64,000 nucleotides of DNA from Cytophagaceae bacterium (GTDB taxonomy: Bacteria > Bacteroidota > Bacteroidia > Cytophagales > Cytophagaceae). Under the pieces are notes generated by a model. The model was not told the origin of the DNA and searched no databases. It was given only the letters and a program-made list of their open reading frames with translations. Location of the stretch: the NCBI GenBank assembly GCA_025455005.1, contig JALONH010000008.1:1-64000 (forward strand). The letters are read 5' to 3'. Within the stretch, counting starts at the first letter, position 1. Each line of letters starts with the position of its first letter. The position numbers and the translations under genes are program-made. Positions 1 through 64,000 of this stretch are shown here, piece after piece.

Positions 1-96
1 AAATGTGAATTATAAACAAGAAGAGCCGTGTGAGGTGAGAGTCTCAAGCACGGTTCCGTGAGAACCTAAGGGTGAAATTCCCTTGGGTGACTCGAT
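1..96 (+). mobile_element. 3' end of a group II intron (domains V and VI)
   Basis: Positions 23-56 fold as a group II intron domain V: an AGC triad at 24-26 in a lower stem pairing 23-31 with 48-56, a two-nucleotide bulge (A46-A47) and a capped upper stem. Positions 57-96 form domain VI, with AAGGG pairing with CCCTT and an unpaired A at 90, seven nucleotides from the end, as the likely branch point. The intron would end at CTCGAT (91-96), matching the usual AY 3' end. The rest, including any reverse transcriptase gene, lies left of the window. The domain V/VI pattern resembles bacterial class C introns, which favour terminators and integron attC sites; that class assignment is inferred. Confidence 0.82.
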
Positions 97-129
97 TAGT
101 GGTCATTGTGATACGATAATGAAATAATT
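97..129 (+). other. Cassette core site (attC R'-like half) abutting the intron
   Basis: The intron end is followed directly by TAGTGGTCATTG, so the restored junction would read GT/TAGTGG. The same TTAGTGG start opens the third cassette (1833), and TTAGCAG opens the second (868). This is the GTTRRRY-type core where integron recombination happens. It fits the known habit of class IIC-attC introns to insert into this core (GT/TRRRY); the 5' exon needed to prove it is outside the window. Confidence 0.5.
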
Positions 130-771
130 ATGAAATTTGTTACTAAGCATTGGTTTGACATAGGAGCAGGACTTACAGTTCTTGTTCTAATTTATTTATA
201 TCAGGCAAAAGACCTCACAAACTATGACTATGTGATGTGGCTAAGTTTAGTTTCTCTGTTCTTACATCAACTTGAAGAGTATAAGTTGGTCGGGACATTT
301 CCTGGAATGTTGAATAGAGTAATGTTTAAAAGTGATATTCCAGACAGGTACCCTTTAAATGCATTGACCTCAGTTTATGTAAATGTTTTGGTTGGTTGGC
401 TTTCTTATTTTTTTGCTGCCATATTCGGACAACAAGCAATTTGGTTAGGAATTGCTACAATGTTAGTTTCACTGGGTAATACTGTTGCGCATTCGACTGT
501 CTTTAATATCAAAGGAAAAACTTACTACAACGCAGGAATGGCGACAAGTTGGTTACTCTTTGCTCCTTGCATTTATTTTTTCTTTATAACTATTCACACA
601 GAACATTTAGTTACTTTGACTGACTATATTATTGGTGTTCCAGTTGGCATTTTTCTAAATGTAATAGGTATTATAAAACTCATTGACTGGTTTGCCGATA
701 AAGACACAAAATATGTTTTTGAACAAAAAAATTTATTACCAATTGACAGACAAAAGAACTACAACCGCTAA
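130..771 (+). CDS. HXXEE domain-containing integral membrane protein
   Basis: A 213-residue protein with five or so hydrophobic segments (about 10-24, 36-46, 80-120, 140-157, 165-185). It carries the H46-Q-L-E49-E50 motif that names the HXXEE family, a membrane family of unknown biochemical function common in mobile and accessory DNA. The ATG at 130 is preferred because an ATG eleven bases upstream runs straight into a stop. It is the sole gene of the first cassette; its stop codon overlaps the first attC-like site. No promoter box is evident between the intron end and the start, so expression probably depends on upstream DNA. Base composition lacks the frequent CCGG tetranucleotides seen in the core genes of this window, consistent with acquisition. 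Confidence 0.75.
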   Translation: MKFVTKHWFDIGAGLTVLVLIYLYQAKDLTNYDYVMWLSLVSLFLHQLEEYKLVGTFPGMLNRVMFKSDIPDRYPLNALTSVYVNVLVGWLSYFFAAIFGQQAIWLGIATMLVSLGNTVAHSTVFNIKGKTYYNAGMATSWLLFAPCIYFFFITIHTEHLVTLTDYIIGVPVGIFLNVIGIIKLIDWFADKDTKYVFEQKNLLPIDRQKNYNR

Positions 772-873
772 CACGAGTTTTTATAAGACAATTTCTACTA
801 TATTTGAATTGTATCCTTCATATCAAGTGAGAGCTACAACACAAGTAAGAATAAAAGCTGCAAACCGTTAGCA
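766..873 (+). other. attC-like recombination site 1
   Basis: GCTAAC (767-772) and GTTAGC (867-872) are inverted complements bounding about 105 bp. Inside them AGTTTTTAT (near 776-784) pairs imperfectly with ATAAAAGCT (851-859), giving the two-step stem (R and L boxes) typical of attC sites. It lies exactly between the stop of the HXXEE gene and the next gene. The exact core recombination point would be G867/T868. Position and geometry argue for an integron cassette boundary; the match to the canonical RYYYAAC box is imperfect (CGCTAAC). Confidence 0.6.
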
Positions 874-909
874 GTAATAGTAGGACAACTTATCCGAAAG
901 TGTTAAACA

Positions 910-1707
910 ATGCAAAAAACGACATTTAAAATATCAAAAATGGACTGCCCATCCGAAGAACAAATGATACGGATGCAACTAGCCGACTTGACAAACATCG
1001 ACTCGTTGGACTTTGATATTCCTAACAGACAACTGACTGTTTTTCATTTAGACCATTACGATAAAATATTTCAGCGTCTTGACAATTTAAAATTTGACAC
1101 CTCACTTATAGATAGCGTTACGGTAGACAATTATTCTATTACGAGCGAAAATACCTACCGGGAAAGAAAATTGCTTTGGCAAGTTTTAGCAATCAACTTT
1201 TTCTTTTTTGCACTAGAACTTACGACAGGTTTCGTTTCAAACTCAATGGGACTTGTTGCTGATAGTTTAGATATGCTTGCTGACAGCATGGTTTACGGAC
1301 TTGCACTTTTTGCTGTTGGTGGGACAATGTCACGAAAGAAAAATATTGCAAAATCTGCGGGTTACTTTCAATTGATACTTGCTATTTTTGGTTTTATGGA
1401 AGTGGTCAGACGATTTGTTGGACTTGAACAAGTACCTGCATTTCTGACAATGATAATAATTTCACTTCTTGCTCTTACTGGTAACGGACTGTGTTTGTAT
1501 TTACTACAAAAAAGTAAAAGCAAAGAAGCACATATGCAAGCAAGTATGATATTTACATCTAATGACGTAATTGTAAATATTGGAGTAATTGTAGCAGGTG
1601 GACTTGTATACTTGACAAAATCAATTTATCCCGACCTTATCGTTGGGACAATTGTATTCTTCATCGTAGGACAAGGAGCATTTAAAATTCTAAAACTATC
1701 GAAATGA
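910..1707 (+). CDS. Cation diffusion facilitator-type transporter with degenerate HMA-like N-domain
   Basis: 265 residues. Residues 1-75 resemble a heavy-metal-associated ferredoxin-like fold, but the usual M-x-C-x-x-C is M11-D-C-P-S-E-E, so only one cysteine is left. Residues 90-262 hold the transmembrane part of a CDF/ZT_dimer-type exporter: TM2 carries D118-S-L-D121-M-L-A-D125, the family's DxxxD metal site, and a later helix has SND. The expected role is proton-coupled export of a divalent metal from the cytoplasm; the actual metal cannot be told. Second gene of the cassette array, flanked by attC-like sites on both sides, with no own promoter recognised. Confidence 0.78.
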   Translation: MQKTTFKISKMDCPSEEQMIRMQLADLTNIDSLDFDIPNRQLTVFHLDHYDKIFQRLDNLKFDTSLIDSVTVDNYSITSENTYRERKLLWQVLAINFFFFALELTTGFVSNSMGLVADSLDMLADSMVYGLALFAVGGTMSRKKNIAKSAGYFQLILAIFGFMEVVRRFVGLEQVPAFLTMIIISLLALTGNGLCLYLLQKSKSKEAHMQASMIFTSNDVIVNIGVIVAGGLVYLTKSIYPDLIVGTIVFFIVGQGAFKILKLSK

Positions 1708-1730
1708 CAGACGACAGATGGAAATATTAC

Positions 1731-1838
1731 AGCTAACACCGTTTTTTTGTCAAGTGAGATGACGTGAAACCGTGGAGCTTTATGCTTCTATTCATGTGCT
1801 GTGCTGATTGACAGCATTGTACTTCGAAACCGTTAGTG
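1731..1838 (+). other. attC-like recombination site 2
   Basis: AGCTAAC (1731-1737) and GTTAGTG (1832-1838) form the outer inverted boxes, 108 bp in all, the same size as site 1. Internal pairing is weaker: CAAGT near 1750 against ACTTC near 1821. The right-hand core, CGTTAGTGGTGATCAT, closely matches the sequence beside the group II intron (TTAGTGGTCAT), showing that these are copies of one site family rather than chance palindromes. Confidence 0.57.
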
Positions 1839-1877
1839 GTGATCATATAAAAAAAACTGATTTAGACTGTTTAGTCA

Positions 1878-2423
1878 ATGAAAATTATTAAAACTACACT
1901 TCCGGAAAACTCAATTCTCAACCTTAATTCTAAAAAGTATGACTACGTTGACAGTTTTCATGGAATTCTTTTGGACAGTGAAAATCGATTAGAGCCTATA
2001 GACATCGGTAAGGCATTTTTTTCATCCGGTCCAAAATGGGTTACCAAACTATTTAATTTAAGAAATAAAATAGTTTCTGTATTTGGTCTTAAAACATCAG
2101 GAAATGTAGTTGACAGACAACATCAATTAGACCATTTTCAATGTGACCCCGGTGATCAATTGGGGATTTTCAAAGTGTTCAACAAGACTCAAAACGAAAT
2201 CATTTTAGGTGAAGACGATAAACATTTAAATTTTAGAGTTTCATTATTTCTAGACTTATCAAAAACCGATACCACCAAAAAAGATCTAACCATTTCGACT
2301 ACAGTAGAATTTAATAACTGGTTTGGACGTATTTATTTTTTACCCGTTAGACCATTTCATACGTTTATAGTCCCGACTATGTTGAAGGGTATTATTAAAG
2401 AACTGGAAAAACAAGGAAACTAG
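1878..2423 (+). CDS. DUF2867 domain-containing protein
   Basis: 181 residues that look like DUF2867: the D-S-F-H-G segment near residue 25, a central GDQLGIFKVF stretch, EDDKHLNFRVS, and a C-terminal W-F-G-R-I-Y-F-L-P-V-R-P-F-H block. No signal peptide or membrane segment. DUF2867 proteins have no assigned reaction; a StAR/SRPBCC-like small-molecule-binding fold is suspected for the family. Third gene of the array. No attC-like site is visible after it (2424-2612), so this cassette has either lost its 3' site or marks the end of the array against ordinary chromosome. Confidence 0.7.
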   Translation: MKIIKTTLPENSILNLNSKKYDYVDSFHGILLDSENRLEPIDIGKAFFSSGPKWVTKLFNLRNKIVSVFGLKTSGNVVDRQHQLDHFQCDPGDQLGIFKVFNKTQNEIILGEDDKHLNFRVSLFLDLSKTDTTKKDLTISTTVEFNNWFGRIYFLPVRPFHTFIVPTMLKGIIKELEKQGN

Positions 2424-2612
2424 GATGGACCTAAGATTTCAACGAAACGCACCTATATCAAATTGGCGGTTTATTCTTATAATAAAGTGTATAACTTTGT
2501 ATTAAGTTTAGCTGTGACTGATAATTTATCGTATGTTATCCTAACCTTAAAGGATGCCGTTTACATGAAGAGTACCAGATTAACGAATAATAGATTAGAT
2601 AAAGAGAATACA

Positions 2613-3164
2613 ATGGTTGCTGAAACTAATTATTTATTTATACCCGGTTATGGTAACTCGGACGAGGGGCATTGGCAAACGTATTTTGAGAACCAATTAA
2701 CCAATAGTTATCGTATACAGCAATCAAGTTGGGTCAACCCACTGTGTGAAGACTGGGTGAATGCAATTAATACTACTGTGATTCGATATGAAGTGAATAG
2801 CATCGTTCTTGTTTCTCATAGTTTGGGAGGTATTGCAATAGCACATTGGGCGAGCCGCTTTAATACAAAAATAAAAGGGGCGTTTATTGTTGCCCCTCCG
2901 GATATAGAAGATCCATATTTAGACTTAAATTTGGGAAGTTTTACTCCAATTCCTTCTTTTAAACTTCCTTTTCCATCCATTATAATAGGTAGTTCAAATG
3001 ACAACTGGGTGACGTTAAATAGACTAAACACATTTGCAGACAATTGGGGAAGCAAACTCATCATTATAGGTGATGCAGGGCATATTAATACAACAAGTGG
3101 TTATGGGAACTGGGAGGATGGATTGGATTTGTTGAAACAATTTGCTGATGGTAACTTAATCTGA
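2613..3164 (+). CDS. Alpha/beta hydrolase, RBBP9/YdeN family
   Basis: About 183 residues from the ATG at 2613. The frame is open upstream to 2463, but that part contains no family sequence and the YdeN family is about 180-190 residues; another ATG lies at 2565. The protein begins with the family signature F-I-P-G-Y-G-N-S-D-E-G-H-W. The nucleophile elbow is S-H-S-L-G-G. The acid is in S-S-N-D-N-W-V and the histidine in D-A-G-H-I-N, so the catalytic triad is complete. It is a cytoplasmic serine hydrolase of unknown substrate, standing alone beside the cassette array. Confidence 0.75.
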   Translation: MVAETNYLFIPGYGNSDEGHWQTYFENQLTNSYRIQQSSWVNPLCEDWVNAINTTVIRYEVNSIVLVSHSLGGIAIAHWASRFNTKIKGAFIVAPPDIEDPYLDLNLGSFTPIPSFKLPFPSIIIGSSNDNWVTLNRLNTFADNWGSKLIIIGDAGHINTTSGYGNWEDGLDLLKQFADGNLI

Positions 3165-3263
3165 TTTCAGCATAAGGCAAACGTATGAAATCCGCTAGCA
3201 AATGTAGCGAGATAATTCGAATAGGACGCTTCGTTTTTCAAAGAAAAGTATAGTATTCCTTTT

Positions 3264-4418
3264 TTATCTCGCATATTGTTTGGCATCCTCTAACGTGATT
3301 TTTTTCTCACTCATGATGACCAATCGCTCTACTACATTTTTTAACTCTCGTATATTACCCGTCCATGGTAAGGTTTGTAAAAAATCTACCGCCTTTGCAT
3401 CGATCGATTTTACCGTTGTTCCATAATCATCCGCTATTTGTTGTAAAAAATGTTGTACCAATAAGGGTATATCATCTTTACGCTCTGCTAAGGAAGGTAC
3501 CTTAATCGGTATCACATTCAATCGATGGTATAAATCTTCTCTAAATCTGCCTTCTTCAATCTCTTTGGCTAAATTTTTATTCGTAGCCGCTACTACCCGT
3601 ACATCTACTTTTATATCTTTCTCTCCACCTACGCGTGTAATTTTATGTTCTTGTAAGGCTCGCAGCACTTTGGCTTGGGCAGATAAACTCATATCTCCAA
3701 TCTCATCTAAAAATAAGGTGCCTCCACTGGCTTGTTCAAACTTTCCAATTCGTTGTTTGATAGCGGAAGTAAAGGATCCTTTTTCATGACCAAATAACTC
3801 GCTCTCGATTAATTCCGATGGGATAGCGGCACAGTTGACTTCCACGATAGGAGAGGCGTTGCGGTTGCTTTTCTCATGTATCCATCGAGCCACCAATTCT
3901 TTGCCGGAACCATTAGGTCCGGTAATTAAAACGCGCGCATCGGTAGGTGCCACTTTATCGATGGTTTTATGAATGAGTTGGATAGCGTCGGAAGCACCTA
4001 TGATATCAAATGTTTTGGTTACTTTTTTCTTTAAGGTTTTCGTTTCTGTCACTAAAGAAGAACGATCCATTGCATTTCGAACACTCACCAACAAGCGATT
4101 TAAATCCGGAGGTTTGGTAATAAAATCATAAGCTCCTTTGCGGGTAGCGTCAATAGCTGTTTCTATGGAACCATGAGCAGAGATCATAATGAAGGCACCG
4201 GATTTCCCTGCTTCTGCAGCTTTCTCCAACAATTCCATTCCATCCAACTTCGGCATTTTGATATCACATAATACCACATCGTATTCTTCTGCTAATACTT
4301 TTTGCAATCCCACTTCTCCGTCTGCTGCTTCCTCTACCTCGTATTTTTCATACTCCAAAATTTCTTTCAACGTATTTCGAATGCTACGTTCATCATCAAT
4401 GATTAATATTTTAGGCAT
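3264..4418 (-). CDS. Sigma-54-dependent response regulator lacking a DNA-binding domain
   Basis: 384 residues: an N-terminal receiver (about 1-120, phospho-acceptor D52 in L-C-D-I-K-M-P) and an AAA+ sigma-54 activation domain (about 138-370) with Walker A G-P-N-G-S-G-K-E (to K173) and Walker B F-L-D-E-I-G-D (to 242). The sigma-54-contacting loop, normally GAFTGA, reads GSFTSA (214-219). The protein stops after L-E-D-A-K-Q-Y-A-R, so the Fis-type helix-turn-helix usual in NtrC/AtoC proteins is absent. It may act from solution, as FlgR-type activators do. No histidine kinase gene is adjacent. Convergent with the hydrolase gene. Confidence 0.9.
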   Translation of the reverse strand: MPKILIIDDERSIRNTLKEILEYEKYEVEEAADGEVGLQKVLAEEYDVVLCDIKMPKLDGMELLEKAAEAGKSGAFIMISAHGSIETAIDATRKGAYDFITKPPDLNRLLVSVRNAMDRSSLVTETKTLKKKVTKTFDIIGASDAIQLIHKTIDKVAPTDARVLITGPNGSGKELVARWIHEKSNRNASPIVEVNCAAIPSELIESELFGHEKGSFTSAIKQRIGKFEQASGGTLFLDEIGDMSLSAQAKVLRALQEHKITRVGGEKDIKVDVRVVAATNKNLAKEIEEGRFREDLYHRLNVIPIKVPSLAERKDDIPLLVQHFLQQIADDYGTTVKSIDAKAVDFLQTLPWTGNIRELKNVVERLVIMSEKKITLEDAKQYAR

Positions 4419-4441
4419 AAGTCTATAGTTTTACTTTAAAA

Positions 4442-4830
4442 CAATACAAGCGGATAAGCCGGGTTCTGTCGATTGTGTTGCCACAATGTCTTATCATTTA
4501 TCTAGTCTTGCTGTCACCAACAAGCTCAAACGACCTACCCATTTCGGCCGACAAGCAAGCTTGTCAAGGTACGAGCAGCACCTGTGTCCGAAACCTATTT
4601 GGTCTTTCAACCCGTAAGGTTTACCCCAATACAACATCGCTGCTGTACGAGTGAGCTCTTACCTCACTTTTTCACCCTTACCCCGACAAGTCGTGGCGGT
4701 ATTGCTTTCTGTGGCACTTTCTGTTCTTTCGATATACTCGAAAGACCTACCCGTTAGGTAGTACGGCGCTCTTTGTTGCCCGGACTTTCCTCTTCAATGC
4801 AAGATTGAAGCGATAAGATCGCTTGTATTG
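4442..4830 (-). ncRNA. rnpB: RNase P RNA (M1), bacterial type A
   Basis: On the minus strand the 5' part contains GAGGAAAGTCCGGGC and the 3' part contains ACAGAACCCGGCTTATC, the universal P4/CR regions of RNase P RNA. The ends are set by a perfect P1 helix: CAATACAAGCG at 4830-4820 pairs with CGCTTGTATTG at 4452-4442. Length of about 389 nt fits type A. It is the catalytic RNA that matures the 5' end of tRNAs. It occupies the gap between the sigma-54 regulator and the Smr gene. Confidence 0.95.
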
Positions 4831-4854
4831 TACCGAACAATATACGAAAATTAA

Positions 4855-5805
4855 TTATTTTAACCGAACCAGTGTGGCGCCATAGCCAAACCGTTCCTTT
4901 GCTGCATCTTTAAAAAAATCAATGCGCGGGTCTTTCGCTAATCGTTTATGAATTTCTTTTTGCAACGTTTTGTTTCCAACACCGTGGATAAAAATTAACT
5001 CCTCCATATTAACTGCTACTGCGTTTTCTAGAGTAGTTTCAAAGGCCGATACTTGTCGTTGCAACATTTGCGCCGGACTTAAACTCGCCCAATTTTCATC
5101 CAATTTTTCTATATGTAAATCGGTTTCATAAGATGGCTCCTCTACTATAGTTTGCACCATTGCGGAGGACATATTGTCTATCAATGCTTCCTTAATCGTA
5201 AAGGCATCTTTGGCTATTTTAGTATCGATGGACCAGAAATGAATGTTTTTCCCAAGTATAGGGTGGTCTTTACGATTTTGATAAAATTTATCGGCTTTAC
5301 ATGCCACTTCAAAGAGTTGAGGAGACAACAATTCGCTTACTTGTGTAGGCAAATACATTACTTGAATATAGGCTACCGGCCAGGTAGAGAATTGTTGTAT
5401 CGCACGTTCTTCTATACAAATCGATTGACCCGGTTCTAAGGTTCCGGAATGGTGGCGTAGATAAGCGGTATTCTTTTTATAAAAAACAATATAATGAAAG
5501 GGTATGGTTCGTTCATTCAATAGGAATACTTGGTATATGCTATCATTAAAGGCTTTGAAGGCAATGGTGATGTGCCCGCTTAATACTTCGTTAGGAATCG
5601 AGTCCGAAACGGAAGAGGTAGAGATCGGTTCGTTTGCTTGTGTAAGTTTACGTTCATCGGAGGAAATAAGTGCAACTTCACGAGTCGCTACCGGTATTCT
5701 GAAACCATCTTCTATTTCCACTTCTACTTCGTATGCACTGAGTATTCGAGTGATTTTTCCGGATTCTTTTCCATGTACTAAACGTACGTTGTCGCCTATT
5801 TTCAT
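4855..5805 (-). CDS. DUF2027 / Smr domain protein
   Basis: 316 residues. The N-terminus (1-60, K-I-G-D-N-V-R-L-V-H-G-K-E-S-G) is an SH3-like barrel of the type beginning DUF2027 proteins, then a beta-rich central part (70-210). The C-terminal 60 residues form an Smr domain with the L-I-F-I-H-G-V-G-N-K loop in place of the usual LDLHG. Smr domains of the MutS2 type nick DNA or act on RNA; this Bacteroidota family is uncharacterised. Cytoplasmic. Three bases separate it from the upstream DUF2279 gene, so the two are likely cotranscribed. Confidence 0.82.
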   Translation of the reverse strand: MKIGDNVRLVHGKESGKITRILSAYEVEVEIEDGFRIPVATREVALISSDERKLTQANEPISTSSVSDSIPNEVLSGHITIAFKAFNDSIYQVFLLNERTIPFHYIVFYKKNTAYLRHHSGTLEPGQSICIEERAIQQFSTWPVAYIQVMYLPTQVSELLSPQLFEVACKADKFYQNRKDHPILGKNIHFWSIDTKIAKDAFTIKEALIDNMSSAMVQTIVEEPSYETDLHIEKLDENWASLSPAQMLQRQVSAFETTLENAVAVNMEELIFIHGVGNKTLQKEIHKRLAKDPRIDFFKDAAKERFGYGATLVRLK

Positions 5806-5808
5806 ATA

Positions 5809-6687
5809 TTAGAAATAAAAGGGGTAAAAGCGCGTACCGTTTTCGCTAAACTCAACAGTAGGCAGTGGTATTCGAATCATGTTTAAGGAATATAACACTG
5901 TTCGAACCACTTTATTTTTTGATGGGATAGCTTGTAAATCGATATCCAATGAAAGGTAATATTGACGATACGGCGAATACCCTAAGGCTTCACTTTCCGA
6001 AACTCTACCTCTAATCATATTTTCAGCTCCATAACCTAAGGAGAGACACAACCAAGAAGGTATAAAGAAATCCTTCTGAATTAGTTTTTCAATATTAAAC
6101 GCCAACCAATAAGTCTGTCCATTATAATCTTTAAACAATTCTTGCGATAAGCCATCGCCCAGTAATTCCGGATTAAGTGGAGCTAAATCCGTACGATGAA
6201 AGGAAAATTTAGGAATGATGCGGGCCTCATTCCACAATAGGTATTGTGTGGTCAAACCGGCAGCCCCTACTACGTTAGCCGTAAAGTCGCCCCAGGAGAA
6301 GCCATAATCAGGCGAAAACCCGTCGAGTACTTCTATGGACGTTTGAAAAAGTAACGCAAATCCGGCTCCATAATAAATGGCTTTTTTTCTTTTAGTTCCT
6401 GTCCACAATAAGATGTCACTGGAGTAGCGGCTGATTTGATATGTCGTCATGAAATGGCCCAGTTTGTCTACTTGCATCCATTGGGCATCGTCGTTAAAAA
6501 AACGAAAAGTAGACAGGCCATTTTCCTTATACCACAATTGATATAAGCCACCAATAGCTACGGTGTATCCAACACCCGCTGTGACGGCAACAGGGATAAA
6601 ACGCTTTTTATTAAAAGTAGAGGAATCTTGGGCGTGTGTACGTACAAAATGTAAAAGCAAGAAAATACAATAAAGGCTTTTTTTCAT
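5809..6687 (-). CDS. DUF2279 domain membrane/periplasmic protein
   Basis: 292 residues with a signal peptide (1-19, ending A-Q). The DUF2279 core runs from about 30 to 160, with the characteristic D-K-L-G-H-F-M-T-T-Y-Q stretch and E-V-L-D-G-F-S-P-D-Y-G-F-S-W-G-D; the C-terminal half is beta-rich and ends with aromatic residues (F-Y-P-F-Y-F), suggesting an envelope or outer-membrane location. Function unknown. Upstream gene of the DUF2279-Smr pair; divergent from mscL across about 180 bp in which no strong promoter box was recognised. Confidence 0.75.
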   Translation of the reverse strand: MKKSLYCIFLLLHFVRTHAQDSSTFNKKRFIPVAVTAGVGYTVAIGGLYQLWYKENGLSTFRFFNDDAQWMQVDKLGHFMTTYQISRYSSDILLWTGTKRKKAIYYGAGFALLFQTSIEVLDGFSPDYGFSWGDFTANVVGAAGLTTQYLLWNEARIIPKFSFHRTDLAPLNPELLGDGLSQELFKDYNGQTYWLAFNIEKLIQKDFFIPSWLCLSLGYGAENMIRGRVSESEALGYSPYRQYYLSLDIDLQAIPSKNKVVRTVLYSLNMIRIPLPTVEFSENGTRFYPFYF

Positions 6688-6871
6688 CTCTATAAAGAAG
6701 CGATATACATCGATGAGTTCAGTAAAGATAACGATTACAATTTTGTCAATACAACGATAAATCGATAGTTTTAACTATTAAATTAAAACAATTAATACCT
6801 AAACAAAAAGGGTAGTTCCTTCTTTGGGTTTATGTTTTTATTATTTTATTGTACACTTAAACAAAACGAAA

Positions 6872-7291
6872 ATGGGATTTCTAAATGAATTTAAGGCTTT
6901 TGCCATGCGTGGTAACGTAGTGGATCTGGCAGTCGGTGTGATTATAGGGGGGGCATTTGGTAAAATTGTATCCTCTATGGTAGACGATTTGATTATGCCT
7001 ATAGTCAGTATTTTTATGGGCGATAAAGGATTTAAAGATAAATTTTATGCGTTCAGTGATGTAACGTTTGAAAGTTTGGCCAAAGCCAAAGAAGCCGGAG
7101 TGCCTGTATTTGCGTATGGAAATTTCATACAAACGGTCATCGACTTTACCATTTTAGCTTTCATCATATTTCTAATGATTAAGGGTATGAATAATTTGAA
7201 AAAGAAAGAAGAGGAAGCGCCATCCGCACCTCCGGCTCCAACCAAAGAAGAACTATTGTTAACTGAAATTCGCGACTTACTGAAAAAATAG
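6872..7291 (+). CDS. mscL: Large-conductance mechanosensitive channel MscL
   Basis: 139 residues from ATG 6872 (M-G-F-L-N-E-F-K). The open frame begins 16 codons earlier with TTG, but only the ATG gives the family N-terminus. It shows TM1 ([16 protein letters not shown]), a periplasmic loop, TM2 ([11 protein letters not shown]) and the charged cytoplasmic tail ending E-I-R-D-L-L-K-K. It forms a homopentameric inner-membrane pore that opens under hypo-osmotic shock. Length is normal for the family. The downstream DUF3078 gene has its own promoter box right at the mscL stop. Confidence 0.95.
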
Positions 7292-7299
7292 TACTTTTG
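7292..7299 (+). promoter_or_regulatory. Bacteroidota -7 promoter box for the DUF3078 gene
   Basis: TACTTTTG matches TAnnTTTG, the housekeeping sigma factor's -7 element in Bacteroidota, 26 bp before the ATG at 7326. No clear TTTG -33 element was found at the usual spacing. Confidence 0.5.
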
Positions 7300-7325
7300 C
7301 AGTACGTTTTTTTAAAACCTTTACT

Positions 7326-8252
7326 ATGAGAACTATTATCTTAATCCTTTTACTATCGGGATGTTTCCTTTCTTCCTATGCTCAAGACACAGCTGCTGTA
7401 GCTCCTCTAAAAAAAGATACGGTTTGGAGAAATACCGTGGCTTTTGGTGCGAATTTAACTAATGTAGGATTGTCGAATTGGGCAGGGGGGGGACAAAGTA
7501 GCGTAGCGGCTACTGCTTTTTTTATCGGTAACGCTAATTATCAAAAAAAGAGAATCCGATGGAATAGTTTATTAGATGTTGCCTATGGTTTTCAGCGTTT
7601 AGGTTCAAAAGAAGTACCATTCCGAAAAAGTGAAGATAAGATTTATGCGTTAACTAAAGTGTCGTATAATTTGATAAACGGTGATAAAATGTTGTTGACT
7701 TCTTATTTAGATTTTAGATCGCAATTTGCTCCCGGATTTCAATTTTATGACCAAATCAAATATGACTCTTCTGTTTACATCTCTAATTTCTTAGCACCTG
7801 CTTATGTCAACTTCGGTCTCGGTATTGAATCCAGACCGGTAAAGAATTTAGTCATGGTTTTAGCACCTGTTACATTAAAGTATACCATAGTAAATTCTGA
7901 AATACTTTCCAATGCCGGTGCTTTTGGTGTTACACCTGGAAGTAGATTCCGACAAGAGTTAGGGGCGTCCTTTTTATTAAAATATAAAATCGATTTAATG
8001 AAAAATGTGACCTACACTACCATGTTAAATCTCTTCAGTAACTATCAAAACTTCAATGTGGATGTTTTCTGGGATAATATAGTTTACCTGAAAGTAAATA
8101 AGTTTTTAACGACTACGTTTACCACGAACTTAATTTATGATGATGATGTAAATGTTCGTCGCGACGATGGAAGCGTAGGGCCTGCAACCCAATTTAAACA
8201 TGTATTATCCATCGGTATCTTATATAAAATAAATAATTTTGGTACCAGATAA
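7326..8252 (+). CDS. DUF3078 outer-membrane beta-barrel-like protein
   Basis: 308 residues with a signal peptide (1-19, C-F-L-S-S-Y-A-Q). The mature protein matches DUF3078: G-A-N-L-T-N-V-G-L-S-N-W-A-G-G-G-Q near residue 45, then repeated amphipathic strands with aromatic ends and K-S-E-D-K-I-Y-A-L-T-K-V-S-Y. It is probably an outer-membrane barrel; no transport substrate is known. It has its own promoter and ends at a bidirectional terminator, so it is monocistronic. Confidence 0.78.
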   Translation: MRTIILILLLSGCFLSSYAQDTAAVAPLKKDTVWRNTVAFGANLTNVGLSNWAGGGQSSVAATAFFIGNANYQKKRIRWNSLLDVAYGFQRLGSKEVPFRKSEDKIYALTKVSYNLINGDKMLLTSYLDFRSQFAPGFQFYDQIKYDSSVYISNFLAPAYVNFGLGIESRPVKNLVMVLAPVTLKYTIVNSEILSNAGAFGVTPGSRFRQELGASFLLKYKIDLMKNVTYTTMLNLFSNYQNFNVDVFWDNIVYLKVNKFLTTTFTTNLIYDDDVNVRRDDGSVGPATQFKHVLSIGILYKINNFGTR

Positions 8253-8272
8253 AATTCAGTAGCTAATAGTTG

Positions 8273-8306
8273 AAAAGCCAAGCCATTTAACGGCTTGGCT
8301 TTTTTT
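8273..8306. terminator. Bidirectional Rho-independent terminator
   Basis: AAGCCAAGCC and GGCTTGGCTT pair around a short loop, flanked by A-tract and T-tract, so it can stop transcripts from both the DUF3078 gene and the convergent photolyase gene. Confidence 0.85.
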
Positions 8307-9606
8307 ATTCTTTCAATACAAGGAATGCTTCTTTAGCTCGTTGAACGGCAACTTTGTGATCAATCATGGGTGCCGGATATGCCGGGGTTCCAAATTCCGG
8401 TACCCATTTTTTTATGTATATAAATTGAGGGTCAAATTTTTCTTGTTGATTGGTAGGATTAAAAATTCTAAAATACGGTTGTGCATCGGCACCTGTTCCG
8501 GCACACCATTGCCAATTGCCATTGTTTGCTGATAAATCAAAGTCCAATAATTTAGCGGCGAAATAAGCTTCCCCCCAGCGCCAATCGATCAATAAATGTT
8601 TTGTTAAGAAACTGGCTACTACCATACGAACCCGATTGTGCATTTGTCCGGTTTGATTAAGTTCTCGCATACCGGCATCTACTAATGGATACCCTGTAGT
8701 CCCTTCACACCAGCGTTTAAAATCATCTTCCTGATATCGCCATTGTACTTTAGAAAATTTACTTTGAAAGGGAGCATTGACTACATGTGGGAAATGGTAA
8801 AGTAATTGCATAAAAAACTCCCGCCATATTAATTCACTTAACCAAACGTCATTTAACGGCAATGCTTTCCGTGCTTTTTCTCGAATACTAATGGTCCCAA
8901 ATCGAAAGTGTATACCTAATCTGCTAGTGCCCTCCGGAATATAGGGATAATCCCGTTGCTTGTCGTAAGAGGAAATTATTTTTTGTGTGATATTAGCCGG
9001 AGGTATAGAGAACGTGCTCTGCTCGAAACCGATGTCCGCTAAGGTACCTATAGGTTCGGGATGCACTTGTTCAAAGTGTGAACAATAGGTATCCGTAGGG
9101 TAAGGCTGAAGATGAGATGCTGTTAGCTTGGATAACCACTTTTTTTTGTATGGTGTATACACTTTATAGGGAAGTCCGGCGTCATTTAAAATTTCAGTTG
9201 GTTCAAAGACAACTTGGTCTTTAAACGTATACAATGGTATACCATACGTAGCAGCAAGTTCTCGAACACTTTGGTCACGTTGAAGAGCATAGGGCTCGTA
9301 ATCGGCATTCGTGTATATATTTTGTATGTTCCCTTTACGAAATAAGGAGTCCAATACTTCTACAGGTTTACCTATATAGACTTTAAGGTCGGAGCCCATA
9401 GACTGTAACGTTTGTTTTAACAATGTTACATGTTGATGTATAAATTGAACCCGTGCATCTCTTTTATCCGAAAGTTTTTCTAATATGTCGGTATCAAAAA
9501 TAAATAAGGGAAGAACGGAAGGGTTTTCTTTTAGTGCATGGTATAGACCTGCATTATCGTCAAGGCGTAAATCGCGTCTGAACCAAAATAAAGTAGTGTG
9601 AGACAT
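8305..9606 (-). CDS. Deoxyribodipyrimidine photolyase / cryptochrome family
   Basis: 433 residues. An N-terminal Rossmann-like antenna domain (F-W-F-R-R-D-L-R-L-D-D-N, residues 7-18) is followed by the C-terminal FAD-binding helical domain with T-G-Y-P-L-V-D-A-G-M-R-E-L, W-R-W-G-E-A-Y-F-A and D-L-S-A-N-N-G-N-W-Q-W. The class I CPD photolyase layout is complete at normal length. It uses blue light and FADH- to split UV-made cyclobutane dimers; a signalling cryptochrome cannot be fully excluded without structural comparison. Monocistronic, convergent with the DUF3078 gene. Confidence 0.92.
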   Translation of the reverse strand: MSHTTLFWFRRDLRLDDNAGLYHALKENPSVLPLFIFDTDILEKLSDKRDARVQFIHQHVTLLKQTLQSMGSDLKVYIGKPVEVLDSLFRKGNIQNIYTNADYEPYALQRDQSVRELAATYGIPLYTFKDQVVFEPTEILNDAGLPYKVYTPYKKKWLSKLTASHLQPYPTDTYCSHFEQVHPEPIGTLADIGFEQSTFSIPPANITQKIISSYDKQRDYPYIPEGTSRLGIHFRFGTISIREKARKALPLNDVWLSELIWREFFMQLLYHFPHVVNAPFQSKFSKVQWRYQEDDFKRWCEGTTGYPLVDAGMRELNQTGQMHNRVRMVVASFLTKHLLIDWRWGEAYFAAKLLDFDLSANNGNWQWCAGTGADAQPYFRIFNPTNQQEKFDPQFIYIKKWVPEFGTPAYPAPMIDHKVAVQRAKEAFLVLKE

Positions 9607-9636
9607 ACAATAAAAACAATAAAAGTGAGGTATTGT

Positions 9637-12600
9637 TTAACCTAAAAGCAGCGCATTTTCTCTTCTAAAATAACTGATTCCGTTCCCTTTTTTTCGATCC
9701 TTTTTCTTAGGTGTTTTACGCTGGAATATTTCTTTTATTCGGTCAAAACCAGCCGTATGTTGTATGCTGAAACCTGTAGTCATCGTGGCATTGCTGGTTG
9801 TAGACGTAATCAGTGAATTTTGATTTACTCGATTGTATACTTTTACTCTTAAACTGCCGTTTGGATTCAACATATATTCCACTGTCCATTCTCCGATGGC
9901 CGACATAGCGGTTTGAGTGGTGTTGGTTGTAGTGTTGGTATATTGATAGCCGCCATCTCTGGAGATACGCAATCGTCCGTCCATAGCGGTATAACTTAAC
10001 CGCATGTTGAAGGTACTTAAGCCATTATTATCTAAGGTACTTAAGTCAACATAGATATCTAAATTTTCATCTACTTGGGAGAGGTAGTTACTTAATTGAT
10101 TGGATAATAATTCACTTATATTGGTATAAGAACCTTGAATACCCGTAAATGTATTGTACGGCATCAGTTTCCGCATTACAATTAAACTAAATACTTGTTT
10201 GTTTAATTCAGGAGGATTATTGCTGATGTACGATTCAAATTGCAACACTTCTCCAGTAAATTGCCCCGGATACTTTTTAGGAATGACTACACCTAAGCCT
10301 ATTTCAGGCTGGAGTAAAGATCCTTTCAAACTCATTTGCACCACTACCGGATAACGTCGCGTTGCATCAGGGGAATTAGCCAAGGTTTGGTCTTGTATTA
10401 TCGGTTTGAGTGGAGTAAAGACTTCATATTCTGTATTGATGTTCAACACGCCTTCATATGGATTACCATTCCATGCAATGGTACTACCTTGTTGGATGGT
10501 AAATTCTTTATTGATTAATCCGGCTAGAGTAAAATTGTATTTGCCATCTAGTATAGTATAGTTACCATACATATTAAAATCCCCACGAGTATCAATGGTC
10601 AGTTTCATATTCCCTTCACCATTCCCCCTTATAATATCGCCTGCTTTTTTATCAAATATCAGTTCGGTATACGCATCGTGGTTAATATTGAAATTTAAAT
10701 CTAATTGAATTCCGGATAAATCTACTTTGCGTTTATTCTGTTTTTGAGCAGGTAAAGAGTCTTCATAAAAAGTAATATAATTACTTTGTGTAACCGTAGA
10801 AGAAGAATTTAAGGGTATAAAAATACGGGTGTCTTTTTTCGAGCTAACGTTTGCAGAGATAAGTAATTCAGAACTAGGTCCCACTATTTCCCAATTACCG
10901 TTTACATAGGCTTCTCCATAAAATACACTGGTATCCGATTCCGGTAGGTTTAACGCTTGGAATCCTCTATAGGGGTCTTCTTTTACTTCCCCTTTTAAAT
11001 TGAGTATAAAAGTATTGAAATACGTATGGTGGATACCACCATACACTTTACAAACTTGTTTGTTGATATCTAGTAGTTCTAGATTATTGAGATGGATGTA
11101 ATCGTCTTCTAATCGGATATAGTCCTCAAACGTATAGGTAGTTCCTAAATACGGAATTTTAAATCGTCCGCGTTTAATAAAGGCTTCGCCCTTTACCAAT
11201 GGCTCTGCCAGTTTTCCTGAAATAGAAAAATTACCGGTTGCCAAACCTCCAATATTGGTTAACACTCCTTTCAGAACCGGGTTAAGCGCCGATATATCGG
11301 CATCATTGAACTCAGCTTTAAGATCTATTTTTTCTTCTGTGGTTCGTGTATTGGGTTGATAATACCCTTTAAGTTCTATAGTATTTACGTGTTGACGAAA
11401 TACGTCAACGTCAACATTAACGCGCTTCAACGTATTGTCCCATACAGCATCTCCCTGGACGTTTCCTACATAAAATGTATCAACTTTTAAATCTTCTATT
11501 TCAAGATTCCCATCTAAATCTTCATTCCCCAATTTTATAACGCCATTAACTTCACCGGAGAGTTTTGTTTTAGAGAATAAATGGGCAAAATCTTTCAATT
11601 GAATATCTTTTAAATATGTAGTACCGGATACCACTTCATTGTCCCTTGTTCCATTCAACGAAATAAATTGATTTTGGTGTTGAAGGGTAAGACTGTCAAT
11701 TCGGATCGACTCATTCTTCCAATGTATGAGGGCATTGTCGGAAATAGACCATACTTTATTTTTTAAGGATAAGTATGAATTGTAAAAGTTTATGATTTGT
11801 CCTTCATCTGTTAAATGTACTATACCACTCAATCTACTAAAGTTTTGTCCTTGATTTTGACTTAAGGAACTGTAAAAATTAATGTCTTTATCGTACAATA
11901 CGGTTTCGATTTCAAATGTTTCAGTTGGAATGGTATGGTTGATGTATTGTTTATCGGAATGGAATGATACGCTACCTAAGAGCGTGTCGGACGACTTTTT
12001 TTGAGAACAAAATACATTAAACTTATTTTTTTGAAATTCGACTCCGCGGATATATAATGTATCTATTTTTCCTCGTGCTTTAAACTGTTGGGTATTGCCG
12101 GATTTAAAACTTCCATTAATGACACTATTATCCGAGACATACAGGTATGGAGCATATACTTTTAATATATCGTTGATGTCGTGGATTTGAAGAGCATACG
12201 TGAACGTATAGGGAACGTAATCGTAAGTGGTTTTTTGTGCAGAATACTGTTTTCTTTCTGCATCTGTTTTACTAAATAAACGAACGTAGTCTTGTATCAT
12301 GTCAGAGAGGTCGGCTTGTAAACGTCGAATGGTATAATCACCCGATGCTTGTAAATCGAAAACATCCGAAACGACGACAATTTCTTTTTGAGTACTATCT
12401 TTTTCAGACAACGAAACATGAAATGAATCGATTTGTATTTCTTGATTTCCGTCGTAAAGAAGATAGGTATCGGTTATATAACCATTGCCAATAGCGTCAT
12501 CCACATTTTTTCCTTTGAAACGTAAGGATACCGTACTTCGAAACAAGGCATCCTTATTAAAGAGATCAAAATGAAGTGGTTTAAGTCGTGCTTCTTTACA

Positions 12601-14205
12601 CGTAGCATCTAACTCAAAAATTTTCACATCATTTCTAAAATCCAACAAGCCATCCACCACCAAAACCATATTGCTGTCTTTTATTTCTGCATGTCCATTA
12701 AATGCAGATTGTTGAATATCCGCATCTGTCTTAATGTTTCGATATCGGTACTGATTAAATTCCAGATAATCAATAGTAGATTTTAAGTGTATAGTAGCTA
12801 CTTCCGGATCAAACCCTTTACCTTTAACATCCCCTTGCAGTTGTATGAAACCAAGACTGGATTTATTCAACAGTTGACCCACATTAAATTGATAACATTC
12901 CAGATGACCTTCGTAGGTAGCAGAAGTAGCAGGGTTATCCGATAATTGCATGGCCATATCGGTTCGAAGTTCCCCTAGTCCGGTTTGTAGTTTTCCATAC
13001 GTATAGAAATCATTCCAAACTCCGGTAAAATCCATATTACCTTTGGCAAAGTTCAATCGATGTGCTATCGGTTGAACCGAGGCAGGCAAGATGGAATGGA
13101 TATCTTTAGCATGAAGAGAGAGTGTCGGTAGATGTGCATCAAAATAGGCTTTTGAAACATCGGGAAGCCCTTCAATAAAGATATTACCTTTTAAAAAGGT
13201 CGATGGACTTAAGCCGATAGACACTTGACGAAGATTTAAATGTTCGACGGTCCCTTTTAATCGAGACGAAATAGAGAGAACGGTAGGGTATTGTTCGAAA
13301 ACGGAAGCAAAAGGAATTAAATCGCGAGTATCCAGAATACAACTATCCAACTCTGCTATTATTTCCGTTTTCGAATTAAAAGATTTTAAATCGATAATCC
13401 CATTAGGGTAATGGAATTTTAAATATTTTCTAATCGTAGAATGACCAATGCGGGCATACAAGTCCGCCAGCTCCATATACTTAGGGTGGAAGGTATACAA
13501 AGCATCCAGTTGGTGGACATGTAGTCCGGAGTGGGACTCTACCGTTTGCAGTCCCTTAACTTGAATTCTAAACGTATCTGAATATACATATAGTTTTTCT
13601 ACAAAAGAATAAATACTATCAAACTGTAAATGATTGGGATCAAATCCTTTTGATTTTTTTAACTCCGGTTGATTATCCCAAATGAATTGCATGTTCACCA
13701 ATCGAATGTCATCAATCGTAAAGGGGGTTTTAGTTGTTGACGTATCCTTTGTTTTCTTTAATTGCTGAATAGCATAAACAAAATGATTAATATTTACCGT
13801 GTCTCCTTTGCTATAGGAGGCCAGGCGAACGCTGCCATTTTTTAAAATAATATCTTGTAAATGTATAGTAGGTTTCCCATCTGCATTCCATTGTAAAAAA
13901 CCAAAATCAACCCATACTTCTTCCACTTGAATCATGGAACTGTCTTTATAATCTCGTATTTCAACGTCGTATAAGGCTATGTGGTCAAACCAATCGATTT
14001 GAACTTTAGAAAGTTGAATGTTATGATGAAGGATTTCTGTCGCTTTTTCGCCAATAGTAGCACCTATCCATTGTTGTACAAAAGTAAGGCGAAGGCTTAT
14101 AATGATGAAAGTGAGTGCAATAAGCAGAAGAAATAGCGAATAGGAAGTGATTTTAAAAATCCCCCTTATGAAAAGTCTGCTAATTTTCTTTACTTGAATG
14201 TTCAA
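9637..14205 (-). CDS. Translocation and assembly module protein TamB-like
   Basis: 1522 residues. One N-terminal transmembrane helix (about 15-40) is followed by a very long repetitive beta-rich body typical of AsmA/TamB bridge proteins, and the C-terminal 400 residues carry the TamB (DUF490) domain with F-E-S-Y-I-S-N-N-P-P-E-L-N-K-Q-V-F-S-L-I. Such proteins span the periplasm and help insert outer-membrane proteins or carry phospholipids. The only usable start is TTG at 14205, since a stop lies a few codons upstream and no ATG/GTG occurs in the first 40 codons. Its start is 3 bp from the divergent tsaD start. Confidence 0.88.
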   Translation of the reverse strand: MNIQVKKISRLFIRGIFKITSYSLFLLLIALTFIIISLRLTFVQQWIGATIGEKATEILHHNIQLSKVQIDWFDHIALYDVEIRDYKDSSMIQVEEVWVDFGFLQWNADGKPTIHLQDIILKNGSVRLASYSKGDTVNINHFVYAIQQLKKTKDTSTTKTPFTIDDIRLVNMQFIWDNQPELKKSKGFDPNHLQFDSIYSFVEKLYVYSDTFRIQVKGLQTVESHSGLHVHQLDALYTFHPKYMELADLYARIGHSTIRKYLKFHYPNGIIDLKSFNSKTEIIAELDSCILDTRDLIPFASVFEQYPTVLSISSRLKGTVEHLNLRQVSIGLSPSTFLKGNIFIEGLPDVSKAYFDAHLPTLSLHAKDIHSILPASVQPIAHRLNFAKGNMDFTGVWNDFYTYGKLQTGLGELRTDMAMQLSDNPATSATYEGHLECYQFNVGQLLNKSSLGFIQLQGDVKGKGFDPEVATIHLKSTIDYLEFNQYRYRNIKTDADIQQSAFNGHAEIKDSNMVLVVDGLLDFRNDVKIFELDATCKEARLKPLHFDLFNKDALFRSTVSLRFKGKNVDDAIGNGYITDTYLLYDGNQEIQIDSFHVSLSEKDSTQKEIVVVSDVFDLQASGDYTIRRLQADLSDMIQDYVRLFSKTDAERKQYSAQKTTYDYVPYTFTYALQIHDINDILKVYAPYLYVSDNSVINGSFKSGNTQQFKARGKIDTLYIRGVEFQKNKFNVFCSQKKSSDTLLGSVSFHSDKQYINHTIPTETFEIETVLYDKDINFYSSLSQNQGQNFSRLSGIVHLTDEGQIINFYNSYLSLKNKVWSISDNALIHWKNESIRIDSLTLQHQNQFISLNGTRDNEVVSGTTYLKDIQLKDFAHLFSKTKLSGEVNGVIKLGNEDLDGNLEIEDLKVDTFYVGNVQGDAVWDNTLKRVNVDVDVFRQHVNTIELKGYYQPNTRTTEEKIDLKAEFNDADISALNPVLKGVLTNIGGLATGNFSISGKLAEPLVKGEAFIKRGRFKIPYLGTTYTFEDYIRLEDDYIHLNNLELLDINKQVCKVYGGIHHTYFNTFILNLKGEVKEDPYRGFQALNLPESDTSVFYGEAYVNGNWEIVGPSSELLISANVSSKKDTRIFIPLNSSSTVTQSNYITFYEDSLPAQKQNKRKVDLSGIQLDLNFNINHDAYTELIFDKKAGDIIRGNGEGNMKLTIDTRGDFNMYGNYTILDGKYNFTLAGLINKEFTIQQGSTIAWNGNPYEGVLNINTEYEVFTPLKPIIQDQTLANSPDATRRYPVVVQMSLKGSLLQPEIGLGVVIPKKYPGQFTGEVLQFESYISNNPPELNKQVFSLIVMRKLMPYNTFTGIQGSYTNISELLSNQLSNYLSQVDENLDIYVDLSTLDNNGLSTFNMRLSYTAMDGRLRISRDGGYQYTNTTTNTTQTAMSAIGEWTVEYMLNPNGSLRVKVYNRVNQNSLITSTTSNATMTTGFSIQHTAGFDRIKEIFQRKTPKKKDRKKGNGISYFRRENALLLG

Positions 14206-14208
14206 TTT

Positions 14209-15228
14209 ATGAATATAACCATTTTAGCGATAGAATCCTCTTGTGATGATACCTCAGCCTCTATTTTACAAAATGGTAAAATACTGTCTAATGTAGTGGC
14301 CGGTCAAGACGTGCACCGTCAATATGGTGGTATTGTTCCGGAGTTGGCATCAAGAGCACACCAACAAAACATTATTCCGGTGGTGGAGCAATCGCTACGT
14401 TTAGCAAATATACAAAAAAGTGACCTTACTGCTGTAGCCTGTACTACCGGTCCGGGTCTTTTAGGAGCACTTTTGGTTGGGGTTTCCTTTTCGAAGACAT
14501 TGGCTGCTGCCCTACAAATACCCTTGATAGAAGTTAATCATATGCGAGCCCATATATTGGCGCATTTTATCTCTGATTCGCCACCTACTTTCCCATTCTT
14601 ATGCTTAACCGTGAGTGGTGGTCATACTCAAATCGTTCGAGTAGACTCACCGTATGATATGGTAGTCTTAGGTCAAACTCAAGATGATGCAGTAGGGGAG
14701 GCGTTTGATAAAACAGCAAAATTACTTGGGTTACCCTATCCGGGTGGACCTTTGATTGATACCTATGCTGCCCAAGGAAACCCCAAAGCCTTTGAGTTTC
14801 CAAATATTGATGTACCGGGGTTGAATTATTCCTTTAGTGGTATTAAAACAGCCATACTGTATTTTTTACAAAATAAGACGTCGGCTCATCCTAACTTTAT
14901 ACAGGATCATATGGCCGACATCTGTGCATCTGTACAGCAAGCTTTGATTGATATTCTCCTGCGTAAATTACAACGGGCTGTTCGGGAAACGGGTATTACT
15001 CAAATCGCTATAGCCGGTGGCGTTTCAGCTAATAAAGGTTTGAGACAAACCTTACGGAACAAACAAGAGACAGATGGATGGACGGTTTTTATTCCTCCTA
15101 TGGAATTTTGCACGGATAATGCAGCGATGATTGCCATGACCGGATATTTTGATTATCAGCGAAACCTATTCGCTTCTTGGGAGGTGTCTCCCAATCCTAG
15201 AATGCACCTACCGTTAACCTCAGCATAA
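14209..15228 (+). CDS. tsaD: tRNA N6-threonylcarbamoyladenosine transferase TsaD
   Basis: 339 residues from ATG 14209, which gives the family N-terminus [15 protein letters not shown]; the open frame reaches a TTG five codons earlier. The metal-binding H111 and H115 sit in V-N-H-M-R-A-H, and the substrate region contains G-G-H-T-Q and [10 protein letters not shown]. It transfers threonylcarbamoyl from TsaC product to A37 of ANN-decoding tRNAs with TsaB and TsaE (not in this window). First gene of a tight operon with smpB (1 base apart), a C40 peptidase and a propeller protein. Confidence 0.96.
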
Positions 15229-15229
15229 T

Positions 15230-15682
15230 ATGTCAGAACTTGCAAAAGAAGTATCGGTACGAAACAAAAAAGCCACCTTCGAATTTGAAATAGTGGATAC
15301 CTATACTGCGGGAATAGTACTCAAAGGCACAGAAATAAAATCGATTCGATTAGGTAAAGTATCTATCGCAGAAGCGTACTGTTTTTTTGAACGAGAAGAA
15401 CTTTGGGTAAAAGGTATGAATATTTCTGTTTACGATAAAGGAACATACAATAACCATGAACCCTTACGCACTAGAAAATTGTTGTTGCAACGACAAGAAT
15501 TGATAAAATTGGAGCGCCAGACCGAAGAAAAAGGGTTAACGATAATACCATTAAAATTATTTTCAACGGCAAAAGGCTTAATAAAATTAGATATCGCTTT
15601 GGCAAGAGGAAAAAAGGTGCACGACAAACGAGCTTCTATCAAAGAAAAAGATATTAAACGCGAGCTAGACCGCCATTCATAA
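15230..15682 (+). CDS. smpB: SsrA-binding protein SmpB
   Basis: 150 residues, normal length. It has the oligonucleotide-binding barrel with [23 protein letters not shown], the [13 protein letters not shown] segment and the basic C-terminal tail (R-G-K-K-V-H-D-K-R) that enters the decoding centre. It delivers tmRNA to stalled ribosomes. It starts one base after the tsaD stop, implying translational coupling. The tmRNA gene itself is not in this window. Confidence 0.96.
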
Positions 15683-15687
15683 AAGAT

Positions 15688-16470
15688 ATGAAAGATTATG
15701 GAATTTGTCATTTAAGTGTAGTTCCGGTTCGAAAAGAACCCGGAGATATATATGAAATGTCAACACAATTACTCTTCGGAGATTTTTTTGAAATTCTCGA
15801 AGTATCGGTCAATCAAAAATGGATTCATATAAAAAATGATTTTGATGGTTATACAGGATGGATTGATGTAAAACAATATATGCCGGTAGATGAATCATTT
15901 ATTCATAAACTCCAACAGACTCCGCCGGTCTTTTGTACGTCTTTATATGCCTTAGCCAAAAGTGATACCCGCTTCTTCCCATTGTTGATGGGGTCCACGC
16001 TTCCGTTGTATAAAAATGGAATAATCAGTATAGGAGATGAGCCTTTTATATTAGAAGGGGATGTTGGTTACGCCCGAACGTTTGATGCCAAACAACTCGA
16101 GCATACCGCTCTATTGTATTTAGGTGCTCCGTATTTATGGGGAGGAAAAGGACACTTTGGAATTGATTGCTCCGGATTTGTACAACAAGTTTTTCGAATG
16201 TATTCCCTTCCACTACCTCGTGATGCCTATCAACAAGCCGAATTAGGTGTTACTACTCCTTTGGAATATAGCCAATCCGGTGATGTCGCATTCTTTCAAA
16301 ACCCGGAAGGTAAAATTATTCACGTAGGCATCGTTTTAGATAATAATCGAATTATACACGCTTCCGGTCAAGTAAGGATTGATAAACTGGACGATACCGG
16401 TATCATTCATCTAGATCAAAAAATATATACCCACCGCTTAGCGTTTATCAAACGTATGGCACAACTTTAA
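15688..16470 (+). CDS. SH3 + NlpC/P60 (C40) cell-wall peptidase
   Basis: 260 residues: an N-terminal bacterial SH3-like domain (about 1-70), a second SH3-like part (about 80-125) and an NlpC/P60 domain (135-260). The catalytic triad is visible: C161 in F-G-I-D-C-S-G-F, H212 in I-I-H-V-G-I, H224 in I-I-H-A-S-G. Such enzymes cut gamma-D-glutamyl-diaminopimelate bonds in peptidoglycan fragments. No signal peptide is apparent, as is usual for the YkfC-like cytoplasmic recycling type in Bacteroidota. Third gene of the tsaD operon. Confidence 0.88.
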   Translation: MKDYGICHLSVVPVRKEPGDIYEMSTQLLFGDFFEILEVSVNQKWIHIKNDFDGYTGWIDVKQYMPVDESFIHKLQQTPPVFCTSLYALAKSDTRFFPLLMGSTLPLYKNGIISIGDEPFILEGDVGYARTFDAKQLEHTALLYLGAPYLWGGKGHFGIDCSGFVQQVFRMYSLPLPRDAYQQAELGVTTPLEYSQSGDVAFFQNPEGKIIHVGIVLDNNRIIHASGQVRIDKLDDTGIIHLDQKIYTHRLAFIKRMAQL

Positions 16471-16474
16471 TTCC

Positions 16475-17443
16475 ATGAAACTCTATAGTAGCTTCTTTCT
16501 TTTATGTTTTATATCCTGCACCTCATTGTGGGCGCAACAACCACAAGTATCGGTGGCGAATCGCCCTATGCCTAAAGCCATTCAAGGACTAGAAGTAAGT
16601 GCTAAGGGTAAAATACTCTTTACTAAACAAGGGTATACGTATTTACTGAATGAACAGATGGATACCTTGTCAAAAGTGATTGGAGTAAAAGCAAAATTTA
16701 TCGGTACCACAGATGCATATTCAGTATTAATCAGTTTAGGCAACAGTAGTCTAATTTATGTGTATGGTGAAGCATTAAAAAAAATAGATTCAATTCAAGC
16801 CGATATCCCAATCTTGGATTATATATTTCATCCTAGTGGAAAACATCTTTATGCATTTACCAAAAGCAGTCAGTTCTTGTCTCTAGATATGAATCATCGT
16901 ACGTTAACTGTTGCTTCAACATCTATACCTCCGGCTAATATTACCGGAATCGGATACATGGAAACGAACCGGTTATTGGTAGGAGCGAATATATTAGGAG
17001 CTATTATCGATACGTCCGGGACTACCGTCTCCTATTATCAAACACCCAATATCAGTGTGATCCGTACACTACCTACTGTACAACAATATGCCATATTACA
17101 TTTAGCGGGCGATTATAGTTTTATTTCTTGGAAAAATGGAGCAAAAGAAATTACTTGTAAGCATTCGTATGCTCAAGTATATCCTTATTATCAAATTCTA
17201 ATGGGTAAACCGGATACAATACGTACGATGTCTGCCATGTTTCAAAGTTTTGATATACGATCGGACGGTCAACAACTGTTGTCGACGGATCAAAGTGGCC
17301 GACTGTTACTATGGAATTCCCAAGGTCAAGTGAGCAAGGAAATAGTAATTTCTTCAAAAAATACGATAGCTCGTTTTTATTCTACTACTAAATTACTCTA
17401 TTACAATACCGTGACCCAACGATTGGAATGGTTGCAATATTGA
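16475..17443 (+). CDS. Exported WD40-like beta-propeller protein
   Basis: 322 residues with a signal peptide (1-20, ending L-W-A-Q). The rest reads as repeated blades of about 40 residues: D-Y-I-F-H-P-S-G-K-H-L-Y-A-F near 105 and F-D-I-R-S-D-G-Q-Q-L-L-S-T-D-Q-S-G-R-L-L-L-W near 250 are typical WD/propeller strands. No enzymatic motif is visible. It starts five bases after the C40 peptidase and closes the operon; the gene then meets the HAD gene tail to tail. Specific role unknown. Confidence 0.6.
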   Translation: MKLYSSFFLLCFISCTSLWAQQPQVSVANRPMPKAIQGLEVSAKGKILFTKQGYTYLLNEQMDTLSKVIGVKAKFIGTTDAYSVLISLGNSSLIYVYGEALKKIDSIQADIPILDYIFHPSGKHLYAFTKSSQFLSLDMNHRTLTVASTSIPPANITGIGYMETNRLLVGANILGAIIDTSGTTVSYYQTPNISVIRTLPTVQQYAILHLAGDYSFISWKNGAKEITCKHSYAQVYPYYQILMGKPDTIRTMSAMFQSFDIRSDGQQLLSTDQSGRLLLWNSQGQVSKEIVISSKNTIARFYSTTKLLYYNTVTQRLEWLQY

Positions 17444-17450
17444 GGTAAGC

Positions 17451-18308
17451 TTACTTATCGTTCACTACAGCAGAATCGCAAATATACGTAGGCATAATGC
17501 CGGTACTTTTAATGCGGGTTTCATAATCATCCATACGGGTATTACCGGTTAATACTAGCGCCGTATCTAAACCAAAATTATTCCCACCGGCGATATCCGT
17601 TAATAAGGTATCACCTACCATTAAAATATCTTGTTTTCTTAAGTCCGGTTGACGGTGTCGAGCTAATTCAAAGGCGAACATAAAAACTTGAGTATCCGGT
17701 TTGCCAAAGCGTATAAACCGTTTTCCTACGATACTTTCCAACATGGTGGCTATCCCTCCGATAGCAATTGCTACTTCGTGTTTGGATAATGGATAGGTAT
17801 TGTCGGTATTGGCTACAATTGCCGGTATCGTTCTTTTACGAAGTAAGTTGACCGCTTTGTTGATGTCTTGATACCAATCAAAACCTTCGTCATCTAATAA
17901 CACCAGCGCATTGACATCTGCTATGTTATGGTCTGTAATGGCACTAACGGGTAGTGTTTGAATACCGGCTTGTTGAATATAATGCGCCGATCCCTCCGTT
18001 CCTAAATAAGCAACGATACCTTCTTTCACTTTCAATTCGATAAACTCTTTGGCTAACATACCCGAAGAGATAATTCGATCCGGTTGAATACGGTGGAAAC
18101 CTAATGAATGATAAGAAGCGGCTAATTGTTCTGGACTACGAGACGCATCATTGGTAACGATAAAATACGTTTGATTATTTTTTTCTAAAGCATCAAAGGT
18201 AGTTTCAATCCCGGGAACTAGACCTTTGTAATTTTTTAAAACCCCAAAGGCATCAAAAAAAATTACTTTATAATGGGATACAATGGTTGAAAACGGAACA
18301 ATCGTCAT
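17451..18308 (-). CDS. HAD-IIA family hydrolase (NagD-like) with altered motif I
   Basis: 285 residues in the NagD/HAD-IIA layout, with the C2 cap in the middle and motif IV M-V-G-D-T-L-L-T-D-I-A-G-G. Motif I reads F-F-D-A-F-G-V-L: the nucleophilic Asp is present, but the acid/base Asp two residues later is Phe, as in the TIGR01459-type subgroup (D-x-W/F-G-V). Phosphatase activity may therefore be reduced or different. It starts five bases after the kinase-fold gene stop, so the two are cotranscribed. Confidence 0.82.
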   Translation of the reverse strand: MTIVPFSTIVSHYKVIFFDAFGVLKNYKGLVPGIETTFDALEKNNQTYFIVTNDASRSPEQLAASYHSLGFHRIQPDRIISSGMLAKEFIELKVKEGIVAYLGTEGSAHYIQQAGIQTLPVSAITDHNIADVNALVLLDDEGFDWYQDINKAVNLLRKRTIPAIVANTDNTYPLSKHEVAIAIGGIATMLESIVGKRFIRFGKPDTQVFMFAFELARHRQPDLRKQDILMVGDTLLTDIAGGNNFGLDTALVLTGNTRMDDYETRIKSTGIMPTYICDSAVVNDK

Positions 18309-18313
18309 CGTTG

Positions 18314-19360
18314 TTAGGTAAGTTTAAGGTGTTGTAAAATAATATCCGGATCGAAGTCTCTGTCTACAGAGGGTAAATAGGTTTCAAAAGCTTCAGTTTG
18401 TAATTTTTTAGCGTATTTTTCACTGAAGAAATATGCGCCATCTTTGATTACATAATTTAAAATAAAGAATCGATATACTTCCCTGATAAACCGAACCTCA
18501 TTTGCAGTAAGGGGATAAACTTTATGATATTCTTCTAAAAACCATAAGAATCGGGGTTCTGTCAACGGCCCTATGACATAACTAAATACGGTACGATCGC
18601 CTATGTCTGAACACACCCGACTAAAAAAATAAAAGTCCATAACACGGTAACTCATTCGAAACCAATCGTAGTCCCATCTGGAAAAAATGTCTAATTTTTC
18701 CGTAACAGAAAAATTGCCAATGTTCCAATCAATAAACACCGGAATAACATCAAAAGTACGAACACCGAGTTTATTCCTATTCTTTAAAAACTGCTCAGCA
18801 TGATATTTTAAGTAATCGACTTGCATCCGATTCCCAAATCGTTTTTCATTTGCATCTAACTCATCTAAAAGTTTATAAACATCTGAACGTAACGTTTTGG
18901 AAGATTTCGGAATAACGTTCCGCACTTTGTAACATGCTTTATGAAACTTCGCTACTTGTTCTCCCAACTTACGAATATGAAATTCGTCTAAGCGTTTAGG
19001 TAAGCGTTTGTCAATTCGAATGGGATTATAGAAAACTACCCATGCACTACTATTGTTTTCTTTGTAATGATAGGTGTAGACTTGATTGTTTTTTAACAAA
19101 GATTTTGCTAGAACATTTTCAAAAGGATAGAGGAGATTATTACATAAGGCATTAATAATGCGGTGGTCCTCTTTGAAGTTTTCATATTTTCCAAAGAACG
19201 ATAGTTTTGCTATGATGATATCGTCCTCTTCAAAACGAATGCGATATACGTGATTCGTAGATACTTTTGCACTGATGTCTTCTACAGCTGTTATCTTACG
19301 TTCACTGTCGAAGCCTTCCCACGCTTTATGAATAATAGTTGAGTAATCTTTTATGTCCAT
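18314..19360 (-). CDS. Kinase-fold (aminoglycoside/choline phosphotransferase-like) protein
   Basis: 348 residues without signal peptide. The arrangement suggests an APH/choline-kinase fold: I-I-I-A-K-L-S near 55 as the nucleotide-binding lysine strand, F-I-D-W-N-I-G-N-F near 225 as a catalytic loop (D and N kept, the usual H replaced by F), and R-W-D-Y-D-W as the metal-binding segment, then the helix with D-F-Y-F-F-S-R. Substrate unknown. Sits between a glutamine-synthetase-like gene (71 bp upstream) and the HAD gene (5 bp downstream). Family assignment is from motif spacing only. Confidence 0.6.
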   Translation of the reverse strand: MDIKDYSTIIHKAWEGFDSERKITAVEDISAKVSTNHVYRIRFEEDDIIIAKLSFFGKYENFKEDHRIINALCNNLLYPFENVLAKSLLKNNQVYTYHYKENNSSAWVVFYNPIRIDKRLPKRLDEFHIRKLGEQVAKFHKACYKVRNVIPKSSKTLRSDVYKLLDELDANEKRFGNRMQVDYLKYHAEQFLKNRNKLGVRTFDVIPVFIDWNIGNFSVTEKLDIFSRWDYDWFRMSYRVMDFYFFSRVCSDIGDRTVFSYVIGPLTEPRFLWFLEEYHKVYPLTANEVRFIREVYRFFILNYVIKDGAYFFSEKYAKKLQTEAFETYLPSVDRDFDPDIILQHLKLT

Positions 19361-19431
19361 AGCAATTGAAAATCGTTATGCTCGAATATACGAAGAGAAT
19401 AACGGGTTTATACTACGTATTTTTTGGTAGT

Positions 19432-20784
19432 TTAAATAGCTTCCAAGTAGCGTTGTAATTCCCATGTCGGGTGGTCTTGTTGTTGATGCACTTCCCAAAA
19501 ACGGGTTTTAGTGAAATGTTCAACAAATGTATAACCGAATAATTCTTTAGCAATGGTAGATTGAGCCATTCGAGAGGTAGCTTCGAGCAAGGAGTCCGGA
19601 AGAGGGAGTAAAGAAACGTCTTCATATGCTGTGCCGGAAGTAGGATCGGATAGGGTTAAGCGGTGTTCTATGCCATACAGTCCACTGGCTAGAGCGGCAG
19701 CCATAGCTAAATAAGGATTGGTGTCGGCGCCCGGCACGCGCATTTCTACTCGAATATTCTCCGGATCTTGTGTAATGGCTCTTACGGCGGTCGTTCTATT
19801 TTCTATCCCCCAACTGAGTGACGTAGGCGCCCAGGTTCCCGGTTGTAAGCGTTTATAAGAATTAGTAGTCGGCGCATACATAGGTAATATATGAGGTAAG
19901 CAATACAATTGTCCTGCTATGAATTGTTGCATGAGAGTCGATATGCCGTTCGGCATTTCAGGATCATAAAATAGATTTTGAGTTTTATCCAAGTTCCAAA
20001 TACTTTGATGGATATGACCACCACAACCCGGTAATTGGGGATTCCATTTGGACATAAAAGAAGGTAAAATACCGTTTTGTTGAAATATTTTTTTGGTAAA
20101 AAACTTAAACAAAGTTGCTTGATCAGCGGCTTCTACTATAGCGGTATGTTGAAGAGCGGCCTCGTATACCCCCGGTCCCGTCTCCGTGTGGAACCCTTCT
20201 AATGGAATGTTAAGTTGTTGCAATACTTGAATATAGTTTTCCAACAAATATTGGTATTTACTCAATCGCAACAACGAATAGCCGAACATACCTTCTGTAA
20301 TGGTAACCGGATCTTGATAATTTTTATCGTATAACGATTCTGGACTCTCAGCAAAATTAAACCATTCGAATTCTTGGGCATATTCAACAGCAAAGCCCGC
20401 CTGATGCGCTTTACGAGCCATACGTTTGAGCAGCGACCGCGGACAAATCGAACTTAACAATCCATCTGAATGTTCGAAATCAGCCAACAATAAAGGTTGT
20501 GTTTGATAGGAATCGTGGCTTCGAAACGACATAGGATCAATAATAGCAAACGCATCCGGATAACCGGATTGCCAACCCGTAACTTCTAAATCCGGTATAC
20601 ATTGATCTTGAATGTCCCAACCAAAAATGACATCACAAAATCCGATTCCTTTAGAAAGTGCTTTTTTCGCTTTTTCAACCGATATCCATTTGCCCCGCAA
20701 CATCCCATCAATGTCTGTAATCCCATATTGTATGAAGCCTTTAGGATTTTCTTCAAAATATTGTTCTAACAAGTCGTTTGTCAT
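19432..20784 (-). CDS. Glutamine synthetase family protein (non-assimilatory type)
   Basis: 450 residues with all core GS elements: a beta-grasp N-domain starting I-Q-Y-G-I-T-D-I-D-G-M-L-R-G-K, E138/E140, E-T-G-P-G-V-Y-E (201-208), G-G-H-I-H-Q (255-260), N-S-Y-K-R-L, N-R-T-T-A-V-R and R-V-P-G-A-D-T-N-P-Y-L. The sequence type and the T-D-x-D-G-x-x-R-G-K start resemble PuuA/GlnA3/GlnA4-like ligases that join glutamate to amines, rather than the assimilatory type I or III enzyme. ATP-dependent gamma-glutamylation of an unknown amine is the likely reaction. First gene of a minus-strand cluster with the kinase-fold and HAD genes, following a terminator. Confidence 0.85.
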   Translation of the reverse strand: MTNDLLEQYFEENPKGFIQYGITDIDGMLRGKWISVEKAKKALSKGIGFCDVIFGWDIQDQCIPDLEVTGWQSGYPDAFAIIDPMSFRSHDSYQTQPLLLADFEHSDGLLSSICPRSLLKRMARKAHQAGFAVEYAQEFEWFNFAESPESLYDKNYQDPVTITEGMFGYSLLRLSKYQYLLENYIQVLQQLNIPLEGFHTETGPGVYEAALQHTAIVEAADQATLFKFFTKKIFQQNGILPSFMSKWNPQLPGCGGHIHQSIWNLDKTQNLFYDPEMPNGISTLMQQFIAGQLYCLPHILPMYAPTTNSYKRLQPGTWAPTSLSWGIENRTTAVRAITQDPENIRVEMRVPGADTNPYLAMAAALASGLYGIEHRLTLSDPTSGTAYEDVSLLPLPDSLLEATSRMAQSTIAKELFGYTFVEHFTKTRFWEVHQQQDHPTWELQRYLEAI

Positions 20785-20833
20785 AGTATATAAACTTAAG
20801 ACAAAATAAAGTTTAATATGGAATAGTTCAAAT

Positions 20834-20874
20834 AAAAAAAAGCCATCGGAGGGTGTAGACCGATGGCTTTTTTT
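20834..20874. terminator. Bidirectional terminator after the nitrate transporter gene
   Basis: AGCCATCGG (20841-20849) pairs with CCGATGGCT (20860-20868), with A7 and T7 tracts outside. It separates the transporter transcript from the glutamine synthetase-like gene on the minus strand. Confidence 0.88.
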
Positions 20875-20890
20875 AAATACAAGAATTCAT

Positions 20891-22234
20891 TTATACTAAG
20901 GCCGCTTCTTTTTCAGAAGAAAGGGGAACTGTTAATGTCGGTTCAGGTGTGGAAGAGGAAGCATCATTCGACTTCATTTGAATACTTAAAATTAAGCCCC
21001 CAATGAATAGTACGGCGCAACCAATATACATAAAAGCATCACTGTAGCTGATGGATTCACTTTTAAATAAAAAACCCATTAATACGGCCCCAACATTTCC
21101 ACCGGCGCCAACAATACCTGCTACCAAACCGACTGCTTTATTATTAATGAAAGGGACTACTGCATAGGTAGCTCCATTGGACATTTTGACAAAAAGGGCA
21201 AAGGCAATCATAGTGAATACAGACCAGAACAATACATTCATACCGGAAAAGATTAATATTCCCACACCTTCTAAAACTAAACATCCGGCGAGCGCATATA
21301 CACGACCTTTTATCCCTATCGTAAGATTTAATTTATCGGATAACATTCCTCCTAAAGCACGGGCAAAAATATTCATCATTCCAAAGCTCGCAGCAATAAT
21401 ACCGGCTGCTTCTAAGGATAAATTAAATTTTTCCTTGAAATAGAGAGCAGCAATATTATCGATGGTGATTTCTAAGCCAAAACAACCACCATAGGCTAGA
21501 GCCAATACCCAAACGCGATAATCTTTCAGAATCACACTTATTTTTTCCTGATTTTGTTTTTTCTTTAACGTGAACGAGGGATCTTGTTTTTTTAAATCCT
21601 CAAGATTGCCCTCCGGAGTATCTTTGGTATATAGAAAGTAAAGAATACCCATGATAAAGAGTCCCACTCCCGGCACAACCATAGCCCAACGCCAAGCTTC
21701 AGCAGAACTAAATCCAAGTGCTAAAAAACCGGTAAAAATATAAGGCATGACGGCTTGGGTAACGCCACCCCCCAAGTTCCCCCAACCGGCTGTTACGGCA
21801 TTCGCAGTGCCTACTATAGAAGGGGAAAACATCATGGACGTATGGAATTGAGTGATGACAAAAGAAGCCCCAATAACTCCAATGGCGAGTCGGCAAATTA
21901 AAAAAGAGGTATAATCGTAAGACAAACCGATCAACATAACCGGAATAGAACCTAGAATCAGTAATCCTGAATATACTTTTCTAGGACCAATACGGTCACA
22001 CAATAAACCAATAAGGATACGAGCAAATATGGTAATAGAGACAGAGGCGATAATAATATTACCGATTTGACTTTTGCTTAACCCGAATTCTTCTTTAATA
22101 ATCGGCATAAGCGGTGCGATACCGAACCAACCAAAGAAGCAAAGAAAAAAGGCCATCCAAGTCAGATGAAAGGTACGCATAGGTACCGAAGAGAAATCGT
22201 TCAATACGATTTTACTTGCTTTGTTACTAATCAT
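20891..22234 (-). CDS. Nitrate/nitrite transporter, NNP family (NarK/NasA type)
   Basis: 447 residues, 12 predicted membrane helices of the major facilitator superfamily. F-F-G-W-F-G-I-A-P-L-M-P in TM1, A-R-I-L-I-G in TM2, the nitrate signature G150-W-G-N-L-G-G-G-V-T-Q and a second G-A-G-G-N-V-G-A in TM11 identify the nitrate/nitrite porter family. It would import nitrate or exchange it for nitrite. No nitrate or nitrite reductase genes lie in this window. Its promoter region holds two palindromes (22265-22301) that look like operator sites. Bounded downstream by a strong terminator, so monocistronic. Confidence 0.9.
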   Translation of the reverse strand: MISNKASKIVLNDFSSVPMRTFHLTWMAFFLCFFGWFGIAPLMPIIKEEFGLSKSQIGNIIIASVSITIFARILIGLLCDRIGPRKVYSGLLILGSIPVMLIGLSYDYTSFLICRLAIGVIGASFVITQFHTSMMFSPSIVGTANAVTAGWGNLGGGVTQAVMPYIFTGFLALGFSSAEAWRWAMVVPGVGLFIMGILYFLYTKDTPEGNLEDLKKQDPSFTLKKKQNQEKISVILKDYRVWVLALAYGGCFGLEITIDNIAALYFKEKFNLSLEAAGIIAASFGMMNIFARALGGMLSDKLNLTIGIKGRVYALAGCLVLEGVGILIFSGMNVLFWSVFTMIAFALFVKMSNGATYAVVPFINNKAVGLVAGIVGAGGNVGAVLMGFLFKSESISYSDAFMYIGCAVLFIGGLILSIQMKSNDASSSTPEPTLTVPLSSEKEAALV

Positions 22235-22258
22235 ACAAAAGGGTGTGTTTGTGTACTA

Positions 22259-22301
22259 CAAAACTAAGTAAAAATACTTAATATACGTATATATACGTAT
22301 A
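22259..22301 (-). promoter_or_regulatory. Nitrate transporter promoter with overlapping palindromes
   Basis: On the minus strand TAGTTTTG (22266-22259) matches the -7 box TAnnTTTG. Immediately upstream lies TAAGTA-N4-TACTTA (22265-22280), and then TATACGTATA occurs twice in tandem (22282-22301), itself a 20-bp palindrome. Both fall at or above the expected -33 region, where a dimeric regulator (for example of the CRP/FNR family) could control initiation. The regulator identity is inference. Confidence 0.5.
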
Positions 22302-22428
22302 AAAATAATCGCAAAAGGGAGATAAAGTTCGAAAAGACTACAGGTAATCAGTAAAATAACGAAAATTCAAAGTAAGGATTTTTATACTTTCATAGGGGGA
22401 CACATTTTTAAAAAAGGTAAAAATACCC

Positions 22429-22436
22429 TACCTTTG
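22429..22436 (+). promoter_or_regulatory. -7 promoter box of rpsA
   Basis: TACCTTTG matches TAnnTTTG and lies 109 bp upstream of the rpsA ATG, implying a leader of roughly 100 nt. A weak T-tract at about 22405-22409 occupies the -33 position. Confidence 0.6.
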
Positions 22437-22440
22437 CACT

Positions 22441-22544
22441 CCCTGTAACCAAATAGTGGAGAGGGACAACAGCGAGGGTCGCGGTTGGTATAAACTAAAG
22501 TTCAGTTGAAGCCCGACAACTGATGTAATCAAAGGGTAAAAAAA
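22441..22544 (+). promoter_or_regulatory. Structured 5' leader of rpsA
   Basis: The roughly 100-nt leader has an outer helix ACCAA (22448-22452) with TTGGT (22485-22489) enclosing a small hairpin GCGA/TCGC (22472-22482), then a perfect 7-bp hairpin TCAGTTG (22502-22508) with CAACTGA (22517-22523). Ribosomal protein S1 represses its own mRNA in other bacteria by binding the leader, so these hairpins are candidates for the S1 autoregulatory site. No known leader family was recognised. Confidence 0.4.
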
Positions 22545-24350
22545 ATGAATACTCCTAAACCAGAAGATTTTAACTGGGATCTAGCGAACGACAAAGGTTT
22601 TGGTACTGCGTATAGCGAAGCCGATCGTAGCAAAATGGAAGCTTTGTACTCCGGTACATTAAATGAAGTTTCTGAAAAACAAGTATTAAATGGTGTTGTA
22701 GTAGGTGTAACAGACCGTGACGTCATTGTAAACATTGGTTTTAAATCAGACGGTTTAATTCCTTTGTCTGAATTCCGTGATGTAGATGGCGGTGTGAAGA
22801 CAGGTGATGAAGTAGAAGTATACGTAGAGGATCAAGAAGACGCATCCGGTCAATTGGTTTTATCTCGTAGAAAAGCGAAAATCATGAAAGCATGGGAAAA
22901 CATCCAAAATGCTTTAGACCAAGACGTCATCATCGATGCATTAGTGAAACGTAGAACCAAAGGAGGTTTAATCGTAGATCTATTCGGTGTAGAAGCGTTC
23001 TTACCAGGTTCTCAAATCGATGTTAAACCGATTCGTGACTTTGATATCTTCGTAGGTAAGAAGATGGAAGTGAAAGTGGTTAAAATCAATTACACCAACG
23101 ATAACGTAGTGGTATCGCACAAAGTGTTAATTGAAAAAGATATTGAAAAACAAAAAGCGGAAATTCTAAACAACCTTGAAAAAGGTCAAGTATTAGAAGG
23201 GGTGATTAAAAACATGACCAACTTCGGTGTATTCATCGACTTGGGTGGTGTAGACGGATTACTTCACATTACGGATATTTCATGGGGTCGTATCAACCAT
23301 CCGGAAGAAGTATTGAAACTGGATGATAAAGTACAAATCGTTGTGTTAGACTTTGACGAAGACAAAAAACGTATTTCGTTAGGTATGAAACAATTGACCT
23401 CTCATCCTTGGGAAGCACTTTCTGCAGACGTAGTAGTTGGTTCTAAAGTAAAAGGTAAAATTGTAAACGTTGCAGATTACGGAGCATTCTTAGAAATCCA
23501 AAATGGTGTAGAAGGTCTTATCCACGTATCTGAAATGAGTTGGTCTCAGCATTTACGTAACCCGCAAGACTTCATGAAAGTGGGTGACGAAATGGATGCT
23601 GTTGTATTAACATTAGATCGTGACGAACGTAAAATGTCACTTGGTATTAAACAATTAACAGAAGATCCTTGGACTAAAGGGGAATTGTTAACGAAATATT
23701 CTGTTGGTTCTAAACATTCCGGTACAGTTCGCAATCTGACGAACTTCGGTCTATTCTTAGAATTAGAAGAAGGTATTGATGGTTTAGTACACGTTTCTGA
23801 TTTATCATGGACGAAGAAAATTAAACACCCTTCTGAATATGTAAAAGTAGGCGATTCGTTAGATGTTGTGGTATTGGAATTAGATACTGAAAACAAACGT
23901 TTAGCTTTAGGACATAAGCAATTAGAAGAGAATCCGTGGAATACATTTGAAACTATCTTCACTGTAAACTCTGATCACAAAGGAACTGTTATCTCTAAAA
24001 ATGATAAAGGAGTTGTGGTAGAATTACAATACGGAATTGAAGGGTTTGCTGCTACAAAACATACTGTTAAAGTAGATGGTAAATTAGCAGAAGCCGGTGA
24101 TGTATTAGACTTCAAAGTATTGGAATTTATTAAAGATGAAAAGCGCATCATCTTATCGCACACTAAAACGTTCTCTGAAGTAGCAGAAGACGCTGCAGAT
24201 GCGAAAAAGAAGAAAGCAGCTAAAACAACTGCAGCACCGGGTGCTAAAACAGTTGCTAAAGTAAATAAAGAAGTAGAGAAATCTACTCTAGGTGATATCG
24301 AAGCATTGTCTCAATTAAAAGAGCAAATGAACGATAAAAAAGGAGAGTAA
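22545..24350 (+). CDS. rpsA: 30S ribosomal protein S1
   Basis: 601 residues with six S1/OB repeats starting at about residues 48, 130, 215, 300, 388 and 473; the last four have the classical G-x-V-x-x-x-x-x-F-G-x-F motif followed by G-L-x-H-x-S/T-D/E-x-S-W. The C-terminal 60 residues are Ala/Lys-rich and disordered, as in other Bacteroidota S1 proteins. S1 binds mRNA at the 30S platform and helps initiation on the AT-rich leaders that lack Shine-Dalgarno sequences in this phylum. Codon use is highly biased, as expected for high expression. Own promoter and terminator. Confidence 0.96.
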   Translation: MNTPKPEDFNWDLANDKGFGTAYSEADRSKMEALYSGTLNEVSEKQVLNGVVVGVTDRDVIVNIGFKSDGLIPLSEFRDVDGGVKTGDEVEVYVEDQEDASGQLVLSRRKAKIMKAWENIQNALDQDVIIDALVKRRTKGGLIVDLFGVEAFLPGSQIDVKPIRDFDIFVGKKMEVKVVKINYTNDNVVVSHKVLIEKDIEKQKAEILNNLEKGQVLEGVIKNMTNFGVFIDLGGVDGLLHITDISWGRINHPEEVLKLDDKVQIVVLDFDEDKKRISLGMKQLTSHPWEALSADVVVGSKVKGKIVNVADYGAFLEIQNGVEGLIHVSEMSWSQHLRNPQDFMKVGDEMDAVVLTLDRDERKMSLGIKQLTEDPWTKGELLTKYSVGSKHSGTVRNLTNFGLFLELEEGIDGLVHVSDLSWTKKIKHPSEYVKVGDSLDVVVLELDTENKRLALGHKQLEENPWNTFETIFTVNSDHKGTVISKNDKGVVVELQYGIEGFAATKHTVKVDGKLAEAGDVLDFKVLEFIKDEKRIILSHTKTFSEVAEDAADAKKKKAAKTTAAPGAKTVAKVNKEVEKSTLGDIEALSQLKEQMNDKKGE

Positions 24351-24373
24351 TTTCCTTTACCTATTCTATTGAG

Positions 24374-24406
24374 AGCGTCTCTGTGAAAACAGAGACGCTT
24401 TTTTTA
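24374..24406 (+). terminator. rpsA terminator
   Basis: AGCGTCTCTGT (24374-24384) pairs perfectly with ACAGAGACGCT (24389-24399) around a GAAA loop, followed by seven T. Confidence 0.92.
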
Positions 24407-24449
24407 TAAATTCTAAACCAAAGTATGTCTATTCTTTGGTTTTAATTTT

Positions 24450-24457
24450 TATATTTG
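24450..24457 (+). promoter_or_regulatory. -7 promoter box of tRNA-Cys
   Basis: TATATTTG matches TAnnTTTG eleven bases before the mature tRNA 5' end. A TTTG at 24435-24438 is too close to be a normal -33 element. Confidence 0.5.
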
Positions 24458-24468
24458 TACTCCCATTG

Positions 24469-24539
24469 GGTTCTGTGGCCGAGAGGCTAGGCAGAGGTCT
24501 GCAAAACCTTGTACACCAGTTCGAATCTGGTCGGAACCT
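24469..24539 (+). tRNA. tRNA-Cys (GCA)
   Basis: A 71-nt cloverleaf: acceptor GGTTCTG (24469-24475) with CGGAACC (24532-24538), anticodon stem GAGGT/ACCTT around a seven-base loop holding GCA at 24501-24503, T-arm ACCAG-TTCGAAT-CTGGT and discriminator U, the identity element for cysteinyl-tRNA synthetase. CCA is not encoded, so the tail must be added by the CCA-adding enzyme encoded at 45194. Confidence 0.96.
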
Positions 24540-24544
24540 CCCTC

Positions 24545-24571
24545 AACCTCTTCTTCGGAAGAGGTTTTTTT
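24545..24571 (+). terminator. tRNA-Cys terminator
   Basis: AACCTCTTC and GAAGAGGTT pair around a tight loop, followed by a run of T, six bases after the tRNA. Confidence 0.9.
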
Positions 24572-24620
24572 ATTTAGGGGTCTATATGTATCTTTAATAC
24601 TCCTGTTCGATGGAAGGTCT

Positions 24621-25055
24621 ATGACACGATTAGAAAAATTTACTCAAGCTTATCTGCACCAGCCTATACAAGGCAGCTCATCTAATATTACCAACTGGCT
24701 AAATGGGACACCTTTATTAGCTGAAAAAGGGAAGGTCGTAATAGAATATACGATTCGAGAAGAATGGTTGAATTACCAAGGCTTCTTACACGGTGGGATG
24801 GGTGCTATGATTCTGGATGATATGAGCGGTATGATTTGTATGTTATCGTCTACAGAAGAAAGTGTTTATTCAACCATCAATTTAACCGTTGACTATATTC
24901 GTGGAGCTAAGAAAGGAGATCGAATAACCGCTACCGCTACGGTAGTTAAATTAGGTAAAACAGTAGCCCATGTTATAGGCGAAATAAAAAATGAGGAAGG
25001 TCAACTCTTGGTAAAATCAAGTTGCAACTTAGTGAATGTTCCGGTTCGAATTTAA
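24621..25055 (+). CDS. PaaI-type hotdog-fold acyl-CoA thioesterase
   Basis: 144 residues with one hotdog domain. The helix motif F-L-H-G-G-M-G-A-M-I-L-D-D-M-S-G near residue 55 is the PaaI/HGG signature, and the following strands (Y-S-T-I-N-L-T-V-D-Y-I-R-G-A and G-D-R-I-T-A-T-A) complete the fold. It likely hydrolyses an acyl- or aryl-CoA as a tetramer in the cytoplasm; substrate unknown. Convergent with the OmpA-family gene. Confidence 0.85.
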   Translation: MTRLEKFTQAYLHQPIQGSSSNITNWLNGTPLLAEKGKVVIEYTIREEWLNYQGFLHGGMGAMILDDMSGMICMLSSTEESVYSTINLTVDYIRGAKKGDRITATATVVKLGKTVAHVIGEIKNEEGQLLVKSSCNLVNVPVRI

Positions 25056-25062
25056 AGGGAAA

Positions 25063-26232
25063 TTATTTTTTTTGTTCTATAATCTCCATCTCTACCCGTC
25101 GGTTTAATCGTCGGGTTTCCTCTCTGTAATTATCCGCAATAGGATACGCTCCTCCATAACCAATCGTTTCAATTCGATCGGCTGCAATACCTTTACTGAC
25201 TAAATAATTTTTAACTGCAGCCACGCGCTCTTCACTCAATTTGATATTTAACATAGGATCCCCTACATTATCCGTATGTCCAATAAATCGTATACGAACC
25301 GTTGTATCTTTTTGTAACCATAGTACCACCATGTCCAATTGATTTCGAGCTTCGGGTAATAAATCTGCCTTACTTTGTACAAACATTAAATCTTTCATGA
25401 CTACCCTTTGGGGTAGTACGATAGGAATACTATCACTTTTTATTTCTGTTTTTTTAGGTTTAGGTTTTTGGTGTAAGGTATAGACTCCTTGACCTACGCT
25501 ATCTTGTTGTGATTTTAACTCTAACCAAGAACGTTTTTCAGGAGTTATATGGTGTTTATATTCTTTTGCAACCATGCTGTTGTATTTGGGAGCTACGTAC
25601 CCGGTAGGCATGGTTTGAATATATTTAAATGAAATATCATCGAGGGCTATATCATTCCCAAAACGGGACGTATTCGTGTTTTCAATGGACAATACTATTT
25701 TACCGGAATATCCACCTGAATACCATTCTGCAGAACACCGCACCCAACGATAGAGATGGTAAAAATCTTTTTCTTCCGCAATGATTTCGCCATTGATTTT
25801 AACACGGATAACCGGATCGTTACCGGCTAAATCAGCCGTTTCAAAATCAAAATTGGTTTTAGGAGGTTGTAACTTAAATACATTACAAAAAAAAGTTTCA
25901 AACGAATAGAGGGCATTCGGAACTACAGTTACTTCTGTATACCATATTCGTTTATTGCTTTCCCCATCGGCATTCGCAACTAAATAAAAACCATAGCCAC
26001 TGGTATGATCTCCACCTTGAACGGATAAAAAATCTTTATACGCCTGCACGGCCCGCTTAGTCAAACTGAAATTACCCGGAGCACAAACTTCATTGTATTG
26101 GTAATCCGATGAAAATTCTTCTAATCCCAATTCAAAATGCCCATTCTTTAAAACTTCTTTGGGAGTTTGTGCTGCTACTGGCATCGTTATCAGTAAGCCT
26201 ATAAGGAAGTAGAGTAGTTTATCGTACAACAC
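25063..26232 (-). CDS. OmpA family protein with N-terminal ligand-binding-like domain
   Basis: 389 residues. Signal peptide (1-21, P-V-A-A-Q), a jelly-roll, carbohydrate-binding-like domain at about 25-200 (N-G-H-F-E-L-G, I-A-L-D-D-I-S-F-K), a proline/lysine linker, and a C-terminal OmpA peptidoglycan-binding domain (about 275-385) with F-I-G-H-T-D-N-V-G-D, L-S-E-E-R-V-A-A-V and N-R-R-V-E. It would anchor the outer membrane to peptidoglycan. The start overlaps the end of the lipoprotein gene by 14 bp, so these form part of the priA operon. Confidence 0.87.
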   Translation of the reverse strand: MLYDKLLYFLIGLLITMPVAAQTPKEVLKNGHFELGLEEFSSDYQYNEVCAPGNFSLTKRAVQAYKDFLSVQGGDHTSGYGFYLVANADGESNKRIWYTEVTVVPNALYSFETFFCNVFKLQPPKTNFDFETADLAGNDPVIRVKINGEIIAEEKDFYHLYRWVRCSAEWYSGGYSGKIVLSIENTNTSRFGNDIALDDISFKYIQTMPTGYVAPKYNSMVAKEYKHHITPEKRSWLELKSQQDSVGQGVYTLHQKPKPKKTEIKSDSIPIVLPQRVVMKDLMFVQSKADLLPEARNQLDMVVLWLQKDTTVRIRFIGHTDNVGDPMLNIKLSEERVAAVKNYLVSKGIAADRIETIGYGGAYPIADNYREETRRLNRRVEMEIIEQKK

Positions 26233-26863
26233 CCGGTTTATTAGATTGTACTGCTATTGTAAAATTACCCGTATTTAAGTTATATGCAATCAGGATATAA
26301 TCGGGAGAAAGATTCCAATATACCAATCGAGTATAATGATTGTCTTCTTCACTTGACACCACAATGGCTTCACCTAAAGCGTTGCTATAATAGTTTGTTA
26401 ATTTTTCCAACAGGGTTTCTGCTTTTGTATCATCGGATTCATTCCATACGATACTGTACCGATATAAAACATCTTTATCAAAATTACATTCCAGTTTAGC
26501 TTTTTTACCTAAGAACAGGATGTCTTTCGTTGCTTCTGTTAATCCTTTTTCACCCAGTTGATCATTATTATCCTCGGGCTTTAAGTCGTTTATTCCATTA
26601 ATCTGTTGGACTACTTGACTAAAATTAAATCCCATAGGGATACGTTCATACAATTGTAAATAATATTGATCTTTAGGTAAGGAACCAAACGGGTGTTCTT
26701 TGGGTAAAGGAACCTTTTTTACCGTATCTAAGGAAAGCAAAGTGTCTTCGGTCGCTCTTCCTAGAGAGTCCGAATGGGTATTAGTTTCTTCCGTTGACCA
26801 CGAACATTGGGTCAAAAGAACGATACTAAAAAATAGATAACTATATTTAAAGTGGGTCCACAT
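26219..26863 (-). CDS. Predicted lipoprotein of unknown function
   Basis: 214 residues with a lipoprotein-like leader: hydrophobic Y-L-F-F-S-I-V-L-L-T-Q-C, with the lipid-accepting Cys near residue 20, then a Ser/Thr-rich linker and a globular C-terminal part (about 65-210) without recognised motifs. Probably anchored in the periplasm-facing or outer membrane. The gene overlaps priA upstream by 17 bp and the OmpA-family gene downstream by 14 bp, which makes translational coupling likely. Confidence 0.6.
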   Translation of the reverse strand: MWTHFKYSYLFFSIVLLTQCSWSTEETNTHSDSLGRATEDTLLSLDTVKKVPLPKEHPFGSLPKDQYYLQLYERIPMGFNFSQVVQQINGINDLKPEDNNDQLGEKGLTEATKDILFLGKKAKLECNFDKDVLYRYSIVWNESDDTKAETLLEKLTNYYSNALGEAIVVSSEEDNHYTRLVYWNLSPDYILIAYNLNTGNFTIAVQSNKPGVVR

Positions 26864-29312
26864 CGATTATACATCTGGTTTTTTTATGATCCGGTAAGGC
26901 TAATACAGCTTCTACAATGGATTGGATTTTCTGTTTATATCCTTGTAACCCTTTCAGGTCTTTTTCCAATTTAATAAAGATTTCGAAATGATAATAATTT
27001 CTTAGTTTTTCAATAAAGGCCGGGTGAGCCGATAGTACTCGTTTTGTACCCAAGGCTCGTTGCAATAGATCGGCCATCCTGCGGGCCGCTTGATCGGCTA
27101 CTGTTCGATCTAAATGTAAAACGGACAATTGTATCATTCGAGTATACGGAGGATATCCATATAATTTCCGCTCATGGAATTCTCTTAAATAATAAGCTTC
27201 TGTTTTCGATGCGTCCAGATATTCGAATATAGGATGTTCCGGTCGGTAGGTTTGTATGTAGACTTTACCTAGTCCACTGCGGCGGCCTGCTCGACCACTC
27301 ACCTGTATTAATTGTTGTCGGGCGCGCTCCATTGATCGAAAGTCCGGGTGATACAACATTTTATCAGCATCGTATACAGCTACTACTTCTACGTGTTCAA
27401 AATCGAGTCCTTTGGTCACCATTTGAGTACCCACCAAAATATCAATTTCCTTTTGGGCCATTGCTTGAAAGATCTCACTAAAAGCATTCTTTTTTCTAGT
27501 GGTATCTAAATCCATTCGCACAACGCGTGCTGTAGGTACTACATACTTCAAATCCTCTTCTATGCGTTCTGTTCCTGCACCTACATAATGTAAATGCGTT
27601 GATCCACATGCAGTACACGCTTTAGGCAATTTGGTGTTAAACCCACAGTAATGGCATCGTAATTCGTGTGCAAATTGATGATACGTTAGCGGAACGGAAC
27701 AACTTTTACACTCCGGTATAGCACCACAATCTTCACACTTCAATACCGGTGCAAAACCTCTTCTATTTTGAAATACAATGGATTGTTTTCCTTTTTCTTT
27801 ATTTTGTTGTAACGCCTCCGTCAATACCAATGAAAAGCCATGTTGTATGGATTTTTGTTTCGCTTCTATGCGCATAGGTATTAATTGAATTTCAGGAGGG
27901 GCGATTTGTTCGTGTCGTTGAAGTAAGGTGACATACCCCCATCGACCGGAATAAGCAGCCTCCATCGATTCAACAGAGGGTGTAGCAGAACCTATCAGAG
28001 TTTTTGCGTGGTGCAATTTTGCCAATACGAGAGCTGTATCGCGGGCATGGTATCTCGGTGCCGGGGCATTCTGTTTATATGAAGCCTCGTGCTCTTCGTC
28101 TATAATGATTAATCCTAAATTCTCATACGGTAAAAAAATAGAAGATCGTACGCCTACTACTACATCGATTTTATTTTCTAATAGGGCTTTCCATACATCT
28201 ACTCGTTCATTATCTGAAAACCTGGAATGGTATATTCCCATCCGTTTTCCAAAAACAGATTGTAGTCGGTCAACCATTTGAGTCGTCAGGGCTATTTCCG
28301 GAAGTAAATACAATGCTTGTGAACCACCATCAATCGTTTTTTGAATTAGGTCTATGTACACTTCTGTTTTACCGCTTCCGGTTACGCCATGAAAAACAAC
28401 AGTGTCTTTTTCTGCAAATCCCGTTATAATTTGTTCTAGTGCCTTTTGTTGTTGTGCCGACAAAGGATGTGGCGCCCGTTGGGGAACAGAAGGGGTAAGC
28501 AAATGGCGGTGTACCACTACTTCTCTTTCTTTTAAAATACCCTTTTTAAGAAGTGTTTGTAACGAAGAAGTACTATCAATTAATTCCAAAAAGTATTTTT
28601 TTTCACAACCTTGTTGGTTCAATTCAGGGTGGTGTATTATGGGTACTTCTTGTAAATACCGAAGGATAATTTCTTGTTGTTTAGGTTTTTTTTCTAATTG
28701 CGTTAACAGTTGTTGTATTCCCTTTTGGTCCACGTATGCCTCTGCTAACTGAAGGTATACTATTGATTTCGGTTTATAACGCTCTTTAATTTCTTCGATT
28801 AAAAGTATGGCTTGTTTTTGAATCAGACGTTTAACGGTCGAGTGTATTTTATCGGTTCCTAAAATTTTTGCAATATCCGGTAACGATAGGTCTTTATGAC
28901 GAAGTGCAGCTACAATGGCTCGTTCCTGTTCATTCCAGTCTTCTATACCGGTATCGAGGAGCGGGTGTAATTGAACGATGGATTCTGAACTTATTTTTAA
29001 TCCGGAAGGCAATACGGCTTGTAGTACTTCTCCCATAGTACACATATAATATTGAGCCATCCATTCGATGAGTTGAAGTTGTATCGACGTAATGCTTGGG
29101 TATGGGTCTAATACATCGATTAAGGGTTTGGGAGTATACAGTTGAGGTGCTTCGTTGTGTACGTGTAAAACAACGGCTGTCGTTATTTTTTTCGCTCCAA
29201 AGGGTACTATAACCCGCATACCTCTTTCAATTCCCGGTGGGACATGGTCGGGAATACGGTAGGTAAAAGTTTGCGCTAAGGGCAAGGGCAACAGTACATC
29301 ACAAAAAAGCAT
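26847..29312 (-). CDS. priA: Primosomal protein N' (replication restart helicase PriA)
   Basis: 821 residues, normal length. N-terminal 3'-DNA-binding domain and winged helix, then a superfamily 2 helicase core with Walker A G-V-T-G-S-G-K-T-E and motif II I-I-I-D-E-E-H-E-A-S-Y, interrupted by the zinc-binding insert with C-x2-C / C-x2-C / C-x2-C / C-x2-C pairs (C-E-D-C, C-K-S-C, C-H-Y-C, C-T-A-C), and motif VI Q-V-S-G-R-A-G-R. It loads the replisome at stalled forks. First gene of a three-gene overlapping operon. Confidence 0.96.
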   Translation of the reverse strand: MLFCDVLLPLPLAQTFTYRIPDHVPPGIERGMRVIVPFGAKKITTAVVLHVHNEAPQLYTPKPLIDVLDPYPSITSIQLQLIEWMAQYYMCTMGEVLQAVLPSGLKISSESIVQLHPLLDTGIEDWNEQERAIVAALRHKDLSLPDIAKILGTDKIHSTVKRLIQKQAILLIEEIKERYKPKSIVYLQLAEAYVDQKGIQQLLTQLEKKPKQQEIILRYLQEVPIIHHPELNQQGCEKKYFLELIDSTSSLQTLLKKGILKEREVVVHRHLLTPSVPQRAPHPLSAQQQKALEQIITGFAEKDTVVFHGVTGSGKTEVYIDLIQKTIDGGSQALYLLPEIALTTQMVDRLQSVFGKRMGIYHSRFSDNERVDVWKALLENKIDVVVGVRSSIFLPYENLGLIIIDEEHEASYKQNAPAPRYHARDTALVLAKLHHAKTLIGSATPSVESMEAAYSGRWGYVTLLQRHEQIAPPEIQLIPMRIEAKQKSIQHGFSLVLTEALQQNKEKGKQSIVFQNRRGFAPVLKCEDCGAIPECKSCSVPLTYHQFAHELRCHYCGFNTKLPKACTACGSTHLHYVGAGTERIEEDLKYVVPTARVVRMDLDTTRKKNAFSEIFQAMAQKEIDILVGTQMVTKGLDFEHVEVVAVYDADKMLYHPDFRSMERARQQLIQVSGRAGRRSGLGKVYIQTYRPEHPIFEYLDASKTEAYYLREFHERKLYGYPPYTRMIQLSVLHLDRTVADQAARRMADLLQRALGTKRVLSAHPAFIEKLRNYYHFEIFIKLEKDLKGLQGYKQKIQSIVEAVLALPDHKKTRCIIDVDPL

Positions 29313-29325
29313 CTTGCGTGTTCTA

Positions 29326-29787
29326 TTATTTTATAATTTTTACTTTAGGTAATAAAAGTTTCGCTTCAGCGTAGGTAGCCGCCGACCATTCCGGATGGTC
29401 ACTTAAATCCACTACTTCTAATGAAGGGAGTTTGCCCAATACCGGAGGGACTTTAGCCATATATCGAGTCCCCATTAAATTAATATACCGAAGCTTTGTA
29501 AGTTGTGTTAGTTCCGGTGGTAGTGTAGGAATACGATTAAACGATAAATCTAAACATTCTAAATTTTTAAACTGTACTATTTCCATTGGGAACGTAACGA
29601 GTTTATTCATGCTTAAATCTAAATAACGAACCTTTTCCGGTTCCTTTAATGCCTCAGCTATGCTATAATATACTTTTTGAGCTTGACAAATAGAATCGTT
29701 TATTTGAGCCGACACTGTAACGGCACTTCCCATCAATAGAATGCCGGTAAGCAGTAAGTTTGTAAGAAGAACTTTATAAGATTTCAT
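29326..29787 (-). CDS. Exported leucine-rich repeat protein
   Basis: 153 residues with a signal peptide (1-28, V-S-A-Q). Four leucine-rich repeats of about 23 residues follow: V-R-Y-L-D-L-S-M-N-K-L, L-E-C-L-D-L-S-F-N-R-I, L-R-Y-I-N-L-M-G-T, L-E-V-V-D-L-S. Such short LRR proteins mediate protein binding; the partner is unknown. It sits in a minus-strand series between the GSCFA gene (18 bp upstream) and priA (13 bp downstream), so it may share that transcript. Confidence 0.8.
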   Translation of the reverse strand: MKSYKVLLTNLLLTGILLMGSAVTVSAQINDSICQAQKVYYSIAEALKEPEKVRYLDLSMNKLVTFPMEIVQFKNLECLDLSFNRIPTLPPELTQLTKLRYINLMGTRYMAKVPPVLGKLPSLEVVDLSDHPEWSAATYAEAKLLLPKVKIIK

Positions 29788-29805
29788 ATTATATCTATTG
29801 ATTAA

Positions 29806-30786
29806 TTAATGGTCTATTTTATAGTTTTGGTGCAGTTGGTTTACTTCTTTACTCGTATCCCAATAAGGAAAGCTTCGAAGAGCTTGCGATAAGGTTTGAA
29901 TAAATTGAACATGTGCCGGAGAGGTCGGATGTTTTGGTCGATGTTGTAACTGTTTGTAAAGTATATCCCATTGTTCCATGGCCTCGATTAATTTTGTATC
30001 CATACACCAATTACAAAATTTATTCCAAATATAGGTTATGGCTTCTGTTGAGGGATGCAATAAATCTTCTTTATAAAAACGGTAATCGCGTAAATCATCT
30101 ACTAAACATTCATAAGCGGGGAAGTAATAACAATCCGTATAGTTTTGAGTGATGGCATATACAGCGCTTATCAATTGTGCTTTGCTTACATTGTTGAGCG
30201 GTAAGGTATCCTTGATGTGGCGTACCGGAGATACTGTACATACTATTTTTAGGGAAGGATTTATCTCTTTTAACAACTGATAGATGCCCTGAAAGGAGGC
30301 TTCTATCGTTGAAGATTGCAGTAGTACTTTTTTAAATAAATAACCGGGTTGTTGATGACAATTGTTGACGATACGGTCTGTTCCTTCGAGTTGGTAGGCC
30401 CATGCTGTGCCGTATGTAATACACAATACATCTGCGGTAGTAATAAACGAGTGAACTTGATCCAAACAAGTTTCTATAGACGTGTAAAAGGCAGAAGCTG
30501 TCGGTGCCGAAAAATCGGAGTGAAATTGATAATCATATACTATTCCATCCTTTTCTACAGGAGTAGGATTAAAGTTTAATCGTATAGCCGTTTCCAATAA
30601 ATGGTGAAGGGATATGGGATTAAACGTGGTACCAAAAGGGTTGCTTAGGGTATTTAATTTATAATGACTCAGGCGGGCCCCTATTTCATCTGCAAAGCAG
30701 GAACCTATGGATAAGATGGAACTATCCAACGATAGGGTAAATGGGGCTTTGCCGGGATGTAGCTCGGTTCTGAATCGGATCGACAT
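29806..30786 (-). CDS. GSCFA domain protein
   Basis: 326 residues, beginning R-F-R-T-E-L with the family signature L-S-I-G-S-C-F-A-D-E-I-G near residue 27, then N-P-F-G-T-T-F-N-P and T-V-S-P-V-R-H, D-L-L-H-P-S. GSCFA proteins belong to the SGNH-hydrolase-like superfamily; S29 in G-S-C and a C-terminal D-x-x-H (E-D-L-L-H-P) fit an esterase layout, but no substrate is known. Cytoplasmic. Possibly heads the transcript LRR-priA-lipoprotein-OmpA. Confidence 0.85.
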   Translation of the reverse strand: MSIRFRTELHPGKAPFTLSLDSSILSIGSCFADEIGARLSHYKLNTLSNPFGTTFNPISLHHLLETAIRLNFNPTPVEKDGIVYDYQFHSDFSAPTASAFYTSIETCLDQVHSFITTADVLCITYGTAWAYQLEGTDRIVNNCHQQPGYLFKKVLLQSSTIEASFQGIYQLLKEINPSLKIVCTVSPVRHIKDTLPLNNVSKAQLISAVYAITQNYTDCYYFPAYECLVDDLRDYRFYKEDLLHPSTEAITYIWNKFCNWCMDTKLIEAMEQWDILYKQLQHRPKHPTSPAHVQFIQTLSQALRSFPYWDTSKEVNQLHQNYKIDH

Positions 30787-30846
30787 AGTGTAGTATAAGC
30801 TAGTGAAGTAATATACTAAAAGATATTCTTATGGTCGAGTAGTAGC

Positions 30847-30874
30847 AAAAAAAAAGCCGAGAATAAACTCGGCT
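30847..30874 (-). terminator. Terminator of the rpsF-rpsR-rplI operon
   Basis: AGCCGAG (30855-30861) pairs with CTCGGCT (30868-30874); read on the minus strand the hairpin is followed by a long T run. Confidence 0.9.
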
Positions 30875-30895
30875 CTTTTATATAATTAGTTTCGA

Positions 30896-31339
30896 TTACT
30901 CACCTACTACAGTGAATTTCAATTCTACTTTTACTTCTTTGTGTAGATCTACCAGCGCGGTATGTTCACCTACTTCTTTAACATCTCCTTTGAAGACGAT
31001 GCGTTTACGATCTACTGTGATACCTTTTTTAGAAAGAGCATCGGATACTTGAAGAGAAGTAACTGCGCCAAATATTTTACCGGTTTCACCCACTTTAGCA
31101 GAAATTTCAACACTAACCGCTTTGATTTTTTCAGCGATTTCCAGTGCGTCTTTTTTCAATTTTTCTGCTTTATGTGCTGCTTGTTTGATGTTTTCAGCTA
31201 ACACTTTTTTTGCGGAGGAGGTAGCTACTATAGCTAATCCGCGAGGAATAAGGAAATTGTTTCCATAACCTGGTCTTACATTTACCAAGTCGTTTCTATA
31301 TCCTAATCCTTTAATATCTTCTTTTAAAATAACTTCCAT
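30896..31339 (-). CDS. rplI: 50S ribosomal protein L9
   Basis: 147 residues, normal length. The N-terminal domain M-E-V-I-L-K-E-D-I-K-G-L-G-Y-R-N-D-L-V-N-V with P-G-Y-G-N-N-F-L-I-P-R-G-L-A is the rRNA-binding signature; a connecting helix and C-domain follow. L9 binds 23S rRNA domain V near the L1 stalk. Last gene of the S6-S18-L9 operon. Confidence 0.97.
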   Translation of the reverse strand: MEVILKEDIKGLGYRNDLVNVRPGYGNNFLIPRGLAIVATSSAKKVLAENIKQAAHKAEKLKKDALEIAEKIKAVSVEISAKVGETGKIFGAVTSLQVSDALSKKGITVDRKRIVFKGDVKEVGEHTALVDLHKEVKVELKFTVVGE

Positions 31340-31360
31340 GATTGTACGAATTTAAACGTA

Positions 31361-31612
31361 TTATTTTAATGAATCAGTCACATAAGGTAATAAAGCCAAG
31401 TGACGCGCACGTTTTACTGCTTGAGATACTTTGCGTTGGAATTTCAAGCTAGTTCCGGTTAAACGTCTTGGAAGTATTTTACCTTGCTCGTTTACAAATT
31501 TTAATAAGAAGTTCGCATCTTTATAATCGATATAAGTAATACCCATTTTCTTGAAACGGCAATACTTCTTCTTGTTTTCTACGCGGTTTAATGGTTCGTT
31601 TTGAAGTGTCAT
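31361..31612 (-). CDS. rpsR: 30S ribosomal protein S18
   Basis: 83 residues with [26 protein letters not shown] and [12 protein letters not shown], the S18 hallmarks. It pairs with S6 on the 30S platform. The start codon overlaps the rpsF stop by four bases (ATGA), indicating translational coupling that keeps S6 and S18 stoichiometric. Confidence 0.97.
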
Positions 31613-31977
31613 GCTTTTTCCTCCACTTTTTCAGTTGATTTTTTGAATTCGCCTTTTCTACGTTTGTTGTTGTATTCTACTGCATCTTTTTCTAAAGCAG
31701 TAGTCAAGAAACGCATGATTTTTTCATCACGACGGTATTCTGTCTCTAACGTGTTGATTACCGGAGCTTCTGCTTGAAACTCGATTAACACATAGAAACC
31801 GGTGTTTTTGTTTTGGATTGGGTACGCTAATTTACGTAAACCCCAAAGTTCTTCATTGATAATCTTGGCGCCGTTATCCTTCAGCACCTGAACGAACTTT
31901 TGCGCGGTATCCTTCATCTGAACATCAGATAAAACGGGAGTTAAAATGAATACCGTCTCGTAATTGTTAAGAGCCAT
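31609..31977 (-). CDS. rpsF: 30S ribosomal protein S6
   Basis: 122 residues, beginning [12 protein letters not shown], with [10 protein letters not shown] and the [10 protein letters not shown] strand, and an acidic/basic tail. First gene of rpsF-rpsR-rplI, driven by a consensus Bacteroidota promoter 30 bp upstream. Confidence 0.97.
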
Positions 31978-32006
31978 TTGTATTTGGTTTTTAGTTATTT
32001 GGGTTG

Positions 32007-32037
32007 CAAATATAGTGAAAAATTACACCGAACCAAA
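32007..32037 (-). promoter_or_regulatory. Consensus promoter of rpsF
   Basis: On the minus strand TTTG (32037-32034), 19 bases, then TATATTTG (32014-32007). This is a full match to the Bacteroidota TTTG-N19-TAnnTTTG promoter and predicts a start near 32000, leaving a leader of about 25 nt. Confidence 0.85.
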
Positions 32038-32075
32038 GTTCTAATACATAATCTGTTATCGATTATCTATTAAAA

Positions 32076-32104
32076 ATAAAAAAGGGGCTAAAAAGCCCCT
32101 TTTA
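32076..32104. terminator. Terminator of the coiled-coil protein gene
   Basis: GGGGCT (32084-32089) and AGCCCC (32094-32099) with A and T tracts on both sides. Confidence 0.85.
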
Positions 32105-32128
32105 ATGGAAATATTATAGTCTTGTGGG

Positions 32129-33070
32129 TTATTTCACGGTAAAGGAACCGCTACCAATCATTTTACCTTCACAATAAATTTCAATCGTATGTTTACCTAC
32201 TTTCCAAGCACCGTCTTTTTTGTACGTTTGCACCACAGGAGTAAGGTTACCATTATATAACATGCTGTATTTCACAGAGTAGAATAAAGACTTACCGTCC
32301 ACTGTGAACTCACCGCCACCCGTTTGTGGGTTGTTAATGGTAGCGCCATCCGGTTCAATCACTCGAATAAATAACTCCTTCGTGTTTTTCTCTGCTACTT
32401 TGTTTTCTGCTATGGTAAAGCCAATTTTTAATTGATCGATACCTTTGGCTTTAAACTCTAAGCTAACGTTTTCTTTACCTTTGGAAGAAATGGCAACAGC
32501 GTTTACATTTTCAGCTCGTAGTATGGAAGCTATGGCAACTTTTTTCGAAAGATCAGTGTTAGTTTGCGTTAACGTATTAATGTTCTGGTCTTTTTGCAAA
32601 ATAACTTGATTCTTTTCCTCTACTTCTTTTGCCTTTTCTTCTGCTATTTTCTTATACTTTTCAATCTCTAGGTTCGCTTCATCCACTTTTTTCTTAGCGC
32701 CTTCGATTTCATTTTTTATACTATAGTATCTGGATTTCCACGTTTTAGCATCGCTTAGGGCTGCATCACGGACAGACTCCAAACTAGCAATCGCTGCGTT
32801 TAAACTATCTACATTACCATTTAAAGCCGCTATTTGATCTCTGGCAGCCGTTAAATCAGCAATTTGTTTATTTAGTTCCTCTTTTAATCCGGAAATGGAA
32901 TCAATTTGAACTGCAATTTCTTTTTCCTTTTCTTTAATCGTGTTGTTTTGGTCCCAGTTAAAGTACAAAGAACCAATGTTTGTCGCTAGTAGTAAAGAGA
33001 CAAAAGCGATGATGATTCCCTTTTTCCCGCCACCTTTTTTCTCTTCTGTAGTGGTTGTTTTCGTTGCCAT
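32129..33070 (-). CDS. Membrane-anchored coiled-coil protein of unknown function
   Basis: 313 residues. A short basic N-terminus, a single transmembrane helix (about 18-38, G-I-I-I-A-F-V-S-L-L-L), a long coiled coil (about 42-180) rich in Glu, Lys, Ile and Ala heptads, and a globular C-terminal domain (about 190-313, V-S-L-E-F-K-A-K-G-I, G-K-H-T-I-E-I-Y-C-E-G-K-M-I-G). The topology places coil and C-domain outside the cytoplasm. Such proteins are widespread in Bacteroidota without assigned role. Own promoter and terminator make it monocistronic. Confidence 0.65.
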   Translation of the reverse strand: MATKTTTTEEKKGGGKKGIIIAFVSLLLATNIGSLYFNWDQNNTIKEKEKEIAVQIDSISGLKEELNKQIADLTAARDQIAALNGNVDSLNAAIASLESVRDAALSDAKTWKSRYYSIKNEIEGAKKKVDEANLEIEKYKKIAEEKAKEVEEKNQVILQKDQNINTLTQTNTDLSKKVAIASILRAENVNAVAISSKGKENVSLEFKAKGIDQLKIGFTIAENKVAEKNTKELFIRVIEPDGATINNPQTGGGEFTVDGKSLFYSVKYSMLYNGNLTPVVQTYKKDGAWKVGKHTIEIYCEGKMIGSGSFTVK

Positions 33071-33099
33071 GCGTTTTCGTTGTTAAAAAGTTGTTCTTT

Positions 33100-33130
33100 C
33101 AAAAATACCAATTATTTTAAAAATAACAAT
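33100..33130 (-). promoter_or_regulatory. Promoter of the coiled-coil protein gene
   Basis: Minus strand ATTG (33130-33127), 19 bases, then TATTTTTG (33107-33100), close to TTTG-N19-TAnnTTTG. It partly faces the divergent promoter at 33134. Confidence 0.6.
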
Positions 33131-33133
33131 ACT

Positions 33134-33141
33134 TATCTTTG
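33134..33141 (+). promoter_or_regulatory. -7 promoter box of the TPMT-like gene
   Basis: TATCTTTG matches TAnnTTTG. It overlaps the upstream end of the open frame, which supports the downstream ATG at 33205 as the true start. Confidence 0.55.
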
Positions 33142-33204
33142 GTTTCTATAAAAGGGTACTCCCTTTATCCTTTAACTTTAATTCTCCGTCAATATTCCAC
33201 TACA

Positions 33205-33789
33205 ATGAATTCCTTTGATAAAAACTTTTGGTCTTCACGGTACGCAGATCAGGATACCGGTTGGGACCTTGGACACGTTTCCGGACCTATGCAATACCTT
33301 ATGGATACGTTGCAGGATAAACAAACGAAAATCTTGCTTCCCGGAGCCGGAAACAGTTATGAGGCGGAATATTTACATCATAAAGGTTTTACCCATGTCA
33401 CCGTTCTTGATATAGCAAGCGCACCGTTAAAAACAGTACAAGAACGTGTTCCTACCTTTCCTGCACAGTATCTTATAGAACAAGACTTCTTTCAGCACGA
33501 AGGGGAGTATGAAGTTATTTTAGAACAAACGTTCTTTTGCGCACTAGACCCCGTACTTAGACTTTCGTATGTACAACAAATGCATCGACTATTACAACCG
33601 AAAGGGATGTTGGCTGGTGTATTATTTGGTGTCCCGTTAAACAGGGACAAACCTCCCTTTGGTGGATCGCAGGAAGAATACGAAACACTCTTTTCTCCTT
33701 ATTTTGACCTACATACTTTAATTCCTTGTGTCTACTCTGAAAATAGTAGAGCCGGTCGGGAACTCCTTTTTACGTTCTTTAAAAAATAA
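33205..33789 (+). CDS. TPMT-family SAM-dependent methyltransferase
   Basis: 194 residues from ATG 33205. The open frame extends to 33139, but that part overlaps the promoter box. Family features are F-W-S-S-R-Y-A-D-Q-D-T-G-W-D near the start, the SAM-binding L-L-P-G-A-G-N-S-Y-E-A, V-L-D-I-A, and F-F-C-A-L-D-P. Members methylate thiols, thiopurines, selenium or tellurium compounds; the natural substrate here is unknown. Its TAA overlaps the upstream ATG of the kdsA frame (TAATG). Confidence 0.82.
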   Translation: MNSFDKNFWSSRYADQDTGWDLGHVSGPMQYLMDTLQDKQTKILLPGAGNSYEAEYLHHKGFTHVTVLDIASAPLKTVQERVPTFPAQYLIEQDFFQHEGEYEVILEQTFFCALDPVLRLSYVQQMHRLLQPKGMLAGVLFGVPLNRDKPPFGGSQEEYETLFSPYFDLHTLIPCVYSENSRAGRELLFTFFKK

Positions 33790-33824
33790 TGTGCAAATTG
33801 CATCTCCGTTCTATTCGAATAAAT

Positions 33825-34640
33825 ATGTTATCGATATCTATACCTAAACTTCACCATGCGGATTCTTCGCAATTTTTTTTATTGGCAGGGCCTTGTGCTG
33901 TAGAAAGTGAAACCATTTGCTTACAAGTGGCCGAACAATTGGTCGAATTAACAAACAAATGGAAAATTCCTTATGTGTTTAAATCATCTTATCGCAAGGC
34001 AAATCGTACAAAAGCGGATTCGTTTACCGGAATTGGAGATGAAAAAGCATTGGCGATTTTAGCCAAAGTGAGTAAAACGTTTGGAATTCCAACCGTAACG
34101 GATATACATGAGACGCATGAAGCAGCGATGGCAGCTGAATATGTGGATGTATTGCAAATACCGGCATTTTTATGCCGTCAGACAGAGTTATTAGTGGCCG
34201 CTGCAGCAACAGGTAAAGTAGTCAATGTAAAAAAAGGTCAATTTTTATCCGGTCAGTCCATGCAATTTGCAGTAGACAAAGTAAAGGCGGCCGGCAATCC
34301 TAATGTAATCCTAACCGATAGAGGTAATAGTTTTGGTTATAGCGATTTAGTTGTAGATTTTAGAAATATAGTAGAGATGAAAGCTTTTGGTGTGCCGGTG
34401 GTAATGGATTGTACGCATTCCTTACAACAACCTAATCAAGCTTCCGGTGTCACTGGTGGTAAGCCGGCTTTGATTGAAACTATAGCTAAAGCGGCCATCG
34501 CTACCGGAGCAGATGGTTTATTTATTGAGACACATCCGAACCCTTCGGAAGCTAAATCCGATGGTGCGAATATGTTAGCCTTGGATAAAATGGAAGGGTT
34601 ATTAGAAAAATTAGTTCGAGTTCGGGCTTCAATTCTGTAA
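33825..34640 (+). CDS. kdsA: 2-dehydro-3-deoxyphosphooctonate aldolase (KDO-8-phosphate synthase)
   Basis: 271 residues from ATG 33825. An ATG at 33789, overlapping the upstream stop, would add 12 residues not typical of the family. Hallmarks are F-L-L-A-G-P-C-A-V-E-S, K-S-S-Y-R-K-A-N-R-T, T-D-I-H-E and V-M-D-C-T-H-S-L-Q-Q-P. The Cys at 24 in G-P-C indicates the metal-dependent class, as in Aquifex, rather than the metal-free E. coli class. It condenses arabinose-5-phosphate and PEP to KDO-8-P for lipopolysaccharide. Cotranscribed with the TPMT-like gene. Confidence 0.95.
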   Translation: MLSISIPKLHHADSSQFFLLAGPCAVESETICLQVAEQLVELTNKWKIPYVFKSSYRKANRTKADSFTGIGDEKALAILAKVSKTFGIPTVTDIHETHEAAMAAEYVDVLQIPAFLCRQTELLVAAAATGKVVNVKKGQFLSGQSMQFAVDKVKAAGNPNVILTDRGNSFGYSDLVVDFRNIVEMKAFGVPVVMDCTHSLQQPNQASGVTGGKPALIETIAKAAIATGADGLFIETHPNPSEAKSDGANMLALDKMEGLLEKLVRVRASIL

Positions 34641-34642
34641 TC

Positions 34643-35431
34643 TTAATATTTTAACTTAAAGGACTCTTTTACTTGACCTTCTCGTCTGTAAAGTAAACCA
34701 ATTTGCCACAAATCGATACTAACATCGATATCGTTTCGCTTGCATAGTTTTTCCCAAGCTTGTGTCATTTCAGATGACCAGTATATATCATCTACGATTA
34801 AGAGACACGTATCCGACATTCGGTCTAATAGGGTAGAGGCGTAACGTATCGTTGGTTCAAACCGATGGTTGGCGTCCATGTAAGCAGCATCAATTTGGGG
34901 AAGTTGTAGAAGAACATTTTCAAGTGTCGTATCGATATCCCCTTCCACCATTACAATATTTTTAATACCTAATTCTTTCCATAATTCCTTTGCATAACGA
35001 ATTAAACTAGGGTTGGCTTCAAAGGTATAAATGATAGCATCCGGTAGGGTTTGAGCGATGTAAGCAGTGGTTACTCCAAAGCTTGTACCTAATTCAATGA
35101 CTACTTTTGGGTCCCGTTCATGTAAGAGACGACATATAAGTTGTCGCCAAGGTAAATTTTTAATGGACCCTCCGGCTAATTGTTTGATTTTTAAATCTAC
35201 GGCATGATGGGTAGTACCGGCCCCGGGATTTTCATTTGTAATCATATGATTGTCTTCCAACAATTCATAATAGTAATGATCGATGTCCTCATAGGAAGGG
35301 ACACCATGGTTTTGTATTATACGTTTATACAAACCAAATACAAAAGGGGAATGTAACCCATGCTCATTTCCGGCAAAGGTGTAATGTTTCAAGAACTCCC
35401 AAGAGCGGTATAAAAGTTGTTGGATTTTCAA
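34643..35431 (-). CDS. Class I SAM-dependent O-methyltransferase-like protein
   Basis: 262 residues. The Rossmann core starts V-V-I-E-L-G-T-S-F-G-V-T-T-A-Y-I-A near residue 112, followed by I-Y-T-F-E-A-N-P, V-E-G-D-I and A-A-Y-M-D-A-N-H-R and L-I-V-D-D-I-Y-W-S. This is the order of the YrrM/COMT-like O-methyltransferases. N-terminal 90 residues (F-A-G-N-E-H-G-L-H-S-P-F-V-F) are a Bacteroidota-typical extension. Substrate unknown. Overlaps apaG by four bases. Confidence 0.82.
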   Translation of the reverse strand: MKIQQLLYRSWEFLKHYTFAGNEHGLHSPFVFGLYKRIIQNHGVPSYEDIDHYYYELLEDNHMITNENPGAGTTHHAVDLKIKQLAGGSIKNLPWRQLICRLLHERDPKVVIELGTSFGVTTAYIAQTLPDAIIYTFEANPSLIRYAKELWKELGIKNIVMVEGDIDTTLENVLLQLPQIDAAYMDANHRFEPTIRYASTLLDRMSDTCLLIVDDIYWSSEMTQAWEKLCKRNDIDVSIDLWQIGLLYRREGQVKESFKLKY

Positions 35432-35814
35432 TTCAATTTTTGTGGAGCTATTAACAAAAATTCCGGAATTTCTACATAAAACTGTTGACCGGACATAACA
35501 GATTCCATTAAATAGGTGCCCCTCATTTTACCCATTTCTGTTTTTAAATTGGATCCGGAAATATATTCATGTGTATCACCCGGTTCCAGTACTGGTGTTT
35601 GACCTACTACACCTTCTCCTTCTACTTCCCGTTGGATGCCGTTGGAGTCAAAAATATACCAATGTCTTCGTAACAATTGAACAGTCGAATCACTATGGTT
35701 TTCGATGCGTATTTTATAGGTAAATACAAAATGTTGCTGCATAGGACTGGAATATTCTTTTTGATATTCAGCGATTACACTAACGACAACACCATTTGTA
35801 ATTTTAGTAGCCAT
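35428..35814 (-). CDS. apaG: ApaG-domain protein
   Basis: 128 residues, the usual ApaG size. A fibronectin-like beta sandwich with F-V-F-T-Y-K-I-R-I-E-N, L-L-R-R-H-W-Y-I, V-E-G-E-G-V-V-G-Q-T-P-V-L-E-P-G and M-R-G-T-Y is the full family pattern. ApaG is linked to Co2+/Mg2+ homeostasis in enterics but has no proven enzyme activity. Upstream member of a two-gene operon with the methyltransferase. Confidence 0.95.
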   Translation of the reverse strand: MATKITNGVVVSVIAEYQKEYSSPMQQHFVFTYKIRIENHSDSTVQLLRRHWYIFDSNGIQREVEGEGVVGQTPVLEPGDTHEYISGSNLKTEMGKMRGTYLMESVMSGQQFYVEIPEFLLIAPQKLN

Positions 35815-35884
35815 ATATGTTACTATTTACCATCAAATACACTTAAATTTAGCTATAAGTTCGGTAACCTACAACATAAACCCA

Positions 35885-36547
35885 TTGGAAGTACAAATAG
35901 AAGACTCATGGAAACAGGTTTTGGCGCCTGAGTTCGAAAAGCCGTATTTTAAAAAGTTGGTAGATTTTATAAAGTCAGAACGACAACAATCTATCCTTTA
36001 CCCTCCAGGACCTCTTATTTTTAAGGCTTTCGAAGCATGTCCACTCGAACAAGTGAAGGTAGTTATCATTGGTCAAGACCCCTACCACGGACCGGGTCAA
36101 GCGAATGGACTTTGTTTCTCTGTTTCAGATGGACAAAAATTACCTCCCTCTTTGCAGAATATTTTCAAAGAAATACACCGCGATTTGGGCAAACCCATTC
36201 CTACTTCCGGAAATTTGGAACGTTGGGCGCAACAGGGTGTTTTATTATTAAACGCAACGTTAACCGTTCGGGCTCATAGTCCGGGCTCACATCAACACCA
36301 AGGTTGGGAAATCTTTACAGACGCTGTTATCCAAGTATTATCCGCTACCCAATTACAACTCGTCTTTTTATTATGGGGTAGTTACGCACAACAAAAGGGG
36401 AGTATTATCGATTCTCGAAAACATTTAATATTACAATCCCCACATCCTTCGCCTTTTTCTGCACATAGAGGATTTTTAGGTAATAGTCATTTTAGCAAAA
36501 CGAATGACTATTTGACAAGTCATGGAAAAAGTGCCATTGATTGGTAA
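35885..36547 (+). CDS. ung: Uracil-DNA glycosylase (family 1)
   Basis: 220 residues. The catalytic G-Q-D-P-Y-H-G-P-G-Q-A-N-G-L-C-F-S-V and the C-terminal H-P-S-P-F-S-A-H-R-G-F are intact. It removes uracil from DNA. The start is TTG at 35885: the translated N-terminus E-V-Q-I-E-D-S-W-K-Q-V-L matches the family right from this codon and no ATG lies close upstream in frame. Divergent from apaG; ends in a terminator shared with lepB. Confidence 0.95.
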   Translation: MEVQIEDSWKQVLAPEFEKPYFKKLVDFIKSERQQSILYPPGPLIFKAFEACPLEQVKVVIIGQDPYHGPGQANGLCFSVSDGQKLPPSLQNIFKEIHRDLGKPIPTSGNLERWAQQGVLLLNATLTVRAHSPGSHQHQGWEIFTDAVIQVLSATQLQLVFLLWGSYAQQKGSIIDSRKHLILQSPHPSPFSAHRGFLGNSHFSKTNDYLTSHGKSAIDW

Positions 36548-36586
36548 AAAAAATAACCCTCTAGAACAGTAGAGGGTTATTTTTTT
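36546..36586. terminator. Bidirectional terminator between ung and lepB
   Basis: AATAACCCTCTA (36552-36563) and TAGAGGGTTATT (36570-36581) form a 12-bp stem with A and T tracts on each side. Confidence 0.92.
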
Positions 36587-38129
36587 AATGGATAAATCGG
36601 AACATTCGATTCCATCGAATTCGCTCCGGAAAGGGTAGTTCGGAATCCAAAGAAAACCAAACCATAGAAGCTTTCCCTACAATATGGTCTTCCGGAACAA
36701 AGCCCCAGAAACGACCATCAAATGAATGGTGACGGTTGTCTCCCATCATAAAATAATAGTTTTTTGTAAAGGTATACGATTGGAGTACTTCTCCATTCAC
36801 AATTAATTGTTGGTTTTCTATTCTTACAGAATCTTTGATTTCATAACGAGCTATAACATCGCTGTAAAACATCACATTTTTAGGTGTAAGAGGAATGCTT
36901 ACGCCTTTTTTAGGAACCCAAAGACTACCAAAATTATCCGCTTCCCAATATTGAGCGTTTTCAGCATAGGGATAGACAGGACCAAAACTATTTAATATAT
37001 GCCCTTCATTGTGTGGATTTTTTACAGTTCGGAGTGTTTGTACGGTAGCCGGAAGTATACTGTCAAATACTTTATCCATTTTCAATTTTTCAACCATAGC
37101 AGGTTCAAAGTTGATGATGTAGGCAGTCTTATTTCCTTCCATGGGAAGCAAACGGGTTTCCTCTTGTAAGTACACGTCATCCCAATGAATGTTATATTTC
37201 TTTCTTGTAAAATTTGAAAGGTGTTTGTTGGTATAACAGATATATTTCCATTGCATGGTAGGCTTGGGAGCTACTTTGGTACCATTAATATAAACGTCCC
37301 GTTGAACGATTTTAATAGAATCACCGGGTATGGCGATGCACCGTTTTATGTAATTTGTTTTTAAATCGGTAGGGTAGTTTTCATTTGGAAAATTAAAGAC
37401 AACAACATCATTATTTTTAATGGAACTATAACCCGGTAATCTAAAATAGGGAAGCTCAACTGCCGAAGAGAAAGAGGGCCATTCTGTCCCCCATACTTTT
37501 TGATGGGTTAATGGAAGTTGAATCGGTGTCATGGGAGCGCGGGTACCATAACTCAATTTGTTTACAAATAAGAAGTCACCGATTAATAAAGATTTTTCCA
37601 TAGAACCGGTAGGAATAGTATAGGGCTCTAACCAAAACCAACGAATAAAAGTAGCTACGACCACAGCGAATGAGATAGAATCACCCCATTCTTGGTACAC
37701 ACTTTGGTATTTTCTTTTTTGTCCTTTTAATACTTCTACTTCTAACAATACCGTACCGCAAAGTTTATCATGTAATCCTCGACGTTCTTTATCCAGTAGA
37801 ATCGATAGGATAACAAAAGGAGCTAAATAATACTTTAACAGGAAGCGTTTGATGATGGTATTTTTATCCGGATGTACGTTTCTTTCTTCGTGCTTTCTTA
37901 AAAATACGCTCATGATATCTTGTCCCGGAGTAGTCCGGATCAATTGGAAAAATAGAAGTTCATATGTTAAACCTATACCTCCGAACAAAAGAATGTTCAA
38001 CCAACTTGGTAGTTGATGGAATACTGGGATAAAGTTCGTGAGCAATAATAAAACGATGATATTAAATAAAAGGTCTATCGTATTATACTGAACACGTCGG
38101 ATTAGAGCCGGTGATACAAGAGTAGCCAT
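36585..38129 (-). CDS. lepB: Signal peptidase I with N-terminal RDD-like membrane domain
   Basis: 514 residues. Residues 1-130 hold two hydrophobic helices (about 18-34, 45-63) and motifs of the RDD family: R11-R12...D19, T-P-G-Q near 68 and D113-K-E-R-R-G-L-H-D121-K-L-C-G-T-V. From 148 a signal peptidase I (S26) domain follows, with catalytic S176 in P-T-G-S-M-E and K262 in N-Y-I-K-R-C-I-A-I-P-G-D, and a C-terminal G-D-N-R-H-H-S-F-D-G-R box. A large insert (275-420) is typical of Bacteroidota LepB. It cleaves signal peptides at the inner membrane's outer face. Last gene of the parAB-DUF5683-dapB-lepB series. Confidence 0.9.
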   Translation of the reverse strand: MATLVSPALIRRVQYNTIDLLFNIIVLLLLTNFIPVFHQLPSWLNILLFGGIGLTYELLFFQLIRTTPGQDIMSVFLRKHEERNVHPDKNTIIKRFLLKYYLAPFVILSILLDKERRGLHDKLCGTVLLEVEVLKGQKRKYQSVYQEWGDSISFAVVVATFIRWFWLEPYTIPTGSMEKSLLIGDFLFVNKLSYGTRAPMTPIQLPLTHQKVWGTEWPSFSSAVELPYFRLPGYSSIKNNDVVVFNFPNENYPTDLKTNYIKRCIAIPGDSIKIVQRDVYINGTKVAPKPTMQWKYICYTNKHLSNFTRKKYNIHWDDVYLQEETRLLPMEGNKTAYIINFEPAMVEKLKMDKVFDSILPATVQTLRTVKNPHNEGHILNSFGPVYPYAENAQYWEADNFGSLWVPKKGVSIPLTPKNVMFYSDVIARYEIKDSVRIENQQLIVNGEVLQSYTFTKNYYFMMGDNRHHSFDGRFWGFVPEDHIVGKASMVWFSLDSELPFPERIRWNRMFRFIH

Positions 38130-38132
38130 GAA

Positions 38133-38852
38133 TTAATTAATTTTTAACATATCGTTCATTCCAAATACTCCGGTTCTTCCTTTTAACCACTCAGCTGCCA
38201 TTACAGCACCTGTAGCAAAGCCTTCTCTACTATGGGCTGTATGTTTGATTTCAATACTATCGATAGAGGATTGATATTGTACTGTGTGCGTACCCGGTAC
38301 TTGGTCGATTCGCTTAGAAATGATGGACAATTCATTTTCGTTATCGGTAGGGTTATTCACCCACTTATTTTTTGTCGGGTATTGGCTCATAAGACCTTCT
38401 GCTAAAGTAATCGCCGTACCGCTAGGGGCATCTAGTTTTTCAGTATGGTGTATTTCTTCCATTTCCACTTGGTAATCATTAAATTTTTTCATGATACCGG
38501 CCAAAAGTTTATTCAAATGGAAAAAAATATTAACCCCAATACTATAATTGGAAGCATAGAAAAATGCTCCATTCCCTTGTCTACAATATTCGTCTATAAT
38601 CGGTTTTTTCTTTAACCAACCGGTGGTTCCACAAACTACCGCCACACCATTATCGATACAATGCGAGATATTGGTAAACGCACTTTCAGGTTGAGAAAAT
38701 TCTATGGCAACATCTGTATTGGATTTGTTAATTAATTTTAAATCCTCTTTAGAATGTACATCAATTTTATACGATATGGTATGACCTCTTTCCAGTGCAA
38801 TGCGCTCAATGGTTTTACCCATTTTACCATACCCAATCAGTGCAATTTTCAT
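38133..38852 (-). CDS. dapB: 4-hydroxy-tetrahydrodipicolinate reductase
   Basis: 239 residues. N-terminal I-G-Y-G-K-M-G-K-T-I nucleotide-binding loop, V-C-G-T-T-G-W, the active-site E-I-H-H-T-E-K-L-D-A-P-S-G-T-A and a C-terminal H-T-A-H-S-R-E-G-F-A-T-G-A. It reduces the DapA product in lysine and diaminopimelate synthesis. Three bases separate it from lepB, 27 from the DUF5683 gene. Confidence 0.96.
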   Translation of the reverse strand: MKIALIGYGKMGKTIERIALERGHTISYKIDVHSKEDLKLINKSNTDVAIEFSQPESAFTNISHCIDNGVAVVCGTTGWLKKKPIIDEYCRQGNGAFFYASNYSIGVNIFFHLNKLLAGIMKKFNDYQVEMEEIHHTEKLDAPSGTAITLAEGLMSQYPTKNKWVNNPTDNENELSIISKRIDQVPGTHTVQYQSSIDSIEIKHTAHSREGFATGAVMAAEWLKGRTGVFGMNDMLKIN

Positions 38853-38879
38853 GTGTGTAAACTATTTATTGTTAAGGTG

Positions 38880-39473
38880 TTATTTAATTCGAAATGAAAA
38901 TGTTAAACCATGTGCAAGATGTGAATAATTCGTCGTATAAAAAAACGGCTTTACACGTAAAGCAAGACTTTCATTTACATCAAATTCCTTTAAGTGCGCG
39001 TCTACGTAAGCATCGACAATATTGAGTGTGTATAGCCCCACAGCAAAAAAAACGTTCATTTGAAAATATCTTCTGGAATCGTCACGCAGTACTTTTAACT
39101 GATCTGTACTGTATTGATCGAGTTCCGGATCGGTCAATGCAATACCATTCAATCGGTCGTTGTAGGCATCTTGGTAAGTCGTCCAGTTAGATTTATGGTA
39201 ATAAATTAAATAGCCAAACGTAGCACCACCTCCATAAATAATGGGAAGTTTCCAGTATTTTTTATTGTGTATTTGTCCTAATCCCGGAATTAATGCGGAC
39301 ATTAAAGCGGCTTTATTTGCCTCTTGGTTAGCTAATTTTTTTTGTTCTTGTTCCTTTGGACTAATAGGGGTATATACAGAATCATCCGGACTAGGCTTTG
39401 TAGTTGTTTGGCTTAGTACCGGATGTGTAAAGAGTGAAATAAATAGTATAAGTACGATTACTATGATCTGCAC
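38880..39473 (-). CDS. DUF5683 family protein
   Basis: 197 residues with a signal peptide (1-21, V-L-S-Q), a proline-rich linker and the DUF5683 core: A-L-M-S-A-L-I-P-G-L-G-Q-I-H-N-K-K-Y-W-K-L-P-I-I-Y near residue 57 is its signature. Hydrophobic segments suggest envelope location. Function unknown, but the gene is conserved between parB and dapB in many Bacteroidota. Five bases from parB. Confidence 0.85.
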   Translation of the reverse strand: MQIIVIVLILFISLFTHPVLSQTTTKPSPDDSVYTPISPKEQEQKKLANQEANKAALMSALIPGLGQIHNKKYWKLPIIYGGGATFGYLIYYHKSNWTTYQDAYNDRLNGIALTDPELDQYSTDQLKVLRDDSRRYFQMNVFFAVGLYTLNIVDAYVDAHLKEFDVNESLALRVKPFFYTTNYSHLAHGLTFSFRIK

Positions 39474-39478
39474 ACGTA

Positions 39479-40402
39479 TTAAAGATTTAGAATCTCTAAT
39501 ATACGATTTAAATCTTCAGCAGACACAAAAGGAATTTTAATTTCTCCTTTAAATTGTTTGTCACTTTTTACGTTTACTTTGGTTCCAAAATGGGAAGTTA
39601 GTTTATTTTGAAGACTTACAATTTCGGCATTGGAACCGGTTCCGCTTGTTTTAGCAACGGGTGTCTCTTTGTTAGGGCTATTGTGTTGTAGTTGGCGAAC
39701 TAAGTCCTCAACTGCTCGAACGGATAGCTCTTTTGTTTCGATTTCTTTTAAAACAAACAGTTGTTTCTCGGTTGTTTCCAATGTGATAATCGCCCGGGCA
39801 TGCCCCATAGATATTTTATTATCTCTTAGTGCCGCTTGAATATCCGGTGGTAATTTAAGAAGTCGCAAATAGTTGGTAACAGTAGATCTGTTTTTACCTA
39901 CTCGATCGCCTAATTCCTCTTGTTTTAAATTACACTCTGATACCATTCGTTGGTAACTGATGGCAATTTCAATTGGATTTAAATTTTCCCGTTGTATATT
40001 TTCAATTAAAGCCATTTCCAACATTTGTTGGTCATTAGCCGTCCGTATATAGGCAGGTATGTTTTTTAAACCGGCTAATTTAGAGGCTCTCAAACGGCGC
40101 TCTCCGGAAATTAACTGGTATTTGTTTTCCGACAACCGACGTACGGTTATCGGTTGAATGATACCTTGAATTTTAATGGATTCAGATAATTCTTGAAGTG
40201 CCGTTTCATCAAAATGATTTCTAGGCTGGAAGTTGTTTACTTCTACTTGATCTACCGGGATTTCATTGATGTTGCTTTCCGGGCGTGCGGCTAGTGGTTT
40301 ACTGGCTGCACTGACATCGGTATCTTTGATTAGAGCTCCTAAGCCTCTACCCAACGCATTTCTTTTCTTAGAATCACTCATTATTGCTTCTGGTCTGTTC
40401 AT
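39479..40402 (-). CDS. parB: Chromosome-partitioning protein ParB
   Basis: Up to 307 residues; the ATG at 40381 (M-S-D-S-K-K-R-N-A-L-G-R-G-L) is an equally good or better start, since R-G-L-G-A-L is the usual N-terminal ParA-contact box. The CTPase region includes S-G-E-R-R-L-R-A-S and E-N-I-Q-R-E-N-L-N-P-I-E, followed by a KorB-type helix-turn-helix (E-L-G-D-R-V-G-K-N-R-S-T-V-T-N) and a C-terminal dimerisation domain. It binds parS and segregates the origin. No parS palindrome was noticed in this window. Confidence 0.95.
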   Translation of the reverse strand: MNRPEAIMSDSKKRNALGRGLGALIKDTDVSAASKPLAARPESNINEIPVDQVEVNNFQPRNHFDETALQELSESIKIQGIIQPITVRRLSENKYQLISGERRLRASKLAGLKNIPAYIRTANDQQMLEMALIENIQRENLNPIEIAISYQRMVSECNLKQEELGDRVGKNRSTVTNYLRLLKLPPDIQAALRDNKISMGHARAIITLETTEKQLFVLKEIETKELSVRAVEDLVRQLQHNSPNKETPVAKTSGTGSNAEIVSLQNKLTSHFGTKVNVKSDKQFKGEIKIPFVSAEDLNRILEILNL

Positions 40403-40417
40403 GTTTTTCTTACCGAA

Positions 40418-41203
40418 TTACAATTGTTTTGTTACCGGTGTTCCATTTCGTTCTAATACTTCTTGAGCTAAATTCATATAACTCACCGCACCTTTACTAA
40501 TAGCGTCATGCGCTATTACCGGTTTACCAAAACTAGGCGATTCGCTTAACCGGATATTTCTAGGGATAATCGTTTCAAAGGCGAGGTCTTGGAAATGGGT
40601 TCTAACTTCTTCTACTACTTGATTGGATAAACGCATACGGGAATCATACATAGTCAAAAGTACACCCTCAATATGCAGTTCCGGATTCAAATTGGATTGA
40701 ATCAACTGGATGGTATGTAGTAATTTACCAATACCTTCTAACGCAAAATATTCACATTGTACCGGAATTAATACAGAGTCGGCTGCAGTGAGCGCGTTAA
40801 CGGTAATAAGACCTAAGGAAGGGGAACAATCGATAATGATGTATTCGTATTGGTCTTTAATTTTAAGTAGGGCTTCTTTCATACGAAACTCACGCCCTTC
40901 TAAATTTATTAATTCAACTTCTGCACCGGCTAAATCAATATGTGCCGGTAACATATCTAAATAATTAAATTCTGTAGGTATAATCAATTCGGCAGGATTA
41001 CTTCCTTCCACCATACTTTCATAGATTCCTCGTTCTACATCTTTGGGGTTGATATTCAAACCGGAAGAAGAGTTCGCTTGCGGATCTGCATCCACTAAAA
41101 GTGTTTTGTGTTCTAATGCAGCCAAAGAAGCTGCTAAGTTAATCGCTGTAGTTGTTTTCCCTACGCCGCCTTTTTGATTTGCAATGGCAATGATTTTTCC
41201 CAT
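40418..41203 (-). CDS. parA: Chromosome-partitioning ATPase ParA (Soj)
   Basis: 261 residues. Deviant Walker A N-Q-K-G-G-V-G-K-T-T-T-A-I-N, Walker A' D-A-D-P-Q-A-N-S-S and Walker B I-I-D-C-S-P-S-L are all present. It forms ATP-dependent dimers on DNA and moves ParB-parS complexes. First gene of parA-parB-DUF5683-dapB-lepB. A TATATTTG -7 box lies on the minus strand at 41263-41256. Confidence 0.96.
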   Translation of the reverse strand: MGKIIAIANQKGGVGKTTTAINLAASLAALEHKTLLVDADPQANSSSGLNINPKDVERGIYESMVEGSNPAELIIPTEFNYLDMLPAHIDLAGAEVELINLEGREFRMKEALLKIKDQYEYIIIDCSPSLGLITVNALTAADSVLIPVQCEYFALEGIGKLLHTIQLIQSNLNPELHIEGVLLTMYDSRMRLSNQVVEEVRTHFQDLAFETIIPRNIRLSESPSFGKPVIAHDAISKGAVSYMNLAQEVLERNGTPVTKQL

Positions 41204-41255
41204 AGAATACCAAGAGTTTTAAAATCCCATCTACCAAAATCGGATAGGGACATTA

Positions 41256-41263
41256 CAAATATA
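41256..41263 (-). promoter_or_regulatory. -7 promoter box of parA
   Basis: TATATTTG on the minus strand, 53 bp before the parA start; no TTTG at the standard -33 spacing. Confidence 0.5.
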
Positions 41264-41328
41264 ACGTACCTACACCCCTTATTCGGGTGTCCAATGGTTT
41301 AATTCCCCCAATATTATCCCAAAAGCAT

Positions 41329-41337
41329 GTGGATAAC
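41329..41337 (-). promoter_or_regulatory. Perfect DnaA box
   Basis: TGTGGATAA is the complement of the consensus DnaA box TTATCCACA. It lies between yidC and parA, genes that often flank the replication origin, but it is a single box without a visible cluster or AT-rich unwinding element. Confidence 0.35.
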
Positions 41338-41351
41338 CTGTTAAGTACTTG

Positions 41352-41381
41352 AAAAACAAAAGGGCAGTTATTACACTGCCC
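41352..41381 (-). terminator. yidC terminator
   Basis: GGGCAG (41362-41367) and CTGCCC (41376-41381) pair; read on the minus strand the stem is followed by a T-rich tract. Confidence 0.8.
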
Positions 41382-41389
41382 TCTTTATA

Positions 41390-43270
41390 TTATTTCTTTT
41401 TTGATTTATTGAGTTGACGTTGGGTTTCTTGGGCTTTCATAGATTCTTCCATTCGAGCCATGAAGCGGTTCTTTTTAGGTGCCGCTCCCGGTGTAGAATT
41501 TTTAGATTTATTATCCATTAATTTTGCTCTTAAAGCAGCTTCATCTACGAAGTTGCGGATAATAAATTGTTGTCCTATGGTAACAATGTTAGAGGCAAAG
41601 TAATAAAAACTAAGACCGGCCGGGAACGAGTTCAAAACAAATAAGAAGATGATCGGCATGATATACGAGAAATAACGCATAGGTCCTGTCACCGTACTCA
41701 TTTGATTATTAAAATAAGTATACACTAATGTAGAAACAGTCATCAATAATGTAAACATACTCACATGAGCTCCATAAAATGGAATGGCAAAAGGAAGTTT
41801 TATGAATTCATCGTAGGATGATAAATCGTTTGCCCACCATAAATCTTCTTGACGCAACTCGATAGAATTGGGAAAGAAGTTAAACATGGCTAATAATATA
41901 GGCATCTGCATCAACATTGGTAAACAACCACTTAATGGATTGATGCCTACTTGTTGGTACAATTGCATTTGTTCCATTTGTACGGCTTGTTGGTCTTCAC
42001 CATTTTTGGCTTTTATTTCATCTAACTCCGGTTTCAAGGCTTTCATTTTAGCCATTGAAACATATGACTTGAAGGAAAGTGGGAAAAGGATTGCTTTTAG
42101 TAAAAGTACTAGTAATACTATGATTAAACCGTAGTTGTTTGTAAATGATCCTTCTAAAAAGTTAAATACCGGTATTACTAAATAACGGTTGATCCAACTG
42201 ACAATTGGCCATCCTAAGTATACATTTTTTTCATATCCTGTAGCCAAGTTAGCCCCTACTTCTTTACAAATTTGAAAATGATTGGGTCCATAATAAAGGC
42301 TATACGTTCCGTTTCCTTTTATTAAATCTTCAATCGGTAATTTTGCTTGTGCTTCTAAGCCTTTAATGACTTCATGTGTGGAATCTACTCGGTACGCATT
42401 TTGAATCGCGTCACCGGTTCCGTACATAGGATAAGATCGAACATCCAGGGTTTGGATATGTGCTTGCTGACGTGCAATAAAACCGGCATTAAAAAACTTT
42501 TGTTTTAAACTAAACCAATTTACATTACTTAATGTCCCTTTCTCTTCTTCTTTCGATGCTTCGGATAGGTAATCAAATCCATCAGCAGCAGTGTAGTAAT
42601 TCACAGTCGCTTTCATGCGGGCTTGTTCTACATCGTATTCAATTCTGCTAACTTTTTCTTTCCAGGTTAAAGTAGCCGGTAAGTTCATCAACTCTGCACC
42701 AAATCCTTCTAATTTAACATCGTATTGAATGACGTATCCTTTTTTAGGTAAGGTGTAAATATGTTGGATTGTTTTTCCTTGGCCTACAGAGGTTGTAAAG
42801 ATTACTTGCTCAGCAGAATCGAGTATCTTTTTATCTGCAGCGTAAAACAAACGATATAAGTCTACTTCTTTTTTACTTGTGGAAATAGTAAAACTAGTAC
42901 TGGTCGTACTTGGATCGACTAAGTACAAATCTTTTTTATCCCAAGTAAAATAATTTTTAAGACGAACACGCTGAACTTTACCACCCTGCGTCGAAAGGCT
43001 AACCGATAAATTTTCGTTTTGTAATTCAATTACTTTGTCTTCCCCCACCATAGCCTGAGCAAAGTCGCCATACTCTCGAGTTAATTGTGCCCCTGCAGCT
43101 GAATCTGAACTCACGGTAGGTGTAACCGAAGGGGATGTACTTTTAACTAGTTGTATACTGTCTTTAGGTAAAGCTATCGGGTTGCTGGGCTCTACGGTAG
43201 ACATATATGAAAAATAGGCAACCATTAAACCTATTAAAAGCGAATACCCTATAATTTGATTCCGATCCAT
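41390..43270 (-). CDS. yidC: Membrane protein insertase YidC
   Basis: 626 residues in the Gram-negative layout: an N-terminal helix (about 5-22), a large periplasmic beta domain (about 70-350) and the conserved five-helix insertase core (about 365-600) with L-L-L-K-A-I-L-F-P-L, the L-S-G-C-L-P-M-L-M-Q-M-P-I loop and F-P-A-G-L-S-F-Y-Y. It inserts and folds inner-membrane proteins with or without SecYEG. The charged tail (K/R-rich) fits ribosome contact. Confidence 0.96.
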   Translation of the reverse strand: MDRNQIIGYSLLIGLMVAYFSYMSTVEPSNPIALPKDSIQLVKSTSPSVTPTVSSDSAAGAQLTREYGDFAQAMVGEDKVIELQNENLSVSLSTQGGKVQRVRLKNYFTWDKKDLYLVDPSTTSTSFTISTSKKEVDLYRLFYAADKKILDSAEQVIFTTSVGQGKTIQHIYTLPKKGYVIQYDVKLEGFGAELMNLPATLTWKEKVSRIEYDVEQARMKATVNYYTAADGFDYLSEASKEEEKGTLSNVNWFSLKQKFFNAGFIARQQAHIQTLDVRSYPMYGTGDAIQNAYRVDSTHEVIKGLEAQAKLPIEDLIKGNGTYSLYYGPNHFQICKEVGANLATGYEKNVYLGWPIVSWINRYLVIPVFNFLEGSFTNNYGLIIVLLVLLLKAILFPLSFKSYVSMAKMKALKPELDEIKAKNGEDQQAVQMEQMQLYQQVGINPLSGCLPMLMQMPILLAMFNFFPNSIELRQEDLWWANDLSSYDEFIKLPFAIPFYGAHVSMFTLLMTVSTLVYTYFNNQMSTVTGPMRYFSYIMPIIFLFVLNSFPAGLSFYYFASNIVTIGQQFIIRNFVDEAALRAKLMDNKSKNSTPGAAPKKNRFMARMEESMKAQETQRQLNKSKKK

Positions 43271-43378
43271 GAATACATATTTTTTTGACGTGCAAAGATA
43301 CAGTTTTATTGCATAATAACATGAATAAGAAAAAATTAAGAAAGAGGGAAAAGTAGGGTCGAAGAATGCCTGTTTTTA

Positions 43379-43403
43379 ATAAAAAAAGGCCTCGTATAGA
43401 GGC
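43379..43403 (-). terminator. pyrG terminator
   Basis: GGCCTC (43387-43392) and GAGGCC (43398-43403); on the minus strand a run of seven T follows. Confidence 0.88.
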
Positions 43404-43428
43404 CGTTAGAGTATTGTTAAGGAACGAT

Positions 43429-45051
43429 TTATTTTTGCTTTCCTATCGAATAATCAATAGCTGCTTTAATAAATTTAACAAATATTGGATGAGGGTTTTG
43501 AACGGTACTTTTCAATTCAGGATGAAATTGTGAACCAATGAAAAAGGGATGGTCCTTAATTTCTATCATCTCTACCAGATTGGTATCCGGATTCACACCG
43601 GAAGCAATCATGCCTTCTTTTTCATATTGTTTTATGTACTTATTGTTAAATTCATAACGATGTCTATGCCGTTCCATAATTTTGGATTTCCCATAAATGC
43701 TATAGGCTTTCGTTCCCTTTTGTAGTTCACATGGATAAGCACCCAAACGCATTGTTCCTCCTTTCATCGTTACTTTTTTCTGCTCTTCCATCATATCAAT
43801 TACAGGATGAGGCGTTTCTTTATTCATTTCATATGAATTGGCTTCTTTTAATTTAAGTACGTTTCGAGCAAATTCAATAACAGCACATTGCATCCCTAAA
43901 CAGATTCCAAAGAAAGGTATTTTATTTTCTCGGGCATATTGAACCGCAACTATTTTACCTTCTAATCCTCTTTCTCCAAAACCGGGGGCAACTAAAATGC
44001 CATCTACTGAACCTAATAAGTTAGCTACGGTATCCGTAGATATTTTTTCACTTGAAATCCAATGTATTTTAACTTTACTTTCATTTTCAGCACCGGCGTG
44101 AATAAAAGCTTCATTTATCGATTTGTAGGCATCCGGCAATTCAACATACTTACCGACTAAGGCAATATTGATATAACTCGTTGGGTTTTTTAAACGGCCT
44201 AAAAAAGCTTTCCAACTTTCTAAATCCGGTTCTTGTTTGTTAGATAGTTTTAACTTACTCAAAACACGTTCGTCCAGCTTTTCTTTTTTCATTAAAAGAG
44301 GAACATCGTAAATCGTGTCTGCATCCATTGCTTCGATGACAGAATTGACATTTACGTTGCAAAAGAGGGCTACTTTTTTCCGAATATCTGCCGGAAGTGG
44401 ATATTCAGTTCTACAAACCAAAATGTCCGGATGGATACCGGTCTCAGATAGAAGTTTTACAGAGTGCTGTGTTGGTTTAGTTTTTAATTCTTTCGCAGCA
44501 TTTAAAAAAGGAACTAAAGTGAGATGGATAACTAAAGTATCGTTTGGTCCCATTTCCCATCGGAACTGACGAACCGCTTCCAAAAAAGGTAACGATTCGA
44601 TATCCCCCACACATCCCCCAATTTCAGTAATAACAATATCGTATTTACCGGATTCTCCTAATATTTTAATATTCCGTTTTATTTCATCCGTAATATGCGG
44701 AACTACTTGTACCGTTTTACCCAGGAAGGCTCCTTGACGCTCTCTTGTGATAACTGTATTGTATATTCTACCGGTAGTTACGTTATTTGATTGTGAGGTG
44801 GGTGTATTTAAAAAACGCTCGTAGTGACCTAAATCTAAGTCGGTTTCCGCACCATCATCTGTAACATAACATTCGCCATGTTCATAGGGATTCAAGGTAC
44901 CCGGATCAATGTTTAAATAAGGATCAAATTTTTGAATTGTAACCGAAAAACCTCTTGCTTGTAGAAGTTTGGCTAAAGATGCGGAAATAATACCTTTTCC
45001 GAGAGAAGACGTCACACCACCGGTGACGAAAATATATTTTGCTGAGGACAT
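43429..45051 (-). CDS. pyrG: CTP synthase
   Basis: 540 residues, full length. The synthetase half begins [16 protein letters not shown] and has [11 protein letters not shown]; the glutaminase half (about 295-540) has the nucleophile Cys in F-F-G-I-C-L-G-M-Q and the Q-F-H-P-E triad end. It aminates UTP to CTP using glutamine. Single gene with own promoter and terminator. Confidence 0.97.
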
Positions 45052-45076
45052 ACCCGTAATAATAACTTACGGGATA

Positions 45077-45084
45077 CAAAGTTA
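45077..45084 (-). promoter_or_regulatory. -7 promoter box of pyrG
   Basis: TAACTTTG on the minus strand matches TAnnTTTG, 26 bp before the pyrG start. Confidence 0.5.
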
Positions 45085-45181
45085 ACCATTAATTCCATAT
45101 TCTCTAATGCGTGGATAAAATAAAGCGAAGGAAGGGTGGGAGGAATGTACCTTTTGAGATGATTCCCTCAAATTATATTTT

Positions 45182-45189
45182 TACCTTTG
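45182..45189 (+). promoter_or_regulatory. -7 promoter box directly before the CCA-adding enzyme start
   Basis: TACCTTTG matches TAnnTTTG and ends only four bases before the ATG at 45194, so transcription would begin at or near the start codon, giving a leaderless mRNA. Confidence 0.6.
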
Positions 45190-45193
45190 TATA

Positions 45194-46627
45194 ATGCAAT
45201 GGACAGATAAGTTATTGGATGTACCTATTATTCAAGTGGTAGGGGAAGTAGCGGACCGCATAGGAGTAGAAGCTTATGTGGTTGGTGGGTACGTGCGCGA
45301 TCTGTGCATGGGCAGGGAAAGTAAAGATATTGATTTTGTTTGTGTAGGTAATGGTATAGAGTTGGCACAACACGTAGCGCGGCACTTAGGCAGCGATGTT
45401 CCGGTTCATGTTTTTAAAAACTTCGGAACTGCTATGATCAAATGGGAAGGGGAGGAAATTGAATTTGTTGGCGCACGTAAGGAATCCTATAATTTTGAGT
45501 CACGAAAACCAACCGTAGAGGAAGGTACCTTGATGGAAGATCAACTAAGAAGAGATTTTACCATCAATGCATTAGCTATTAGTATCAATCAAGTCACTTG
45601 GGGAAAGCTGATAGACTCGTTTGACGGGATTCAGGATATTCAACGTAAAGTCATTCGTACACCACTGGATCCCACTTTAACTTTTTCAGATGATCCACTT
45701 CGGATGATGCGAGCCATTCGGTTTGCTACTCAATTAGGTTTTGATATCGCACCGGAAACATTTGAAGCGATACAAGTAAATAAGGACCGTATTTCTATCG
45801 TATCCATGGAACGGGTTTCGCAAGAACTTAATAAAATTATTGCATCGTCTAAACCTTCTTATGGATTTAAATTATTATATGTGTCGGGTTTATTAACCAT
45901 AATTTTTCCTGAAATGGTCGCCCTTCAAGGCGTACAAACCATCGATAATAAGTCGCATAAAGATAATTTTTATCATACCTTACAAGTGTTGGATAATGTG
46001 GCTAGTGTATCCGATGACTTATGGTTGCGATGGGCAGCTATTTTACATGATATAGCCAAACCGGTTACCAAACGATACGTGGAAAAAATTGGTTGGACGT
46101 TTCATGGACACGAAGACAAAGGTGCCCGAATGGTTCCGGGTATTTTTCGTAAAATGAAATTACCCTTAAACGATAAAATGGAAATGGTACAAAAATTAGT
46201 CCGCTTGCATTTACGTCCAATCGCTTTAGTTAAGGATACCGTTACAGATTCCGCGGTTCGCCGATTGATGTTTGAAAGTGGACCTCATTTTTATGAATTA
46301 ATGGTTTTATGTCGTGCTGATGTGACTTCAAAAAATAATACTAAAGTAAAACGCTACTTAGAAAATTTTGATAAAGTCGAACAAAAAGTAGCAGAAGTGG
46401 AGGAGAAAGATACCTTACGAATGTTTCAACCTGTTATTAGTGGAGAAGAAATAATGGCTACTTTTCATTTAAAACCTTCTAAAATTATTGGTGATATAAA
46501 AAATGAATTAAGAGAAGCGATATTAGAAGGTGTAATTAAAAATGAATACGATGAAGTATATGCACATATGATAAAAATTGCGGCAACGTATGGTGTTACT
46601 ATACCTACTAATACATCACAGTCCTAA
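45194..46627 (+). CDS. cca: CCA tRNA nucleotidyltransferase with HD domain
   Basis: 477 residues. The class II nucleotidyltransferase head has V-V-G-G-Y-V-R-D-L and the catalytic S-K-D-I-D-F-V; R-R-D-F-T-I-N-A-L and D-D-P-L-R-M-M-R-A-I-R-F complete the tRNA-NT signature. An HD phosphohydrolase domain follows at about 270-380 (A-A-I-L-H-D-I-A-K-P). It adds or repairs the 3' CCA, which is needed here because the tRNA-Cys gene lacks CCA. No in-frame ATG lies upstream, and the family N-terminus begins within a few residues of this ATG. Tail overlaps the convergent MmcQ gene by 12 bp. Confidence 0.94.
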   Translation: MQWTDKLLDVPIIQVVGEVADRIGVEAYVVGGYVRDLCMGRESKDIDFVCVGNGIELAQHVARHLGSDVPVHVFKNFGTAMIKWEGEEIEFVGARKESYNFESRKPTVEEGTLMEDQLRRDFTINALAISINQVTWGKLIDSFDGIQDIQRKVIRTPLDPTLTFSDDPLRMMRAIRFATQLGFDIAPETFEAIQVNKDRISIVSMERVSQELNKIIASSKPSYGFKLLYVSGLLTIIFPEMVALQGVQTIDNKSHKDNFYHTLQVLDNVASVSDDLWLRWAAILHDIAKPVTKRYVEKIGWTFHGHEDKGARMVPGIFRKMKLPLNDKMEMVQKLVRLHLRPIALVKDTVTDSAVRRLMFESGPHFYELMVLCRADVTSKNNTKVKRYLENFDKVEQKVAEVEEKDTLRMFQPVISGEEIMATFHLKPSKIIGDIKNELREAILEGVIKNEYDEVYAHMIKIAATYGVTIPTNTSQS

Positions 46628-46966
46628 TGCAGTTCTAGATTTTTTAGGTAGTCCCGAAACTACTAATTGATACGACTCCTTTATCCATTGGAATACTAAA
46701 ACATCAGGAATGCTTCCGTCCATAACGATCGTATTCCAATGTTTTTTATTCATGTGATAACCCGGAAGTACAGAAGGATACTGTTCACGGCGTTCTACGG
46801 CGACATCCGGATCGCATTTTAGATTGATACTTTCGAATAAGTCAATATCTGTTGCAGCAAACATTTTACCCATTACTTTAAACACTAAAATTGTAGGTCC
46901 GAAGGGTGTTTCTTCCGTTACTCCTGGAAATGCTAAACAAAACGATCTAAAGTTTTCGATGTTCAT
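46616..46966 (-). CDS. MmcQ/YjbR family DNA-binding-like protein
   Basis: About 116 residues from ATG 46966, where the family sequence starts (M-N-I-E-N-F-R-S-F-C-L-A-F-P-G-V-T-E-E-T-P-F-G). The frame is open to 47014, deep inside the upstream glycosyltransferase gene. The core includes V-F-K-V-M-G-K-M-F-A and the C-terminal H-M-N-K-K-H-W-N-T-I. The fold is CyaY-like and DNA binding is inferred from the family. Starts 20 bp inside the glycosyltransferase gene and ends overlapping the convergent cca gene. Confidence 0.88.
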   Translation of the reverse strand: MNIENFRSFCLAFPGVTEETPFGPTILVFKVMGKMFAATDIDLFESINLKCDPDVAVERREQYPSVLPGYHMNKKHWNTIVMDGSIPDVLVFQWIKESYQLVVSGLPKKSRTALGL

Positions 46967-47867
46967 GCTCTGATTTACTATAGAAATGAAATAAGACGAG
47001 TTTATAGGCATCAAAAAAAAAGAGTAACCTTGGAAAGGTGATACAACTTTTATGTAATAAAGGGAGGAAGAAACATGAAATGGTAAGAAACCCTTTCCCG
47101 ATTAAAGTTCGAGTACACAAATGGTATACTTGAATCAACCGAATGTGTTTTTTTAAATTGTTATTTTCATTATAAAGCAGAACTAAATTTTTGACAGCTT
47201 CTTTACTTTTAGATAAAAAGGTATTATTGTCTTCTATCCCTTCGTGGTATACGGCATTATCAATGGCTTGTATGGGTATGTTGGATTCTGTTAAACGAAT
47301 TCCAAACAAGGTGTCTTCATGTCCATAGCCTTTAATTTTTTCCAAAAATAAAGGGGGCGTCAGGACACTTTTATGTAATAAGATATTGTTTGAAGTAAAA
47401 TAGGTGGCCTGCCCTGAAGCCCGTTTCTCGACTGTATGTTCCTCTCTTTTTTTTCCGTAAGTATATCGAAGTTGATACGATCTGGGCCAATTATATTCTC
47501 TGTATCGGGTTCCACCACAAATAACCATCGTTTCTGCACTAAGTCTTCGAACATACTCTTGAAGAAAACGTTCGGAGCAAGGTATGGTATCGCCATCCAG
47601 GTAAAGCCGATAGTCTTGAGTGGCATATTCCCAAAGGTGATTTCGAGTAGCAGATCGTCCTATATTTTGTGTATGTCGATGAATGAATAATAAGGGATGG
47701 GGAGAAAGGGTGGAAGACCAATCGTTGTAAAAAGTTTCCGTTGATCCATCATCTAAAACATGTATATCTATTTTAGTTGAGATAGAAGACAGTTGGTCTA
47801 CTAATGCATGGATTAATGTTGTAGGATTTTCATTATAAACCGGTATAAGGATCGACAATCCTGCCAT
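46947..47867 (-). CDS. Family 2 glycosyltransferase
   Basis: 306 residues, GT-A fold: L-S-I-L-I-P-V-Y-N-E-N near the start, H-V-L-D-D-G-S-T-E, N-I-G-R-S-A-T-R-N, the metal-binding Y-L-D-G-D-T and a downstream G-H-E-D-T-L-F-G catalytic-base motif. A short hydrophobic stretch near 265-285 may associate with the membrane. It transfers a sugar from a nucleotide donor, probably to a polysaccharide or lipid; acceptor unknown. Five bases downstream of the ftsE-like gene. Confidence 0.88.
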   Translation of the reverse strand: MAGLSILIPVYNENPTTLIHALVDQLSSISTKIDIHVLDDGSTETFYNDWSSTLSPHPLLFIHRHTQNIGRSATRNHLWEYATQDYRLYLDGDTIPCSERFLQEYVRRLSAETMVICGGTRYREYNWPRSYQLRYTYGKKREEHTVEKRASGQATYFTSNNILLHKSVLTPPLFLEKIKGYGHEDTLFGIRLTESNIPIQAIDNAVYHEGIEDNNTFLSKSKEAVKNLVLLYNENNNLKKHIRLIQVYHLCTRTLIGKGFLTISCFFLPLLHKSCITFPRLLFFFDAYKLVLFHFYSKSEHEHRKL

Positions 47868-47872
47868 AAAGC

Positions 47873-48559
47873 TTACAACGAGTGGGTATCGATGATTTTG
47901 CCATTATCTACGCGTAACGTCCGTGCCGGGAAGCGAATGATAAAATGGTGGTTATGTGTAGCCATTAATACCGCTGTGCCTTGTTTGTTAATTTCTATAA
48001 ATAACTTTAAGATTTCTTCTGCCACCTCCGGGTCTAAATTCCCGGTTGGTTCATCTGCAATAAGTATAGCCGGTTCGTTTAAAAGCGCTCTAGCTATTAC
48101 CACTCGTTGTTGTTCGCCTCCGGAGAGTTGATGAGGTAATTTAGAAGCAACATTAGAAAGTCCTACCCGCATTAATACTTCTTGAATCCGTTGTTTTATT
48201 TTAGCAGAATCCTTCCAACCGGTGGCTTTTAAAACAAAAAGTAAGTTATCGTGAATGGATCGGTCGTCTAACAATTGAAAGTCTTGAAAGATTATACCTA
48301 ATTTACGACGGAGGTCGGGTATGGTAGACGTTTTAATATCGGTAAGATGGAAACCGGCTACTTTGATTTTACCCTTGGGTTGGGGTAAGTCGGCATACAA
48401 TGATTTTAATAAGGAAGATTTACCACTGCCGGTTCTTCCAATGAGGTAAACAAATTCACCTTTTGAAATGGAAAACGAAACGTCGTCTAATATTAATTTG
48501 CCTTCTTGAAAAATATCGGCATGATCAATTTCAATTACGGTAGGTTCTGAAAAGGACAT
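47873..48559 (-). CDS. ftsE: FtsE-like ABC transporter ATP-binding protein
   Basis: 228 residues. Walker A G-R-T-G-S-G-K-S-S, Q-loop F-Q-D-F-Q-L-L, signature L-S-G-G-E-Q-Q-R and Walker B I-L-I-A-D-E-P-T-G-N-L-D are intact. The F-Q-D-F-Q-L-L-D-D-R-S and A-D-L-P-Q-P-x-G sequence type fits FtsE, which with FtsX links the divisome to peptidoglycan hydrolases; the FtsX partner is not in this window. A MacB/LolD-like role cannot be fully excluded. One base from the small gene upstream. Confidence 0.85.
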   Translation of the reverse strand: MSFSEPTVIEIDHADIFQEGKLILDDVSFSISKGEFVYLIGRTGSGKSSLLKSLYADLPQPKGKIKVAGFHLTDIKTSTIPDLRRKLGIIFQDFQLLDDRSIHDNLLFVLKATGWKDSAKIKQRIQEVLMRVGLSNVASKLPHQLSGGEQQRVVIARALLNEPAILIADEPTGNLDPEVAEEILKLFIEINKQGTAVLMATHNHHFIIRFPARTLRVDNGKIIDTHSL

Positions 48560-48560
48560 C

Positions 48561-48806
48561 TTAAATAGTTAACTTCTGTAATTTACCGAAAGGTAATTCA
48601 CGGATAACAGTACTAAAGGACTCTTCTTTTCCTTCTAATCCGTATTTTTTAAGAAGCTTTAATGGACGATCGGCTCTGAAATAGGCTACTAGGACCATAT
48701 TGTCATCCCGCAGTTGAATGTAATCCGGAATTTTAGCTTTACCCTTAACTTTAATTATATACATATCGGAACCAAAAATATTTTTTACTACTACATCCTC
48801 CTCCAT
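48561..48806 (-). CDS. Small conserved-looking protein of unknown function
   Basis: 81 residues, no signal peptide or membrane segment. It reads as a compact alpha/beta domain with V-K-G-K-A-K-I-P-D-Y-I-Q-L-R-D and Y-F-R-A-D-R-P-L-K-L-L-K-K-Y-G-L. Not recognised as a named family. It lies one base upstream of the ftsE-like gene and is certainly cotranscribed with it, following the fructose-6-phosphate aldolase gene by 84 bp. The reading frame is well supported by spacing and by Bacteroidota-like codon use. Confidence 0.65.
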   Translation of the reverse strand: MEEDVVVKNIFGSDMYIIKVKGKAKIPDYIQLRDDNMVLVAYFRADRPLKLLKKYGLEGKEESFSTVIRELPFGKLQKLTI

Positions 48807-48890
48807 TAAAACAACCTTTTCCTTTCTTTGTTTAACAATTTACCTAAAAAGTTTTGATTTATAACGAATTGACTGATTAATAATTATTTT

Positions 48891-49547
48891 TTAACCATTA
48901 ACTTTTTTATGATCGGCTAGAAATTTTTCTAATCCACTATCGGTTAATGGGTGTTTTAACAATGCGGTAATAACGTTTAAGGGACATGTAGCTACATCGG
49001 CACCTATTTCAGCACATTGTAATAAATGCATTGTATGGCGAACAGAAGCAGCGAGGACTTGAGTTTCAAATCCATAATTACGGTAAATCCCCACAATATC
49101 GGCTATAAGATCCATGCCATCTTGCGAAATATCATCCAATCGGCCGATAAAGGGTGATACATAAGTAGCTCCGGCTTTAGCAGCTAAAAGGGCCTGACCA
49201 CTACTGAAAACAAGTGTACAGTTGGTTCGGATGCCTTTTTGACTAAAGTGTTTTATAGCTTTGATACCGTCTTTAATCATGGGTACTTTTACAACGATTT
49301 TGGAGTCAATAGTAATCAGCTCTTCCCCTTCTTCGATTATTCCTTTATAATCCGTAGCGATAACCTCGGCACTAACATCACCGTCCACTATGTTGCATAT
49401 AGCTTTGTAATGTTGGAAGACTTTATCTTTTCCTTTAATCCCTTCTTTGGCCATTAAAGAAGGATTCGTGGTAACACCATCTAAAACACCAAGTTCCTGA
49501 GCCTCTTTTATTTCGGCTAAATTGGCAGTATCTATAAAGAATTTCAT
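48891..49547 (-). CDS. fsa: Fructose-6-phosphate aldolase / small transaldolase
   Basis: 218 residues, the length of the TalC/MipB subfamily. [13 protein letters not shown] and G-V-T-T-N-P-S-L mark the start of the barrel; the Schiff-base lysine is K87 in [14 protein letters not shown] and [11 protein letters not shown] complete it. It cleaves fructose-6-phosphate or acts as transaldolase in the pentose phosphate pathway; sequence alone does not decide between these. An inverted repeat lies upstream (49591-49606). Confidence 0.93.
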
Positions 49548-49590
49548 AAGTATAGGTTATAGGATATATATTCGATAAAGTAAGTTAAAG

Positions 49591-49631
49591 GTTACAAAAT
49601 AGTAACATGGATTTAAACTTCGTGCGAAGTT
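49591..49631 (-). promoter_or_regulatory. Inverted repeats upstream of fsa
   Basis: GTTAC-N6-GTAAC (49591-49606) overlaps a TATTTTG -7-like box on the minus strand, and a hairpin AACTTCG/CGAAGTT lies at 49616-49631. The spacing resembles dimeric CRP/FNR-type operators, about 45 bp before the fsa start. Confidence 0.35.
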
Positions 49632-49679
49632 ACTATCAATTCAAAGGAAATTAAAGGATGGGGGAAATAATTTTGAATA

Positions 49680-49777
49680 AAAAAAGGCAAACCGAGTATC
49701 GCACCGCTACAACCACTTATCCTTGCTGCCTTCCGGTCCTGGGGAGGTTCGAGGGAGCTGGTCGTACCGGCCTGCCG
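49680..49777 (-). ncRNA. ffs: Signal recognition particle RNA (4.5S type)
   Basis: On the minus strand, GGCAGGCCGGTACGACC at the 5' end pairs with the complementary 3' end (GGTGCGATACTCGGTTTGCC), and the apical part contains CAGGACCGGAAGGCAGCAAGG, the Ffh-binding domain with the GGAA tetraloop. About 95 nt long, it is the small bacterial form. It ends in a T tract and begins about five bases after a TACCTTTG box. It guides ribosomes making membrane proteins to the translocon. Confidence 0.95.
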
Positions 49778-49780
49778 ATA

Positions 49781-49788
49781 CAAAGGTA
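49781..49788 (-). promoter_or_regulatory. -7 promoter box of SRP RNA
   Basis: TACCTTTG on the minus strand, four bases before the RNA's 5' helix; it fixes the RNA start near 49777. Confidence 0.65.
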
Positions 49789-49845
49789 GAAATAAATATT
49801 AGAAGTTAAAAGAGAAGAAGAAGGAGAAATTCCGGATAAGTTAAA

Positions 49846-50346
49846 TTAAGGCTTTTCCAAAATGGATACCGCCTTTTGAAACAATATGGAATTTGGTATT
49901 GTGATAATTTCATTGGAAGGCATTTTTATATGCACATAAAAAAAAGATAAATCAAAAATTTCACCTTCAATGGGCATGTCTTTATCTACTATTTTAATAT
50001 AATCTCCGATTTGTAACGGGTGATGTATAAAGAGTAAAAATCCCGCTGTTACGTTGGATAATAAGGACCACTGTGCAAAAAATGCGATACCTAAAACGGT
50101 AAGTATCGTCCCAACAAAGGTGGCAATTTCTTTTTGTTCAAGACCCCATATAGCGGCTAAAACAACCAGAGCGGCTAAAAGAGTAAAAATATACATCGCT
50201 TTAATCATCATTTTTCGACGACCGCGTTGTAAATGGGTATGCTGTTTTAATGAATTATTTACTAACGTTTTATTTATATAATTAATGACTATGTAGCCTA
50301 TAATAACTAAAATCGTTTCGATGAGCTGAAGTTTATATTCATTCAT
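49846..50346 (-). CDS. Small MscS-family mechanosensitive channel protein
   Basis: 166 residues. Three hydrophobic helices (about 7-24, 50-72, 74-110) lead to the MscS pore-lining helix and the upper beta domain (L-Q-I-G-D-Y-I-K-I-V, I-P-N-S-I-L-F-Q). The alpha/beta carboxy-terminal domain of E. coli MscS is absent, so this is a short form. It likely relieves osmotic stress at the inner membrane. Single gene, between SRP RNA and a terminator. Confidence 0.82.
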   Translation of the reverse strand: MNEYKLQLIETILVIIGYIVINYINKTLVNNSLKQHTHLQRGRRKMMIKAMYIFTLLAALVVLAAIWGLEQKEIATFVGTILTVLGIAFFAQWSLLSNVTAGFLLFIHHPLQIGDYIKIVDKDMPIEGEIFDLSFFYVHIKMPSNEIITIPNSILFQKAVSILEKP

Positions 50347-50386
50347 ACACTGTGTCGAGTTGAAAATAAGTAGTAAGTAATATTAA

Positions 50387-50418
50387 AAACAAACGCCGGA
50401 AACTTCCGGCGTTTGTTT
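50387..50418. terminator. Terminator overlapping the E2 gene stop
   Basis: AACAAACGCCGGAA and TTCCGGCGTTTGTT form a near-perfect 14-bp stem with a very small loop, ending within the stop codon region of the 2-oxoacid dehydrogenase E2 gene on the minus strand. Confidence 0.8.
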
Positions 50419-51745
50419 AAACAAATATTTTCCGATTGACATCAAATCCTTCCAAATAATCCGCTACGCGGCGGACAAACATACCTCCTAAAGAACCATC
50501 AATGACACGGTGATCATACGAGTGAGATAAAAACATCATATGTCGAATTCCTATAGTGTCGCCTTGTGATGTTTCGATTACTGCCGGTTTTTTAACCACT
50601 GCGCCTAATGCTAATATACCGCACTGAGGTTGATTGATGATAGGTGTTCCCATCAAGTTTCCAAACGAACCAACATTTGAAATGGTATAAGTCCCTCCGG
50701 ATACATCATCTGCAGTCAGTTTGTTATGTCGAGCACGCTTAGCTAAATCGTTTACTTTTTTCGTTAAGCCCACTATATTTAATTGGTCCGCATGTTTGAT
50801 TACCGGGACTATTAAGTTTCCATTCGGTAAAGCAACAGCCATGCCGATATTGATGTCTTTTTTTACTATAATTTTATCCTCTTCAATGGAAATGTTTACC
50901 ATCGGATAGTCTTTAATAGCTTTTACCACCGCTTCGATAAAGATTGGAGTAAAAGTTAAAGCCGCTTGTTCCCTTTCCATAAAGTCATTTTTCCAACGGT
51001 TACGCCAGTAAACTATATTCGTCACGTCAGCCTCAACAAAGGATGTAACATGGGCTGAAATGCGTTTAGATTCCAACATGCGATCTGCAATCATTTTTCG
51101 CATGCGGTCCATTTCTATAATTTCTATATTTCCTTGAACGGAACTGGACGGCTTACTTACATAACCGGGTGTTGACTCCGGAGTTGATTCTTTCTGTTGT
51201 AGTGTAGGTTCTGTAGGAGTAGGGCTGGATTTTCTTTTTTCTACAAAAGCTAAAATATCATTTTTGGTTACGCGACCATCTTTTCCGGAACCGTGAATAC
51301 CATCTAATTCAGATAAAGAAATATTTTCTTGCCTTGCAATATTTAATACTAAAGGAGAAAAAAACTTTTGACCGGAAGTAGGTTCTGCTTTGGTTACTGG
51401 TAATGTTTTAGATTCAACGGATAATGAAATATATGAAGCAGGTTGGATGGAAGGTGCTTTTTCTGTTACAACTATAGGCGTTGATGTACTTTCAGTTGCA
51501 CTTTGCTCTGTTTCTATTAAAGCGATGGCTTGACCTACCGGAATGACTTGTCCTTTTTCAGCTAAGATGCGGTGAATAACACCTGTAAAAGGGGAAGGAA
51601 CTTCGGTGTCTACTTTATCGGTGGCTACTTCAACTATATTTTCATCGGCATTAATTTTATCACCGGTTTGTTTCAACCAGTGTAAAATGGTGCCTTCCAT
51701 TACGCTCTCACCCATTCGAGGCATTACTAATTCTACTAAAGCCAT
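50417..51745 (-). CDS. 2-oxoacid dehydrogenase E2 (dihydrolipoyl acyltransferase)
   Basis: 442 residues: a lipoyl domain (1-78) with the lipoylated K44 in A-T-D-K-V-D-T-E-V-P, a proline/threonine-rich linker, a peripheral-subunit-binding domain (about 130-165, S-P-L-V-L-N-I-A-R-Q-E-N-I) and the catalytic acyltransferase domain (about 205-440) ending with S-H-S-Y-D-H-R-V-I-D-G. It may serve the pyruvate, 2-oxoglutarate or branched-chain complex; the sequence type is closest to branched-chain/2-oxoglutarate E2, but no E1 or E3 gene is adjacent. Confidence 0.9.
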   Translation of the reverse strand: MALVELVMPRMGESVMEGTILHWLKQTGDKINADENIVEVATDKVDTEVPSPFTGVIHRILAEKGQVIPVGQAIALIETEQSATESTSTPIVVTEKAPSIQPASYISLSVESKTLPVTKAEPTSGQKFFSPLVLNIARQENISLSELDGIHGSGKDGRVTKNDILAFVEKRKSSPTPTEPTLQQKESTPESTPGYVSKPSSSVQGNIEIIEMDRMRKMIADRMLESKRISAHVTSFVEADVTNIVYWRNRWKNDFMEREQAALTFTPIFIEAVVKAIKDYPMVNISIEEDKIIVKKDINIGMAVALPNGNLIVPVIKHADQLNIVGLTKKVNDLAKRARHNKLTADDVSGGTYTISNVGSFGNLMGTPIINQPQCGILALGAVVKKPAVIETSQGDTIGIRHMMFLSHSYDHRVIDGSLGGMFVRRVADYLEGFDVNRKIFV

Positions 51746-51848
51746 TAATTTGTAGTCCTATGATAACTAGAATATAAGATACAAAAATAACATTTTTTTG
51801 ATTAAGTCTTCCTAGTTACAGGATTTTACTATTCCCTTGACTATTAAT

Positions 51849-53093
51849 TTATTGAAATTGTTTTCGTAAAAGTTTAAAAACGGCCAAAGCACTCATGCGT
51901 ATGTTTACATCCCGCATAGAAGTAAGTTGTAGTTTTTGGCTATAGACTTGCGTTGCAGATGCCACAGCAATCCATACCGTTCCTACGGGTTTTTCATCTG
52001 AGCCTCCACCCGGACCCGCTATACCACTCGTCGCATAGCCAAACGTAGTGTTCAAACGCTTCTGTATTGCTTGGGCCATTGTTTCGACAACTGAAGCGCT
52101 TACGGCACCTTGTGTATCCAATTGTTCTGAAGTGACACCTAAAAACGCCTTTTTTACTTCATTGCTGTAGGCTATTATAGATCCTTTAAAGTAAGAAGAC
52201 GATCCGGGAATAGTGGTCAGTAAATGGGAGACATAACCTCCGGTACAGCTTTCCGCTCCGGCTATAGTATAGTTGTGTTCAATTAACCAACGGGCTATAG
52301 AACTTTCCCATGTATCGTCATCCATACCATATACATGAGGTTCTATGATTGGAAGGAGTTTTTGTACTTCATTCTCTATTACTTTTTTTACTTGATGGGC
52401 ATCCTCCCCAATGGCTGTTAATCTTAATTTGACTTCTCCTGCTGAAGGCAGATATGCTAATGATACGGATTTCGGAAGTTGTTTTTCCCACGAATCTATC
52501 ATCATGGCTAAGGTAGACTCACCTATACCGCCCGTTTTAATAAGTTTATGTTGTATGATAGGAGTTTTGAAATAAGCCTTTAATTTGGGTAGACCTACAT
52601 CTGTCATAATTCCTTTCATTTCGTAAGGGACTCCGGGCAATGAAATAATGATTTTACCTTGATGTGCTATCCACATGCCGGGTGCCGTACCTCTTGTATT
52701 GATTAACACTTCACAATTAGAGGGTAAATCCGCTTGCGTCTGATTTAATACATTAAACTCTTTATTACGGGATAAAAAATAGCCTTCTAATTGTGAATAC
52801 ACCTCCGGAAATCGAACGATCGGTACCTGAAAATATTGAGCTAGCGATTTTTTGGTTATATCATCATTGGTAGGGCCTAAGCCTCCCGTCACTACTATTA
52901 AATCACTCTCCGATAAAGTAGTGTCCAACATTTTTAAAATGGCATCCGTTTGATCACCAATCGATAGTTTCTGTAGTACTTTAATACCAATAGCATCTAA
53001 AGCAGCACTTATCCATTGACTATTTGTGTCGGTTATATGACCATACAATATTTCATCCCCTATTGTGACAATGCTTGCTTTAATTAATTTCAT
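51849..53093 (-). CDS. cinA: CinA: nicotinamide-nucleotide amidase / competence-damage protein
   Basis: 414 residues. The N-terminal MoCF/COG1058 domain (1-170) starts A-S-I-V-T-I-G-D-E-I-L-Y-G and has V-V-T-G-G-L-G-P-T-N-D-D; the C-terminal PncC amidase domain (about 255-410) has G-A-E-S-C-T-G-G-Y-V-S and G-I-A-G-P-G-G-G. It hydrolyses ADP-ribose and deamidates NMN in pyridine-nucleotide recycling. Starts four bases after the subtilase stop. Confidence 0.94.
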   Translation of the reverse strand: MKLIKASIVTIGDEILYGHITDTNSQWISAALDAIGIKVLQKLSIGDQTDAILKMLDTTLSESDLIVVTGGLGPTNDDITKKSLAQYFQVPIVRFPEVYSQLEGYFLSRNKEFNVLNQTQADLPSNCEVLINTRGTAPGMWIAHQGKIIISLPGVPYEMKGIMTDVGLPKLKAYFKTPIIQHKLIKTGGIGESTLAMMIDSWEKQLPKSVSLAYLPSAGEVKLRLTAIGEDAHQVKKVIENEVQKLLPIIEPHVYGMDDDTWESSIARWLIEHNYTIAGAESCTGGYVSHLLTTIPGSSSYFKGSIIAYSNEVKKAFLGVTSEQLDTQGAVSASVVETMAQAIQKRLNTTFGYATSGIAGPGGGSDEKPVGTVWIAVASATQVYSQKLQLTSMRDVNIRMSALAVFKLLRKQFQ

Positions 53094-53097
53094 AAGA

Positions 53098-56000
53098 TTA
53101 CTGCTTCACTACTTTCACAACCTCATTGTTGTCTGAGGTAATCAATCGAACAAAATAAATACCCGGTACCCAAAGTTCTGTATCCAAAACTAAAGCCGGA
53201 TAATCTGTAGGAGTAAAATTTGTTTTTCGATACACCACTTGACCACTCACGGTCTCAATTACAATAGTGGCAGTCGTGTTTTCTAAAAGTCGGATATCTA
53301 ACGATAGGTATTGACTAAATGGAGAAGGCTGGGCTCTCATCATCGAATTACCTGTAACCGTAATAAGTTGATTTAGCGTATCTACACAAGATCCCGAAAA
53401 CGCTCTCAGCGATACGGTATAATTACCGGTTTGAACATAATGATGCGAAGGATTAGTTTGATAACTGTAATTCCCATCACCAAAATCCCAAACTAAGGAA
53501 TCGTAATTCGTACTTTGATTAATAAAATGTGTGGCTAATTGGTTCTCCCATTTAGTGAAAGCGGTTGCTGCACTGAAATGAGCATGAACACTCTCATCCG
53601 AATTCCATGAATGTAGGGATACCCCGGAAGGATAGAGGGAGTCTATACCCAGTACATAAATTGTATCCGAAGGAGAAGCCAGTGTTAAGGTTTTTCCAAT
53701 AAAAAAAGGTGTTTGCTGTTCGTTTGGTATTGAAGAATAAAAGGCAAATCTGTTACCCGGGGTAGGTTTTACGGTAACGGATTTATTTGAAGTGGTACAA
53801 ACAGTATACCGCTGATTCTGTGGTTGAGGAGTGGTGTGTAATTGTTGGAAATAAGTTTTTGCTCGTTGTGCATCTTGTCGTATGGCAGACAAAGAATTTC
53901 CTGCTACTAGCGCAAAGGCAACATCTAAAGTGTCTCCGGGTTGAAATCCATTTAGTCTTATACCATACACAGAACTTACATCATTACCCGTTCCGGACAT
54001 TCCTGCTTGTGGTCGACCTATACCACTACTGAGAGCTCTAAATTTTTCTGTTAACGTAAAGCCATCATTTGGATTTAAGTTATTTCCTCCAACAAAAGAA
54101 TTGTCTAAAGCATAATATTGTAGGTCTGGGTTCTTCGTTAAGGCAACTATACCACCAAACATTCCCCCACTTAAAATATTAAACGTATACCCCATTCCTT
54201 CTGTATAATCAAAATCGGAACGATTACGTGTGTAGTCTTGAATATCCCAGTCTAGATACTGACCTACATAAAGTGAATCGTACGTAACGGAAGACTGATT
54301 GATAATTTTATAATGTAAAAAAACGGTATTGTCGTATTCTAAAGAATTAAGTACATACGACTCTTGTAGAACTTTTATTCGTAGAGGATTGGTACTGTAA
54401 ATAGAAGTGTCTATAAAGGCGGATTGTATGTATTGGTAAGCATAGGGAACAGTTACCTCTTTTGGTGATGCAGTAGAAACAAAATCTAAATTATGTATTC
54501 CTGAAGGGAAGCCCCTTACACAATCGGATTGTCTATTGGTAGAATGAGCTATCATAAGTCCTCCTTCATATAACATAGAGGAAGGGGATGCATTTGCTTT
54601 AAATCCGTTGCCTATCGTACTAAAAATATCTTGATAACCGATTCTTCCATTCGATGTAATGGTCGTTGTTACATAATCATTTTTTAAGGTAACGTATGTA
54701 GGGTTAATTTTAAGCTTAAAATATTCGTAATCCGAATAGTTTTTTATTGGGTCTATGTAGCTAAGTCGAAGTTCAATTACAGTGTCTTCCGGAACTCCCG
54801 GGTGTATGAAAATTTGGAATGGAGTAGATCCGGTCGTTTTAGTTTGAAGGCTATCTATTAATCCTGCTGAAAAATTAGGTTGAATAACTTCTACTAAAGA
54901 ATAATTAGACGTTAATTGGATAGTAGCATTAGGTGAAGGACTTAAAAAGTTTTTAAATCGAATATGAATATCCGATTGCTTATTGGTGAAACCAATTACC
55001 TCAGCATTGCCTGTCGTATAAGCAGAATCAATTCGTATGGCGGGAGATTGCCATTGGGTAAGGGCTTTGAGCATATTAAGACGACCTTTTCCTAATAATT
55101 CTTTATAGGCTGCGTTTTCCGGAAACGTGTCTATAACATCTGCTGTAACACGGAGTAGTTCTGCTACTTGTAAGGCAGATAAATTTGGATATTTAGAACG
55201 GACCAAGCCGGCTGCACCGGCAACAATAGGAGCCGCATAAGAAGAACCGTCATAACTACTATACAAATTAGTGGATAATGGTCGAATAGACTGAACATAC
55301 ATTCCTTGTGCACATAGGTCTACACTATGACTCAAGGTTGTTTTATAACAACAGAACCATCGGTTAAAAGAGGCTCTAGTGTCAATGTATTTCCCCTGAG
55401 AGGAGGCAAACATAGTATCCGATGCGGCTACAGATAATACATTTTTATATGATGCCGGATAAAAATCAGCTATCGTATCATCGTTACCTGCTGCAGCAAT
55501 GATCAATACATCGAATGTATATACTGCATAGTTGATGATATCTTGATTCAGTTGAGAATAAGAACCTAATCCTCCCCAACTAAGATTTAAAATTTTACAA
55601 CCATGTTCTGCACCATATACAATACCTTCATATCCGGCAGCGATAGCTCCACCAGTGTTAGAAGACCCTTTAATAGGCATTACTTTACATTTATTACCAA
55701 TGCCTATTAAACCTAGATTATTATTAGGAGTGGCACATACCACACCAATTACTTCCGCACCGTGCCTACTTGCACCTACCTGTGGGTTATTATCATTATC
55801 GGCAACATCCCAACCAACATAATTATCTATATAATTATCTCCATCATCATCTACTCCATTGATAGGATCGGCTGTGTTATAATATAAGCCACCGACGATG
55901 TCTTCATGATTTAAATCAACTCCCGTATCTATGACTCCTATAATAACGGAAGCGTCTCCATCTTCTATTTGCCAAGCCTCATAGGCTTGCATACGCTCGA

Positions 56001-56469
56001 TGTAGCGCATGGGTCCATTGACTTGTGCTAAAGGATCATTTGGTACACTGAAGGACTGATGATTGTCTATATATTTAGGCTCTACATAAGCGAAATACCC
56101 GGAAGATTGTAAGGTAGTACAGAGTTTCATTACCTCCTCAGATGGAAGTTGGGTAAAATAGATATACCAAATCAATGTTAAATCAATTTGGTTTTTTTGA
56201 GTTGGGCGCACAGCATTAGGGTAGGGTTGACGAAATTCTTGTACGCTATACGGATGAACGGCAGCGTTTAATGCAGCGACCAATGCTTCCGATTGAAAAT
56301 AAGCTCTATTCTCTTCTGTTAGTTTAACAACAAGCATATTGGGAGCAACATTGGAAGTTTGGGCATTAGCATGGAACAATATAAATAATAGGAAAAAACT
56401 ATTTAGCAGGAAGGTTTTTATACCAAGTGGAATCGTATTTTGGGTAGTAAAGTATAGAATTCTTAACAT
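53098..56469 (-). CDS. Secreted subtilisin-like (S8) protease with PKD domain and T9SS sorting domain
   Basis: 1123 residues. A signal peptide (to about A-N-A-Q, 37) and a propeptide region precede the S8 catalytic domain (about 165-470) with D181 (I-D-T-G-V-D), H236 (R-H-G-A-E-V) and S410 (G-S-S-Y-A-A-P). Beta-rich domains follow, then a PKD domain near 970-1040 (W-D-F-G-D-G-N-Y) and a C-terminal type IX sorting domain (S-P-F-S-Q-Y-L ... G-I-Y-F-V-R-L-I ... V-V-K-Q). It is therefore exported by the Por system. The stop is four bases from cinA; whether they are cotranscribed is uncertain. Confidence 0.92.
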   Translation of the reverse strand: MLRILYFTTQNTIPLGIKTFLLNSFFLLFILFHANAQTSNVAPNMLVVKLTEENRAYFQSEALVAALNAAVHPYSVQEFRQPYPNAVRPTQKNQIDLTLIWYIYFTQLPSEEVMKLCTTLQSSGYFAYVEPKYIDNHQSFSVPNDPLAQVNGPMRYIERMQAYEAWQIEDGDASVIIGVIDTGVDLNHEDIVGGLYYNTADPINGVDDDGDNYIDNYVGWDVADNDNNPQVGASRHGAEVIGVVCATPNNNLGLIGIGNKCKVMPIKGSSNTGGAIAAGYEGIVYGAEHGCKILNLSWGGLGSYSQLNQDIINYAVYTFDVLIIAAAGNDDTIADFYPASYKNVLSVAASDTMFASSQGKYIDTRASFNRWFCCYKTTLSHSVDLCAQGMYVQSIRPLSTNLYSSYDGSSYAAPIVAGAAGLVRSKYPNLSALQVAELLRVTADVIDTFPENAAYKELLGKGRLNMLKALTQWQSPAIRIDSAYTTGNAEVIGFTNKQSDIHIRFKNFLSPSPNATIQLTSNYSLVEVIQPNFSAGLIDSLQTKTTGSTPFQIFIHPGVPEDTVIELRLSYIDPIKNYSDYEYFKLKINPTYVTLKNDYVTTTITSNGRIGYQDIFSTIGNGFKANASPSSMLYEGGLMIAHSTNRQSDCVRGFPSGIHNLDFVSTASPKEVTVPYAYQYIQSAFIDTSIYSTNPLRIKVLQESYVLNSLEYDNTVFLHYKIINQSSVTYDSLYVGQYLDWDIQDYTRNRSDFDYTEGMGYTFNILSGGMFGGIVALTKNPDLQYYALDNSFVGGNNLNPNDGFTLTEKFRALSSGIGRPQAGMSGTGNDVSSVYGIRLNGFQPGDTLDVAFALVAGNSLSAIRQDAQRAKTYFQQLHTTPQPQNQRYTVCTTSNKSVTVKPTPGNRFAFYSSIPNEQQTPFFIGKTLTLASPSDTIYVLGIDSLYPSGVSLHSWNSDESVHAHFSAATAFTKWENQLATHFINQSTNYDSLVWDFGDGNYSYQTNPSHHYVQTGNYTVSLRAFSGSCVDTLNQLITVTGNSMMRAQPSPFSQYLSLDIRLLENTTATIVIETVSGQVVYRKTNFTPTDYPALVLDTELWVPGIYFVRLITSDNNEVVKVVKQ

Positions 56470-56589
56470 AAGAATAAATACAACAACGTGAGAAAAGGTA
56501 ACGGTTAATAATGATTTAATGAAAACCTTAACGGCATTCTTTCTAACTTACGAAATCTTTATTACATTATAACGAAATACTGAACTCAA

Positions 56590-59142
56590 ATGTTGAAAAG
56601 AATTCTATTTAGTTTATTGTTCCTAACCTATTTGACCACCTTTCTTAAAGCACAAAATGCTTTAAAAAACAATGGATTTGAACAAGAAACCACCAGTTGG
56701 AACAACTGGGGAGCAAATACTACAACGGTTCGCCACTCCGGTAATGTTGCTATTGAAATTTCCAATAGCAAAGCGAAATGGTCCGGTATAGATCAAGTCA
56801 TCGTATTGCCGAATGGAGTGTCAACCCTTTCTTGTTCGGGGTGGATAAAGACGAAAGAAGTTGTCGCCGGAAACCAGTCTTGGGAAGTAGCTCGTATTGG
56901 AGTAGAATTTTATTCCAATTCAAATGAACTGGTAGGAGGATATCCTGCTGTGGTTGGTCAAGCAGAGGGGACAACGGATTGGACTTATTATTCAAATGAA
57001 TACTCAATACCGGAAGGAGCATCAAAGGTCAAATTTCAATTAGCATTAGCGAATTGTTCCGGTACAGCGTATTTCGATGATCTTTCCTTAATCCTTTTTT
57101 CTGCACAACAAAAACCCTTAGTACCGGGATCTTTAACCGGACCTATGGATAAAGGTAAATGGTACCCATTAACAACTTATCCCACCTACACAGGGAGTCA
57201 TTTTGTAGATTGGTCTTCTTTATTAGACGCACCGGCAGGTAAACACGGATTTTTAACTACATCCAATGATCAATTACAATTTAAAGATGGAACTCCGGCA
57301 AAATTTTGGGGAACTAATTTAGTCGCTGCAACATGTTTCCCATCTACTCCTGCCATAGCAGATTCTTTAGCACTTCGTTTATCTAAAATGGGTTGTAATC
57401 TAGTACGCTTACACCACATGGATGCTCCATGGTCTACACCAAATATTTTTGGAAATAAATCCGGTACTACCCAACTGGACCCTACGTCTCTGGATAAAGT
57501 TGACTATCTGATTTATGCCTTAAAGAAAAAAGGCATTTATGTTTTTTTGGATTTGCTTGTTCACCGGGATTTTACTCTTGCAGATGGAGTTCAACACCGT
57601 CCACCAGATTTAGGAGGAAAGCAGGTTGCCTATTATGATTCTCTTTTGATTGTATTACAACAACAATACATTCAACAATGGATGGAACATATCAATCCTT
57701 ACACTCAATTAGCCTACAATAGGGAGCCTGCTATTATAGCTTCCGAGTTTATTAATGAGTCCACTGTAGCGATACATTTTGGGGGTGATTTGGCATCCTC
57801 CGGTTACTATAGAACCAGTTTAGAAAAAATGTATGAAAAGCTTGGAAATCCTCCCAGCACTTTAGCCTCTTTTCAATTGAATTGGGATCATAATCTGTCT
57901 CCTACGTTACAGTGTATCCGTCCTAATTCTAATGTACCAGCAAGCTTACGTTTCTATAAACAAACAGAAGACACCTATTATCAAAAAATGTATGCTTACA
58001 GTAGAAATATTGGAATTCAATATTTGTTAACCGGTAGTAACTATCCGATGCCTATTTTATACAATCAAGAAAATAACAGTCGATTAGATTTTTGTATCAC
58101 CAATGATTATTGGGATCATCCTCAAGTGTGGAAAATTAATAATGAATGGGAAAAATTAGAATACGCTCCCATCAATAATACATCTATCCTCCGTCAATAT
58201 AATAAATCATTTATACCAAATCTGATTAAGTATACTTGGAAAGGTAAGCCATTCATGGTAACGGAATATAATGCTTGTTATCCTAACGAATATGTATTAG
58301 AAGGTATTCCGGTGATGGCAGCCTACGCCCAGTTGCAGGGTATGGATGGATTGATGCAATTTTCATTTGATAACCGTGCCTTAGGATCCGGAACGCACCG
58401 TTCTTTTGATTTATCCACTGCTCCGGATCATCTTGCTCAATGGGTAGTAGCCGCTCCTTTATTTTTGAAATCATATGTACAAACAGCGCCTAACGTTGCG
58501 ATAGATAACATCCGACCGGAGGATTGGAGAAGCCTTCCCAACTATTCTACCTATATCGATGATCAAATCTACTTACCTTATGTTACAAAAGTAGCTAAAT
58601 CAACTTCGTTGCCGGAAACCCCTATTGGAACGTATGCCTCCTATCAGGATGTCAATAGGGGTACTATTCTTTCTGAAACAAAAGAATTACTATTAAATTA
58701 TAAAAAAGGCACATTTCAAATTCAAACACCGTTTGTACAAGGTGCAGTAGGAGAAATAGCCGATCAAATCTATACGTTTTCTCATATAAAAATTGAAACG
58801 ACCAACGAGTGGGCGAGTGTGCTATTGTGTTCAGCAGATGGACTACCTTTATCACAGAGCAAAAGAATGTATGTAGTCATTACTACTCCTGTAAAAATGA
58901 CCGGTCAGACATATGATGAAGATCGATTAAAACTGGTAGATAGAGGTCAATTACCTTACTTAGTTCGATATTTAGAAGGAACAATTAGTTTTCCTTCTTG
59001 GAGAAAAATAAGCCTTACACCCCTGGAAGTAAATGGAAGTAAAGCCGCTCCAATTGAATTATTAACTACAGATAAAAACCCTATTCGATGGGATGTATCC
59101 AATTCACCCTATTTAGTGTATGAACTTAATGTTATGGAATAA
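56590..59142 (+). CDS. Secreted clan GH-A glycoside hydrolase with N-terminal carbohydrate-binding-like module
   Basis: 850 residues. Signal peptide (1-21, F-L-K-A-Q); a CBM4/9-like jelly roll at about 23-170 (N-N-G-F-E, A-Y-F-D-D-L-S-L); a TIM-barrel glycosidase from about 235 (K-F-W-G-T-N-L, G-C-N-L-V-R-L-H-H-M-D) with the candidate acid/base E390 in E-F-I-N-E-S and nucleophile E559 in M-V-T-E-Y-N; and a C-terminal beta domain. The layout fits GH5/GH2-like clan A enzymes acting on beta-glycans. No T9SS tail is seen, so it is likely periplasmic or surface lipid-free. Followed at five bases by a GNAT-nitrilase gene. Confidence 0.8.
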   Translation: MLKRILFSLLFLTYLTTFLKAQNALKNNGFEQETTSWNNWGANTTTVRHSGNVAIEISNSKAKWSGIDQVIVLPNGVSTLSCSGWIKTKEVVAGNQSWEVARIGVEFYSNSNELVGGYPAVVGQAEGTTDWTYYSNEYSIPEGASKVKFQLALANCSGTAYFDDLSLILFSAQQKPLVPGSLTGPMDKGKWYPLTTYPTYTGSHFVDWSSLLDAPAGKHGFLTTSNDQLQFKDGTPAKFWGTNLVAATCFPSTPAIADSLALRLSKMGCNLVRLHHMDAPWSTPNIFGNKSGTTQLDPTSLDKVDYLIYALKKKGIYVFLDLLVHRDFTLADGVQHRPPDLGGKQVAYYDSLLIVLQQQYIQQWMEHINPYTQLAYNREPAIIASEFINESTVAIHFGGDLASSGYYRTSLEKMYEKLGNPPSTLASFQLNWDHNLSPTLQCIRPNSNVPASLRFYKQTEDTYYQKMYAYSRNIGIQYLLTGSNYPMPILYNQENNSRLDFCITNDYWDHPQVWKINNEWEKLEYAPINNTSILRQYNKSFIPNLIKYTWKGKPFMVTEYNACYPNEYVLEGIPVMAAYAQLQGMDGLMQFSFDNRALGSGTHRSFDLSTAPDHLAQWVVAAPLFLKSYVQTAPNVAIDNIRPEDWRSLPNYSTYIDDQIYLPYVTKVAKSTSLPETPIGTYASYQDVNRGTILSETKELLLNYKKGTFQIQTPFVQGAVGEIADQIYTFSHIKIETTNEWASVLLCSADGLPLSQSKRMYVVITTPVKMTGQTYDEDRLKLVDRGQLPYLVRYLEGTISFPSWRKISLTPLEVNGSKAAPIELLTTDKNPIRWDVSNSPYLVYELNVME

Positions 59143-59147
59143 TAGTT

Positions 59148-60710
59148 ATGGGAAAAATTAAAGAAGCTGAAAATTCACATCGACTGAAGATACGGAATAT
59201 CAAGATTAGTGATTATGATGATATTCGGGAAATCATGATAATGGTTTACAATGATATTTTAGAACCGTGGACAAAAAAAGAACTCCGTTCCCATTTAAAA
59301 TATTTCTCTGAAGGTCAAATTTGTATTGAAGATAATGGTAAAGTAGTAGGTGCTGCTTTTTCGTTAATAGTGGATTACAATAAATGGGGGGACCGCCACA
59401 ACTATAAAGAAATTACCGGTAATGGTTTACTAACCACACATGATCCCGAAGGGGATACTTTGTATGGAATCGATATTTTTGTTCGACCCGATTATCAAGG
59501 TATGCGATTGGGTAGACGATTGTATGATGCTCGTAAAGAATTATGTGAGAAGCTTAATTTGAAAGCCATCATTGTTGGCGGTAGAATTCCTGGGTATAAA
59601 AATTATTCTAAAAAGTTAACCCCCAAACAATACATCGATGAGGTAAAACTCAAAGAAATATTTGATCCGGTACTGACGTTTCAATTTGCGAATGATTTTC
59701 ACTTAAGACGCATTATTCAAGGGTATTTACCGGATGATACAGATTCTAAAGCTTATGCCGCTTTATTGGAATGGAAAAATGCTTTATTTGAAGATGAAGC
59801 GTCAGAGAATACTCTATTTGGTGGTGAAAAATCATTGGTGCGAGTGGGATTAGTGCAATGGAAAATGCGTAATACCCCTACTTTAGAGCATTTATATCGC
59901 AATATTGAATTCTTCGTGGATACTGTATCCGGATATAAAGCGGACTTTGTTGTATTCCCTGAATTTTTTAATGCTCCTATGATGGCAGCCTACAATCAAG
60001 AGACAGCTTCTGATGCTGTTCGTTCTCTTGCAGAATATACAGAACAAATAAGGGATAAGATGATTGATTTAGCCTTGTCCTATAATATAAATATTATTGC
60101 AGGTAGTATGCCTTTGTATGAAGACGATGGATTGTATAACGTATCGTTTTTATGTAGACGAGATGGTACTTGGGATTATCAATATAAGTTGCATGTAACG
60201 CCGGATGAATCTAACTATTGGGGGCTTCAAGGAGGGAATCAATTAAAAGTATTTCAAACGGATGCTGGTAAAATAGGTATTTTAATATGCTTCGATATTG
60301 AATTCCCTGAACTCCCCAGACTACTTGCGGAAGAGGGGGTCAATATTATTTTTGTTCCGTTTTGGACAGATACGAAAAGTGCCTTCATGCGAGTACAACG
60401 CTGTGCTCAGGCTAGGGCCATTGAAAATGAGTGTTATGTTTGTATATCCGGAAGTGTAGGAAATTTACCCGGAGTTGAAAATATGGATATTCAATACGCT
60501 CAGTCCGGAATCTTTACACCGTCTGATTTTATGTTTCCACATGATGCAACGTTAGCAGAAGCTACTCCGAATGCAGAAACAACGCTGATTGCAGATTTAG
60601 ATATTAATTTAATTAAGCGTCAACGTAAATTTGGATCGGTTCGTAATTTAATTACTCGACGTAAAGATTTATTTGAATTGAAATGGATAAACAATAGCAG
60701 TGACGAATAA
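59148..60710 (+). CDS. GNAT acetyltransferase fused to a nitrilase-family C-N hydrolase
   Basis: 520 residues. Residues 12-215 are a GNAT domain (V-V-G-A-A-F, D-I-F-V-R-P-D-Y-Q-G-M-R-L-G-R-R for acetyl-CoA binding). Residues 230-515 are a nitrilase domain with the complete Glu-Lys-Cys triad: E272 (F-P-E-F-F), K347 (Y-K-L-H-V) and C381 (L-I-C-F-D-I-E-F-P-E). The fused family is known in many bacteria, but its substrate is not. Cytoplasmic. It forms a two-gene unit with the secreted glycosidase, probably by shared transcription rather than common chemistry. Confidence 0.9.
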   Translation: MGKIKEAENSHRLKIRNIKISDYDDIREIMIMVYNDILEPWTKKELRSHLKYFSEGQICIEDNGKVVGAAFSLIVDYNKWGDRHNYKEITGNGLLTTHDPEGDTLYGIDIFVRPDYQGMRLGRRLYDARKELCEKLNLKAIIVGGRIPGYKNYSKKLTPKQYIDEVKLKEIFDPVLTFQFANDFHLRRIIQGYLPDDTDSKAYAALLEWKNALFEDEASENTLFGGEKSLVRVGLVQWKMRNTPTLEHLYRNIEFFVDTVSGYKADFVVFPEFFNAPMMAAYNQETASDAVRSLAEYTEQIRDKMIDLALSYNINIIAGSMPLYEDDGLYNVSFLCRRDGTWDYQYKLHVTPDESNYWGLQGGNQLKVFQTDAGKIGILICFDIEFPELPRLLAEEGVNIIFVPFWTDTKSAFMRVQRCAQARAIENECYVCISGSVGNLPGVENMDIQYAQSGIFTPSDFMFPHDATLAEATPNAETTLIADLDINLIKRQRKFGSVRNLITRRKDLFELKWINNSSDE

Positions 60711-60758
60711 AATATCAAAAAAAAAGCCCTTCAACTGAAGGGCTTTTTTTTTGATATT
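60711..60758. terminator. 48-bp near-perfect palindromic bidirectional terminator
   Basis: AATATC, nine A and GCCCTTCA (60711-60733) mirror TGAAGGGC, nine T and GATATT (60736-60758) with only two centre bases unmatched. It terminates both the GNAT-nitrilase gene and the convergent iscA-like gene. Confidence 0.93.
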
Positions 60759-60765
60759 TGACTTG

Positions 60766-61092
60766 TTAAACAGCAAAACTTTCACCACAACCACAAGTCC
60801 TAGATGCATTTGGGTTAACAAATTGAAAGCCCTTTCCATTCAGACCATCCGTATAATCAAGCGTAGTCCCCAGAAGGTATAGTAAACTTTTTTTGTCTAC
60901 TAGAATCTTTACCCCTTTATCTTCAAAAACTTGATCAGCCGGTTCAATTTTATTATCAAAATGTAGATCATACATCAAACCGGAACAACCACCACCTTTA
61001 ACAGCTACCCGAATATTAAATTCTTCGGTATAACCATCCCGTTCTCTAAGTTCCTTTACATGTTCTATTGCTTTTTCAGTTATGGAAATCAT
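60766..61092 (-). CDS. Iron-sulfur cluster assembly A-type carrier (IscA/ErpA/HesB family)
   Basis: 108 residues from ATG 61092, where the family sequence starts (M-I-S-I-T-E-K-A-I); the frame continues open to 61125. The three cluster-binding cysteines are present: C36 in G-G-G-C-S-G and C100/C102 in C-G-C-G-E-S-F. It accepts or transfers [2Fe-2S]/[4Fe-4S] clusters. Two tiny exported-peptide genes lie upstream on the same strand (61155-61426), 62 bp away. Confidence 0.94.
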   Translation of the reverse strand: MISITEKAIEHVKELRERDGYTEEFNIRVAVKGGGCSGLMYDLHFDNKIEPADQVFEDKGVKILVDKKSLLYLLGTTLDYTDGLNGKGFQFVNPNASRTCGCGESFAV

Positions 61093-61154
61093 AGTCGTAT
61101 CTTTTGCTAATGTTATATTTAACAATGTCTAAAATGATTTAGTTCAATTAAGGA

Positions 61155-61286
61155 TTAATAAACCCAACCACTCCCTTTTTTCTTTACGTTTTTATAATCT
61201 TGACGACATTTCTTACTGGATCGAGTACAATCCATAAACGTAACCATAAGTAGGATAAGAAGTACAAAAACTCGCATTTGTTTCAT
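61155..61286 (-). CDS. Small exported cysteine/lysine-rich peptide, copy B
   Basis: 43 residues (M-K-Q-M-R-V-F-V-L-L... to ...K-G-S-G-W-V-Y). A hydrophobic leader is followed by D-C-x2-S-S-K-K-C-R, the same core as in copy A upstream. The ATG overlaps the stop of copy A by one base (TAATG), so translation is coupled. The cysteine after T-F-M-D could be a lipid attachment point, but Asp before Cys is not a normal lipobox. Function unknown. The shared core and tandem position argue strongly that this is a real gene despite its length. Confidence 0.6.
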   Translation of the reverse strand: MKQMRVFVLLILLMVTFMDCTRSSKKCRQDYKNVKKKGSGWVY

Positions 61287-61426
61287 TATACTTTGAAGTT
61301 CGGATTGTTTTTTCTCATTTTTTTAATCTTTTTTGCATTCTGTCTACATTTTTTACTGGATTTAACACAATCCGTGAAAATCATTACAGAGCACAACATA
61401 GCGACGAATAAGGTTATTCTTTTCAT
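61286..61426 (-). CDS. Small exported cysteine/lysine-rich peptide, copy A
   Basis: 46 residues: hydrophobic leader (about 1-19, I-T-L-F-V-A-M-L-C-S-V-M-I-F), then D-C-x2-S-S-K-K-C-R-Q and a basic tail ending N-P-N-F-K-V. It shares with copy B the spacing of both cysteines, the SSKKCR core and the Asp before the first Cys, while the leaders and tails have diverged; this points to an old tandem duplication under selection on the core. It might be a lipoprotein-like or membrane-anchored cationic peptide. Function unknown. Divergent from thiL. Confidence 0.6.
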   Translation of the reverse strand: MKRITLFVAMLCSVMIFTDCVKSSKKCRQNAKKIKKMRKNNPNFKV

Positions 61427-61503
61427 AATTGGTTTATCAAGATAGAAATGGGTGAATCGATAATCTTTGTAAAATTACATAAAATATTCCTATAACTATA
61501 AAT

Positions 61504-62547
61504 ATGGCTACCGAAAAACGAACAGAATTATCTCAAATAGGAGAATTTGGATTGATAAACCGCTTAAAAGAGGGTTTTAGTCATCAAAATTCAAATTTAT
61601 TGGTTAAAGGAATAGGAGATGATGCAGCAGTTTGGGATTTAGGTAATGGAAAATATCAATTACAGTCAACGGATCTTTTGGTAGAAGGTGTGCATTTTGA
61701 TTTAACCTACACACCATTAAAACATTTAGGTTATAAAGCGATAGCTGTTAATGTATCCGATATTGTTGCCATGAATGGTAAAGCATTGTTTGTTGTTGTT
61801 GGAATTGCGGTGAGTAATCGATTTTCAGTAGAAGCAATCGAAGAAATCTATTCGGGTATACAATTAGCTTGTGAAAAATATAATGTGTTATTGGTTGGGG
61901 GAGATACCACCACATCCAGAAGTGGTTTAATATTATCTGTAACAGTTACGGGTGAAGTTTCGTCTGAAAAAGTTACCTATCGTAATACGGCAAATGTAAA
62001 CGATTTAATTTGTATCAGTGGGGATGTGGGTGCAGCATACATGGGTTTACAAGTGTTAGAGAGAGAAAAGCAAGTATATTTAGCTCATCCGGATATGCAA
62101 CCGGAATTAGATATGAAAGAGTATATCATTAAAAGGCAATTACGTCCGGAAGCTCGAATCGATATGGTACAAACATTGGAACAATTAGGTGTTCAGCCTA
62201 CAGCGATGATAGATGTATCCGACGGTTTAGCTTCTGAATTATTTCATATTTGTAGTCAATCGTCTGTAGGAGCTTATCTATATGAGGAACGAATTCCCAT
62301 CCACCCGCAAACGGTAGAGTCGATAAATGAATTCCAATTAAGTCCGCTTACGGCTATGTTAAATGGAGGTGAAGACTATGAAATCGTATTTACGGTTCCT
62401 CCATCAGCACATGAACGTATCAGAAATCATCCCGATATATCTATCATAGGATATATAACACCTTCCTCCGATGGATTAAAAGTTGAAACAAGGGGAGGAT
62501 CCGTAGCTTCGATGCAATCGCAAGGTTGGAATCATTTTAAACCCTAA
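61504..62547 (+). CDS. thiL: Thiamine-monophosphate kinase
   Basis: 347 residues in the PurM/AIR-synthase-like fold: G-I-G-D-D-A-A-V near residue 38, the D-L-L-V-E-G-V-H-F, A-V-N-V-S-D-I-V-A-M, V-G-G-D-T-T, M-I-D-V-S-D-G-L-A and N-G-G-E-D-Y-E motifs are all present. It phosphorylates thiamine phosphate to the active pyrophosphate. No other thiamine gene is nearby. Its end overlaps the convergent gene by four bases. Confidence 0.95.
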   Translation: MATEKRTELSQIGEFGLINRLKEGFSHQNSNLLVKGIGDDAAVWDLGNGKYQLQSTDLLVEGVHFDLTYTPLKHLGYKAIAVNVSDIVAMNGKALFVVVGIAVSNRFSVEAIEEIYSGIQLACEKYNVLLVGGDTTTSRSGLILSVTVTGEVSSEKVTYRNTANVNDLICISGDVGAAYMGLQVLEREKQVYLAHPDMQPELDMKEYIIKRQLRPEARIDMVQTLEQLGVQPTAMIDVSDGLASELFHICSQSSVGAYLYEERIPIHPQTVESINEFQLSPLTAMLNGGEDYEIVFTVPPSAHERIRNHPDISIIGYITPSSDGLKVETRGGSVASMQSQGWNHFKP

Positions 62548-62921
62548 TCTTCGGGATAAGGAATAAATACAAAATTGGTAAAGGTCTTATCGATTATAAA
62601 CAAACAACAAAATTCTTCCGGATCTTTATAGGTCATTTCAAAAGCTTCTATTTTATCCGAGTCGATAAGACCTCGTTGTATAAATTCATCCGCCATAGAA
62701 AAGTAATACAACCATTCGTTTGAATGGTGTGCTTGAGGTATTAAGAGTTGACCTATTGGTTGTTCTACTCTACACACCGGAAATATAGGGTATTTAGAAA
62801 TTTGACGAACACGTAATTGGTACGAAGCTTCTTTCAGCACATCACTTACTAAAATAAAATCTTTGGATATTGTTCCTAAATATTTTCCATCTAGTTCCGG
62901 ATCGTTTTGGCTAAATTCCAT
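62544..62921 (-). CDS. Conserved-looking protein of unknown function
   Basis: 125 residues, soluble, no signal peptide. It has an alpha/beta character with L-V-S-D-V-L-K-E-A-S-Y-Q-L-R-V-R, I-G-Q-L-L-I-P-Q and a C-terminal E-F-C-C-L-F-I-I-D-K-T-F-T-N-F-V-F-I-P. No family was recognised. It lies three bases downstream of rlmD and is probably cotranscribed with it. Confidence 0.6.
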   Translation of the reverse strand: MEFSQNDPELDGKYLGTISKDFILVSDVLKEASYQLRVRQISKYPIFPVCRVEQPIGQLLIPQAHHSNEWLYYFSMADEFIQRGLIDSDKIEAFEMTYKDPEEFCCLFIIDKTFTNFVFIPYPED

Positions 62922-62924
62922 AAG

Positions 62925-64000
62925 TTATTTTAATTCTAATAAAACTATGTTTTCTACATGAGCGGTTTGAGGAAACATATCAACCGGTTGTACGGATACT
63001 ACTTTATATTTTTCATCTAAAAGCTGTAAGTCTCGAGCTTGTGTAGACACATTACAACTCACATATACAATTTTGGGTGCTCCAATTGTAAGTAAAGTTC
63101 GAACTACATTCTCGTGCATTCCTGCTCTAGGGGGATCTGTAATAATTACATCCGGTCTGGGATGATGGGATAGAAAAGATTCAGTTAAAATATCTTTCAT
63201 ATCACCTGCATAAAAGGATATATTCGATAGATGGTTTAATTCTGCATTTGCTTTTGCATCCTCAATTGCGGCCTCTACATATTCGATACCAATAACATAT
63301 TTTGCTTGACGGGCTATAAAGGATGCTATGGTTCCGGTTCCTGTGTATAAATCATATACGATTTCTGTACCACTTAATCCGGCAAGTTGACGAACCTGTT
63401 GGTACAAAACATATGCTTGAGCACTATTGGTTTGATAAAAAGATTTAGGACCGATTCGAAACTGAAGTCCTTCCATAGATTCCGTAATATAAGGAAGACC
63501 GGCGTATACGTAAGGTTCTAAATCGTGAAAGGTATCATTCTTTTTATTGTTAATAAAATAAATTATACTATTCGTATTAGGAAAAGCTTTGGAGAAGGAT
63601 TCCAATAGAAGCAACATCTCTTTGCTCTTGTATTGAAATTGAAAAATCACCATCACTTCACCGGTAGAAGTGGTGCGTATAATTAAATTTCTTAACAGAC
63701 CGGAATGTTCTTTAACATTATAAAAATCTAGATTTTTATCGAGAGCATACGATTTGATCCAGTTCCGAATCGAATTCGAAGGCTCTGCTTGTAGGTGGCA
63801 TTCTTGGATATCGATTACTTTATCAAATCGACCGGGTAAGTGGAAACCTAATCCGTTCGTATTAGTTGTAAGATCAGCGATTTCGTCTCGATACAACCAT
63901 CGTTTATTAGAAAAAGTGAAGTCTAATTTGTTACGGTACTGATAAGTAGCATCCGATCCAATGATAGGGGAAAGAGGAGGAAGTTTTATTTTACCTATCC
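62925..64000 (-). CDS. rlmD: 23S rRNA (uracil-C5)-methyltransferase RlmD, 5' part beyond window
   Basis: At least 358 residues are visible; the reading frame stays open to the right edge, where I-G-K-I-K-L-P-P-L-S-P-I-I-G-S and Y-R-N-K-L-D-F-T-F-S-N-K-R-W continue the family sequence, so a TTG at 63896 is not the start. The SAM domain has V-Y-D-L-Y-T-G-T-G-T and D-P-P-R-A-G-M-H; the catalytic Cys is in V-S-C-N. The N-terminal TRAM and [4Fe-4S] part lie outside. It methylates U1939 (or a related uridine) of 23S rRNA. Confidence 0.93.
   Translation of the reverse strand, partial: IGKIKLPPLSPIIGSDATYQYRNKLDFTFSNKRWLYRDEIADLTTNTNGLGFHLPGRFDKVIDIQECHLQAEPSNSIRNWIKSYALDKNLDFYNVKEHSGLLRNLIIRTTSTGEVMVIFQFQYKSKEMLLLLESFSKAFPNTNSIIYFINNKKNDTFHDLEPYVYAGLPYITESMEGLQFRIGPKSFYQTNSAQAYVLYQQVRQLAGLSGTEIVYDLYTGTGTIASFIARQAKYVIGIEYVEAAIEDAKANAELNHLSNISFYAGDMKDILTESFLSHHPRPDVIITDPPRAGMHENVVRTLLTIGAPKIVYVSCNVSTQARDLQLLDEKYKVVSVQPVDMFPQTAHVENIVLLELK

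Follow-up and report, generated by a model that had tools for sequence, protein, structure and literature searches.

The 64-kb window, the whole stretch of DNA that was analyzed, begins inside a mobile group II intron. With a probability of roughly 0.85, this intron is a member of an RmInt1-like (IIB-type) lineage whose homing sites are the attC sites of integrons. The assignment to a class rests on relatives, because the intron's own body and 5' exon are unassembled.

What the window holds is the 3' end. RF00029 matches positions 21-96 of the forward strand (58.2 bits against a gathering threshold of 40, E = 7.8e-9), which bears out the predicted group II intron end with its domains V and VI. 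The intron occupies 1-96 (+) and is cut by the contig edge; domain V lies at about 23-56 and domain VI at about 58-94. The catalytic triad of domain V, as read from the sequence at 24-26 (+), is AGC. In group IIC introns the triad is CGC, according to part of the text of PMC7923331. The splice point falls at 96/97 (...GTGACTCGAT/TAGTGG...), and homologous 3' exons mark the T at 97 (+) as the first base of the 3' exon (IBS3) and the start of the cassette behind the intron. A junction reading GT/TAGTGG had been proposed. The splice point before the T stands, but the GT is absent from the window, where the preceding bases are intron; to judge from the relatives, it probably belongs to the missing 5' exon. 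The closest lineage member with a reverse transcriptase (RT) is the copy in genome G004 (locus L085), which shares 73 of 76 bases with this intron end. Base 1 of the window is also base 1 of contig C41, so there is no sequence to the left within this assembly.

The cassette array downstream runs in the direction of the intron. Its first gene (130-771, +) encodes an HXXEE-motif protein (PF13787) and has an attC without an intron at 763-876 (+). Covariance model R1 (see below) matches this site with E = 0.0046 in a search of 104 kb, the R'' box (766-772) pairs with the R' box (867-873) at six of seven positions, the L boxes pair at nine of nine, and the fold agrees. The second gene (910-1707, +; cation efflux family, PF01545) is followed by a weak, probable attC at 1731-1838 (+). 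Its R'' (1731-1737) and R' (1832-1838) boxes pair in the fold, and the model covers only part of it (1773-1830, E = 4.8). No attC was found with the covariance model after the third gene (1878-2423, +; DUF2867, PF11066), so perhaps the array ends there. The original prediction had named GTTRRRY cores at 868 and 1833. They read GTTAGCA (867-873) and GTTAGTG (1832-1838), so that neither fits the consensus strictly, but the first is an attC by structure. The broader claim of an integron-like cassette setting in Bacteroidota, with the intron oriented with the cassettes, holds, and attC sites lie between genes both here and on contig C44 of the same genome. The TIGR02249 cut-off for an integron integrase is passed neither in this genome (0/1) nor in relatives (0/8), with lesser tyrosine-recombinase matches in each. 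As assembled, then, the genome carries a cluster of attC sites without intI. Among homologues of cassette 1 (12 of 390 genomes matched, five inspected) no intron-free form of the window's own junction was found. Ordinary RNA genes elsewhere in the window are RNase P (4439-4829, -), small SRP RNA (49681-49784, -) and tRNA-Cys (24468-24542, +).

Contig C44 holds two further intron ends, at 21-96 (at its edge) and at 1455-1530. The latter closes an ORF-less copy (935-1530) that starts at about 935 and lies between an attC and the next cassette. This copy is degraded. Its first base is T rather than G, a recognizable EBS1 has been lost, and its domain I matches no family. The attC model matches C44 at 2674-2808 (E = 7.9e-6), 2007-2106 (0.034) and 769-942 (0.22), the last match ending just within the ORF-less intron. 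The same search of window and C44 gave four more partial attC matches with E of at least 0.13, of which three lie in the window away from any attC; the four look like chance, except for the one at 1773-1830, which is inside the weak attC. In the whole assembly (2.94 Mb, 45 contigs) no RVT_1 domain was found, and a search for the lineage's 5' end returned one match with one mismatch, which a reversed control equaled and which is not an intron.

The relatives are more informative about class. Within the family, 8 of 19 genomes, counting the source genome, have a match to the ORF-less copy on C44; some of these matches belong to a sister branch. Full copies occur three times in genome G001 (on one contig) and once in G004; their RTs, of 413 and 420 aa, pass TIGR04416. 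All three RTs tested consist of RVT_1 and GIIM only, one GIIM falling just below the cut-off, and lack an endonuclease domain. From a scan of named genomes at least 78 distinct loci were kept, of at least 93 that encode a relative, and part of these again represent the sister branch. By record title nearly all are Bacteroidota, the exceptions being L121, on a 3.6-kb Gammaproteobacteria MAG contig, and L126, from a Balneolaceae MAG. Domain I belongs to RF01999 in all eight lineage loci tested (L049-L052, L087, L111, L121, and L132). RF01999 is also the domain I family of the RmInt1-type intron L077 of Sinorhizobium, whereas the IIC-attC intron L076 of plasmid P378-IMP has RF02001 and RF01998.

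The RTs were placed in a quick tree of 42 sequences, with SH-aLRT support only and the short L150 left out. The lineage forms one set of 17 rows (98), nested in a 36-row set (99) that holds L077 and excludes L076 and L078. We take L077 to be RmInt1, and its RT branch is presumably 'class D'. Among the plasmid RT matches listed, those of Rhizobium etli and S. meliloti show 44 and 40% identity over nearly the whole RT, and that of P378-IMP 35% over 64%. Class IIC-attC, the original prediction and our starting hypothesis, was dropped on the domain I families and the RT tree. The RT classification that had been suggested as a check, run here on the relatives, groups them with L077 and apart from L076. 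An RmInt1-like (IIB-type) intron is indicated by the RF01999 domain I, RT branch and absence of an endonuclease in the relatives, a comparison made with individual introns as references.

Where does this lineage insert? Intron ends were located without use of the exons, the 5' end by the intron start motif and the 3' end by domain V and the tail motif, and before counting we manually excluded 17 loci that belong to the sister branch or show weak similarity. CGT precedes the intron at 46 of 49 distinct 5' ends, and among 62 distinct 3' exons T comes first in 60 and TA or TG in 57; these counts are not all independent, because paralogous copies of one genome are included. The 46 comprise 45 in the main count plus L125, whose exon is too short for that count and was read later. 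The three exceptions are L103, at a non-attC site, and L157 and L160, where the junction is 1-2 bases off, beside CG or CGT. At the 5' ends of the sister branch CGT precedes none of 14. In other words, the insertion point of the lineage is in the top strand of attC, where the R' box is split after its GT and before the following T. A junction lying away from the core was sought in the relatives and not found.

The position is matched by the intron's own guide sequence. EBS1 reads ACGTTT in 39 of 48 introns and so complements the attC word AAACGT. It pairs fully with IBS1, the last six exon bases, in 31 of the 48 (mean 5.4 of 6); when exons were dealt to introns with another EBS1, the mean fell to 4.3 of 6. 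Recognizable EBS1 was absent in six rows. In L099 both sides have changed (EBS1 ACGTAG with exon CTACGT) and the pairing is still 6/6. The G004 copy, the window's closest relative, has EBS1 ACGGTT with exon AGCCGT. The window's own attC sites read AACCGTT, with which an EBS1 of ACGGTT would pair fully.

Comparison with intron-free homologous junctions, another check that had been suggested, was carried out on the relatives. Intron-free paralogues of interrupted attC sites, with up to 96% identity over 120 bases, mostly read an uncut CGT^T. A base other than T follows, however, at two sites in L043/L085 and at one in L105, and L102 has CTGT^T. In G001, a repeated cassette with 95.6-98.8% identity to the one behind an intron follows several different attC ends, all CGT save one AGT. 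Since the intron-free copies show CGT^T with neither duplication nor loss, the target is restored exactly. The integrase crosses over at the G/TT cassette joint, and the intron sits one base past it. A separate observation concerns G001:C1 at about 4.784-4.844 Mb (L041, L042, and L186), where a cassette starting TGGGGGCTATAG is repeated many times behind differing attC ends.

Model R1 was built from ten intron-free sites and has 24 pairs, 19 of them with compensatory changes. In 46 intron loci (E up to 0.01) it finds 111 matches, 110 of which are on the intron strand. At 34 of 47 distinct 5' junctions (L091 and L125 having been excluded beforehand) the match ends 3-10 bases inside the intron, although for near kin the model is not blind, because the ten training sites were found by similarity to interrupted ones; the matches in the window and on C44 are blind. 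Of the IIC-attC intron at an attC core that had been claimed, the core is borne out and the class is not supported. The 13 junctions without a match include longer-type attC sites (L090, L093, and L094), L085 with its long hairpin, and L087 and L111, which sit at CGT^T and resemble no attC. Complete (9/9) L-box pairing is found at 20 of 48 junctions; among 2000 controls of each kind, 79 (CGT) and 106 (swapped) show it. Two other measures were given up. The folding energy of 150-base 5' exons separated weakly (median z -1.86 vs. -0.27, with z below -3 in 11 of 46 exons and 2 of 48 random segments); arm pairing and the covariance model took its place. A simple attC finder was too noisy on long stretches.

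Could this be a group IIC-attC intron after all? The target is of the same kind and is split at the same GT/T (TTGT/T in the available part of PMC7923331), and among solved structures the closest relative of the RT is the GsI-IIC RT (4.6e-46), with no chain named RmInt1 among the best eight listed. Against this stand the domain I of the relatives (RF01999, not RF02001/RF01998 as in a IIC-attC intron), their place in the RT tree, the AGC triad of the window itself, the six-base EBS1 pairing, and the relatives' use of the opposite strand and the opposite end of attC. A group IIC-attC intron is therefore very improbable. A harder question is what is recognized. What if the intron reads the word AAACGTT (or AACCGTT) alone, and attC is hit because attC sites of Bacteroidota carry this word? 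The EBS1-IBS1 pairing spans this word, and L087 and L111 have no recognizable attC. However, 34 of 47 junctions coincide with the end of a match to the attC model, and 110 of the 111 matches have the same strand as the intron; both figures would seem to exceed what a seven-base word is expected to give. We regard recognition of the word alone as a real possibility, albeit not the favored one.

It might also be that the window copy is a truncated, dead remnant carried along with the cassettes. The lack of an RT and of a lineage 5' end in its own assembly would fit, as would the degraded state of the C44 copy. The contig ends tell against it. The distance from contig start to splice point is exactly 96 bases in both C41 and C44, while the two intron ends share only 62 of 76 bases, and in three contigs of G014 the break comes 124-127 bases ahead of the splice point. 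This is the pattern left by assembly breaks at multi-copy repeats. Because the breaks look like those at multi-copy introns, the intron body is more likely unassembled than absent, and we consider a dead remnant unlikely.

How does an RmInt1-like intron that homes to attC compare with known systems? With group IIC-attC introns (S.ma.I2 type; L076) it has in common the attC target and the GT/T split. These introns insert at R'' of the bottom strand and run antisense to the cassette genes, with consensus TTGT/T (part of PMC7923331), whereas the present lineage uses the top strand at R', in sense, and differs in RNA and RT class. The first ORF behind the intron (n = 58) is on the intron strand in 39 cases, on the opposite strand in 8 and absent or tied in 11; beside L076, the adjoining blaIMP-4 runs opposite to the intron. 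RF01999, the RT branch and an RT of about 420 aa without endonuclease are shared with the RmInt1-like introns of Sinorhizobium (L077). The home of RmInt1 is an insertion sequence, whereas the present lineage, with EBS1 ACGTTT, targets the R' box of attC at many different cassettes. In RmInt1 IBS1 extends from -7 to -1 (PMC3123198, in part), and the EBS1-IBS1 pairing of the lineage is similar in place and length. Two cases described by way of PMC7923331, again in part, are alike in sense orientation: UHB.I2 (class CL1), at or beside attC, and, from Enterobacter cloacae, a IIC intron in the top strand of attC. Each is a single case from another class, and the same partial text describes no lineage fixed on the GT/T of R'. 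A literature search of titles and abstract openings returned no attC-R' RmInt1-like lineage; most subscription papers and the founding IIC-attC papers were outside its scope, and absence from print is not established.

A plausible mechanism can be sketched. The intron RNA with its RT/maturase would reverse-splice into the exposed attC top strand, guided by the EBS1-IBS1 pairing and the T at IBS3, perhaps with help from the attC hairpin directly upstream. Since it lacks an endonuclease, the intron would prime cDNA synthesis from the replication fork, as other En-minus group II introns do (PMC4424553, in part). From its sense position the intron would be transcribed with the cassettes, and splicing would rejoin the transcript. 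In the DNA, the integrase should no longer be able to use that joint, its R' box being split.

It is probable, if less so than the identity of the intron, that group II introns acquired attC homing twice, the second time in a Bacteroidota-wide RmInt1-like lineage. The EBS1 of this lineage would read the R' half-site of attC itself, on the strand left unrecombined by the integrase, and insertion would fall one base from the joint. Sense splicing from the cassette transcript, together with the split DNA joint, may then freeze or fuse cassettes without silencing them. A 2015 review, in the part available, lists attC insertion among the specificities of class C, with homing the rule in the other lineages (PMC4424553). 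An attC-specialized IIB-type lineage would mean that unlike introns colonized attC independently and from opposite strands. It would also be a natural system for testing whether introns read a hairpin or a word, and it connects the cassette arrays of Bacteroidota, which have received little study, with group II introns. Although spread widely, the lineage is not common. In the order, RTs of this lineage and its neighbors reach E = 1e-60 in 21 of 390 genomes, and in a sample of the phylum 26 of 395 genomes reach 1e-100. Of 29 phylum-sample loci read, 16 have a 5' motif, and in one (L220) CGT is followed by the start typical of the lineage.

Several related loci have features of their own. In three RmInt1-like introns of the sister branch, L073 (G001:C1:4794482-4795753), L056 (G327), and L064 (G371), an attC core GTT lies 7-9 bases into the 3' exon (TGCTAAACGTT, CGCCAAACCGTT, and ACTAAACGTT), and the 5' exon of L073 is also an attC arm. 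Perhaps this sister sub-lineage uses a second attC position. In Sediminibacterium sp. C3 (L184, G390:C4:2896001-2916000), two tyrosine recombinases on the same strand lie ahead of an array stretch with two introns. They fall below the integron-integrase cut-off, with matches that skip the middle of the TIGR02249 model, and could be unusual integrases of such arrays. Three identical RmInt1-like introns of G492 (L203, L225, and L227) were rejected as cassette insertions; they lie directly behind another group II domain V/VI, and since they adjoin another intron's end, intron ends are targets too. Finally, in L118 (1-300) the 3' exon of a lineage intron is the start of another such intron (90% over 160 bases, L150), in a tandem or nested arrangement.
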